Notes: generated from the letters alone by a model not told the origin. 39,001 nucleotides of DNA from a virus (IMGVR_UViG_3300022858_000548:1-39001); one strand, 5' to 3'. Shown: positions 1 through 39,001, numbered from the stretch's first letter. Numbers and translations are program-made.

Positions 1-693
1 CTCAAGGAAGCTGAGGTAGCTTTCCCATCCTGGCTTGAGGGTGGCGTCAATGAAATCTGTATCGTCAACGACGGTTCAGATGACGGATCCGAACAATGGA
101 TCAGAAAGCAGCAACAGTCAAGCCCATTGATTCGAGCAACTCACTTCTCCGATACAGGATACAGTAGGTATCCTCTTCGAGCCTTCAACACGTGCATGGC
201 GCTTCCTTGGTCAACGGTTATCATACAACAGAGCCCTGAGGTTGCTCACCTTTCAAGGGATCTAGTTGGACAATTGATTGGGCCAATTGATCGAGACGAA
301 GCTGACATAGTATTCGCCCGAGTCTTGAACATGTCCTTTGAGGAAGTTCGCTTCCTTGTCAATGCCGCCGGTTGGCAAAGGGATGTGTTGGTTCAGAAGT
401 ATCATGGCGAGGACTGGGGCAAGGAAACAGCTAAGACGTTGCAGCACGAGTTGCCCAAGTGTGAAGGTTGGCCAGTATACACTGGACACGAAAGGCCTCT
501 TCCATTCTTCTTCTGTGGTGCGATCCGCAAGGACCTATGGGAAGCCCTAGGTGGCTACGACACCAAAATGGACAATACTCACGATAGGGGTGCGGACGCA
601 GCTTTCGCCGAGAAGATGATTCAGACATCTAGTGTCAGGATTCTCGGTCTTGGCAAAGCTGTCGCAGCTCACATCAAGCATTCGAGGACATGA
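1..693 (+). CDS. Glycosyltransferase family 2-like protein, 5' end missing
   Basis: The frame is open from the first base, so the gene begins outside the window; about 230 residues are visible. Near the left edge the translation reads IVNDGSDDGS, the nucleotide-sugar-binding signature of GT-A fold family 2 glycosyltransferases. The later part (RGADAAFAEKM, about residues 198-208) resembles the acceptor-side aspartate region of this family. The stop overlaps the next gene as ATGATGA, so the two are translationally coupled. Family members transfer a sugar from a nucleotide-sugar donor; the acceptor here is unknown. Its position just before the portal gene, next to a sugar epimerase, suggests a small sugar module inserted in the structural operon. 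Confidence 0.75.
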   Translation, partial: LKEAEVAFPSWLEGGVNEICIVNDGSDDGSEQWIRKQQQSSPLIRATHFSDTGYSRYPLRAFNTCMALPWSTVIIQQSPEVAHLSRDLVGQLIGPIDRDEADIVFARVLNMSFEEVRFLVNAAGWQRDVLVQKYHGEDWGKETAKTLQHELPKCEGWPVYTGHERPLPFFFCGAIRKDLWEALGGYDTKMDNTHDRGADAAFAEKMIQTSSVRILGLGKAVAAHIKHSRT

Positions 694-1586
694 TGAGAAT
701 TCTCGTACTGGGTTCTTTGGGGCATATCGGAAGGCACCTAGTTCCTGCGTTGAAGGAGCTGGTTCCTGGAGCCGAAGTGTTCGAGGGCGATCTTCGTCCT
801 GACCATCGAGGCAACTTCTACGCAGTCGATGTTCGGGACGCTTTGGACCTTGGCAGGATGTTCGACGACTTCGAACCCACAGTCGTCTACAATCTTGCGG
901 GGATGGTTTCTCGAGTGACCTGTGAACGTGCGCCTGCCCAAGCGTTGGCGGCGAATGTCACAGGTGCTCTGAATGTAGCCACCCTGTGCAGACGGCATGG
1001 ATCGAGACTCATTCATATTTCAACAAGTGAAGTATACGGTCCTGTTGAGAACAAGATGTCCGAGAACGGACCTTGCGAACCCAACAACTGGTATGGGAAA
1101 ACGAAACTGTTAGGGGAGCACGCTGTTCGTTATTGGGCAGAGGACTATTGCATCCTACGCCCGTTCATGTTCTATCACGAAGACGAGGCTGCACAAGACA
1201 ACAGGTCAGCAATGATTCGGTTCGTTCGGGACATTTGCTTGGGGCATGGTTTCCAGCTTCATACAGATACGTCAAGGTCTTGGATGCACATGGACGATGC
1301 TGTCCTGTTCATGGCATCTTTGATTCGTCATGTGACATTGCCCGATACTGTTAACGTCGGGAATCCGAATAAACAGACAATGCTGGAACTCGTCCGTTTG
1401 ATCGGACGAGTTGCGGAACGTGAACCCATCTTCGATGAGATTACGCTCCCCATCAGAATGACTCCACACAAGACCCCGGATCTGGAACTTCAGGAGCTAC
1501 TCGGCTTCAGTCCCCAGATATCCCTCGAAGACGGGGTACGCCGAGTGGTCGAGGAATTCCGGAGGAGCCATAGTGTGGTTTCTTAA
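690..1586 (+). CDS. NAD-dependent sugar epimerase/dehydratase (extended SDR)
   Basis: A 298-residue Rossmann protein of the usual length for extended short-chain dehydrogenases. The glycine-rich NAD motif is GSLGHIG (residues 8-14). STSEVYG (111-117) carries the catalytic serine/threonine region, and YGKTK (135-139) is the YxxxK catalytic pair. Family members act on nucleotide sugars such as UDP-glucose or dTDP-glucose derivatives, with no membrane segment expected. The gene starts with two consecutive ATGs (690 and 693). A GAGG lies at a better distance from the second, so 693 may be the true start. It overlaps the glycosyltransferase before it and the portal gene after it by 14 bases. The exact substrate cannot be read from the sequence. 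Confidence 0.85.
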   Translation: MMRILVLGSLGHIGRHLVPALKELVPGAEVFEGDLRPDHRGNFYAVDVRDALDLGRMFDDFEPTVVYNLAGMVSRVTCERAPAQALAANVTGALNVATLCRRHGSRLIHISTSEVYGPVENKMSENGPCEPNNWYGKTKLLGEHAVRYWAEDYCILRPFMFYHEDEAAQDNRSAMIRFVRDICLGHGFQLHTDTSRSWMHMDDAVLFMASLIRHVTLPDTVNVGNPNKQTMLELVRLIGRVAEREPIFDEITLPIRMTPHKTPDLELQELLGFSPQISLEDGVRRVVEEFRRSHSVVS

Positions 1587-3051
1587 GTCCAAAGTTGAAA
1601 AGGCTCAGGAGGCTTTGCAGACTCAATTGATCGAGGCACGGAGCAAGCTCCTCGAGGCATCCAGCTTCTACTACGACCAGTACGTCGACCCTCGTGAAGC
1701 CTACATGGAGGGTGACGAGATGTGGTCACCTGTGGGCTACGAGGGCACTGCCTTCGGGTCTCGAAGACTGACGACCGAGGAAGAGCTGGATGCTGCTCGA
1801 GTCAAAAGTCGGCAATTGTCCGAGACGAATGAATGGGCAATCAACGGTTTCGACAATCGCATCTCGTACATCGTTGGCACTGGTTTGCAGTATCGGGTTA
1901 CGGCCCCAAAGGACTCGAGCCACTCCGACGAATTCATTGCCTCTGTTCAAGTAATCGTCGACGCATTCATTGACGCCAACAAGTGGTCCGAACGGGAACA
2001 GGAAATCGTGTACCGAGCGGATCGTGATGGGGAAGTATTCCTCCGCATCTTCAAACAGGGCATGAGCGAAATCCCTGTTCCGCTGGTACGTTTCATCGAA
2101 CCGGAAACCGTGAGGCAGCCCCAGAAGAGGCGAGGAGAGAAAGCCAGTTCTTGGGGCATTCAGACGGATCCGGAAGATACCGAGACAGTACTCGGTTACT
2201 GGGTCAATGAAGAATTCATTGATGCCGCTGACGTAATTCACATCAAGGCCAATGTGACTTCGGGTACGAAGAGAGGTGTTCCCACGTACTACCCAGTACA
2301 GAAGAACTTCTCCCGAGCCGAGAAGTTGCTTCGGAACATGTCTGTAGTTGCACAGATCCAGGCTGCGATCGCTTTGATCAGACAGCACGAGGGTTTCAGT
2401 AAGGACCAGGTTCAGACTTTCCGAGACGAACAATCAGACTTCGACATCACGAATCAATCAACGGCCAAGACTTCGTACCACAAACGAATCACCCCAGGAT
2501 CAATCGTCGACGTCCCCAAGGGCATGACGTATACAATGCCCATTGCGGGGATTGCGGCTGATAAGTTCGTCATGATCCTGCAGGCAGAACTCAGGGCCAT
2601 TGCTGCCCGCTTAGTGATGCCAGAGTTCATGTTCACGTCGGATGCTAGCAACGCCAACTACGCATCGACGATGGTTGCCGAAGGACCTGCGGTAAAGAAC
2701 TTTCAACGTCGTCAGAAGTTTTTCCAGGATCCTCTTCTCGGTTTGGTCTGGATGGCGGTTGAAGACGCAGTTACATTCGGCCTGCTTTCGGAGGAAGCAC
2801 TTACCCTTGACATCGACGTTACGTCCCCGTCCTTGACTGTAAGGGACGAAAAGGCGGAAGCAGAGACAATGCAGATCGAACATACGAACGGTGTTGTGTC
2901 TGCTCGTACGTGGGCCGAGAAGAAGGGTTACGACTTCGACGAGGAACAGATTCGATTGGACGAAGAGGCGGAACTGGGGATGCTGAGAAACCCACTTCCT
3001 CTACCTGGCGAAGGTGAAGACGACGCAGAAGAGGAGACGACCGAGGACTAG
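1573..3051 (+). CDS. Portal protein, lambda-like family
   Basis: A 492-residue protein with features of lambda-type portals: a central YRADRDGEVFLRIF stretch, a DVIHI motif, then RGVPTYYPV, the region where lambda portals have RGVP. The C-terminus is acidic. The portal forms the dodecameric ring at the capsid vertex through which DNA is packaged and to which the neck attaches. The start is GTG at 1573, fixed by a GGAGG seven bases upstream (1561-1565) inside the end of the epimerase gene. The MuF-type gene follows immediately with overlapping TAG/GTG. A terminase gene would be expected nearby but was not seen, because sugar genes occupy the left edge. Confidence 0.85.
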   Translation: MWFLKSKVEKAQEALQTQLIEARSKLLEASSFYYDQYVDPREAYMEGDEMWSPVGYEGTAFGSRRLTTEEELDAARVKSRQLSETNEWAINGFDNRISYIVGTGLQYRVTAPKDSSHSDEFIASVQVIVDAFIDANKWSEREQEIVYRADRDGEVFLRIFKQGMSEIPVPLVRFIEPETVRQPQKRRGEKASSWGIQTDPEDTETVLGYWVNEEFIDAADVIHIKANVTSGTKRGVPTYYPVQKNFSRAEKLLRNMSVVAQIQAAIALIRQHEGFSKDQVQTFRDEQSDFDITNQSTAKTSYHKRITPGSIVDVPKGMTYTMPIAGIAADKFVMILQAELRAIAARLVMPEFMFTSDASNANYASTMVAEGPAVKNFQRRQKFFQDPLLGLVWMAVEDAVTFGLLSEEALTLDIDVTSPSLTVRDEKAEAETMQIEHTNGVVSARTWAEKKGYDFDEEQIRLDEEAELGMLRNPLPLPGEGEDDAEEETTED

Positions 3052-6000
3052 TGCTGAAGCGTAGACACCAGGAAATGGTTCATGCTCGTTTCACCCAGCA
3101 CATGGTGCTGGCACTGGAAAGGCGTGACGACATCGGCCGTAAGGTCGAACGGCTATTCACCAAATGGTGGCTGGATCTATTTCCTCTGTTTGTTGATTCG
3201 GGCAAGGACTACGTTTGGTACCAACTCGCAATCCAAAAGCGTTATGCAAAGCTATGGAAAGCGGTTGACGCACTGCTGTACAAAGAATTCAAGAAGACCA
3301 ATCGGTGGTCGTACGAAGATACCTTTGACGCAATGATGGATGTGCTTCCATGGCAGTATTGGGAGTACTTGAGGTATCGAGAACAAATGGAGGCAGTCGA
3401 CTTCAGTCAGTCGACGAATCCTAAGGCTGCTCGAGAACTGTACAAGCCCATGCCGAGAGCGAAGGCGGATCAGCTGATCTTCGCCCCACCTCCAAGTGCC
3501 AAGGATGGGTTGAATTGGAAGCAACGCATTACGAAGCTGTCTGGGCAAACTCAGAACCATAAGGCCGTAGCTGATAACATTGCCTCGGGGATTGCTGCAG
3601 GAAAGAACCCGAGACAGATCGCCAAACAGATTGCACCGTTCGTCAATAGGGATAAGGCTGCTGCCGAAAGGATTGCTAGGACTGAGGCACTGCGGGTTTC
3701 GCACATGGCGAAACGTGAACAGATGGAACAGTTCCGGGACGTAATGTCAGGGTGGAGACTCGTAGCTACCTTTGATGAACGTACCCGGACGCATCACGCA
3801 GCTCGTCATGGGGACTTCTACGCATACCCCAATGCAAGAGGGGAACTGCCAGAAGGCGCAAAGGGCCATGCGGACAATCGTCCAATGGTTCCTGACGAAC
3901 CCAATTGTAGGTGCGATGATCAACCCGTAGTTGCAGATATTCCTGGTGTGTTCGATGGCGGCACTGAGCCGGCTGTTGTTGCTAGTGTCGATGGACCGAT
4001 TGAAGATCCTGTCGTTTTTGGGAATTGGTTCGATAGACAAGAACCCGTTAGGCAGAGACGTATTGTAGGGACACGTAGATTCTCCTTGGTCAAAAGGAAG
4101 CTCGACGACCTTGGCGCAGGCCAGGATCCAACATGGCCTAACTTCTACATGCCCGATGACGGTACCTTAGTTCCTATGCGTCGACTGGCTGCTGAGTCAG
4201 TTGGCGAGATGATGACTCGTACCGAACTCAACATTCGAGGCATTGTTGAAAGGACTGTGGTTCTTCAAAGGGAGAAGAGCCTCGCCCCAATCATTGCTGA
4301 GTCATTGGAGAAGTTGACTCCAATCGAGAAGGAGATAGCCGCAGCTCGCCAGCAGGAATACCGTCGGCTGTTCGGTCTCAGAAAGAAGTACGGTGAGGTA
4401 GACGGTAAGAATCGTTACGTCGTCAATCGTGTGAAGGATCTGGATAAGCGATTGTTGGCGGATAACCTTACCGACGCCGAACGGTTGGTATGGAACGATC
4501 TCAAGAGTACCCTATTAGCTACGGATAAAGTCGAGGCTGAATTCCGTAGACGCCTAAGAGCCAACTTCCAGGCTTTCGCCGATTCTGGGGGCAAGGCTAA
4601 AGGAGCAGCTCCGACTATCGGAGTCCCTAAACCATTGAAGCCTGTACCTACACCTCCGAAGCCTACACCAATTAAGCTTACTCCTGTGAAGCCGAAGCCG
4701 ATACCAATATCGAAGCCGACACCTGATCTGGATCTACCTGCACCAGTTGGGTCTGGACCCTTGCAGAAGATTAAGCGATCAGACTTTGTCGGTACTATGA
4801 TGGTAGAGAATCAAAAGGAACTTGATGACGTTATACGAGGGTTAAAAGGGCACGTTTCACTTGAAGACCTAGATCCGAATAAAGTCGTTGCATCCACGTG
4901 GAACGAGTTCGGTGCACACGAGAAGAAGCTCAAGGGTTTCCTTTCTGGTGGGGACATGGCCAACGCTCCTCCAGTATTAGTGCACCGAATGGCTGATGGC
5001 AGTCTAGAAGTAATTGACGGGATTCATAGAGTGACTGCGGCTCGGAAGTTAGGTTTACCCATTCGGGCGATAGTCATCGATGACGTTGGACACGTTAAGA
5101 CCCTAGGACGATTCAGAGATACTGTACAGTATGATTTGGCACATTGGTATGCTGCGAAACATCCGGACCGAATCAAAAGAGTGTCTCTCTGGGAGCCGGG
5201 AGCAAAAGCAATATCGAAACCCAAGCTACCCAAGCTACCCACGAAACCACCTACACCAGTAGTCGCACCAAGCAAACCCCCTGTGCTGAAGCCTGCATTC
5301 GATGACAACTATTGGAATGCGGCAAACGAAGCCTACCGTGATATGATGAAGCTGGGTATTGATCTAGATGAAATGACCAATGCCAGTTGGCATAAAGCTT
5401 CTGACGCAAACCGAATGATGCAGCAGTATCGGGATGCGTTGCGGAAGGCACAGGGCTTCGATAGCGTAGAAGCTGCCCTTACTGCGTCGGATGCGAAACG
5501 GCGTATCGTCAGAAATATGGACAAGAAGATTGACAACTGGATTGTTGCATTTGGTAAAGGGGGCGGTTCGAATCCCGGTAGTCTTCGGAAGAAGTTGAAG
5601 AAAGACTTTCGGGAGATGCTTACTTGTGTTGATGATACAATGCTGAGAGCTCCTTCGGGTGAAGCCATGGATTCTAGAAGTAGGCTTCATCATATTACCA
5701 TGTCGAAGATTCCAGGTAAGGAAGGCGCAGCGAATCCGGATCTCAACTACATCAAAATAGGGGATAGATGGGGGCGTCAGGGAACGACTAATACACTCAC
5801 CCATGAGTTCGGGCACCATCTATTCTATCGTAATGGTCGAGCTGCGGAACGAATGGATCGATGGTTAGATAGTCGTATGGCGGAGTCGAGTACTGTCTCG
5901 TCTCACTCTAAAGGCTACATACAGGCGTTCAACATCAAAGAAGACAAGTTCGCCGATCCATACATTGGGCGAATATACAATGGGAATTTGGCGAAGGCCG

Positions 6001-6149
6001 TAAACGAAGGGGTAGAGTATTACTATGCCCCCGGTGAAGGCTTGTCTATGCCAATGGAAGCATTGATGAACCGGAAGCTTATGTTGAAGTTCCTCCGTAA
6101 GGATCACGAACATCTTCGCCTAGCTTGGGCGATGCTTCGGGGATTCTAA
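3051..6149 (+). CDS. MuF-type head morphogenesis protein fused to ParB-like and zinc metallopeptidase-like domains
   Basis: A 1032-residue multidomain protein. Residues about 150-290 match the phage Mu gpF-type head domain, including IARTEALRVSHMAKREQM and a closing EPNCRCDDQP. A long helical and charged middle leads to a proline-rich linker (about 523-563). Then comes a ParB/sulfiredoxin-like domain (about 600-680) with DGIHRVTAARKLG; the key D656, H659 and R660 are present. A second Lys/Pro linker (about 723-749) precedes a C-terminal domain containing HEFGHH (918-923), the zinc-binding and catalytic motif of gluzincin or metzincin-like peptidases. Similar large fusions in phages are called polyvalent proteins or MuF polymorphic toxins and are thought to be packaged and injected with DNA. 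That role is inferred here. GTG start overlapping the portal stop. Confidence 0.8.
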   Translation: MLKRRHQEMVHARFTQHMVLALERRDDIGRKVERLFTKWWLDLFPLFVDSGKDYVWYQLAIQKRYAKLWKAVDALLYKEFKKTNRWSYEDTFDAMMDVLPWQYWEYLRYREQMEAVDFSQSTNPKAARELYKPMPRAKADQLIFAPPPSAKDGLNWKQRITKLSGQTQNHKAVADNIASGIAAGKNPRQIAKQIAPFVNRDKAAAERIARTEALRVSHMAKREQMEQFRDVMSGWRLVATFDERTRTHHAARHGDFYAYPNARGELPEGAKGHADNRPMVPDEPNCRCDDQPVVADIPGVFDGGTEPAVVASVDGPIEDPVVFGNWFDRQEPVRQRRIVGTRRFSLVKRKLDDLGAGQDPTWPNFYMPDDGTLVPMRRLAAESVGEMMTRTELNIRGIVERTVVLQREKSLAPIIAESLEKLTPIEKEIAAARQQEYRRLFGLRKKYGEVDGKNRYVVNRVKDLDKRLLADNLTDAERLVWNDLKSTLLATDKVEAEFRRRLRANFQAFADSGGKAKGAAPTIGVPKPLKPVPTPPKPTPIKLTPVKPKPIPISKPTPDLDLPAPVGSGPLQKIKRSDFVGTMMVENQKELDDVIRGLKGHVSLEDLDPNKVVASTWNEFGAHEKKLKGFLSGGDMANAPPVLVHRMADGSLEVIDGIHRVTAARKLGLPIRAIVIDDVGHVKTLGRFRDTVQYDLAHWYAAKHPDRIKRVSLWEPGAKAISKPKLPKLPTKPPTPVVAPSKPPVLKPAFDDNYWNAANEAYRDMMKLGIDLDEMTNASWHKASDANRMMQQYRDALRKAQGFDSVEAALTASDAKRRIVRNMDKKIDNWIVAFGKGGGSNPGSLRKKLKKDFREMLTCVDDTMLRAPSGEAMDSRSRLHHITMSKIPGKEGAANPDLNYIKIGDRWGRQGTTNTLTHEFGHHLFYRNGRAAERMDRWLDSRMAESSTVSSHSKGYIQAFNIKEDKFADPYIGRIYNGNLAKAVNEGVEYYYAPGEGLSMPMEALMNRKLMLKFLRKDHEHLRLAWAMLRGF
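5277..5286 (+). repeat. CCCCCTGTGC motif copy (inside the MuF-type gene)
   Basis: Perfect plus-strand copy within the second proline-rich linker, read as Pro-Pro-Val-Leu. Confidence 0.6.
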
Positions 6150-6472
6150 TGACTACGTATACAGTTGTCCTGAAGTATCGGAACGTCGAGATAGGGCAAT
6201 TGGTCTATGAAGTGACTGGGGAACGTTTACAAGGACGAATCAAACGAATCAAGATAGACTCCAGGTACGCTGCGATCAAGATAAGGCTACTTGTAGTCTT
6301 GAAGACGAATCCAACATTAGAAGTAATTCTTGGGGGTTGGATTCCTGACTCACTCAAGCCTTGGTATGATGGGGCTGTAAAAGCTGTTTGGGTCGTTAGC
6401 CAAGAATTCCAAGGCCTGAGTTACGAAGCTCCTGCTGCAACAATAGAAGAGCCCGAAGGGACAATGCTTTGA
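6149..6472 (+). CDS. Small head-region protein of unknown function
   Basis: A 107-residue protein starting at an ATG that overlaps the stop of the large MuF-type gene (TAATG). An upstream in-frame ATG at 6125 would force a 25-base overlap and is less likely. The N-terminal half is beta-rich and basic (KYRNVEIGQLVYEV, then KRIKIDSRYAAIKIRLLVVL), and the C-terminus is acidic. No domain was recognised. Its location between the MuF gene and the capsid protease, in tight translational coupling with both, makes a head assembly role likely but unproven. Confidence 0.65.
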   Translation: MTTYTVVLKYRNVEIGQLVYEVTGERLQGRIKRIKIDSRYAAIKIRLLVVLKTNPTLEVILGGWIPDSLKPWYDGAVKAVWVVSQEFQGLSYEAPAATIEEPEGTML

Positions 6473-7701
6473 CCAAGGCAACAGAACACTTTCGGGTTCG
6501 GATTCGGAAGCCTGGGGCATTCAAGGGTTTCCATGTTAAGCGATTGAATGAATTGACCGAGGGCGCCAAAGCAGTCATCGGTCGGCGATCGGACGGAAGC
6601 AAAGCTGTACAGTCTGTTGAGTTCGATGCCGTCGAATGGCCTGATCGAGGTGCAGCTCGGACGTGGGTAAAGAAGAACCGTGAATTCCTGGAAGGTCTAA
6701 CTGGAGGTGAATCCATGGACGAGATCGAGCTGGGTGAGGACATCTTTCGTCCTGGTTCGTTGACGGTGGACCGAGATGCTAGCATTATCCGTGGAGCCAA
6801 GTTGTTGGGGACTTCGTCGGAGAACGGCTATCGCTATTCTCCACAAGCCCTGAAAGATGCGGCTCGACTGTACGAGGGAATCAAGATCAACATCGATCAC
6901 CCGGATCGTCGAAGTCCTGACACTCCGAGATCGGTGGCTGATCGTTGGGGCAAGGCGACCGGCGTAACTGTCAAGGAAGGCGATGGCGTGTATGGGGATG
7001 TTGCATTCAATCCTTCACACCCGCTGACGGAGTCAATCTTGTGGTTCGCGGAACACATGCCCGACGCACTTGGCTTCTCCCAGAACGGAAGAGGCGTGCT
7101 CAAGCCTGGTGGCGGAGGCACGAAGATCGTGGAAGCCGTACGGATCGTGCGGCACGTGGATCTGGTGGCGGATGCAGCCACGACTCGGAGTCTATTCGAG
7201 TCGAAGCTGGGGCCGCTCGAGGCCACAACAACCCAAGCTGAAGACGTTGACGGTGACGGAGGCGACAACATGGAGTTCGGAGACTTGACTCTGGAGCAGA
7301 TTCGCTCCAAGCGTCCGGACCTCGTCACCTCTCTTCTTCAGGAGTCGAAGTCGACGCAGGCCTCGGAGAAGGAACTGACCGAGCTGCAGGAATCGAACAC
7401 GGCCCTGAAGAAGGAGAACGACGAGTTGAATGTCTCCAAGGCCCTCGGTGTGAAGAAGGAACTGGTCGAATCGGTTCTGGCGAAGTCCAAGCTTCCGAAG
7501 GAAGCGAAGACCGAGCTGTTCACCGAGACGCTGATGGAGGCAAAGGACGAGGAAGCCATGAAGGCTCTCGTCGAGGACAGAACCAAGATTGTCCTCAACA
7601 CCAAGCCGAAGTCCAAGGAGACCGATCCTCTGATCGAGGGTGTGAAGGGAACTCAGCCGTCTACCGGCAAGGAGTTCGCCAGCGCCCTGAAGAAGAGGTA
7701 G
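6469..7701 (+). CDS. Capsid maturation protease with C-terminal scaffold domain
   Basis: A 410-residue reading frame. Residues about 83-265 look like a serine prohead protease: KINIDHP supplies a candidate catalytic histidine, MPDALGFSQNGRG a candidate serine, and IRHVDLVADAATTRSLFES matches the conserved end of these proteases. From about residue 267 the protein is a Lys/Glu-rich coiled coil (TELQESNTALKKENDEL) typical of internal scaffolds. It would shape the prohead and then cleave itself and the scaffold. The annotated start is TTG at 6469, overlapping the previous stop. A strong GGAGG (6703-6707) before an in-frame ATG at 6715 may instead start the protease proper, making the first 82 residues an alternative extension. 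The major capsid gene follows shortly after. Confidence 0.75.
   Translation: MTKATEHFRVRIRKPGAFKGFHVKRLNELTEGAKAVIGRRSDGSKAVQSVEFDAVEWPDRGAARTWVKKNREFLEGLTGGESMDEIELGEDIFRPGSLTVDRDASIIRGAKLLGTSSENGYRYSPQALKDAARLYEGIKINIDHPDRRSPDTPRSVADRWGKATGVTVKEGDGVYGDVAFNPSHPLTESILWFAEHMPDALGFSQNGRGVLKPGGGGTKIVEAVRIVRHVDLVADAATTRSLFESKLGPLEATTTQAEDVDGDGGDNMEFGDLTLEQIRSKRPDLVTSLLQESKSTQASEKELTELQESNTALKKENDELNVSKALGVKKELVESVLAKSKLPKEAKTELFTETLMEAKDEEAMKALVEDRTKIVLNTKPKSKETDPLIEGVKGTQPSTGKEFASALKKR
7270..7701 (+). CDS. Nested in-frame scaffold protein (internal start)
   Basis: An ATG at 7270 lies in the protease frame, exactly at the junction between the protease domain and the coiled-coil region. It is preceded by a perfect GGAGG (7258-7262) at seven bases spacing. 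Translation from here would give a 143-residue scaffold alone. Phage lambda makes its Nu3 scaffold in this way from within the protease gene C. The ribosome binding site and frame are seen directly; separate expression is inferred. Confidence 0.55.
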   Translation: MEFGDLTLEQIRSKRPDLVTSLLQESKSTQASEKELTELQESNTALKKENDELNVSKALGVKKELVESVLAKSKLPKEAKTELFTETLMEAKDEEAMKALVEDRTKIVLNTKPKSKETDPLIEGVKGTQPSTGKEFASALKKR

Positions 7702-7742
7702 GGATCCAAGGGCTGTAACTGTTCTGAAGGGAAGCCAGTAAC

Positions 7743-8216
7743 ATGGCGGATAAGAACAGGTGGCGTTGGGGCGAGACCAACCCGATCATGAGTGCCGTGA
7801 ATTCCGCTACGGTGATCGCGATCGGGGATCTGGTTTACCTCGACACCGACGACGTCAAGCCGGCGAGTGACCTCACGTACTTGTCGTCGCTGGCGTTGTC
7901 ACAGGAAGCGTTCCACGACGCTTTCATGGGGGTTGCTATGCAGCGATCCCGAGCCGCCGACACGGACAACATCCGTGTGGCGACCGATGGCGTATTCGAA
8001 TTCGACTGTGCCTCGGCGACCTTCGAGGTGGGAGATCTGATTGGCGTTGACGATAACGCTGGCGGAATTGCCCTCGAGGATCAGCAGGTAATCGCGGTTG
8101 CGACTGCGAACCTGGCCATTGGCAAGGTTGCTCAGCGGGAAGCTTCCGCCATGACGAGGGTGCGTGTTCGCATCTTCAGTACGGTCATGGTTGGCGGCGT
8201 CCAGGCTGCGGCCTAG
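7743..8216 (+). CDS. Probable head decoration protein
   Basis: A 157-residue protein between the protease/scaffold gene and the major capsid gene, the usual place for a capsid decoration (cement) protein. It is beta-rich with many short hydrophobic strands (SATVIAIGDLVYLD, LIGVDDNAGGIAL, ATANLAIGKVAQ), a pattern seen in DUF2190-like decoration proteins. An AAGGGAAG sequence precedes the ATG. Codons here and in the capsid gene end more often in G or C than in the neighbouring neck genes, consistent with high expression. The role is inferred from position and length; no diagnostic motif was found. Confidence 0.6.
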   Translation: MADKNRWRWGETNPIMSAVNSATVIAIGDLVYLDTDDVKPASDLTYLSSLALSQEAFHDAFMGVAMQRSRAADTDNIRVATDGVFEFDCASATFEVGDLIGVDDNAGGIALEDQQVIAVATANLAIGKVAQREASAMTRVRVRIFSTVMVGGVQAAA

Positions 8217-8236
8217 GGTTAGAAAGGAATCTGACC

Positions 8237-9439
8237 ATGTACGGACAGAACCTCAAGACCCTCGTCGAGTCGATGGGTCATCGTCAGGCCGCAATCCTTT
8301 TGGGCGATGCCCTCAGGGAAGGCGAACTCAAGTCGGAGGACTTCTCTCTCCGTGAGCTCGCCGAAGCGTTCCTCGGACACAAGTGGGTTTCGGGCCTCAC
8401 GCCCGGAGGCGAAACCGGATTCGCCCCCATTCAGTCGTCCGCCGAGCTGATGGAAGCTGGGGATGCGATCGATGTGACCGCATACTCCAACATCACCGGT
8501 CAGCTCATGTACTCGGCCATCCTGGAAGGCTTCACCCAGGAGGGGTTCATTTCGGACTCGTTGGCTCGTCGGATCCCGACGAAGCTCAGCGGCGAGAAGA
8601 TCCCCGGACTCGGCAATCTCATGACCGGAAGTTCGGCCACAGATACACTCGATGGTGTCGGCGACGGTATGCCGTTCCCCACCATCGGCGAGATCGCCGA
8701 AGACTATGTCGAGACGCCTTCCACCACAAAGCGTGGATTGATTCTCGGCATCACGAAGGAGACGATCTTCTTCGACCGCACCGGGCTGATGCTCGAGCGG
8801 GCTCGCCAGATCGGTGAGCGTCTCGGCCTCGACAAGGAGAAGCGTCTTCTGAACGTGGTTCTCGGAATCACGAACAACTTCTCCTGGAGAGGAACCTCGT
8901 ACAACACGTACCTCACTTCCGGCTCCTGGATCAATTCCAAGACGGGGGTGGAGCTCGTCGATTGGACGGATGTCGAGATCGCCGAGCTCATGTTCACCGA
9001 CATGACGGATCCGGATACGGGTGAACCGATCATCATGGGTCCGGACAAGACTCTTCTCGTCATGCCGGCGAAGCACTTCACGGCCAGACGGATTCTCGGT
9101 GCCACGGAGGTCGAGTACGGTACTCGGGCTGCGGCGACTCCGATCACCCGAAGCCCCAACCCACTTCCGGCCGGTTACAGTCTCATCGTCAATGCCAGAA
9201 TGCAGGCTCGCATCGTTGCGGGCTACAGCGTTGCGGCTGCCGATGCGGCCAAGTACTGGTACTACGGAAGCTTCATGAAGGCATTCGCCTACATGGAGAA
9301 CTGGCCAATCACGGTTGTGCAGGCACCCGCCAACGGCGAAGCCGAGTTCGAACGAGACATCATCGTTCGTTTCAAGGCCTCGGAACGTGGCGCTGCGGCC
9401 GTGATGAACCCGAGGTACGTACTGAAGCTGACTGGTTAA
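8237..9439 (+). CDS. Major capsid protein
   Basis: A 400-residue protein following the protease/scaffold and decoration genes in the canonical order. Its size, even hydrophobicity, lack of membrane segments and strong codon bias fit a major capsid protein. The N-terminal part (SLRELAEAFLGHKWVSGL) is helical, like the N-arm region of HK97-fold capsid proteins, and ARRILGATEVEYGTRAAATP lies in the C-terminal half. An AAAGGA lies eight bases before the ATG. The stop codon sits inside a 16-bp perfect palindrome and is followed by a stable hairpin. A long open frame on the opposite strand is a by-product of codon bias. HK97 fold is inferred, not shown by a motif. Confidence 0.75.
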   Translation: MYGQNLKTLVESMGHRQAAILLGDALREGELKSEDFSLRELAEAFLGHKWVSGLTPGGETGFAPIQSSAELMEAGDAIDVTAYSNITGQLMYSAILEGFTQEGFISDSLARRIPTKLSGEKIPGLGNLMTGSSATDTLDGVGDGMPFPTIGEIAEDYVETPSTTKRGLILGITKETIFFDRTGLMLERARQIGERLGLDKEKRLLNVVLGITNNFSWRGTSYNTYLTSGSWINSKTGVELVDWTDVEIAELMFTDMTDPDTGEPIIMGPDKTLLVMPAKHFTARRILGATEVEYGTRAAATPITRSPNPLPAGYSLIVNARMQARIVAGYSVAAADAAKYWYYGSFMKAFAYMENWPITVVQAPANGEAEFERDIIVRFKASERGAAAVMNPRYVLKLTG

Positions 9440-9445
9440 CCAGTC
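9430..9445. repeat. 16-bp perfect palindrome over the capsid gene stop codon
   Basis: GACTGGTTAACCAGTC reads the same on both strands and contains the TAA stop of the major capsid gene. It could be a protein-binding site or a small hairpin that ends ribosome transit. No function is proven. Confidence 0.6.
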
Positions 9446-9458
9446 GGCTTGGATTACT

Positions 9459-9480
9459 GGGGGCTTCTCCGGAAGCCCCC
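9459..9480 (+). terminator. Stable hairpin after the capsid gene
   Basis: GGGGGCTTC and its complement GAAGCCCCC form a nine-base-pair stem closed by a TCCG tetraloop. It lies 20 bases after the capsid stop and just before the next gene. There is no T-run after it, so it is more likely a partial attenuator or an mRNA-stabilising 3' end than a full intrinsic terminator. This would let capsid mRNA exceed the downstream genes. Confidence 0.5.
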
Positions 9481-9499
9481 ACGGTCCGGAAAGGACGCA

Positions 9500-9739
9500 A
9501 TGCCGCTTTTCAATGTTCAGCTCGGTTCGGTCGATCCGCTCGATGTCATTGAGGCAGAGAGTCCGGAAGAGGCCAAGCAGCTCTACATGGATCAATTCGG
9601 AATCCTGGGAACGAAGAATCAGTTCCTACATTGCGAAGAAGACGATCCGGACGAAGAGCCCGAGTCCAATGAATCCTCGGACGAAGAAGATGGCAAGGAC
9701 AAGCCCGAGGATGATTCCGAGGACGCAAGAGAAGACTGA
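9500..9739 (+). CDS. Small protein with a highly acidic tail
   Basis: A 79-residue protein. The ATG at 9500 is chosen because GGAAAGGA precedes it; an upstream in-frame ATG at 9449 lies before the post-capsid hairpin and lacks such a site. The first half is a compact alpha/beta stretch (MPLFNVQLGSVDPLDVIEAESPEE, here split as MPLFNVQLGS and the following residues). The second half is almost entirely Asp, Glu and Ser. Such acidic tails can mimic DNA or bind basic partners. It sits between capsid and neck genes; function unknown. Confidence 0.6.
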   Translation: MPLFNVQLGSVDPLDVIEAESPEEAKQLYMDQFGILGTKNQFLHCEEDDPDEEPESNESSDEEDGKDKPEDDSEDARED

Positions 9740-9746
9740 TGACAAT

Positions 9747-9810
9747 GCGATCGGCGTTCGTCCTCCTTGCCGGAGCCCGTAGAGGTTCCCCCTGTGCGGA
9801 CGCCGATCGC
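9747..9810 (+). repeat. Long-range inverted repeat between head genes
   Basis: GCGATCGGCGT at 9747-9757 is exactly complementary to ACGCCGATCGC at 9800-9810, leaving a 42-base loop that contains one copy of the CCCCCTGTGC motif (9788-9797). It fills the gap before the gene at 9828 and ends 17 bases before that start. It may be a terminator without a T-run, an RNA-processing site, or a DNA structure. Confidence 0.55.
9788..9797 (+). repeat. CCCCCTGTGC motif copy (intergenic)
   Basis: Perfect plus-strand copy inside the loop of the 9747-9810 inverted repeat, so not explained by coding. Confidence 0.6.
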
Positions 9811-9827
9811 TATCTCGGGAGATTGTA

Positions 9828-10043
9828 ATGACTTATGCGACTGACTTGATCACGCTTCGGGACCAGTTGATGGCTCGGATCCTTGAAGTGACTGCTGCCC
9901 CGAAACCGTCTTACAGTATCGATGGTCAGGCGGTTTCGTGGACGCAGTACTTGACTGAGCTGCGGAAACAGCTCAAGGATACAAACGGCTTGATCAATGA
10001 TGCCGATGGACCCTACTCCTTTGAGACTCAGTTGTTCACGTAG
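9828..10043 (+). CDS. Small neck-region protein of unknown function
   Basis: A 71-residue protein with a GGGAG ribosome site ahead of its ATG. It is mostly helical (LITLRDQLMARILEVTAA, TQYLTELRKQLKDTNGLI) with a short middle loop. Position between the capsid and tail-completion genes suggests a small connector or adaptor role. No family motif was recognised. Confidence 0.6.
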   Translation: MTYATDLITLRDQLMARILEVTAAPKPSYSIDGQAVSWTQYLTELRKQLKDTNGLINDADGPYSFETQLFT

Positions 10044-10056
10044 GATCGGATAACCA

Positions 10057-12036
10057 ATGTCACTTACCACTGTTACTGTTTCGTCCGGCGGCACCTTAGA
10101 CCAAGGAGGTCAGTGCGGACGTATGATTGCTCGGGGTGACGATGGTAGAATCCATGCAATCTACATCGAGGCTTCAAAGTCTGATCTACAATATCGGTAT
10201 TCAGACGACGATGGTGCAACATGGTCTGCGGAAGAAGAAATCTATAACAGTGGGTCTTACTATATCTATACCGCGCACATTTGTGTTGCAGCCAATAACG
10301 AACCCGTAGTCAGCTTCTGTTACCACCAAGCCACGAACGCCGCAATCATTTTCCAAAGGGTTGCTGGTTCGTGGACGGTGATGACTTCGCCTTACGGTGC
10401 AGGTACGAAACTTGCGAACGATCCGGGGATATGTCGTATTCTCTACGATCCCAATTCTGGTGAGTTCGTTGGACTAAGTGTAGTTCAAGTCGGCTCCACG
10501 GGTTACAACATTCGTTTCAAGACTAGTTCAGATCTAACCGGTGCTTGGGGTTCTGACATTACTGTTGAATCAGTGGGGTCTTCACCCCTAGATGTTACAG
10601 CCGTTAGTGGTGTTGATGCCTGTTTGGACATTAATGGAGATGTGTGGGTTGCCGCACTCCGGAACGACGGTGGCAGTTCGAAAATCAGTGTCATCAAATG
10701 GACTCGGTCCACTACTACGCTTGGTTCGTGGGATGACGTAGATACTAGTCTCGTCGCTGCCGGCGCCTGTTCAATTACTATGTTGGTTGACAAAAACGGT
10801 ATTCCGTATGTTACAGCATGTCACCGAAATGGAGGAGCCCGAGGCGTAGGGGTTATCTACGACAAGACGAGTGGCTCCTGGTCAGCTGCAGAAGAGATCA
10901 TCTCCAACGGATCATACGACACTTGGACGGGGCGCTCTTCAATCGCCGATGACGGTACAATCTGTATCCTTTGTATTGAACGAGCCTTTGACATTTCTGG
11001 TGACACCTTCATTCGTTACCGAAATGCTGCAGGAACTTGGTCGACTCTATATACCACAACAGACAATCGTGACGCAATGGGTTGTTGTTGGTGTGGAGCT
11101 TGTTACTACTCAAGACCGGCGTCAGGTTACTACACATTAGTGTGTGATATCGTTCCAGATGCAATTTATGTGATGTATGAAAACACCACTGTATGGGCTG
11201 AAGGTGGGTTGTCTGTTCAGGCTTCGGACACGATTGAATTCTCTGAACTCGCAGAGATGTACTGGGTAGCTGCGAACAAGATTGAAGGGTTGGAGTTTAG
11301 CGAAGTTGCATCTGAAGTTGCTGAACTCGGTTACGCACAAGGAGAAACGGTTGAGTTTGGGGAACTAGCTGGACTTACTCATGAAGTAGAAGGCGAAGAC
11401 GAGATTGAGTTCGGTGATAGTGCACACCGTAACTACGAAGTCGTAGCCGTTGACGGAGTTGAGTTCACCGAACTAGCCACTCGACTTACCTTTGCAGAAG
11501 ATACGGTTGAGTTCGGTGAGTCGGGTTCAGCAGTCCTTGTTGTCACAGCAGAAGCAACCGATGGCATTACGTTCCAGGAAGCGGCAGCACACCTACCCAT
11601 TGAAGGGTGTGAAACTGACTTCGTACCTACACCATCAATCCCGGCAGATCCGAATACGATCCTGTATGTATACTTGCAAGGGCCTTGGGCAACTCTAGCC
11701 TACACGATCCGATTGACGAGACCTGATTACGGAGACGTTCGTCGGAATCGATTGCAGATTGTTGTTCACCGTACAAGAGGCGGTGGCAGAAGAGTATACA
11801 AACGGACTCCATCTTTCAAGTCTTTGGTTATGCGTTTCCAGGGCATGAGTCGAAAGAAGCTTCTGGAACTAGAGAACTTCCTCGAGAACACTGCAGGAGA
11901 AGACATCAAGTTCATTGATCACAATGGACATGTGTGGAAGGGTAACCTTCTGAATTCACCTGTTGATCTATCTACGGAAGGTCGTAGTCAAGGCGAAGCC
12001 ATGTTGGAATTCGAGGGTGAGGTAATCTCGTCATGA
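10057..12036 (+). CDS. Virion protein with sialidase-like beta-propeller, acidic repeats and a C-terminal connector-like domain
   Basis: A 659-residue protein with three parts. Residues about 1-380 carry bladed repeats with Asp-box-like features (SDDDGATWSAEEEI near 50; DDGTICILCIE; GTWSTLYTT), as in sialidase-type or BNR beta-propellers. Residues about 385-512 hold seven degenerate copies of a unit built around D-x-(I/V)-E-F-x-E-(L/S)-A. Residues about 513-659 are a separate basic-then-mixed domain (RLQIVVHRTRGGGRRVYKRTP) with no recognised match. BNR propellers bind or cleave sialic-acid-type glycans, but catalytic residues were not identified, so binding is the safer reading. Its location among neck genes is unusual, since receptor-binding proteins normally follow the tape measure. 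The next gene overlaps the stop as ATGA. Confidence 0.65.
   Translation: MSLTTVTVSSGGTLDQGGQCGRMIARGDDGRIHAIYIEASKSDLQYRYSDDDGATWSAEEEIYNSGSYYIYTAHICVAANNEPVVSFCYHQATNAAIIFQRVAGSWTVMTSPYGAGTKLANDPGICRILYDPNSGEFVGLSVVQVGSTGYNIRFKTSSDLTGAWGSDITVESVGSSPLDVTAVSGVDACLDINGDVWVAALRNDGGSSKISVIKWTRSTTTLGSWDDVDTSLVAAGACSITMLVDKNGIPYVTACHRNGGARGVGVIYDKTSGSWSAAEEIISNGSYDTWTGRSSIADDGTICILCIERAFDISGDTFIRYRNAAGTWSTLYTTTDNRDAMGCCWCGACYYSRPASGYYTLVCDIVPDAIYVMYENTTVWAEGGLSVQASDTIEFSELAEMYWVAANKIEGLEFSEVASEVAELGYAQGETVEFGELAGLTHEVEGEDEIEFGDSAHRNYEVVAVDGVEFTELATRLTFAEDTVEFGESGSAVLVVTAEATDGITFQEAAAHLPIEGCETDFVPTPSIPADPNTILYVYLQGPWATLAYTIRLTRPDYGDVRRNRLQIVVHRTRGGGRRVYKRTPSFKSLVMRFQGMSRKKLLELENFLENTAGEDIKFIDHNGHVWKGNLLNSPVDLSTEGRSQGEAMLEFEGEVISS
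11217..11585 (+). repeat. Seven degenerate acidic repeats inside the propeller protein
   Basis: Coding repeats of roughly 15-23 residues contain the core IEFSELA, LEFSEVA, VEFGELA, IEFGDSA, VEFTELA, VEFGESG and ITFQEAA. The DNA echoes this as recurrent GTTGAGTTCGGTGA-like stretches. They may act as a spacer between the propeller and the C-terminal domain and could vary in number between relatives. Confidence 0.65.
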
Positions 12037-12392
12037 CAATAGGCTTTGATCCCAGTAACGACTACACGATGTTCGACGGACTTCAATCGGTTACGTACCG
12101 AGCCAAAGGTGCAGCAACACCTGACGTAGAAAATGGGGTTGTTGCAGATACAGCAACGGACTATACATCCATTCAAGCTCTGAAGAGACTCGTTGACCAA
12201 GACGCAATGATCGTTCTGTTCTCTGCAGGCAAGGTACAAGTCGGTGACTGTATGTGGGAGATCCCATACATCACTGGCGTCACTCCTGCTGTGGGCGATC
12301 GAGTCATCGAGGCTGACGATACGGAATGGGAAGTCGTTGCGATTGATGACAAGCCCGTTCTAAGCATGTGGAGGGTTCTAGCTAGGAAATGA
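12033..12392 (+). CDS. Probable head-tail connector protein
   Basis: A 119-residue protein overlapping the preceding gene by ATGA and the next by four bases. It is beta-rich with AGKVQVGDCMWEIPY and VGDRVIEADDTEWEVVAIDD, a pattern common in head-closure or stopper proteins, which are small SH3-like barrels. The order (this gene, gp10-like, terminator-like, tube) matches that of many siphoviruses, where the stopper precedes the gp10-like neck protein. The assignment rests on order and fold pattern. Confidence 0.6.
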   Translation: MTIGFDPSNDYTMFDGLQSVTYRAKGAATPDVENGVVADTATDYTSIQALKRLVDQDAMIVLFSAGKVQVGDCMWEIPYITGVTPAVGDRVIEADDTEWEVVAIDDKPVLSMWRVLARK

Positions 12393-12760
12393 AACGGCAG
12401 GGAGCAGCCATTTCAATGACTCGGTTCCTTCGGGACATGAACAAGTTCTTCATATCTATTGGAGACTTGACCGAGACAAATGCATGGATCAAGTTCCAGG
12501 CCATTATACTTCGTACCTTCAACAAGATCAAGAATCGTACTCCAGTTGATACTGGCTTTGCGAAAAGTAGTTGGCGAGTCGAGATCAATCACGACACACC
12601 TGGTTTGTTCCAGGCCAAGATCTATAATGGGGCTTGGTACATCGCCCTGCTTGAATACGGACATTCGAAACAAGCTCCTCAGGGCATGGTTCGGATTACC
12701 TTGATCGAACAGTCAATCACGATCCGCCGGATCCTTAAGGGGCTATCTCGTGGCCGTTGA
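12389..12760 (+). CDS. HK97 gp10-like neck/tail completion protein
   Basis: A 123-residue protein containing NRTPVDTGFAKSSW followed by YIALLEYGHSKQAPQGMVR. The combination of TPVDTG and an EYG-x-QAP-x-GM-R segment is the hallmark of HK97 gp10-like proteins, which sit at the head-tail joint. It overlaps its neighbours on both sides and belongs to the neck operon. The ATG overlaps the upstream stop as ATGA. Length is normal for the family. Confidence 0.8.
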   Translation: MKRQGAAISMTRFLRDMNKFFISIGDLTETNAWIKFQAIILRTFNKIKNRTPVDTGFAKSSWRVEINHDTPGLFQAKIYNGAWYIALLEYGHSKQAPQGMVRITLIEQSITIRRILKGLSRGR

Positions 12761-13241
12761 TGCCAAGTTAAGATTGTACATAGAACGGTCCTTGGCCAAG
12801 GCTATTGTCGATGGCTTAACTGGCTACACCGTTCAGACTCCAGGAACCAGAAGTGAAGTGGCTTCGACTGTGGATGATTGGTTCACGTTTCATCCACTAG
12901 CCATTCCCAGGATCCCTTCTCGTAAGGGAACTTGGCATGGTCGAGTCATGTTTCAGATCACAGTCTTCTCCAGATACGGGGAGCAGCGATCTGACAGACG
13001 ACTCGATATGGTCTTTGAACTCGCTGCCGCTGTGCAGGCGCTTCTCGATGACAACAGCGTTGCAATCCTCAAGTATGGAGGTGATGATTCTGTCTTGGGG
13101 TGTTTGAAGCTTGGTCCAAGTGACGAAGTGTATCAGGATGAAGGTGATCTTGGACTTGCTCATCGTTCTACCAAGCCAACAGAAGTATCGAACATTCATT
13201 CGTTGGTCCTAACGTTTGTTGGAACCATGTTCGTGTCCTGA
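12750..13241 (+). CDS. Probable tail terminator protein
   Basis: A 163-residue protein in the tail-terminator position, directly before the tail tube gene. The start is GTG at 12750, with AAGGGG eight bases upstream; it overlaps the gp10-like gene. The pattern of an N-terminal helix (LRLYIERSLAKAIVDGL), a central strand pair with FQITVFSRYGEQRSDRRLDMVFELAAAVQALL, and closing strands fits lambda gpU-like terminators, which cap the tail tube. Assigned by order and fold pattern; no single diagnostic motif. Confidence 0.65.
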   Translation: MAVDAKLRLYIERSLAKAIVDGLTGYTVQTPGTRSEVASTVDDWFTFHPLAIPRIPSRKGTWHGRVMFQITVFSRYGEQRSDRRLDMVFELAAAVQALLDDNSVAILKYGGDDSVLGCLKLGPSDEVYQDEGDLGLAHRSTKPTEVSNIHSLVLTFVGTMFVS

Positions 13242-13254
13242 AGGAGGTGACGTA

Positions 13255-13749
13255 ATGGCGACTCGTAACATGACGGATGGGGCACTGGTCATCTCGGATG
13301 GCACAACCCCAGCCAATACCCTCACCGTTCCGGTCATGGAAGGAGACCTCTCGTTCGTCGAGACGGCCGAAGCTCCTGTGATCATGAACCGAGGGTCGTT
13401 GTACGGAATGGCGACTCCTCTGGAAACCCCACTCGAGGTTTCCTTCACCCTCAAGTTCGAGGAGTGGCAGGGGAAAGCGGCTTCCGGTTCGGATCCCAGT
13501 CCGGTGGATGCGCTGCGCCAACGTGGCAATGCGGCTGCCTGGGCTGCGACGATTTCATGCGGTCCGTACACCGTGGATCTTATCTTCACGGTCACGAAGC
13601 CGTGTACTGCGGCCGGCGAGGAGTCGGAGGTTCTGACGTTTGCGGACTTCCACTGCGACCGGCTCGAGTTCAGTGAGGGCGAAGAGTACAATACGATCTC
13701 CTGTTCGGGTCGTTGCCTGCTCGTCAGCCCCACGTCGGTTCGCTCTTAA
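13255..13749 (+). CDS. Major tail tube protein
   Basis: A 164-residue beta-rich protein immediately before the tail chaperone pair. The ATG at 13255 has AAGGAGGTGA upstream, one of the best ribosome sites in the window; an in-frame ATG at 13216 lies inside the preceding gene and is rejected. Codons end in G or C more often than in neighbouring genes, as in the capsid gene, which fits a highly expressed structural protein. The segment LEVSFTLKFEEWQGKAASG and the closing ISCSGRCLLVSP suggest tube-like strands. The protein would polymerise around the tape measure. Confidence 0.75.
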   Translation: MATRNMTDGALVISDGTTPANTLTVPVMEGDLSFVETAEAPVIMNRGSLYGMATPLETPLEVSFTLKFEEWQGKAASGSDPSPVDALRQRGNAAAWAATISCGPYTVDLIFTVTKPCTAAGEESEVLTFADFHCDRLEFSEGEEYNTISCSGRCLLVSPTSVRS

Positions 13750-13779
13750 ACCAGGTTCAAGGCAAGGAGGTGTTCAGCT

Positions 13780-14301
13780 ATGAGACTCAAAGGTGAAGCA
13801 GTCAATGCTATCGCACAGGGTGAGGTAAGGATCCCTCGTGGGGATTCGGATCCAATCATCCTGAGGGTTCAGGCTCTGCCGTTGGGACATGAGGAGTTGG
13901 CGGAACAGATGTTCCCGTCACCCACAGCTCCACTGCAGTACGCCGAATCTCGTGGTGGCAAGATCCTTCGGGATCCGGCTACTCGGAAACCGATCACCGT
14001 CCGGAACCTCGAGGATTCGGATTACAAGGCAGCCGTACGTATCACCAGTCGTCACCAGATGATGTTTTTCGTCCATGCTGCCCTCAAGGCGGATGACACG
14101 GTCGAATGGGAAACTGAGGAGGTCGCTGGTCAAGACCCCAAGGAATTCTACACCGACCTGTACAACGAACTGAAGGCTGCAGGGTTCTCGGTCGGTGACC
14201 TTCGACTCATTGTCGATGCGGTCATGGAGCTAAGCAACCTTTCGGGTGAAGACATTCAGGAGGCGAAGGAGGATTTTTTGTCCCAGGAGCCGTCGGTCTA
14301 A
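13780..14301 (+). CDS. Tail assembly chaperone (gpG-like)
   Basis: A 173-residue protein between the tail tube and tape measure genes, the fixed place for the tail assembly chaperone. It is acidic and helical toward the end (LRLIVDAVMELSNLSGEDIQEAKEDF). AAGGAGGTG precedes the ATG. The last codons contain the slippery heptamer T-TTT-TTG at 14274-14280, which gives a longer -1 frameshift product. Such chaperones coat the tape measure before tube assembly and are absent from the mature virion. Confidence 0.8.
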   Translation: MRLKGEAVNAIAQGEVRIPRGDSDPIILRVQALPLGHEELAEQMFPSPTAPLQYAESRGGKILRDPATRKPITVRNLEDSDYKAAVRITSRHQMMFFVHAALKADDTVEWETEEVAGQDPKEFYTDLYNELKAAGFSVGDLRLIVDAVMELSNLSGEDIQEAKEDFLSQEPSV

Positions 14302-14513
14302 AGGCGGCAGCACTTCCAAAGGACACGGCTCGAACATTGCGGTATGCGGTCTTGCGGGCGATCGAACGGATTGACCCCAGGGCCGCATACGGCAAGTCTT
14401 GGAATGAGTTGAATCGTAATCAGCAGTTAGAGCTCCTAGGCTTTGCTGCCTTACGGGAGCACGAAGACGCCGAACAGCTTCAAGCCACATGGGGTGGTTT
14501 GGGTAAGAGGTGA
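13780..14513 (+). CDS. Tail assembly chaperone frameshift product (gpGT-like), -1 shift at 14280
   Basis: Reading 13780-14280 and then continuing in the -1 frame from base 14280 gives a product of 244 residues ending at a TGA at 14511-14513. The shift adds 77 residues beginning VPGAVGLKAAALPKD and ending ATWGGLGKR. The -1 frame is open from the heptamer to four bases before the tape measure start and has no ribosome site of its own. It would otherwise leave more than 200 bases without a gene. Lambda gpG/gpGT and most siphoviruses make their chaperone pair this way. The slip site is seen directly; its efficiency is unknown. Confidence 0.8.
14274..14280 (+). promoter_or_regulatory. Programmed -1 ribosomal frameshift site
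   Basis: The heptamer is T TTT TTG in the zero frame (GAT TTT TTG), a canonical X-XXY-YYZ slip sequence. It lies 21 bases before the zero-frame stop, with a continuous -1 frame downstream. Confidence 0.8.
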
Positions 14514-14517
14514 TTGA

Positions 14518-17283
14518 ATGGGTACGATAGCCGAGAACCTAACCGGTCGACTTGAGCTGGATATCCGGCCTTGGTTGGCGGCACTCAAAAAGGCCCAGAA
14601 CGCTTCTGCCTCAATGGCCAATCAGGTCGAACGAGACAGCAAGAAGATCACCTACGCCCACCGTAGCATGTGGAAGAAGATCGGGGCTGCTAGCAAAGTA
14701 GCCATGGCCAAGATGCGGATTGGTATGGCGAAGGTTCGTGCCGGAGCCGCCAGACTTCGGGCCACGTTACATGGTGTGAAAGGAGCTGTACTTGGTCTAG
14801 GAGCTGCCCTTGGACTTGCTCTTGGTGGTGCGGCTATCGCCATGGAAGCAAAGAAGATGTCGGCTGCGGGGGCTGAGTTCGAAGAAACGTTTGCCAAGTT
14901 TGAGGCTGTGTTCAAAGAGTTCAGGGGTGATGCTACGGCCTGGGCAAACGAATTCGCAACTGAAGTGGGCAGGAGTAAAACCGAAGTAATGGATTGGATG
15001 GCGAGACTCCAGGACACCTTTGTGCCCTTGGGCTTCGCCAGGTCTGAAGCAGCCAAACTGTCCAGTCAGATCACAAGGCTAGGTGTGGACCTAGCTTCGT
15101 TCAACAACATGGTCGATCAGGATGTGATTGAGAACCTGACTTCGGCTATCGTTGGGCAGCACATCGCCGTAAGGAAATACGGCATTGTGTTGAATGAGGC
15201 ATCGTTGAATCAGGAACTGTTCAACATGGGTGTTGTGGGTGGAGTCAATGCAGCCACCAACCTCCAGAAGGTTCAGGCCCGATTGAACGTGATCATGAAC
15301 GCAACCACCGATGCCCAAGGTGATGCTGTACGTACTGCGGCCTCATTCACCAACCAGATGAAGAGACTCGGCTCAGCCATCACTCAGATCCGGTCCGAGC
15401 TGGGTATGGAATTGAACAAGGAGATTCTCAAACTGGTCAATGGCTTGGGTGGTGCTGAAGCAGTTTCCCGTAGGCTCAAGGTTGTCTTCACACTCGTGGT
15501 TGAAGTGGCTAAGCTATTCGTCTTGTGGGTTGGATACATGTCTGCGTCCAATGACAAGTATGCTGAATCGGCCAAGGGTGCAGAAGCAGCCTCGTTGCGA
15601 ATGGCAGCAAAGGTCAAACGACTTGGCGTAGGGCTCAGCTTCGTGTGGCATGTTGTTTCACTCCTCACCTCAGGCCTCCGGATTCTGTTTGATGGTTTGA
15701 TCGGAGCCCTTCAGATCGTTTGGACTCTGATCAAGAACATTGTCAGGGCGATTGGTGGATCGTTCCTCAAGGCATTGGCTAGGGTTGGGATTGTGATCTC
15801 TGACTTGGTTACGTCAGCAGCGTACCTTGGAGACCTAGTTGGGATCTCCGATGACGCAGCATCCAAATGGGACAAGATGAGATCAACGTTCCAATCAATG
15901 GACAAGATGGCGGATCAGTTCCTGAGTGGGTTCGGTAGTGATTGGGATGGTGTAGGGAAGACTGCTGACGATGCCAGGAACCGATGGCGTAAGTTCGGGA
16001 TTGAGTTGGAGGCTCAACGGAATTCAATGAGGGAGATGTCTGGGGAAATTGCATCCCTGGAACGTCAGGCTGCAGAGGCTGAAGGCGAAGCAGCCAAGGA
16101 AGCACGGAAGGCACGTAGGGCTCAAGCCAAGGGTGTTTCCGAACTCCTCAATGTCAAGTTGAATGCTGAACAGAAGGCTGCGCAGGAGTCCATGATCCTG
16201 CTAAGGGATTCGTTGCACAAGAGAATCAATGAAGTCAAAGCAACCGAGCTACGGATCCAAACCAGCTACAAGGAAACGATCACCGCATTCAAGAAGGGGT
16301 TGTCGGAACTCGAGAACGCATACAAGGAACATAGCAAACGACTGAAGGCAATTGATCAGGAACGGTCAAACTTCAACTTGACAATGGAAGAACGAATCTT
16401 CCGTCTCAGGATGAAGGGACTGAGTCCTGAAGAGCAATCCTCATCACTCCAGTCAGCGATGCAGGAGATGGAATTCAGAGCCAGGATGGCTACGTCGGCT
16501 GGTGACTTCAGTGGAGCCAAGGGCTTCCTAGAAAGGGCAGCGGGCTTTGCCGAAGAGATTGCGGAACTAGAACCAAACCTCATTGGTGACATGGCTTCGA
16601 GGATGAGTGAGATCGCCAAAGAGGTTAACAAGATCTTTGGGTACGAGGAACAATTCCATAGGAGAGCAGCTCGGGAAGCACTAGACCGCAAGGTCGAGTT
16701 GGCTGCTCAGTTGGAGGAACTGGAAGCATCTCAGAAGGCTTGGTCTGAATCATTCAAGAAGCTGTTGAAGCAATGGTCGATGTTGAATCAGCAACAGAAA
16801 GAAGACCTCGACCGATTCGATAAGGAGATGACTGAGCTCACCAAGCCCAGACAAGTCCTTATCAATGCCATCACTGGTCCTGCGTTGGCCGCAATACAAG
16901 AAGTCAAGGAAGCACTCAACGGTCTTCGTTCGACACCAATCGTTATCACAACCCCCAGGCTTCCACTCGATTCAACTCCCCCTGTGCAGGGTGCTGGCGA
17001 GGCCCCAATCAAGAAGGCGTTCGGTGGTTGGGTTCCTGGAACTGGTACGAAGGATTCAGTTCCGGCTATGTTGGCTCCGGGTGAGTTCGTTGTACAGAGA
17101 GCCGTCGCACAACAGTTCCCAGGATTGCTAGAAGCATTGAACCAAGGTGCTGGGGGCGATACGGTGAACGTTGGGGATGTGAACGTAACACTTACTGGCT
17201 CCGGAAGTTCGGAGCAAGATGCTGTAGCAATTGGCAAGGCGCTGCGACGGGAAATCCGGCGTGGCCGTGTGACGTTGAACTAG
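14518..17283 (+). CDS. Tail tape measure protein
   Basis: A 921-residue protein after the chaperone pair. Residues about 95-115 (GLGAALGLALGGAAIAM) and several segments near 320-420 (VVFTLVVEVAKLFVLWVGYM; VWHVVSLLTSGLRILF; GALQIVWTLIKNIV) are hydrophobic and membrane-like, as is usual for tape measures. Long coiled coils follow (about 495-780). The C-terminus carries FGGWVPGTGTKDSVPAMLAPGEFVV, written here as GGWVPGTG and APGEFVV, a very common tape measure ending. At about 1.5 angstrom per residue the tail would be near 140 nm. The protein sets tail length and may help DNA cross the membrane. GAGGTGA precedes the ATG. Confidence 0.9.
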   Translation: MGTIAENLTGRLELDIRPWLAALKKAQNASASMANQVERDSKKITYAHRSMWKKIGAASKVAMAKMRIGMAKVRAGAARLRATLHGVKGAVLGLGAALGLALGGAAIAMEAKKMSAAGAEFEETFAKFEAVFKEFRGDATAWANEFATEVGRSKTEVMDWMARLQDTFVPLGFARSEAAKLSSQITRLGVDLASFNNMVDQDVIENLTSAIVGQHIAVRKYGIVLNEASLNQELFNMGVVGGVNAATNLQKVQARLNVIMNATTDAQGDAVRTAASFTNQMKRLGSAITQIRSELGMELNKEILKLVNGLGGAEAVSRRLKVVFTLVVEVAKLFVLWVGYMSASNDKYAESAKGAEAASLRMAAKVKRLGVGLSFVWHVVSLLTSGLRILFDGLIGALQIVWTLIKNIVRAIGGSFLKALARVGIVISDLVTSAAYLGDLVGISDDAASKWDKMRSTFQSMDKMADQFLSGFGSDWDGVGKTADDARNRWRKFGIELEAQRNSMREMSGEIASLERQAAEAEGEAAKEARKARRAQAKGVSELLNVKLNAEQKAAQESMILLRDSLHKRINEVKATELRIQTSYKETITAFKKGLSELENAYKEHSKRLKAIDQERSNFNLTMEERIFRLRMKGLSPEEQSSSLQSAMQEMEFRARMATSAGDFSGAKGFLERAAGFAEEIAELEPNLIGDMASRMSEIAKEVNKIFGYEEQFHRRAAREALDRKVELAAQLEELEASQKAWSESFKKLLKQWSMLNQQQKEDLDRFDKEMTELTKPRQVLINAITGPALAAIQEVKEALNGLRSTPIVITTPRLPLDSTPPVQGAGEAPIKKAFGGWVPGTGTKDSVPAMLAPGEFVVQRAVAQQFPGLLEALNQGAGGDTVNVGDVNVTLTGSGSSEQDAVAIGKALRREIRRGRVTLN
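16978..16987 (+). repeat. CCCCCTGTGC motif copy (inside the tape measure gene)
   Basis: Perfect plus-strand copy read as Pro-Pro-Val-Gln near the end of the tape measure gene. Confidence 0.6.
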
Positions 17284-17294
17284 GAGGTTGCACA

Positions 17295-17888
17295 ATGGAC
17301 GGCGCCGGATTCAAGGAAGCTGCTGGGTGTTCGGTCGTTCGACCGATGCCTGATGGAACGATTCAGGCTCGGGACAATGCCCAGGATGGTGTTGTGATTC
17401 GTGGCCGTTTCGATACCATTTGTGTTGGTCCGGATGGAATCGAGAAGTGGCGTGATTCCACCCCCAACATGATCACGGATGTCGAAGGACTCAACGACAT
17501 CCTCAATGTTCACTTCCATGGTTCGTCTGCGACGGCGACATGGTACCTCGGCCTCATTCACGCAACCAACTATGCCGCAGGACCAGCGGCTGCCAACACG
17601 ATGGCTTCACATGCGGGTTGGGAAGAAGGAACCGAGTACTCGGAATCCGATCGTCCGGCGTGGGTCGAAGGAGCTGCGTCCAGTCAATCGATTACCAATG
17701 CTTCGTCTTCCGACTTCTCAATCACGTCCACGATCACCATGAAGGGATTGTTCCTGACAAGTAGCGCCACCAAGGGTGGAACTGCTGGGAAGCTCTGGAC
17801 TTCAGTCCTCTTCTCCGGTGGAGATCAGGCCGTAGGCAATGGTGACATTCTCAAAGTCACCTACACGATCACTGCTGCTCGGGCCTAG
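17295..17888 (+). CDS. Tail-associated virion protein, possibly a tail tip or decoration subunit
   Basis: A 197-residue protein between the tape measure and the large tail-tip protein. AGGAGGT overlapping the previous stop drives its ATG. It is rich in Ser, Thr and Gly, with alternating strands (ATWYLGLI, SDFSITSTITMKGLFLTSSATKGG in two parts) and a central HAGWEEGTEYSESDRPAW segment. G/C-ending codons like those of the capsid and tube genes suggest an abundant product. Proteins of this kind occur in several phages as small tail or fibre-like subunits. The exact role is unknown. Confidence 0.6.
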   Translation: MDGAGFKEAAGCSVVRPMPDGTIQARDNAQDGVVIRGRFDTICVGPDGIEKWRDSTPNMITDVEGLNDILNVHFHGSSATATWYLGLIHATNYAAGPAAANTMASHAGWEEGTEYSESDRPAWVEGAASSQSITNASSSDFSITSTITMKGLFLTSSATKGGTAGKLWTSVLFSGGDQAVGNGDILKVTYTITAARA

Positions 17889-17891
17889 ACA

Positions 17892-20555
17892 ATGGCCAGA
17901 ACGCTGACATCGGCTACACAAGTCGAGGCACTAAAGAGGGCTGGGGCTGAGCCCTTCGTCTTCATTGAGATCGATTGGGGATCGGGTGTCGGCGTTCAGT
18001 ACTATGGAGACAAGACTACTACCATTGGTACGATCTATGTTGATGGTCGTATCATGGACATGTCTCCAATCCAATCCCAGGTAGGTGTTGGTGATATCGG
18101 TTCGTCTAGTGTGGTATCAGTAGGCCTATCGGATAGCGATCTCACCCTTCAAACAAGTCTCGGCTTGCGACCACTGGAGCAACGCCCAGCCAAAATCTAC
18201 CATCACTTCGAGGGGCTGGATCAAACCGATCTAGTCGTTGTATTGAACGGAGTTGTATCCGGCCCCATCGAGTGGGATGAAAAGAACAGGCTGCTTCGGT
18301 TCCAGATTGAAGCTGTGACTCAGTCGGAGACGATTGGTTACAGTCCCGAAGATGGTGACATCTCGGGAATGAGTCCTGATGCGATTGGTAAAGTGTGGCC
18401 AGTTTGTTTCGGGACAGTGATCGATGTACCAGGTGTGTTGGTGAAACGATCTCCTCGGGGACGTTTGGCTGGCGACGTTGATGTGAACGCAACCGAATTC
18501 GACGTCATCCTGGACAATACGGATCAACCATTTCCTGTTACGGTTGCTCCTAACTATATCACAATGCAAGTGGCGGAAGAACTCATTGAAGGTACCTTTG
18601 TTGCTGCAGTGGGTACACTTCAGACTTTCACCATCGTCAATCGTAACTTGTACAGGTATGAGCCTACTCGTTTCGACAATCGTCCCATTGCTGATCCGGA
18701 TGTGGACGATGCCCATGTGGCTTGGGTACTTGACGAGACCGAACGACTTGTAGGCAACTATGTAATCGTTCCAGCCATTGATGTTCCGTATGCTAACACA
18801 GACAAGTACAACTACTGCATCGCCCAACAAGGCACCAAGGTTTGGTTCCAATGGCCTTGGGGTTCGGGCATCATCAACAACGCATGGCTGTTCACAGCAA
18901 CGAGTCCAGCCAATGGTGCCAACGTTCGGGCGTTCCTTGACAATGCTGTCTTCCGAGTTCTCAAAGCCGGAAGCCCAGTGATTCAATTCGAGGAAGCAGA
19001 AGACGTATTCGTAGTCAATGAGTTTGCCAGTACCGAAGTACTTCGGGTGCGGGCATGGAAAACGATTCAGTACAACTCAACTGGGGCTACGTACGAAGAA
19101 CTAGTCGACGTACCAGAAGACTACTACACCGTTGACCTTTCAGATTCAAGTTTGGGTGCACCAGGGGGACGAACTCCAACCACGATTACCTTCACGACCC
19201 GGCTATCAATGTTGGGAACGTGGAAGGATGATCAAGTCTTTGTCTCAATTGAAGCAGTGACTGGACCCAACACAGCAGACATCATCGAGTGGATCCTAAA
19301 CAACTACTCGGGATTGACTCCGGACACCACTACGTTTGCCACTGTGCAGACAGCATTGACCAAGTACCCAAGTCACTTTGCTATCCTTGAATCGGTCGAT
19401 GCTGTTCGAACATGTGCCGAGATAGCTTGGCAAGCTAGGTGTGGTCTGTTTACTGTTGGGGAAGAAGCTTATCTTCGATACCTTTCAACGGAGCCTCCAG
19501 GTGCGCAGGCTGCTGTTACTCTTGACGTAACAAGTGACAACGTTCTCGAAGATGCCCAGATCACATTCACGGATACTGAGGACATTGTTACCGTTTTTGA
19601 GGCATTGTGGAAGCCTCTGTTGTCGGATCTGGACAATCGACGCATCAGTTACGAAGCAAACACCGACTTGTTCGGTCACCGTAGACGGGAATTTGAATTC
19701 TGGATCTATCAAACCGAATCACTCGTCATCAAATCAGCCACGTTTTGGGCCCAACGGTATGCTCGGTCCTGGTACAATGCTAGGGTTAGAGCATTCCTAG
19801 ATGCACTTGCCCTGGACATTCTCGATTCGGTGACACTAAACATTCCGGCCCTAGGGCTTCCGGAAGTCACAACGGTGACTCAACAGGTTGCACATGATAC
19901 AGCTCAACACATAATCGCATTGGAACTCTGGACACCAGTCGAGGCAGGGACTCAAGTGGCTTCGGCTTATGCTTGGGTGGATGATTCAGGAGACGTTGCA
20001 CCAGACGACCCATCCATTGGAGTCAACCCAGCTCCGGAAGAGACTCAATCAGTTCCACCCCTTATCATCAATTCCCCATTTGCGGATGGGTTGAAATCAC
20101 AAACTGTTCCAGCCAAGGTAGATGTTGAAACCGGAACAGGTGAGTTCAGGGTTGTAACTTATCCTTCGGGATATAGTGGAGCAGCTGGGGACACAGTTAT
20201 TGTTTCCCAGATTGGCGACACTGATCTTGAGGACGATGATGAAATCCTAGCAAGTCAAACCCCAGACGGGAGTTGGTTTGCTACCAAGGGTGGTGGCAGT
20301 AGCGGTAGTCGAATGGCCGTTGGTCAAGTAATATCTCATTCAGGTACTGGACCAACGTCTACTTACTTAGTATACATCTATGACAACGGCATTGACAAAC
20401 CTACAACTGAATCGATTACGGCTTATCCATTGACGATTGCTGTTGGACACTCATTCAAAGCAGGGACTTGGGCACTCTTTGTCTGGATAGAACTTGCCAA
20501 TGGGGGCAATGGTAGATGGTACTTCCAGCCGCCAGTGTGGTTGCCGGAGACGTAA
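17892..20555 (+). CDS. Tail tip / baseplate hub protein
   Basis: An 887-residue protein directly after the tape measure and a small tail gene, the usual place for distal-tail and tail-associated hub proteins. The N-terminal part (VFIEIDWGSGVGVQYYGDKTT) and following strands look like a distal tail-type beta sandwich. The middle contains a long hub-like region ending in LDILDSVTLNIPALGLPEVTTVTQQVAHD, similar to tail-tip proteins. The C-terminal 230 residues are Gly, Ser and Pro-rich and probably carry small binding domains. No clear ribosome site precedes its ATG, which lies three bases after the previous stop. Host contact is inferred from position. Confidence 0.65.
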   Translation: MARTLTSATQVEALKRAGAEPFVFIEIDWGSGVGVQYYGDKTTTIGTIYVDGRIMDMSPIQSQVGVGDIGSSSVVSVGLSDSDLTLQTSLGLRPLEQRPAKIYHHFEGLDQTDLVVVLNGVVSGPIEWDEKNRLLRFQIEAVTQSETIGYSPEDGDISGMSPDAIGKVWPVCFGTVIDVPGVLVKRSPRGRLAGDVDVNATEFDVILDNTDQPFPVTVAPNYITMQVAEELIEGTFVAAVGTLQTFTIVNRNLYRYEPTRFDNRPIADPDVDDAHVAWVLDETERLVGNYVIVPAIDVPYANTDKYNYCIAQQGTKVWFQWPWGSGIINNAWLFTATSPANGANVRAFLDNAVFRVLKAGSPVIQFEEAEDVFVVNEFASTEVLRVRAWKTIQYNSTGATYEELVDVPEDYYTVDLSDSSLGAPGGRTPTTITFTTRLSMLGTWKDDQVFVSIEAVTGPNTADIIEWILNNYSGLTPDTTTFATVQTALTKYPSHFAILESVDAVRTCAEIAWQARCGLFTVGEEAYLRYLSTEPPGAQAAVTLDVTSDNVLEDAQITFTDTEDIVTVFEALWKPLLSDLDNRRISYEANTDLFGHRRREFEFWIYQTESLVIKSATFWAQRYARSWYNARVRAFLDALALDILDSVTLNIPALGLPEVTTVTQQVAHDTAQHIIALELWTPVEAGTQVASAYAWVDDSGDVAPDDPSIGVNPAPEETQSVPPLIINSPFADGLKSQTVPAKVDVETGTGEFRVVTYPSGYSGAAGDTVIVSQIGDTDLEDDDEILASQTPDGSWFATKGGGSSGSRMAVGQVISHSGTGPTSTYLVYIYDNGIDKPTTESITAYPLTIAVGHSFKAGTWALFVWIELANGGNGRWYFQPPVWLPET

Positions 20556-21116
20556 ATGTCAACTGAATACGTTGCTGAACCATTAGACACTACACCAATG
20601 GAAGGTGGATACGGTGAAGACTGGGTAGGTGTTCCGATGTCTATTGAACATGCTAAGGACATTGCTGAACAATGGCGTAGACAAGGTATTGCTATCTCGT
20701 TTCCATTGGCAGGATCTCTTTGGTGGGGTCGAGTAGACTATCCTGCTCGTCTCGTCTTGGCTCAATTGACTCAAGGAATCAACATTGATTTCTGGAGTCG
20801 AGCTTCGGAACCACTTGACTTATCATCATCTTCACCCTACCCCAGGCTTCCTCATCCGTTTTGGTCATGGCGAATTGTAGTCGAACCAGCAAACCTTGTT
20901 GGGATGATCTATTTCGTTCAGAACCCATCAGCCCCAATAGGGCAAGGGGGCTCTGTTATGGCTGAAGGATTGTTGACAAAGGATGGTGTCTATACCGGGT
21001 TGCCTGTACCTTTTTCTGCACCGTTCCCCAATTGGAACTTCACCGGTAACCTACAGCTTTCAGTTACCACTGATGACGGAACAACTCTCCTTTGGAAGAA
21101 CCCGATATGGAATTAG
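20556..21116 (+). CDS. Tail-region protein of unknown function
   Basis: A 186-residue protein whose ATG directly follows the previous TAA. It is rich in Trp, Pro and Ser (SFPLAGSLWWGRVDYPARLVL; FPNWNFTGNLQLSV), suggesting a beta-sheet surface protein. No family motif was recognised. Location at the end of the tail operon suggests a tip, fibre or host-contact component. Confidence 0.55.
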   Translation: MSTEYVAEPLDTTPMEGGYGEDWVGVPMSIEHAKDIAEQWRRQGIAISFPLAGSLWWGRVDYPARLVLAQLTQGINIDFWSRASEPLDLSSSSPYPRLPHPFWSWRIVVEPANLVGMIYFVQNPSAPIGQGGSVMAEGLLTKDGVYTGLPVPFSAPFPNWNFTGNLQLSVTTDDGTTLLWKNPIWN

Positions 21117-21838
21117 TTGGGGCAACTCAACGGATTCGACCCACCCCAGATGGTAAAGGACTCTGGATCCCTAGGGCAGATGGGGTAACAGAGCTCCTAT
21201 TGGATAAGAAATACCCCCGATTAAAGGGCCCGAAGGAGTTGAAATGGGCAGTGATCGAATCGGGAAACGAGTTGTGGGCTAATCAATTCATCAATCAATA
21301 CCACGGTCGACGAGCAATCCTATTCGGGAAGGGACCTTCGCTGGACCGTTTCGACTTCAGTCAGTTCCCCACTTCGGGAGTCGTAAGCGCCTGCCTGAAT
21401 GAAACAGTTCACTTGGTTCCTTCCCCCCAATACGTCTTCTTTGTAGATGCCCACGTTGGGCAAGGGATGCGATTACCCAATCATTGTTCAGCCGTAGTGC
21501 CCCCAGCTATCCAGCACCTCCCCCTGTGCAAGAGCGAACTCAATCAACGTCGAATCCTTTTCCATTGGACTCCCGAATGGGTAGTTCCCGGCTACGCTAC
21601 GGCTGCTATTGCCCTAGCAATCCTAGCCATGTGGGGAATAAGAGATGTAACCTTAGTAGGGTTTGATGGGTACGACGGGAATCATTCCCCAGACGGGAAA
21701 AAAGTTTACGCCGAAAGACTCCAACCCCACGTCACAAGGCCCCGAGCTGACTCGGATTATGGACCAATCAACCGCCAAATAGAACAAGTATTAACCAAGT
21801 TCTATGACCGATTCTCGTTCTGGCACCGGTCCAATTGA
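21107..21838 (+). CDS. DUF115/MptE-like or GT42 sialyltransferase-like protein
   Basis: A 243-residue protein. It contains ILFGKGPSLDRFDFS, the GxGPSL-x(3)-D signature shared by DUF115 (MptE-like) proteins and CstI-type sialyltransferases. A later VSACLNETVHLVPSPQYVFFVDA is followed by AIALAILAMWGIRDVTLVGFDGYDG, the second Rossmann-side motif of that superfamily. The family either transfers sugars from CMP-sialic acid-like donors or acts on pterins; the sequence does not decide. ATG 21107 has a GGAAG ribosome site and is preferred to an in-frame TTG at 21092. It is the last gene of the rightward block. Together with the enzymes at the left end it suggests glycan decoration. Confidence 0.7.
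   Translation: MELVGATQRIRPTPDGKGLWIPRADGVTELLLDKKYPRLKGPKELKWAVIESGNELWANQFINQYHGRRAILFGKGPSLDRFDFSQFPTSGVVSACLNETVHLVPSPQYVFFVDAHVGQGMRLPNHCSAVVPPAIQHLPLCKSELNQRRILFHWTPEWVVPGYATAAIALAILAMWGIRDVTLVGFDGYDGNHSPDGKKVYAERLQPHVTRPRADSDYGPINRQIEQVLTKFYDRFSFWHRSN
21520..21529 (+). repeat. CCCCCTGTGC motif copy (inside the DUF115-like gene)
   Basis: Perfect plus-strand copy, in a different reading frame from the copies at 5277 and 16978. Confidence 0.6.
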
Positions 21839-22054
21839 GCCCTGTCGACGCCCCTTTTTGACTCTAGGTCTTTCTATTGTTTCTCATTAGAGTCACCCGC
21901 CTGCGAGCACTTATACGAGCGCTGTCGACATACGCAAAAGAACCTATAAAAGACCTAAAGTCTTTTTGAAGGTTCGCTCGTTTGGAGGCTCCAAGAAATC
22001 TAATGCGCCCTAACCCCTTATATATCATAGGGTTATAGCTGGGGGTTAGAGCCT
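21839..22054. other. Convergent intergenic region
   Basis: About 216 bases separate the rightward tail block from the leftward genes. Besides the terminator it holds GACTCTA/TAGAGTC (21,859-21,893) and TAACCCC/GGGGTTA (22,011-22,048) inverted repeats and two CTGTCGAC sites. A weak leftward TATAAG box lies near 21,915. An open frame at 21,864-22,091 on the minus strand overlaps a better-supported small gene and looks accidental. Confidence 0.5.
21948..21966 (+). terminator. Probable terminator of the rightward tail operon
   Basis: AAAAGAC and GTCTTTT form a seven-base-pair stem with the loop CTAAA, followed by an additional T. It lies about 110 bases after the last rightward gene, where transcription on the two strands converges. 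The A-run on the other side makes it potentially bidirectional. The stem is short, so strength is uncertain. Confidence 0.5.
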
Positions 22055-22222
22055 TCATTGGCCATAAACTTCCTTGGCCACATCGAGACATTCCGGCGAC
22101 TCCCCAGTATCATTCATTGTCTTAAACAGGCTATAGAAAGCCTGTTCAGCCCAGCCCTCATCCCGAGTTAGTATCGCTTCCATCAAGCGCTTCATGGCCA
22201 GATTAACTTCTGTATTCTCCAT
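22055..22222 (-). CDS. Small acidic helical protein (55 aa)
   Basis: A 55-residue frame reading MENTEVNLAMKRLMEAI and ending DVAKEVYGQ. Its ATG directly follows the TAA of the glycosyltransferase-like gene (TAAATG). CTGGAGGAC at the end of that gene supplies a GGAGG at suitable distance. It looks helical and soluble, with two short amphipathic helices. No family was recognised. It is the last gene of the short leftward operon that begins at the promoter near 23,220. Confidence 0.6.
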   Translation of the reverse strand: MENTEVNLAMKRLMEAILTRDEGWAEQAFYSLFKTMNDTGESPECLDVAKEVYGQ

Positions 22223-22870
22223 TTAGTCCTCCAGATATAATGCGGCTACGTATGGGGTTGAATGGAAGTGAACCCCGAATGACATTAATCTCAAAGTGAA
22301 ATCAATCCCCGCACAGGGGTGGATTGAATTGATTTGCCCAATCCCCCCAGTGGCCATGTAAAGGCTTCTATGTATACTGAGTCCATACATAATAGGAACT
22401 GGCCTTACGACGCCACAAAGAACATCGCTCTCAGCCAACGGGGGCTGTGTTAGCTGCATCGTATTACGATCCCATGTTGCGCATCTACCGCCCACAAGGG
22501 CAGCTCTAGCCCGCGTCTTATGCGGTGGTATAACGGCGCCGTCTAGCGCGCTACAACGCAGGGTAGAAGCGAAACAAACATGGTGGCCTGAGCGTTTCGG
22601 GAAACAAATTCCACCCCTCATGGCCCTGATCGTGTACCCTAGATGGACTATTCTGGCACTAGCCAAATGGAGAAACTCCCCTGTCGTGGACCCTAGGGCT
22701 TGTTTCAATTCATCCGGACTCGAGATGGCATGTATCGAATCGGGAATCTGTTCTTCTATACTGGCCCTAGAGAGGGGGTATACGAATTCATCCCCAGGGG
22801 TCCGGAATAAAAATACATCCACCCCTTGGCTCGTATTGGGAATTGGTTTTGCCCCGGCAACCCTTCTCAT
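22223..22870 (-). CDS. Divergent glycosyltransferase family 2-like protein
   Basis: A 215-residue protein. The N-terminal half follows the GT-A plan: a strand with VDVFLFRTP, SIEEQI, then ELKQALGSTTGEFLHLASARIV, which aligns with the ATGEYV-x-FLDSD region of GT2 enzymes, although the usual DxD acidic pair is not visible. The C-terminal MATGGIGQI followed by GIDFTLRLMSFGVHFHS resembles the GG-x(n)-ED-x-DL-x-R-x(3)-G acceptor region. This may be an enzyme with an altered metal site or an inactive binding protein. It follows the 34-residue membrane protein by seven bases. Assignment is by pattern only. Confidence 0.55.
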   Translation of the reverse strand: MRRVAGAKPIPNTSQGVDVFLFRTPGDEFVYPLSRASIEEQIPDSIHAISSPDELKQALGSTTGEFLHLASARIVHLGYTIRAMRGGICFPKRSGHHVCFASTLRCSALDGAVIPPHKTRARAALVGGRCATWDRNTMQLTQPPLAESDVLCGVVRPVPIMYGLSIHRSLYMATGGIGQINSIHPCAGIDFTLRLMSFGVHFHSTPYVAALYLED

Positions 22871-22877
22871 ATCGGGA

Positions 22878-22982
22878 TCACTTTCCCCATGTGAGAATCC
22901 AATCAGTCAGGGCCAAAGTTGCCAGGGAAATAAGTATTCCCGATACGATACTTATCCAAACGAGAGTTCCCAGTCTACGCAT
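22878..22982 (-). CDS. Single-pass small membrane protein (34 aa)
   Basis: A 34-residue frame: MRRLGTLVWISIVSGILI, then a short continuation ending ALTDWILTWGK. Two arginines are followed by one hydrophobic segment of about 22 residues (about 6-28), consistent with an N-in single-pass membrane protein. The ATG overlaps the stop of the upstream gene by eight bases, and the stop lies seven bases before the glycosyltransferase-like gene, so it is well packed in the operon. Possible roles include a holin or antiholin, a spanin-like subunit, or a membrane partner of the next gene. Nothing decides between them. Confidence 0.55.
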   Translation of the reverse strand: MRRLGTLVWISIVSGILISLATLALTDWILTWGK

Positions 22983-23184
22983 CTTTTGCCATTTCCCCAT
23001 ATAGGATTATGTCGGCAACGATTTCCCGATCCGACATATTGTGATAAACCAGCGGCTCGAAGCCACATTCCAAATCATCCAGATACATCTGGCGGAGTTC
23101 AACTGAGACCTTAGTGGCTGAGTTGATCACAGCCACCACACGCCGGTATACTCTTTCGGTCCACGGCAACGTGCATCCTGCCAT
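22975..23184 (-). CDS. Small protein of unknown function, first gene of its operon
   Basis: A 69-residue protein with a strong AAAGGAG ribosome site eight bases before the ATG and a TATAAT promoter about 30 bases upstream. The 5' leader ATTCGAAAGGAGC also occurs before the gene at 23,657-23,875. The protein is mainly helical (WTERVYRRVVAVINSATKVSVELRQMYLDDL) with an acidic C-terminus. No family was recognised. Placement beside operator-like sites makes a regulatory or host-interaction role plausible. Confidence 0.65.
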   Translation of the reverse strand: MAGCTLPWTERVYRRVVAVINSATKVSVELRQMYLDDLECGFEPLVYHNMSDREIVADIILYGEMAKDA

Positions 23185-23213
23185 CGTCGGCTCCTTTCGA
23201 ATCTTCTACTACT

Positions 23214-23242
23214 ATTATATCATACCATTTGGCAACAGGCAA
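23214..23242 (-). promoter_or_regulatory. Leftward sigma70-type promoter P1
   Basis: On the minus strand TTGCCT (23242-23237) and TATAAT (23219-23214) are 17 bases apart. Upstream lies an AT-rich element containing CTTTTCAGAATTC that is shared with P6 and P7. The start point would be near 23,207, giving a 23-base leader to the gene at 23,184. Confidence 0.8.
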
Positions 23243-23277
23243 GGGAATTCTGAAAAGTTCTGAAGGTTTTTTTCGGC

Positions 23278-23368
23278 GCTATACTTCGCGTAGAGGCTCC
23301 GGCAGATCGGATGCGACCTATACCATGCAGGCAAAGGTTGCCGCGGCCAATGGCGCAGTATACATAGC
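23278..23368. repeat. Structured inverted-repeat element E1
   Basis: GCTAT at the left pairs with ATAGC at the right, followed by ACT/AGT and CGC/GCG with a small bulge, then a GC-rich middle stem. The apical part holds the 18-base core TGCATGGTATAGGTCGCA on the minus strand (23312-23329). It lies just upstream of promoter P1. Confidence 0.6.
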
Positions 23369-23372
23369 TAGA

Positions 23373-23396
23373 TTTTACCCTGCGGATAGGGTAAAA
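23373..23396. promoter_or_regulatory. Operator-like dyad O1
   Basis: TTTTACCCT, six bases, AGGGTAAAA is a perfect dyad. The T-runs and A-runs sit on the wrong sides for an intrinsic terminator on either strand, so a dimeric protein-binding site is the better reading. The same half-sites recur at 23,959 and 25,721. Confidence 0.6.
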
Positions 23397-23403
23397 AATA
23401 GCT

Positions 23404-23491
23404 CGCATAGATCGCGTTTAAGCTACGGCAAAGCGGTTGCGCATAGTAACCCACGCATGATTCCAAGCGCCGGCTCTACGCGATCTATGCG
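23404..23491. repeat. Structured inverted-repeat element E2
   Basis: CGCATAGATCGCG (23404-23416) and CGCGATCTATGCG (23479-23491) form a perfect 13-bp stem. The loop region holds the core variant CGCATAGTAACCCACGCA (23440-23457). Its outer stem sequence is shared with element E3. Confidence 0.65.
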
Positions 23492-23511
23492 CGCGTCATG
23501 GCGAAGGTCAC

Positions 23512-23655
23512 CTAGCTCCTCTTAGACCTCCGGGAGCTACGCAGCCGCAGTCGGCTGAATTCGATCAGCAACCGGTCTATGGCCCTTGCCTTCGCCGCCT
23601 CCAACTCTGCCATGCGTAGCAGCATTGAACGCATCCCTTCAGGGCTGGTTTTCAT
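23512..23655 (-). CDS. Small basic protein (47 aa)
   Basis: A 47-residue frame reading MKTSPEGMRSMLLRMAELEA and ending RLRLRSSRRSKRS. Its ATG lies one base after the stop of the upstream gene, and AAGGAAGG in the end of that gene is a suitable ribosome site. One long amphipathic helix is followed by an arginine-rich tail, suggesting nucleic-acid binding. No family was recognised. Codon pattern and coupling support it being real, but the length limits certainty. Confidence 0.55.
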   Translation of the reverse strand: MKTSPEGMRSMLLRMAELEAAKARAIDRLLIEFSRLRLRSSRRSKRS

Positions 23656-23656
23656 C

Positions 23657-23875
23657 TCAGCCTTCCTTGGCTGTGATCATGCATCCGATCATTTCAATCT
23701 CGCCCGCGGGGTCTGAAAGGCAATCGAACCGGAGGTGGCTGAATACCTCGTCCTCGAGTTCCAACCCGACCGCGTCGGTCTGAATTTCAAACTCAGCGTG
23801 CCTGGGCTGAGATGGTTCATCCGATCCCGGCCCACCCCAGAGGGTATAGTCGATTGCAACCTCGTAGGTTTTCAT
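23657..23875 (-). CDS. Small acidic protein of unknown function
   Basis: A 72-residue protein with AAAGGAG eight bases before its ATG and promoter P2 about 27 bases upstream. It is acidic and strand-rich (MKTYEVAIDYTLWGG; LEDEVFSHLRFDCL; GEIEMIGCMITAKEG). Small acidic early proteins of phages often bind host enzymes or mimic DNA, but nothing specific is seen here. It is co-transcribed with the basic 47-residue protein directly after it. Confidence 0.65.
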   Translation of the reverse strand: MKTYEVAIDYTLWGGPGSDEPSQPRHAEFEIQTDAVGLELEDEVFSHLRFDCLSDPAGEIEMIGCMITAKEG

Positions 23876-23901
23876 CGCCTGCTCCTTTCGAATCTACATT
23901 A

Positions 23902-23930
23902 ATTATACCCTCCACCCTGCGCCAAGGCAA
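23902..23930 (-). promoter_or_regulatory. Leftward sigma70-type promoter P2
   Basis: TTGCCT (23930-23925) and TATAAT (23907-23902) are 17 bases apart on the minus strand. An ATTATACCCT half-site overlaps the -10 box and the dyad O2 lies 29 bases upstream, so repression by the same factor is plausible. Confidence 0.8.
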
Positions 23931-23958
23931 GGGCGAATCTAAAAACTTCTGCAGGGTA

Positions 23959-23984
23959 TTTTCACCCTACGGGTAGGGTGAAAA
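23959..23984. promoter_or_regulatory. Operator-like dyad O2
   Basis: TTTTCACCCT, six bases, AGGGTGAAAA is a perfect dyad with the same half-site as O1 plus one base pair. It stands just upstream of promoter P2. Confidence 0.6.
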
Positions 23985-23992
23985 TTAGCTCT

Positions 23993-24077
23993 CATAGATC
24001 GCGTAGAGGGCGCGGTGGCAGATGCCTGCATGGTATTCGTCGCAGGGATTCTACCCGCGCCCTCTACGCGATCTATG
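23993..24077. repeat. Structured inverted-repeat element E3
   Basis: A perfect 23-bp inverted repeat: 23993-24015 (beginning CATAGATCGCGTAGAGGG) is complementary to 24055-24077. The 39-base loop contains CCTGC/GCAGG around the core TGCATGGTATTCGTCGCA (24027-24044). It lies between the terminator-like hairpin of the gene at 24,138 and promoter P2. Confidence 0.75.
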
Positions 24078-24099
24078 CGCGCGTCATTTCAAAGAGAGC

Positions 24100-24123
24100 G
24101 CCCAGGGGCTTTTGCCCCCGGGC
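24100..24123 (-). terminator. Terminator-like hairpin after the gene at 24,138-24,431
   Basis: GCCC-A-GGGGC and GCCCC-C-GGGC form a nine-base-pair stem with one mismatch and a TTTT loop, 14 bases beyond the stop. The following leftward sequence (GCTCTCTTTG) is only partly T-rich. Confidence 0.5.
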
Positions 24124-24137
24124 TTCGCTGATCCGAA

Positions 24138-24431
24138 TTAGGCCGCGACGCGGATGAATCCCTTAACCGTGGACTGAATCTGGCCCTCGGTGGCCTCGAC
24201 CGAAACATATCCGGCCTTCAGTAGCCGCTTCATCGCGCCGTAAACCAGCCGCGTCCGGGGCTGTATCGGAAGCAGGTTGAAACGGGCGAGCTTGGAATCA
24301 ATCCAGCTACGCATGGTGGCGATGGTGAAAACCGTGTTGGGGTAGTAGCGCAGGATACTTTTGACCGCGGCGAAAACTTCCGGGCGCGCGTTGCGGAGTT
24401 CGGCGTTGACCTTTTCGTTTGTACTCGACAT
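24138..24431 (-). CDS. Probable winged-helix DNA-binding protein
   Basis: A 97-residue protein. The ATG at 24431 is chosen because the promoter P3 -10 box (24484-24489) lies inside a longer in-frame version, and because GAAAGG precedes this ATG at eight bases. Residues about 15-75 look like a helix-turn-helix with recognition-type helices (VFTIATMRSWIDSKLARF; RTRLVYGAMKRLLKAGYV), and the last strands (VSVEATEG then TVKGFIRV) form the wing. It probably binds DNA as a regulator. The large number of operator-like repeats around it makes autoregulation likely but unproven. Confidence 0.65.
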   Translation of the reverse strand: MSSTNEKVNAELRNARPEVFAAVKSILRYYPNTVFTIATMRSWIDSKLARFNLLPIQPRTRLVYGAMKRLLKAGYVSVEATEGQIQSTVKGFIRVAA

Positions 24432-24483
24432 CGTATCGACCTTTCTTTTTGGAGAAGCCGTTTGCTCCTCCTTAACTATATGT

Positions 24484-24512
24484 ATTATACGATCCACCGA
24501 GGGCAAAGGCCA
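24484..24512 (-). promoter_or_regulatory. Leftward sigma70-type promoter P3
   Basis: TGGCCT (24512-24507) and TATAAT (24489-24484) are 17 bases apart on the minus strand. It sits immediately downstream of repeat array A in the direction of transcription and gives a leader of about 45 bases to the gene starting at 24431. Confidence 0.75.
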
Positions 24513-24555
24513 GCGCCAAATCCTTTTTCTTTTGGTCGGTGTTTGGTCCGGTACT

Positions 24556-24715
24556 CAGCCACAGGCGGCCGGTATCGAACTCAGACACTCGAGGCTGCGA
24601 TGGCAATTCAGACAGACAAGGCCGGTTGTAGTATCTCAGCCAGCGTTGGCCAGTCTCAACCAACCAGCCCTAGGGGTCTGAGTTAGAACAACTCAGCCCT
24701 GTCGGGATGAATCTC
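24556..24715. repeat. Degenerate 27-bp repeat array A (six units)
   Basis: Six units start with CAGCC or CAGAC, with their G at 24558, 24584, 24611, 24639, 24667 and 24696, a spacing of 26-29 bases. The best copies read CAGCC, six bases, GGCC, then GTAT or GTCT and often AACT. The array fills the gap between the gene at 24,776 and promoter P3 and matches array B in unit and period. Confidence 0.7.
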
Positions 24716-24727
24716 CAGGCACAAAAG

Positions 24728-24754
24728 AAACCCAACCCCGGAAGGGTTGGGTTT
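24728..24754 (-). terminator. Intrinsic terminator of the gene at 24,776-25,189
   Basis: AAACCCAACCC and GGGTTGGGTTT form an 11-bp stem with a five-base loop, 21 bases past the stop. The leftward RNA ends in TTTCTTTT. A classic rho-independent terminator. Confidence 0.85.
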
Positions 24755-24775
24755 CGATTGCTGACCTCGTTGGGT

Positions 24776-25189
24776 CTACTTCTCGTCCTTGATCTCGGCC
24801 TTCGCGAGCTGCTTGGCGGCGATGACTTTCAGCTGCATCGGGCCGGTTTCGTCGACCTGGTAGATGTAACCGACCCCGTCCGTATCGGAACGGCGAAGGT
24901 TGCCCTCGTTCAGCATCTTGTTGATGTGAGTTCGGACCGTTGCCGGGGCACATCCGGTCTCTTCGACCACCGCCTTGATGATGTGTTTCGGGGCGAATGG
25001 TTCCGAACGAACGAAGTCGAAGAGCGATTGGCGACACGTCTTGCCATCGGTCTTCTTCCGCTTGTCGACTTTCGGGAGCTCCTGCGGCTTGTCGGCACCT
25101 GCCGGCTTCGCATCGGACTCGACAGTCGGCTTCGCGGCAACCTGGCCCTTGTCGGCCGGCTTCGCGTCTTCCTTCTTCGCGCCTGCCAT
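24776..25189 (-). CDS. Winged-helix DNA-binding protein with Ala/Lys-rich N-terminus
   Basis: A 137-residue protein. ATG 25189 has GAAAGG at suitable distance; an in-frame GTG at 25255 lacks a ribosome site. Residues about 1-50 are disordered and rich in Lys, Ala, Asp and Pro, like histone-type tails. Residues about 52-110 (SLFDFVRSEPFAPKHIIKAV; VEETGCAPATVRTHINKML; RRSDTDGVGYIYQV) form a helix-turn-helix with wing. The tail suggests general or cooperative DNA binding. It has its own promoter (P4) and terminator, so it is a single-gene unit, and its codons are more GC-rich than those of the neighbours, suggesting high expression. It is a candidate binder of the nearby repeats. Confidence 0.7.
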   Translation of the reverse strand: MAGAKKEDAKPADKGQVAAKPTVESDAKPAGADKPQELPKVDKRKKTDGKTCRQSLFDFVRSEPFAPKHIIKAVVEETGCAPATVRTHINKMLNEGNLRRSDTDGVGYIYQVDETGPMQLKVIAAKQLAKAEIKDEK

Positions 25190-25289
25190 GGGTAAGCCTT
25201 TCTGGCCCTCGCGGGCCGAATAGAGTTGGCAAGTTTGAGTTGCGACCGTATTCACTTTTCAAAGTCGGTTCGTTCTTAACTCTGAATGT

Positions 25290-25318
25290 ATTATATCATA
25301 CACCTGCGAGCAAGGCCA
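25290..25318 (-). promoter_or_regulatory. Leftward sigma70-type promoter P4
   Basis: TGGCCT (25318-25313) and TATAAT (25295-25290) are 17 bases apart on the minus strand. A TATGATATAAT extended box is shared with P1. It drives the winged-helix gene starting at 25189 through a leader of about 95 bases. Confidence 0.75.
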
Positions 25319-25352
25319 GAACCAAATCAGAAAAACTTTCCGGTCACATCGA

Positions 25353-25446
25353 CTCGCATACTTCGCGTTTAAGCGCCGGGTCTCATGCCTGCATAGTATC
25401 CATCGCAGGCGATAGACTCCGCGCCTTGCTGCGCAGTATACGCGAG
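25353..25446. repeat. Structured inverted-repeat element E4
   Basis: CTCGC, ATACT and CGC on the left pair with GCG, AGTAT and GCGAG on the right; a second GC-rich stem and GCCTGC/GCAGGC enclose the core TGCATAGTATCCATCGCA (25390-25407). It lies between promoters P5 and P4. Confidence 0.65.
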
Positions 25447-25504
25447 GTTATTTCGATGTCAGAGAGCTCAGACTTGTTCAGCTTGCTTCTCTTCAACTGT
25501 ATAT

Positions 25505-25533
25505 ATTATACGACATCTCCAGGCGACAGGCAC
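25505..25533 (-). promoter_or_regulatory. Leftward promoter P5 with no gene of its own
   Basis: GTGCCT (25533-25528) and TATAAT (25510-25505) are 17 bases apart on the minus strand. No open frame of useful length follows before promoter P4, about 190 bases on; the transcript would instead contain element E4. Confidence 0.65.
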
Positions 25534-25614
25534 GGAAAAAATCAGAAATATTTTGTTCGTGTCTTGGTAGGTATAGGATCACCGGACCAGGACACGACCA
25601 AACGAGCGACTCAA

Positions 25615-25711
25615 CATAGCGCGCGTTTGAACGCGCATACACATGCGGCAACGGCGCATGCGATATATACCATGCAGCGCGCCTCGACAGGCGCTATACG
25701 GCGCGGTTATG
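25615..25711. repeat. Structured inverted-repeat element E5
   Basis: CATAGCGCGC near the left end is largely complementary to GCGCGGTTATG at the right, with further CGCG-type pairs inside. The apical part carries TGCATGGTATATATCGCA on the minus strand (25659-25676). The stem is less regular than in E2 or E3. Confidence 0.5.
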
Positions 25712-25720
25712 AGAGCTAGA

Positions 25721-25772
25721 TTTTACCCTGCGCAGGGTGTTATCACCCTCTCGCGCAGGGTGATTTCACCCT
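25721..25772. promoter_or_regulatory. Operator-like cluster O3
   Basis: Five half-sites in 52 bases: TTTTACCCT and AGGGTGTTA (dyad, four-base spacer), TATCACCCT and AGGGTGATT (dyad, seven-base spacer), and TTTCACCCT. They match the half-sites of O1 and O2 and lie between E5 and repeat array B. Confidence 0.6.
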
Positions 25773-25777
25773 CAACC

Positions 25778-26065
25778 CGGCCTCGCGTAGCCGGTATCTA
25801 ACGCAGCCCTGTGAGGCCGGTATAGCGAACTCAGCCACGCGTAGCCAGTATACAATCACAGCCTCGCTCGGCCAGTATCCAACTCAGCCAGCCGTGGACA
25901 GTTTACATTATCCCAGCCACGCAAGGCCTGTATACAAATACAAGCCGCGCGAGGCCAGTATAGGAATACCAGCCCTGCGCGGCCCTGATTGAACTCAGCC
26001 CTGTGCGGATGCGATCGCTACTCAGCCACCTCGGGCTGAGTTGAATCCAGCCCTCGCCAGCCCTG
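25778..26065. repeat. Degenerate 27-bp repeat array B (eleven units)
   Basis: Eleven units, with the G of GCC at 25780, 25806, 25834, 25861, 25887, 25916, 25944, 25972, 25998, 26025 and 26050, spacing 25-29 bases. Clear copies read CAGCCTCGCTCGGCCAGTAT or CAGCC, six bases, GGCC, then GTATA. GCC and GGC around six bases give each unit a small dyad. The last two units lie inside the 3' end of the MazG-like gene. It looks like an iteron-style protein-binding array. Confidence 0.75.
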
Positions 26066-26575
26066 TTCATGTAGCAAAGCTCCCGTTCTGGGAGCCTTCC
26101 AATCCGGGGGCTTGATCCATTTGCCGGCATCATCTTTGTGGCCACCGGGGCCAAACTTGGCCAGGTTACAAACATCCACCATCCGTTGGTGCTCCAGATC
26201 GGGAATTCCCAACGCGCTCAAGGTGCCCGTAGTCACCACCTTAATGTCACAGCAACCGTCGACAATCTCGATCATATCGGGAGGATGTGTCTCGTCTAGA
26301 GAATCCATTACCATTTTGAAACCCACCCCCATGTAGTGGGTTTCTTTCCCACATCGAATTCTCACTTCGAACCCTAGGCCGTATACCGTTTCGAGAGCCT
26401 CTTCGAGAATCAATCCTGCCCTCAGCCGCCGGGTTTCGACTGGGGGCATCTCGGGTTGCCGTGGCACAACCTGGCCAGCGTTGGCCATGAATTCATCAAC
26501 ACGTTGCTGATGTCGACTTCTCATCTTGGGATTATTGGGCACGTATACCCACTCTCTAGGGCGCCTATCCGCCAC
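26018..26575 (-). CDS. MazG-like nucleotide pyrophosphohydrolase
   Basis: A 185-residue all-alpha protein. LILEEALETVYGLGFEV supplies the EExxE metal-binding helix, and DMIEIVDGCCDIKVVTTGTLSALGI the second helix with the conserved DxxxD pair. CNLAKFGPGGHKDDAGKWIKPPDW is the usual ending of phage MazG-like or PRA-PH-like enzymes. These hydrolyse nucleoside triphosphates to monophosphates and pyrophosphate; phage versions adjust dNTP pools or remove unwanted nucleotides. Start GTG 26575 with AAGGA overlapping the previous stop. It ends the replication operon, and its last 16 codons run through repeat array B, so the array has partly invaded or defined the C-terminus. Confidence 0.75.
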   Translation of the reverse strand: MADRRPREWVYVPNNPKMRSRHQQRVDEFMANAGQVVPRQPEMPPVETRRLRAGLILEEALETVYGLGFEVRIRCGKETHYMGVGFKMVMDSLDETHPPDMIEIVDGCCDIKVVTTGTLSALGIPDLEHQRMVDVCNLAKFGPGGHKDDAGKWIKPPDWKAPRTGALLHEQGWRGLDSTQPEVAE

Positions 26576-26587
26576 TGTTATAAGTCC

Positions 26588-27244
26588 TTATCTATCAACA
26601 GGTTGCAGCTGTTCCAATTCGAGAATCAGGTCTTCGAAGATCACCGGGGCTAGTTCAAACATTGACCGTAGGAGCCCTTGCATGATCCCTTTTATTTGCC
26701 ACTGGGCGTGGGGATTGAGTGCTCGCTCTTTCAATACCCACCTCCACTGGCGGAGATTGAAAGTCGTTACCACTTCCGTTTTGGTTGCATTGGGCAAAAC
26801 GGATCTGGCGTCTTCGGGCGGAGTTCCCCCTTCGAGAAGCCAAAGGTAACATTGATAGGAATCATTGATCTGATCAGCCCACAATGTTTTCAATCGATCA
26901 TTGGAACCAATTGATGGGGGGAGAATTACTTCCAAACCCTTCTTCCCGTAGTTACAATACCTTTGACTTTCCTGAGAATAAGACGCAAGACGATGGCGAA
27001 CTAATTGATGAGACATTGAACGATCCCCGACAATGCGGGCAGTGATTGAACAATGTTCAATGACTGAATGGTGTCCGGATTTCATTATCATCCGGATGAA
27101 TCGATCTGCCGAATCGGGGGTAAGATTCTTTTCACTCTTGTAGCACGTTCGCCCAGCCACTTCGAGACGTCGGGGGAAGTCTCGAATCTCTTCTGCTGGT
27201 GTTAGAATCATACCGTAGGGTTCGACGATTGTGAAATTGTTCAT
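26588..27244 (-). CDS. thyX: Flavin-dependent thymidylate synthase
   Basis: A 218-residue protein with the ThyX signature RHRLASYSQESQR (residues 83-95; family RHRxxSxxxxSxR) and GHHSVIEH (57-64). It methylates dUMP to dTMP using methylene-tetrahydrofolate, FAD and NADPH. The start at 27244 overlaps the upstream stop as ATGA; longer in-frame starts at 27319 and 27274 lack ribosome sites. It lies in an operon with a DNA polymerase and a MazG-like enzyme, so it supplies dTTP for phage replication. Length is normal. Confidence 0.93.
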   Translation of the reverse strand: MNNFTIVEPYGMILTPAEEIRDFPRRLEVAGRTCYKSEKNLTPDSADRFIRMIMKSGHHSVIEHCSITARIVGDRSMSHQLVRHRLASYSQESQRYCNYGKKGLEVILPPSIGSNDRLKTLWADQINDSYQCYLWLLEGGTPPEDARSVLPNATKTEVVTTFNLRQWRWVLKERALNPHAQWQIKGIMQGLLRSMFELAPVIFEDLILELEQLQPVDR

Positions 27245-27480
27245 GCCAATTTTCTCATTGGGATCTTTCGCCATGCGGTGGCTACATCGTGACGAGCCAA
27301 CCGTAGGCAACAATTCCATTTGCCTTCACCCAGTCGATAGCGAGGATGGATTGGAAAAACCCCAGCCGCTCTCGAATGGGTACAGACAACGTAGAGGGGA
27401 AACGTCTCCATGTATTCTTTTGCCAACGTTCGGGCGAAAACGGATTCAGCCCTTGACAGATGGATTTCGTTTTCGGTCAA
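27241..27480 (-). CDS. Small protein of unknown function between polymerase and ThyX
   Basis: A 79-residue protein starting at TTG 27480, with GGAGGG six bases upstream, and ending in an ATGA overlap with thyX. It has a helical N-terminus (ENEIHLSRAESVFARTLAKEYM) and a basic Arg-rich C-terminus. Two adjacent cysteines occur at GKWNCCLRL, too few for a clear metal site. No family was recognised; tight coupling suggests a role in replication or nucleotide supply. Confidence 0.65.
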   Translation of the reverse strand: MTENEIHLSRAESVFARTLAKEYMETFPLYVVCTHSRAAGVFPIHPRYRLGEGKWNCCLRLARHDVATAWRKIPMRKLA

Positions 27481-27493
27481 TCGATTCCCTCCT

Positions 27494-29941
27494 CTAGGCT
27501 ACCCAAGTTTTGACTTGACCCCAACTGGGACCAACGTCCACGTCAACCTCAAACGTGGCACATGTTTCAAATGGAGAAGTGCACATGATGTCGACAATGA
27601 TTGGAATCACTTCCGGCAAACGATGAGTCCAGATCTCGAATTGAATTGAGTCATGAACCGGGAACAAAGGATAACCCCAACCGTTTGTTCGTAGCAATTG
27701 GTTGAGTTCAATGAACTTGTATGTGTTGAGATCAGATGCCAAAGACTGGACAGGAAAGTTTACAGCCTGGTTCTTTACATCACGAATGAACTCAGGCATG
27801 ATTAGATTCCAATGTCTACGTCGACCGATTGAAGTTTCTAACCATCCATTGGCGAGTGCACCGTCCTGAGCATTCCGCCACCACCGATGATAGTCGGGAT
27901 ACTTTGTCCAGAACTCATCGACATAAGCCCTAGCTTTCTTCATCGGCCAACCGGTTGCTAGGGCGATTGAGAATGCAGTACGATTATACATCATGCCGAA
28001 GGTGATAAACTTCTGGGCGAACCTATCCATCTTTGTTATGGTGTCAAGGGGTTTGCCTGTAACTCGAGATGCCATTGTTGCATGCAAGTCTTGAGTCAAA
28101 CAATCATTCCCTAGGTTGACGTCTCCGGAATAGTGCCAAGCGATCCTGACTTCAAGTTGCTTGTAGTCAACCGAGACCCAACTCATCCTCGGAGAAGGAA
28201 TGAACATTCGTTTCAGGTTAGGGAAACCTTTCTCTTCAACGACATCGTCTTTGGGAATCGTTTGAAGAGGGGGATTCTTAATCGCCAGCCGACCTGTCTC
28301 GGCCCCTTGAACTAGAATGTCTGGATGGATCCTACCGTCAGCCGCAATGTCATCTACGATCCCATTGACATAAACGGATAACATATGATCCCAGTCTCGG
28401 AAGAATTGAACCTTCTCAACGAATGGTTTGTCAGCATGCTTCTCTAAGAACGTTTTATCCGTTGTAGGTTTCTTCGTTGACTTAGACTTAACAATGGGCC
28501 GAAGCCTCATTGTCTCATATGCACAATGACGTAGTTGAATTGGTGACCTAGGATCCAAACTTCCGTCAGGATACTTAGACGGTTTCTTGATACAGTCATG
28601 TGAATCGAACCCTGCCTCTCGGGCAAAGTCCTGGAGAACTACAGTTGCATCTACTAGTCCTTGTTCAACTTCGGGACGTAGTTGATCAATGTAGTCTGTA
28701 TCAATTAAGACTCCTCTGGTCTCAGCATCAGCAAACGCACCCTGTGCAGGCTGCAATAGGCTCTCGACAACGAATTGAGTTCGACCTTCTTGGGCAACTA
28801 AACCTTTCAAGATGGGAAGGAGACGATGAGTAGCTCTAGTGTCCCGAGCATTCCTAATCGCTCTCAATTGAACCGGGACGTTACTAAACGGTTTCCCACC
28901 CTTCAAGTACTGTTTCGTTTCATCCTTCCACCCAGGTTCATTCAATATCTTTTGGGACAATACCTCGAGACCAATTCCACCTTGTCTCTCGGTAAGAGCC
29001 ATCGCCCAACACATTGTGTCTTCAAACTTTGGAGGAACCCCTAGGCCTTCTCTTTCAAGGAACTGTTGATCGAACTTCTTGTTGTGAGCAACCCAAACGA
29101 TATTAGGATCGGTAATCAATTCCCGCCAGGCTGCTTTTGCTTCTGGACTTGAAACTAATGTAGCATGATCCAGGACCCAAGAAGTGTCTCCATCGGAAAC
29201 ACCTAACTCAAGTACTGGATCAGATACAACATCAAAGCCATTGGTCTCTAAGTCAATTGAAAGGTGCTCTCGACAGTTGGCTTTGAGGGTATCGGCGAGC
29301 TCAATCATCGGACCCGGAGTGGACAGATAGAACCATTCGGAACCTTCACGGAACACATGAACCTTCTTTGGGAATGGTACTTCGCTGAACAGGAGCCGTT
29401 TGGCCCTTTGCAAAGCGTCGTAGATCCTGTCGAAGTTTCCGTAGCCACCATGAAGAACGGAAGCCGGATGGAACGTAGGGATCACCCAACAGTTGTAAAT
29501 AGGTGACCAAGTAATCTGACCAGCTAGGGAGTTGATGGTTTCATTCGTCTCCAAAACCGTTCGGCTGGCGAGAGCACCTAACGTTACAATGATCTTCGGT
29601 TCACGTAAACGAATCTCTGCTACCATTCGTTGATAGCAACATGCCAATGTTTCGTCAGTAGGGGGTGAGTTCTTTTTCCCTTGCTCAGGAACCGGACGAC
29701 AGAGAACAGTATTCATAACATAACATCTGTCACGATCCAATTCAATGTCTTCAAGTGTTGCGTCTAGGAGTTCACCCGATCGACCAATGAAAGGAATTCC
29801 CTTATGGTCATCTTGAACTTCCGGAGCTTCCCCGACTAGAACTAAACCAGTCTTGTCTGGTCCATTCCCCCATACTTGAGTACGATTCAATCCTTGCAAG
29901 GGACATTGATCGCACTTGCACAGTGGCTCAAGTTCTTTCAA
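27494..29941 (-). CDS. Uracil-DNA glycosylase-like domain fused to DNA polymerase I-type replicase
   Basis: An 815-residue fusion. Residues about 1-190 resemble family 4 uracil-DNA glycosylases: GEAPEVQDDHKGIPFIGRSG (motif 1), TFHPASVL (motif 2), and cysteines in CKCDQC plus CRPVPEQ...CC as candidate Fe-S ligands. Residues about 225-400 are a DnaQ-like 3'-5' exonuclease with SIDLETNGFD, AHNKKFDQQFL and ARDTRATH. Residues about 490-815 are a family A polymerase: VSVDYKQLEVR (motif A, near 590), RFAQKFITFGMMYNR (motif B, near 640) and VHDSIQFE (motif C, near 762). The metal aspartates are intact. Start TTG 29941 forms a TTGA overlap with the upstream stop. Probable phage replicase; glycosylase activity may be used for uracil sensing or as structure. 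Confidence 0.9.
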   Translation of the reverse strand: MKELEPLCKCDQCPLQGLNRTQVWGNGPDKTGLVLVGEAPEVQDDHKGIPFIGRSGELLDATLEDIELDRDRCYVMNTVLCRPVPEQGKKNSPPTDETLACCYQRMVAEIRLREPKIIVTLGALASRTVLETNETINSLAGQITWSPIYNCWVIPTFHPASVLHGGYGNFDRIYDALQRAKRLLFSEVPFPKKVHVFREGSEWFYLSTPGPMIELADTLKANCREHLSIDLETNGFDVVSDPVLELGVSDGDTSWVLDHATLVSSPEAKAAWRELITDPNIVWVAHNKKFDQQFLEREGLGVPPKFEDTMCWAMALTERQGGIGLEVLSQKILNEPGWKDETKQYLKGGKPFSNVPVQLRAIRNARDTRATHRLLPILKGLVAQEGRTQFVVESLLQPAQGAFADAETRGVLIDTDYIDQLRPEVEQGLVDATVVLQDFAREAGFDSHDCIKKPSKYPDGSLDPRSPIQLRHCAYETMRLRPIVKSKSTKKPTTDKTFLEKHADKPFVEKVQFFRDWDHMLSVYVNGIVDDIAADGRIHPDILVQGAETGRLAIKNPPLQTIPKDDVVEEKGFPNLKRMFIPSPRMSWVSVDYKQLEVRIAWHYSGDVNLGNDCLTQDLHATMASRVTGKPLDTITKMDRFAQKFITFGMMYNRTAFSIALATGWPMKKARAYVDEFWTKYPDYHRWWRNAQDGALANGWLETSIGRRRHWNLIMPEFIRDVKNQAVNFPVQSLASDLNTYKFIELNQLLRTNGWGYPLFPVHDSIQFEIWTHRLPEVIPIIVDIMCTSPFETCATFEVDVDVGPSWGQVKTWVA

Positions 29942-30441
29942 AGGTTCCCGGTCATGATGTCAGTAGCCAACTCAATGGCTGAACCTCGAGACTGAATCGG
30001 AACACCCCTGATCAATTGAGTACAAGCTTTCCCAAGACAAGATCCCAGGACAGCTGGATCATATCGACTCGAACGTTGAGTTCTTCCAGCCTGCTTCAGG
30101 TAGAATAACATCTGTGCAGCCTTGGACACTACACCAAGTAACTCGGAATGATTGGGCATTCCCAAAGCAATGAGGTCGAGGTCTCCTGGTAGGAAGTAAT
30201 CGATCCGTGCATCAGCCCCTTCGGCAGCTGCGATGAAGTGAATCACTGCTGCCATTGCTGACTCACTACCGGCGGCAGTCGAGCCCCAACCAATGGCTTG
30301 ATGAATCTGATACAGGCCAATGGTGAATCGATCGATTGGGTAGGTACCCTGATGCTTGTTGAAACGATGACACCAATCAATCAGTTCGATTGTATCGGTC
30401 GTCTTGATCCCTCTATCCATGGCTTGTCCACTGAATCTCAT
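29938..30441 (-). CDS. Helical protein of unknown function, first gene of the polymerase operon
   Basis: A 167-residue mostly helical protein (DTIELIDWCHRFNKHQGTY; SAMAAVIHFIAAAEGADARID; LGVVSKAAQMLFYLKQAG). The pattern is loosely like all-alpha NTP pyrophosphohydrolases, but the EExxE metal motif is not seen, so no function is assigned. The ATG at 30441 lies about seven bases after the -10 box of P6, so the mRNA would be leaderless. An in-frame ATG at 30420 (residue 8) would have a short leader but only a weak ribosome site. It overlaps the polymerase start. Confidence 0.6.
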   Translation of the reverse strand: MRFSGQAMDRGIKTTDTIELIDWCHRFNKHQGTYPIDRFTIGLYQIHQAIGWGSTAAGSESAMAAVIHFIAAAEGADARIDYFLPGDLDLIALGMPNHSELLGVVSKAAQMLFYLKQAGRTQRSSRYDPAVLGSCLGKACTQLIRGVPIQSRGSAIELATDIMTGNL

Positions 30442-30447
30442 TATCCT

Positions 30448-30476
30448 ATTATACCTTAATGCCGAGGAGACTTCAA
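30448..30476 (-). promoter_or_regulatory. Leftward sigma70-type promoter P6 (polymerase operon)
   Basis: TTGAAG (30476-30471) and TATAAT (30453-30448) are 17 bases apart on the minus strand. Upstream, AAAACCTTTAGAAGTCTTCA followed by GAATTTCC is shared with P1 and P7. The predicted start point lies at or next to the ATG of the gene at 30441. Confidence 0.85.
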
Positions 30477-30493
30477 GGAAATTCTGAAGACTT

Positions 30494-31327
30494 CTAAAGG
30501 TTTTCTTCGGCCACAGGTACGTAGTTCAATGAAGCAGACAGGAGAGCAATGTTCTCACCAATGGCTTCTTCCATTTCGGAAGTGAGATCAGTCTCGGTCA
30601 GTGACATGAAACCATCCGGTCGAGGACCATCGGTCTCAATGATTGGAACCTCGGGGTCAAGAACCTTTAGGTCCATTCCCATTCGTACATGCTTCGAGGT
30701 ATCGACTCCCCGAACAATGTTTCGGACAGCAGGATCGATGTCCAATGGTTGAGTCATTCCCAGGAGATGAATCTCGACTCGGTGACCGAACTTCTCTGCC
30801 CGGGGAATGAGAACTTCGTTGTACAAACGAAGAGTCAATTCATCCCTCGAGATCCCTAGTGCCTCGGCTGCGATGAAAGGAACACCGACACAATTGAGTC
30901 CGGGAAGTGCAACCATCAACTCAGCACACTCTAGGTACTGAGTGATCTCGGAAGCATGGGGAACGCCCATGAACAATGAATAGGGCCAAAGCTCCCGTAG
31001 TTGATATGCGGCTTGAGTTGTTGCGTAAAGGGTTTCGACAGCTCGTCCAGGTACGTCGGGAAGAACGATCTCAGCCGGGAGAAGACCCAATGCATTGACT
31101 GCTTGAATGATTGAGTCAACGTCTGGGTTGTAAGGTTCCCCGTACGCATGGGCTTCGTAGGCACCATTGTCAAGTATGATGAAATGACTCTTCTCGGCCC
31201 TGGCACGATACGCTTCCCGGTACGTTGAATCATTCAAGACTCTGGGGACAAGAATAAGATGATACTTGTCTTCGTCCCCTTGAAGTCTATTGATCCATCC
31301 ACTGGGTACAATGGAAGCAAGTCTCAT
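30494..31327 (-). CDS. dpdA: DpdA-like DNA guanine transglycosylase
   Basis: A 277-residue TIM-barrel-type protein. FIILDNGAYE (residues 49-58, D53) corresponds to the DSGGFQ catalytic loop of tRNA-guanine transglycosylases. RGVDTSKHVRMGMD (206-219, D209) corresponds to the nucleophile region GVDMFDCV. LPDVPG (89-94) and IHLLGM (186-191) are further barrel motifs. No zinc-binding CxCxxC tail is present, as in short phage DpdA proteins. Such enzymes exchange guanine in DNA for a 7-deazaguanine base and protect phage DNA from restriction. It directly follows folE (ATGA overlap), with queE and queD upstream in the same operon, which strongly supports the role. Which 7-deazaguanine is inserted cannot be read from the sequence. 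Confidence 0.82.
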   Translation of the reverse strand: MRLASIVPSGWINRLQGDEDKYHLILVPRVLNDSTYREAYRARAEKSHFIILDNGAYEAHAYGEPYNPDVDSIIQAVNALGLLPAEIVLPDVPGRAVETLYATTQAAYQLRELWPYSLFMGVPHASEITQYLECAELMVALPGLNCVGVPFIAAEALGISRDELTLRLYNEVLIPRAEKFGHRVEIHLLGMTQPLDIDPAVRNIVRGVDTSKHVRMGMDLKVLDPEVPIIETDGPRPDGFMSLTETDLTSEMEEAIGENIALLSASLNYVPVAEENL

Positions 31328-31953
31328 GAATGAACTCCGTTCATCCGAACGAGATGAAGGAACTCGTCCTTGGATCCTTTCTCATTGGACAGGAAGCAAC
31401 CACGGACTGCGGATGTGATTGTCGTAGCCCCTGGCTGCTTGACTCCACGAATCGCCATGCACTCGTGTTCAGCTTCGACAACAATCATGACACCTTTGGG
31501 TTCGAGTACCTTTGACAAGGCCTCGACGATGTCCCGAGTGATGTCTTCTTGAATCGTTATCCTGTGAGCGAAGTACTCGACTGCCCTGGACAGTTTCGAA
31601 AGACCAACGATCTTTCCAGCCGAACCAGGAACGTATGCGACATGAGCCATCCCCCGAAAAGGAAGAAGGTGATGTGCGCACAAGGCCGTGAATCGAATGT
31701 TGGTAACTGCGACCATCTCTTCGAACCCAGATCGGAAAGAAGTCTTAACGATCTCCTCGAAGGGTCTTGGGTCCGGAAGAAACTCCATCAGGAACTTGGT
31801 GAAACGATCCGGAGTCCCTTGAAGATGTTGATCGTCGTTAATCTCTCCCGGAGTACACTTGTTCAACATTGCAAGCATCCAACGGACCTTGTCCGCTATC
31901 GCCTCCTGGCGTTGCCCCAAATCCATGTGTGCAGCCTCGTTGTTATGTTCCAT
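31324..31953 (-). CDS. folE: GTP cyclohydrolase I
   Basis: A 209-residue protein with LCAHHLLPFRG (C92, H94, H95) and AEHECMAIRGV (C165), which together supply the zinc-binding residues. GLSKLSRAVEYFAHRITIQE (split as GLSKLSR and the following residues) is the core of the family. The enzyme opens GTP to 7,8-dihydroneopterin triphosphate, the first step to folate and to 7-deazaguanines. Here the QueD and QueE genes upstream point to the latter. It overlaps queE by 58 bases. ATG 31953 has AAGGGG rather far upstream, and ATG 31926 has GAGG at eight bases, so the true start may be either. Coupled to dpdA by ATGA. Confidence 0.93.
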   Translation of the reverse strand: MEHNNEAAHMDLGQRQEAIADKVRWMLAMLNKCTPGEINDDQHLQGTPDRFTKFLMEFLPDPRPFEEIVKTSFRSGFEEMVAVTNIRFTALCAHHLLPFRGMAHVAYVPGSAGKIVGLSKLSRAVEYFAHRITIQEDITRDIVEALSKVLEPKGVMIVVEAEHECMAIRGVKQPGATTITSAVRGCFLSNEKGSKDEFLHLVRMNGVHS

Positions 31954-32582
31954 CCTCTTAGGATAACCCCTTCAACCAAGTCTTGAGTCCTGTCATGAAT
32001 GGTTGTACCATCAATGCCTTCGGGCATGATGTAGACATAGTTGTCCGGGATCCCTACTTCGTCTACGATCATTTGGACCTCGGCCAAGTCTTGTTTCGTT
32101 TGAACCACGAACTTGAATCGACTGTTGGCATTGAGGACGTAAGACTTGAGCACCTCGGGCTTGAATCGTTTGTCCAGATCCACTCCACTATTCTCTAGCT
32201 TCGGGGACACGATGTACCATTGGTTACTGTAGTTGCCTGGGAAGAGGGGAATGGTTCCATTGGTTTCGTATTCGAAATCCCATCCAGGCATCATGTCCCG
32301 AAGTTCATTCAACTCCGGAGCATGAATTAGAGGCTCTCCCCCTGTGCAGACGAGTAGCTTGGTACAGCCCATTGACATTGAACGAACTGTTTCAATCACA
32401 GCGCCAAGAGGCATGTGAGCTGGGTGTTCAGTTCCATTGTAGGTGTACTTCGAATCACACCAACTGCATCTGAGGTTGCAACCTTGAAGCCGAAGGAACA
32501 CAGCCGGACGACCTATCGATGGGCCTTCACCTTGAATCGTTGGACCGAAGATTTCGTTGACTGCAAGAGTCGCAGCAGGCAT
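31896..32582 (-). CDS. queE: 7-carboxy-7-deazaguanine synthase (radical SAM)
   Basis: A 228-residue radical SAM protein. The iron-sulfur motif is CNLRCSWC (C35, C39, C42), preceded by GPTIQGEGP, the family hallmark. TGGEPL and YETNGT bind S-adenosylmethionine, and SPKLENSG follows as usual. It converts 6-carboxytetrahydropterin to 7-carboxy-7-deazaguanine. GAGGAGA five bases upstream supports the ATG. It overlaps the small zinc-finger gene upstream by 56 bases and folE downstream, so the whole cluster is translationally linked. Its cluster partners suggest that the product feeds DNA modification. Confidence 0.93.
   Translation of the reverse strand: MPAATLAVNEIFGPTIQGEGPSIGRPAVFLRLQGCNLRCSWCDSKYTYNGTEHPAHMPLGAVIETVRSMSMGCTKLLVCTGGEPLIHAPELNELRDMMPGWDFEYETNGTIPLFPGNYSNQWYIVSPKLENSGVDLDKRFKPEVLKSYVLNANSRFKFVVQTKQDLAEVQMIVDEVGIPDNYVYIMPEGIDGTTIHDRTQDLVEGVILRGWNITTRLHTWIWGNARRR
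32338..32347 (+). repeat. CCCCCTGTGC motif copy (inside queE)
   Basis: One of five perfect plus-strand copies, here lying on the strand opposite to the coding strand of queE. Confidence 0.6.
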
Positions 32583-32721
32583 AGTTCTCCTCTACAAGTC
32601 CACAACCATTGTGGAACTTTCGTTTGCATTCATCACATCTTGGTTTGAATTGAACATAGTCAATTGGCTCTTCACAGACTGGACAGAAAGGAATTCCTTC
32701 TCCGAAGTCAACGTTGACCAT
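32527..32721 (-). CDS. Small PHD/RING-like cross-brace zinc-finger protein
   Basis: A 64-residue protein with cysteines and histidine spaced C13-x2-C16, C29-x2-C32, H37-x2-C40 and C50-x2-C53 (C49 also present). This C4-H-C3 order with KFHNGCG is the cross-brace pattern of PHD fingers and RING-variants, although loop lengths are short. The rest is a brief N-terminal strand (MVNVDFGEGIPF) and an Arg/Ser-rich tail. The ATG directly follows the queD stop with GAGGAACC upstream. It overlaps queE. A zinc-binding partner of the QueD/QueE enzymes or a DNA or protein-binding adaptor are both possible; no function is known to me. Confidence 0.7.
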   Translation of the reverse strand: MVNVDFGEGIPFCPVCEEPIDYVQFKPRCDECKRKFHNGCGLVEENYACCDSCSQRNLRSNDSR

Positions 32722-33162
32722 TCAGACAGGTTCCTCTTCGAGTTCCTTCTTGGTCAAGTAGGGGAACTCAACTCCAACCTGGTCACCGATCCAAATGGTG
32801 GCAGAGCCGGATGCTGTTTCCCAAAGACGGATCTTGTGAACCGGAAGATGAGACATCTGCTTCAACCGATTCAAGATCCAAAAGCACATGTTCTCGGCAG
32901 TCGATCGCACAGGGAGAACGTCGTTCAGGTGGGCGTGGTCCAGAACTGAATCGATCAGTTTAAACCAGACGTGTTTGATGTCACCGAAGTCGACAACCAT
33001 TCCTTCGGATGAACCCTCTTGAATCAGATTCCCTCGAAGGGTTAGTTCGACTATGTAACTATGCCCATGAACGCGAGCACACTTACCATTGTGTCCATAC
33101 AATTGGTGACTCGACTCGAATCGAAAGGTCTTGGTGACCTCAGCTATCGGAAGCTGCTGCAT
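32722..33162 (-). CDS. queD: 6-carboxy-tetrahydropterin synthase
   Basis: A 146-residue protein with the QueD/PTPS-type metal and catalytic residues: FESSHQLYGHNGKCARVHGHS gives H19, H32 and H34 (zinc) and C28 (catalytic). LDHAHLN and WETASGSA are the conserved histidine and glutamate regions. It converts dihydroneopterin triphosphate from FolE to 6-carboxytetrahydropterin. AGGAGGTGA is placed best for ATG 33162, not for the preceding TTG at 33165. Its start lies inside the end of the small gene upstream. It is followed directly by the zinc-finger gene and queE. Confidence 0.92.
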   Translation of the reverse strand: MQQLPIAEVTKTFRFESSHQLYGHNGKCARVHGHSYIVELTLRGNLIQEGSSEGMVVDFGDIKHVWFKLIDSVLDHAHLNDVLPVRSTAENMCFWILNRLKQMSHLPVHKIRLWETASGSATIWIGDQVGVEFPYLTKKELEEEPV

Positions 33163-33340
33163 CAATCACCTCCTGCGTGGGCTTGTATTCATCGTCCAGA
33201 AGACCTCGGGCCTGGAGATCCTTGAAGATGACCAGTCGGCAGTAAGCTGCCACAGGTCTCATCTCCAATGCCGCAGCCCTTTCGATCGCCGGGTACACTA
33301 GTGGATCAACGGGAACTGATACCAACTTGTGCTGAGCCAT
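33140..33340 (-). CDS. Small possible ribbon-helix-helix protein
   Basis: A 66-residue protein reading MAQHKLVSVPVDPLVYPAIE at the start. One N-terminal strand (HKLVSVPVD) is followed by two helices (YPAIERAAALEM; AAYCRLVIFKDLQARGLL), the arrangement of ribbon-helix-helix DNA-binding proteins. It is a weak match, and the function could be different. A GGGAG ribosome site lies before its ATG. Its end contains the queD ribosome site, giving a 23-base overlap with queD, and it follows the resolvase gene directly. Confidence 0.55.
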   Translation of the reverse strand: MAQHKLVSVPVDPLVYPAIERAAALEMRPVAAYCRLVIFKDLQARGLLDDEYKPTQEVIDAAASDS

Positions 33341-33341
33341 T

Positions 33342-33740
33342 TTACTCCCACTCGTCGTAACCTAGTCTCTCTAGGTATGAATACACATGGGCCAGGGCGT
33401 CTTTACAGTGACGTTCCTTGTGAACCCGAAAATGCATTTGGGCTTTGTCCAAGAATGCTTTCCGCCATTGGGGTGGTTGAACAATCAACTCAAGACCCAT
33501 TAGGTGACAGCATCCCTCGACGAAACCCAAGAGCTTGATCGTGAAGATGGCGTCTGCGGAACGAGGACCTGACCCAAGGAAATCTTCCATGACCACTACA
33601 GTCGTTTCAGAATCCAATTGATGAAGGAACTCGACAATGTCCTTGTGATCTCGAGCAGCTAGGGCACAGAGAACTTTGCCCGAGTTTGAACAGTGTACAA
33701 GTCCCGTCGTCCTGCCAGGATCAATTCCGCAGACACTCAT
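33342..33740 (-). CDS. RuvC-like Holliday junction resolvase
   Basis: A 132-residue RNase H-fold protein. CGIDPGRTTGLV carries the first catalytic aspartate, VVVMEDFLG the glutamate, and CKDALAHVYSYLE the C-terminal acidic residues; PPQWRK is common in phage RuvC-like enzymes. It would cut branched DNA during replication or before packaging. ATG 33740 is preferred to the TTG three bases upstream because AGGAACC is better spaced. It lies in the recombination operon with the RecA-like ATPase and nuclease. Length is typical of short phage resolvases. Confidence 0.8.
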   Translation of the reverse strand: MSVCGIDPGRTTGLVHCSNSGKVLCALAARDHKDIVEFLHQLDSETTVVVMEDFLGSGPRSADAIFTIKLLGFVEGCCHLMGLELIVQPPQWRKAFLDKAQMHFRVHKERHCKDALAHVYSYLERLGYDEWE

Positions 33741-33749
33741 CAATGGTTC

Positions 33750-34247
33750 CTAGTAGCCGCCCGTTGCCTTCTTCTTGCCCTTGTTCGGAGTCTTCTCCTT
33801 GGTCTTGGCCTTGGCGATTGCCTTCTTGGGGTCGAGAGCCTTCGGCTCCTTCATCCCGGCCGGAGGACCTTCGGTGCCCCAGATGTCCAGGACTTCGTTG
33901 ATCGTTCCGTCGCCGAAGTCCTCGTTCGGGGCTCCGACACTGACGACGATCTCGACACCGAGCATCGCCTTTTCGTCGATCGTTCCTTCACCGATGTAAT
34001 CGGTTGCATCCTTGCCCTCGATGCGGGAGAGGACTTGACGAACTCTCCACATCGTGGACGGAATGAGAGTGAGATTGAACCAGAGCCGCCGGCGTTCGAA
34101 CGGCTTCAGGAGCTTCAGGGTCAATCGAAGGTAGGTGTTTCCCTTCTGGGATTCCCTTTCCTCGATCTCGAAGATGTTTGCCCGGTAGTCACCAGGCTCG
34201 AGGGGGAGGAAATCACTCCCGTCCCCATAGTCAACCTTTACGACCAT
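33750..34247 (-). CDS. DUF669-like single-stranded DNA-binding candidate
   Basis: A 165-residue protein resembling DUF669 phage proteins: FLPLEPGDYRANIFEIEERESQKGN (split as EPGDYRANIFEIEE and the following residues), then LRLTLKLLK and RRLWFNLTLIPSTMWRVRQVL. An OB-type beta core is followed by a Lys-rich tail (KKAIAKAKTKEKTPNKGKKK). Such genes usually sit beside a RecA-like ATPase, as here, and probably bind single-stranded DNA. ATG 34247 has AAGGAAG; a longer in-frame version would run into the ATPase gene. Codons are GC-rich, suggesting high expression, as expected for a protein needed in stoichiometric amounts. Confidence 0.7.
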   Translation of the reverse strand: MVVKVDYGDGSDFLPLEPGDYRANIFEIEERESQKGNTYLRLTLKLLKPFERRRLWFNLTLIPSTMWRVRQVLSRIEGKDATDYIGEGTIDEKAMLGVEIVVSVGAPNEDFGDGTINEVLDIWGTEGPPAGMKEPKALDPKKAIAKAKTKEKTPNKGKKKATGGY

Positions 34248-34248
34248 G

Positions 34249-35154
34249 TTACTCTTCCTTCCGGTAAATGATGTCGAGGATTTTCCCCATGTCGGGATCA
34301 TCCAATTGGCCTGGGAGGATGGGACGTTCCTTTGTTCCCTTTCTTGGCTGACGAACCTTGGCAATGTTCACACCCTTCTGGGCGAAGTGTAGAACTCGTC
34401 CCCCGGACTTGTCTCCAATGTCCAAGAAGCCTACACAATCCATCAAGCCCAGAACCATCTCAGCACAACCTGGAGTCATCTTCGCTCGACCCACGATTGC
34501 ACCTGTCGACTCGTCTTTCTTCTCCGTTACCAGGGCCGTGAATAGAATGTTCCAACCCCGATCACGAGCAAAGTTTCGCCAGGCCTTAACCATCTTCTGC
34601 ATGGCGGAGTTCGTTCTACCCCAATCACCTAGATTGGGTAGCTGCGGAGTCTTCGAAGAACGCATCACGTCTTCGAGTGCCAGCTCCTGCACTGCTGTCA
34701 ATGAGTCCATTACAATCGTCTTGAATGGATGCTCACCGTGGGCAAGGAACTGATAGATCCGGAAGATCTGTTCCCATGCCGACTCCACAACGTCACCATC
34801 GTCATCCCGAACGGTGGTGGGATGAAAAATCTTGATGTCGTCTCTGTCGGCAATGGATCGGGTTCCACCTTCGGCATCAATGATTAGAACATCCCTTCCG
34901 TGGGGATGATCCTGAGCTGATGCACAGAAGGTAGTCTTCCCGATACCCGGATTGCCATAGACGAGACAATCGAATCCCCATTCATCCGACAGCTCACCGG
35001 GAGTCGAGAAGCTCAACCCTTCCGGCAGCGCCAGGACTGGAGATCCTGTCTTGTCTACTTTGACTTCTTCTTCCTCGTCGACTTCTTCTTCGACGGCTTC
35101 GACTTCTTCTTCAACGGCTTCTTCGCCACCGTCGACGACTTCTTCTCGAGACAA
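34249..35154 (-). CDS. RecA-like recombination ATPase with acidic N-terminus
   Basis: A 301-residue protein. YGNPGIGKTTF (near 66-76) is the Walker A, LIIDAEGGTRS a second nucleotide-side strand, and TIVMDSLTAVQEL the Walker B, in the arrangement of phage RecA/Sak4-type or AAA_24 ATPases. About 35 N-terminal residues are almost pure Glu, Val and Asp. Start TTG 35154 has GGAGG seven bases upstream, so the 100-base overlap with the preceding gene is real. It probably pairs homologous DNA together with the DUF669-like protein encoded next. Confidence 0.8.
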   Translation of the reverse strand: MSREEVVDGGEEAVEEEVEAVEEEVDEEEEVKVDKTGSPVLALPEGLSFSTPGELSDEWGFDCLVYGNPGIGKTTFCASAQDHPHGRDVLIIDAEGGTRSIADRDDIKIFHPTTVRDDDGDVVESAWEQIFRIYQFLAHGEHPFKTIVMDSLTAVQELALEDVMRSSKTPQLPNLGDWGRTNSAMQKMVKAWRNFARDRGWNILFTALVTEKKDESTGAIVGRAKMTPGCAEMVLGLMDCVGFLDIGDKSGGRVLHFAQKGVNIAKVRQPRKGTKERPILPGQLDDPDMGKILDIIYRKEE

Positions 35155-35537
35155 TCGATCTCCTCCCGGGGCTCAGTCGTGCCCCTTTGTTGGGTGTAGC
35201 CGTATGTGGCTAGTTGAATTTCCATTCTCAGTTTTGAAACCCGAGCCATGTGTTTTTCGTACGCAGGTCCAGATGTGCCTACTTGTTCCAACTGTCGAAG
35301 CCACATGTTGACATCAATGAGAACAGCGTAACGTTCGAGAGCCAGTTGAAGGATGCCGTCAACCTTTGGACCATGCGTTGCGGCATTCAACATGGTCTGA
35401 AGTGCTCCGGCCTTCTTCATACTTGGTTCGATTGGATCCATTGGTGTCCGTTGGATCGTGTCCGGAAGACTTTTCCAATGAATCACGGACGAAGCCAAGG
35501 CTTCATACCGAATCTGATAGAGTTGTTCGTTACTCAT
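35055..35537 (-). CDS. Helical protein with lysine-rich tail, unknown function
   Basis: A 160-residue protein with a helical body (GILQLALERYAVLIDVNMWLRQ; HMARVSKLRMEIQLATYGY) and a C-terminal tail of about 30 residues that is mainly Lys, Ser and Thr. The tail is encoded in the region where the next gene encodes its acidic N-terminus in another frame. The ATG is preceded by AGGG. Such lysine tails often bind nucleic acid, and the operon neighbours are recombination proteins. No family was recognised. Confidence 0.65.
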   Translation of the reverse strand: MSNEQLYQIRYEALASSVIHWKSLPDTIQRTPMDPIEPSMKKAGALQTMLNAATHGPKVDGILQLALERYAVLIDVNMWLRQLEQVGTSGPAYEKHMARVSKLRMEIQLATYGYTQQRGTTEPREEIDCLEKKSSTVAKKPLKKKSKPSKKKSTRKKKSK

Positions 35538-35645
35538 TGTACCCTAAACATGGATAGACCAGAGAGAGGTGCGTTGGAGAAAAGGGGAAAATGGGGTTGT
35601 GAGGTTGACGCAACACCCCCCCTGGTCTTGTTCCATGGCAGTGGA

Positions 35646-36779
35646 CTATTCGTTGGCCAGTTCGACGAGGCCGTCGACACTGGAGACGATTCCGGGCTTC
35701 AATGTCCGGACCTTTTTCAGCGTTGGAGGCTCGGTCTTGATCCAGAACCGAAGAAGCTCTTCTGCGTCTTTCAGTTCGGACTCGTCTCGGGCTCCGTTGA
35801 AAGCTTGACAAGCTTGACGAGTCTTCGTGTCACAGTCCCAACATCCTTCCCAACGTCTGTTGGGATAGATTGCGGGATCCGACTCGTCGATATAGGCCAT
35901 GTCTTTGAAGATGGCCGAAGTGTTTCGTTCCCAGGAACGAATCTCTCCCCAGTCGGCAGGGATCATGATACGTTTGAAGAACGGGTTCTCGGGACTCTTG
36001 TCTCGGCTGCGTAGTCTCTCGACGAAGTCAGCGTACTCGGGATCGTTTGGATCCATTCCAGCCTCAACCAGTCTCTTGATGTAGAGACCAGCCGTGGTCT
36101 TGATCCATCTCTTGGACATGGCTCCGTTCTTGAGCAGCTGGGGTTCGGTCGGTTCACCTTTGTAGATGCCGTCGTAGATACATCCACCCAAGACATCGTC
36201 TGGGAACAAACGAGCAAAGGCCCATTCATACCCGACGAATTGTTCGTTCAAGTTGACGATGAACTCTGGGTTTGGTGTCTGGGAAAACGTCTTGTGATCA
36301 ACCAACCAGTAGGCATTGGTTAACTTGTTTCGAATGAGCATGTCCCAGGTGCCCACATAGAACATGTCGTCGTAGGTTCCCGGCATTGGAATCTTGAACG
36401 GTTGTTCGACGACCAGGATCTCGAACTCATCCCCGAAGGGAGGAATTCCATAGTGATCCAGGTAGAGTTCAGTGTACAGTCGAGCCCTTGCAGCTGACTC
36501 TTCTACTCGGTCGTCTTCTTCCTGGCCCCAACTGGTTCCAATCTGCTTGGCATAAGTCTCAGCCATTGAAACCATTTCGGCATGGATCCATTTGTCCAAT
36601 GCCGGCTGCAACTCTTGGCCACTGGACACAATGGCAATGCCCTCATGGGCAACTGAACCCAACCAAAGGGCAGTTGCAGGAGCACCTGGTGTTCGAAGGG
36701 ATCGTCGACTGGGACTTGTTAGATCCCATTTGAATCGACAACGTTTGAACGCCTGCATGTCTGAATGACTGATGTCCAC
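35646..36779 (-). CDS. PD-(D/E)XK nuclease with Fe-S cluster (RecB/Cas4-like)
   Basis: A 377-residue protein. An early SHSDMQAFKRCRFKW supplies the first cysteine (C14). GSVAHE (41-46) gives the histidine, GTWDML the first aspartate (D146), and VDHKT (160-164) the D-x-K pair; QFVGYEW follows. C313, C316 and C324 in GCWDCDTKTRQAC complete a four-cysteine [4Fe-4S] pattern, as in Cas4 and AddB. It would act as an exonuclease in recombination or DNA-end processing. GTG 36779 has AAGGAG six bases upstream and promoter P7 upstream of that. It is the first gene of the recombination and modification operon. Confidence 0.82.
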   Translation of the reverse strand: MDISHSDMQAFKRCRFKWDLTSPSRRSLRTPGAPATALWLGSVAHEGIAIVSSGQELQPALDKWIHAEMVSMAETYAKQIGTSWGQEEDDRVEESAARARLYTELYLDHYGIPPFGDEFEILVVEQPFKIPMPGTYDDMFYVGTWDMLIRNKLTNAYWLVDHKTFSQTPNPEFIVNLNEQFVGYEWAFARLFPDDVLGGCIYDGIYKGEPTEPQLLKNGAMSKRWIKTTAGLYIKRLVEAGMDPNDPEYADFVERLRSRDKSPENPFFKRIMIPADWGEIRSWERNTSAIFKDMAYIDESDPAIYPNRRWEGCWDCDTKTRQACQAFNGARDESELKDAEELLRFWIKTEPPTLKKVRTLKPGIVSSVDGLVELANE

Positions 36780-36813
36780 TGCTGACTCCTTATGATCCTC
36801 GATTGCTACCTCT

Positions 36814-36843
36814 ATTATATAACGACACCTATGAGACCTTCAA
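36814..36843 (-). promoter_or_regulatory. Leftward sigma70-type promoter P7 (recombination and modification operon)
   Basis: TTGAAG (36843-36838) and TATAAT (36819-36814) are 18 bases apart on the minus strand. AAAACCTGAAGACCTTTATA followed by GAATTTC lies just upstream and is shared with P1 and P6. An AGACCTT/AAGGTCT dyad overlaps the -35 region and could be an operator or the end of the preceding gene. Confidence 0.8.
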
Positions 36844-36862
36844 AGAAATTCTATAAAGGTCT

Positions 36863-37459
36863 TCAGGTTTTCTCATACCGGATAACGTACGGGAGATGAC
36901 GATACTCCCCATTGTAATCAAGGCCGTAGCCGACAATGAACTCACCAGGTTCAACGTCCAGGCCCGAATGGATTTGACGAACGAATGCTTTCTCCGGATG
37001 CCTGATCAGGGCTCGAGCAATCCTGTATGCTTCCGCCATCGTCTTCGGAATAACTTTTCGGAAGAGGCATATGGTTCTGGTTGAACTATTACCCCTCCCA
37101 CTTAACCAACGGTGAATGGCTAAGATCGTATCGCCAGAGTCAATGATGTCATCGAGTACTATTATTCGTACTCCAGCCAGGTTGGGAGTTGGCCCAACGA
37201 AATCAATCTTGACATGTCCAGATGAAACGTCCCCTGTGTAGCTAGTAGCCTTAATGAAATGAACAATGACCCCGGCATCATGTTCAAAGTACCTGATGAA
37301 GTCAGAGGCGAAGACGAAAGCCCCATCCATTACAACTAGGATATGGATTGGTGTATCGTTTCCCGGGTAAGTGTTTAAGTGGTCAATCGTTTCCTTTGCC
37401 AACCGAGACACTGCTGTCTGAATTTGTCTCTCGGTATAGATAACCTGATCACTCAGCAT
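36863..37459 (-). CDS. Hypoxanthine-guanine phosphoribosyltransferase-like protein
   Basis: A 198-residue type I phosphoribosyltransferase. VLDDIIDSGDT (101-111) is the PRPP-binding loop, VVMDGAFVFASDFIRYF the first substrate loop, and FIVGYGLDYNGEYRHLPYV the purine-binding end typical of hypoxanthine/guanine enzymes. It would turn free guanine or hypoxanthine and PRPP into GMP or IMP. ATG 37459 has GGAGG and overlaps the helicase stop; a longer in-frame version reads through the helicase gene. In this phage it could salvage guanine released by DpdA. Confidence 0.85.
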   Translation of the reverse strand: MLSDQVIYTERQIQTAVSRLAKETIDHLNTYPGNDTPIHILVVMDGAFVFASDFIRYFEHDAGVIVHFIKATSYTGDVSSGHVKIDFVGPTPNLAGVRIIVLDDIIDSGDTILAIHRWLSGRGNSSTRTICLFRKVIPKTMAEAYRIARALIRHPEKAFVRQIHSGLDVEPGEFIVGYGLDYNGEYRHLPYVIRYEKT

Positions 37460-38804
37460 CGTCTTCCTCCAGTGTGAAAACTTCCTCGAGTAGTGCTTGA
37501 AGTTTATGTTCCAATCGTTTCCCTTGGACTTTGAACACACCCTCATCGACACTCTTCTCGACTCGTAGGTACCAAGACAGCACTTGATCGAATTCAGACC
37601 CTCGACGGATGAATCGTCCTAGTGCTTGTTCAATTGTTTTCGGTACCCAATCCTCTTCGTAGAAGACAACCTGGTTACAGAATTGTAGGTTGGCTCCTTC
37701 GGTTAGTGATCCCAACGTAGCAACGAGCACCCCTGTGCGAGATGCTTTCCAGTCCTGGACTATGTCGTCACGTTTCATTGGATCAATTGAACCGGTAACA
37801 AGAAAGGAATCTCGACCAGTCACCGCTTCTTGAATCACTCGAGCCGTTTCCTTGTACCAACAATACACTGCGACATGCCTTGTCGTTCGGTCGGTTAGGA
37901 TCCCTTTCAGGGCATCAAGCTTCGGGTTTTTATTCCCAGGAGGTGTTCCTGTTAAGCCCCGAAGGTGATGTATTAGGGCTCCACCGTTCTTGACATAGAT
38001 TGCCTTGGGCAAGTCGTCATGTTCAACTCGCCAGTTCTCTTTTGCATCCCGATACGTCTTCCTGATTGAAGGTGGCATCTCGACAGTGATCGTTGTCGGC
38101 ATCTCGGGTGGGAATTCTAACCCTACCTCATGAGGTAACCTTCGAAGCATGTGTCGAGACAACATCTTATTGAACCCTTTAGGATCGAATAGGTCACCAA
38201 CCTTATTGGCCCAAGGTGTCCTATGTATTCTACAGTGGTGACCTACGAACCTCCAATAGGATGTGAACTCTTTCGGGTTGCAAAGTCGGAGTAAAGGAAA
38301 CGTGTCACCAGCATCTTTGACAATTGGATCAGCTGTCAGGAGAAATAGATACGGTGTGTTCAACTTGTACGCAGCCTTGGTTGCTTTTGTTCCTCGACCC
38401 CTAAGACGATGAGCTTCGTCACAGATAACACAATGCCATCTCCGACGAAGTAGTTGAGTGTAACCTTTACTCGGGGCCAATGCATAGGCCAAGATGGCAT
38501 AGGAAACAATCAACCAGTCAACGTCTTCAGCATTGACAGCTGCCTGCTTTTCATACTGAGCCCCTTGAGCAACATAGATCGTGGGCTCGTTTGGATCCTG
38601 ATACATCTCTCGAATGTACCTGATCCAATTCTTAATCAGGTACGCTGGGCAAACAATCAACTTGGGCCCAGCTCCGGCTACTTGCCAAGCAGCCTCAATG
38701 GCAGGGTACGATTTTCCTACACCGTAATCGTCCCCTAGGATGTGCCGACGTTTAGACTTAAGGATCTCGACAGCCTCATCCTGATATGGATCAAGAGTAA
38801 TCAA
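37449..38804 (-). CDS. SNF2-family DNA helicase/translocase
   Basis: A 451-residue superfamily 2 protein. GDDYGVGKSYPAI (24-36) is motif I, VICDEAHRLRG motif II (DEAH), and LLTADPI motif III. ATLGSLTEGANLQFCN and QALGRFIRRGS are motifs V and VI. The two RecA lobes are complete, with no large insertion. Phage SNF2-type enzymes are used in replication or recombination. TTG 38804 is preferred to TTG 38810 because AAAGGG is better spaced; it forms a TTGA overlap with the previous stop. The phosphoribosyltransferase gene overlaps its end. Confidence 0.85.
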   Translation of the reverse strand: MITLDPYQDEAVEILKSKRRHILGDDYGVGKSYPAIEAAWQVAGAGPKLIVCPAYLIKNWIRYIREMYQDPNEPTIYVAQGAQYEKQAAVNAEDVDWLIVSYAILAYALAPSKGYTQLLRRRWHCVICDEAHRLRGRGTKATKAAYKLNTPYLFLLTADPIVKDAGDTFPLLRLCNPKEFTSYWRFVGHHCRIHRTPWANKVGDLFDPKGFNKMLSRHMLRRLPHEVGLEFPPEMPTTITVEMPPSIRKTYRDAKENWRVEHDDLPKAIYVKNGGALIHHLRGLTGTPPGNKNPKLDALKGILTDRTTRHVAVYCWYKETARVIQEAVTGRDSFLVTGSIDPMKRDDIVQDWKASRTGVLVATLGSLTEGANLQFCNQVVFYEEDWVPKTIEQALGRFIRRGSEFDQVLSWYLRVEKSVDEGVFKVQGKRLEHKLQALLEEVFTLEEDDAE

Positions 38805-39001
38805 TCCCAATCCCTTTCAAGACTAACTCGAAGGTAATCGGTGACAATGTCATTTGTCAGGAAGAAGGTGGCGGTGATCAAATTGAACTCAGCCACACGG
38901 AGCTGGATTACTCCTGCGTTATGTAGAGTGAACTCTTCGAAGCCCAGGAAGAACGTAACACTAATGCGATTGGGCCCTTGAGTTGCTCTCAACTTCAAAT
39001 G
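38801..39001 (-). CDS. Partial beta-rich protein of unknown function
   Basis: The frame is open to the right edge, so only the last 66 codons are certain. It is strand-rich (RISVTFFLGFEEFTLH; LITATFFLTND). A TTG at 38998 could be a start, but the frame continues beyond it. It overlaps the helicase start by four bases, so it belongs to the same operon. No family was recognised. Confidence 0.5.
   Translation of the reverse strand, partial: HLKLRATQGPNRISVTFFLGFEEFTLHNAGVIQLRVAEFNLITATFFLTNDIVTDYLRVSLERDWD

Follow-up and report, generated by a model that had tools for sequence, protein, structure and literature searches.

Five intergenic hairpin modules with a kept apical loop in an uncultured bacterial virus, and their possible role at transcription-unit boundaries

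What would an uncultured bacterial virus do with five hairpin elements that are packed into a small part of its genome and are alike mainly at their tips? The question arises from the IMG/VR record IMGVR_UViG_3300022858_000548:1-39001, the whole of which (39,001 nucleotides) is called the window here. An earlier note on this DNA had described five long inverted repeats (E1 to E5) that share one loop on differing stems, and had proposed selection on a structure together with a recognised loop.

Genomic setting and membership of the family

The plus strand of the window codes for the portal and for Mu F-like head and capsid proteins, and the minus strand for polymerase A, thymidylate synthase, a Sak4-like protein, an SNF2 helicase and preQ0-pathway genes. 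Two sister contigs overlap the window, and arithmetic on contig coordinates then implies that the map closes as a circle of about 52.4 kb. The record is incomplete: about 13.4 kb, terminase included, is absent from the window and was read from a second source (L148), which carries the large terminase, a RepB_primase/VapE-like protein and QueC. This primase protein (809 aa, L148:10309-12738) lies close to where the leftward gene block begins; its RepB_primase domain was matched at E 3.9e-6, above the Pfam cut-off, and its match to VapE-like ATPases was weak (E 6.9e-5). The E elements are located where the leftward block ends, and the largest noncoding gap in the window (25190-26017) is part of their region.

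Homologues of FolE, QueE and QueD (31324-31953, 31896-32582 and 32722-33165) and of QueC (L148:13090-13908) belong to the preQ0 pathway and suggest 7-deazaguanine DNA modification. A gene for a NAD-dependent sugar epimerase (690-1586) stands immediately ahead of the portal gene, and glycosyltransferase-like genes lie upstream of it in L148.

The five elements are the following.

E1, 23276-23368, minus strand: exact core at 23312-23329(-); rightward-terminator polarity; 72.9 bits with the covariance model, E1 being in the training set
E2, 23400-23494, plus strand: core with three mismatches at 23440-23457(+); perfect 14-bp outer stem, 23404-23417/23478-23491
E3, 23987-24083, plus strand: exact core at 24027-24044(+); perfect 23-bp outer stem, 23993-24015/24055-24077
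E4, 25344-25461, plus strand: exact core at 25390-25407(+); without AT palindrome and adjacent U-tract
E5, 25615-25717, minus strand: exact core at 25659-25676(-); weak, branched fold

The core TGCATRGTATNNNTCGCA thus occurs in four exact copies and one copy with three mismatches, all inside 2.4 kb of a phage of about 52 kb. The earlier note had given both this count and the strands correctly, the cores of E1 and E5 being opposite to those of E2 to E4. Its perfect 23-bp outer stem in E3 was confirmed, and the stem of E2 is indeed perfect, at 14 bp and not 13. Shuffled windows held on average 1.04 core matches at up to three mismatches, and none of 100 reached six. The sole other such match in the window, at 36544, is unrelated, and the remainder of the genome yielded no additional copy. 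A model built from E2 to E4 only recovered E1 at 20.7 bits (E about 0.008) and E5 at just 14.8 bits (E about 0.2). E1 and E5, whose folds match those of shuffled sequence, belong to the family by alignment and above all by their exact core and the common flank. E1 to E5 form a genuine family of intergenic hairpin modules, specific to this phage.

The family was searched for well beyond this genome. A core scan of IMG/VR returned 93 stretches, which is about chance level (roughly estimated at 100), and among these matches the hairpin family was present only in near-identical contigs of the same phage. In GTDB contigs, CTGCATRGTATNNNTCGCAKG gave six single matches and no family at that tip pattern. 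Covariance model R1 had no match outside this phage in the portal relatives (42-56% identity), at 84 loci whose polymerases or thymidylate synthases are related, or in 50 whole virus records (49 plus a positive control); model R2 had none in 17 sources. The inverted repeats of three phages with related primases included no outlier like E3, in a scan that addresses inverted repeats and not loop families. Literature searches, which took in few subscription papers, turned up no account of comparable phage elements. The earlier note had proposed a covariance-model search and had held that a lack of covariation and of copies in relatives would speak against its reading. The second point applies in part, no copy having appeared outside near-identical contigs of this phage; the structural genes do have relatives, at 42-56% portal identity, but these did not show the early region, nor was any relative covering it found. 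The sister contig is identical across 22.0-26.5 kb, with no variation there.

As for known families, ARAGORN detected no tRNA in the window, Rfam gave only chance matches below the gathering threshold, and no copy has the GTTRRRY box of integron attC sites, a lone RYYYAAC at E5 aside. The exclusion of tRNA and attC in the earlier note is therefore supported.

Folding, the kept tip and the flanking module

Folded as RNA, E2, E3 and E4 were far more stable than shuffled sequence (z of -4.0, -10.9 and -5.6, respectively), and E1 and E5 folded no better than it (z of -0.1 and -0.4). The description as five long inverted repeats thus stands for three of the elements and fails for the other two. An inverted-repeat scan of the window placed E3 far above everything else and E4 within the background; E1, E2 and E5 did not rank among the top 25. 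The predicted folds are long rods with small internal loops; an alternative cloverleaf, in which every arm makes its own hairpin, fits E5 only. Folding energy does not tell which strand is used.

The shared loop had been given as 18 bases long. The kept tip is instead a 12-nt loop, ATRGTATNNNTC, closed by TGC/GCA, with a mean pairwise identity of 69% when its three free positions are counted in. Identity was 77% over the 18-nt core, fell to 68% in the outer helix and was lowest, at 41%, in the inner arms, which bears out the claim that stems differ while the loop is kept. The outer arms of E2 and E3 are nearly identical. Across the alignment 79.5% of cells are paired; shuffles gave 70.9%, with 0 of 500 as high, and slid controls were exceeded too. 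Ten of the 26 consensus pairs show two-sided changes, such as CATAGA/TCTATG against CATACT/AGTAT. These observations are suggestive of the selection on structure that had been proposed, and only suggestive, because the structure is derived from five paralogous copies and because palindromes can correct arm to arm, a process which can mimic covariation.

We also observed a flank that the earlier note had missed and that is new here. Four of the five copies sit in a larger module, made of the hairpin, then AGCTA-N(1-2)-TTTT, then an ACCCT..AGGGT palindrome. When the loop is read as GANNNATACYAT, E1(+), E2(-), E3(-) and E5(+) are each followed by these two parts. AGCTAN(1-2)TTTT has four occurrences in the window plus 15.5 kb of the remaining genome (L148), about 54 kb together, always at the end of an E element and in constant polarity to the loop, and ACCCT..AGGGT is found there only at three sites adjoining E elements.

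Palindrome TTTTACCCTGCGGATAGGGTAAAAAA, 23373-23398: common to the convergent E1 and E2, with a T-run in each direction
Palindrome of TTTTCACCCTACGGGTAGGGTGAAAA type, 23960-23985: adjoins E3
Two tandem ACCCT..AGGGT palindromes, 25720-25767: adjoin E5

A T-run (T4-T6) follows the stem in one polarity at E1, E2, E3 and E5 and is absent at E4. At E2 it is a U6 run a few nucleotides past the stem, and the other three U-tracts have four U's only. In E4, the stem is lengthened by ACATCGA/TCGATGT in place of the flank seen at the other copies.

Transcription-unit boundaries and what the modules may do

The region holds five predicted sigma70-like promoters, recognised as consensus matches, which form one family (TTGCC..TATAAT) and all point leftward, as do the local genes.

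P1, 23214-23242, minus strand: sigma70-like, TTGCCT-17-TATAAT with TG extension
P2, 23902-23930, minus strand: sigma70-like, TTGCCT-17-TATAAT
P3, 24484-24512, minus strand: P1-type family; no E element upstream, but repeats at 24547-24690
P4, 25290-25318, minus strand: P1-type family
P5, 25505-25532, minus strand: P1-type family; E4 and then P4 next downstream
Gene 1, 22975-23184, minus strand: 69 aa, no assigned function
Gene 2b, 23512-23655, minus strand: 47 aa, arginine-rich C terminus, no Pfam match; ends 18 nt before E2
Gene 2, 23657-23875, minus strand: 72 aa, no assigned function
Gene 3, 24138-24431, minus strand: 97 aa, perhaps winged-helix, by eye only
Gene 4, 24776-25189, minus strand: 137 aa, perhaps winged-helix, by eye only

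E1, E3, E4 and E5 each precede a leftward promoter and E2 stands behind E1, in agreement with the placement upstream of promoters reported before. The predicted units read P5-E4-P4-gene 4-terminator, P3-gene 3-hairpin-E3-palindrome-P2, P2-gene 2-gene 2b-E2-palindrome-E1-P1, and P1-gene 1; the terminator after gene 4 (24755-24727) is an ordinary intrinsic one, and E5 with its palindromes is upstream of P5. From this order of promoters, genes and elements, the modules are placed at boundaries between predicted transcription units.

Further repeats were noticed. About ten direct repeats of some 27 bp, CAGCC-N-GGC(C)..GTAT, lie at 24547-24690 and 25769-26060; each makes a short hairpin, and they may serve as iterons or operators. 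At L148:9309-9470, a further member of the P1 promoter family has upstream of it a 17-bp inverted repeat, GATGCTAGCATTTG, unrelated to E, and the pair CCCCCCCAGGAGAG/CTCTCCGGGGGGG is present at about L148:9875-9970.

We tentatively favour, at somewhat less than an even chance, reading the modules as hairpin-plus-U-tract terminators or insulators at these boundaries, with the loop as a recognition site. For a polymerase moving toward the T-tract, the hairpin and the U-run would stop or pause transcription and leave a stable 3' end, so that each small early gene would be insulated from the promoter that follows. The leftward-facing E2 and E3 would serve the ends of gene 2/2b and of gene 3, before P1 and P2; E1 and E5 face rightward and would act against antisense transcription, and E1 and E2, converging on one palindrome, would be a bidirectional pair. 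The kept loop (GANNNAUACYAU in RNA) may be bound by a putative factor, perhaps one that switches read-through. We infer termination from the polarity of hairpin and T-run, the site-specific flank and the boundary positions, and a binding factor from the kept loop. No phage RNA-binding partner for the loop was identified; the peptide of gene 2b, with its arginine-rich tail, is a possible candidate.

Several features weaken the terminator reading. Three U-tracts out of four are just four U's long, E1 and E5 fold like shuffles, and termination leaves the kept loop sequence unexplained. A loop read only in leftward RNA would not suffice, because the cores of E1 and E5 are inverted relative to the leftward genes; these two need rightward polarity or a role at the DNA level, and rightward terminators there would require an antisense or late transcript since all local genes are leftward. 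A terminator scan flagged none of the five elements, and it could not have done so, as it allows loops of 3-8 only. It is conceivable, if rather unlikely, that one factor, of the phage or of its host, reads the apical loop of five differently built hairpins and switches the early boundaries together, or that DNA hairpins seat the primase at a multi-hairpin origin; either would be a new loop-recognised class.

Replication is the strongest rival to the terminator reading, and in itself unlikely. The elements would be single-stranded DNA hairpins at which the phage primase-helicase starts synthesis on either strand, in an origin including the CAGCC..GGC arrays. The same replicon codes for the 809-aa protein with a RepB_primase domain, whose recognition of E is hypothetical; cores are on both strands, and direct-repeat arrays (25769-26060) occupy the largest noncoding gap. 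RepB' of RSF1010 recognises a hairpin start site, one per strand (PMC4434180), and the pRN1 primase-helicase replicon needs a stem-loop of about 100 nt whose structure is kept and whose sequence is not, similar stem-loops having been reported or proposed in phages (PMC4234260). However, RepB' contacts the 5' tail and the base of the stem, not the loop (PMC4434180), and the elements have no conserved GTG/CAC start motif, only scattered GTG/CAC and none in E1. The primase gene is many kilobases from the cluster, the U-tract flanking module would be unexplained, and the cluster is close to the GC-skew maximum, a position more typical of a terminus, although the skew is confounded by coding direction.

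Also improbable is an origin as dispersed palindromic repeats (REP/BIME-, ERIC- or MITE-like), copied within the phage without a dedicated function. Both orientations occur with common flanks, E1 and E2 stand head to head round one palindrome, and the near identity of the E2 and E3 outer arms, like the pairing signal, may reflect copying or arm-to-arm correction. Such copying would not be recent, given inner arms at 41% identity beside a core at 77%. Moreover, the five copies are confined to 2.4 kb of one phage, with none elsewhere in it or in the relatives scanned, GTDB contigs showed no family at the tip pattern used, and no transposase is among the ORFs scanned. Least probable, and quite unlikely, is RNA processing, in which host RNase III would cut stems in the early transcripts, or the stems would protect 3' ends, with promoters just downstream: long rods with small internal loops lie between same-strand genes, P5 runs straight into E4, and long stems are cut by RNase III in T7 early-region transcripts, but this enzyme needs no kept loop, E1 and E5 fold poorly, and core orientation varies relative to leftward transcription.

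Comparison with known systems

Like integron attC sites and the CALINs of phages (PMC9892861), the E elements are imperfect inverted repeats whose stems vary and which lie between small phage genes. The E elements differ from attC in having no GTTRRRY R-boxes, no integron integrase found, and a promoter of its own for each unit. REP/BIME and ERIC sequences are likewise intergenic, imperfect palindromes of about 100 nt or less in both orientations; E differs in that a single phage carries its five copies, and in its strongly diverged stems, its kept loop and a linked second palindrome.

T7 RNase III sites and lambda boxB are, like E, hairpins in early phage RNA, the former being cut and the latter bound through its loop. 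Unlike these, E contains no known site that was recognised, the Rfam scan being sub-threshold only. Should the loop be recognised, several early genes could be under the control of one factor via hairpins alike mainly in the tip, a regulatory design that would be compact and easy to test.

RSF1010 ssiA/ssiB and the pRN1 origin resemble E in that hairpin sites occur on both strands, that the replicon codes for an archaeo-eukaryotic-type primase, and that a variable stem goes with a kept structure. In contrast with these, the five copies of E are distant from the primase gene, GTG is not conserved, and the conserved part is the apical loop. As replication hairpins, the elements would extend the stem-loop origin idea of these replicons to a multi-hairpin phage origin.

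Intrinsic (Rho-independent) and bidirectional terminators have at unit ends a stable hairpin, as in E2 to E4, followed by a T-tract, as at every copy but E4, and the bidirectional ones, as in E1/E2, a convergent pair with a common A/T-flanked palindrome. Unlike intrinsic terminators, E has much longer stems, a conserved 12-nt loop and weak U-tracts in three copies, and its termination is predicted. If the elements are only terminators, the palindrome that serves two convergent hairpins would be a tidy, ordinary bidirectional terminator.
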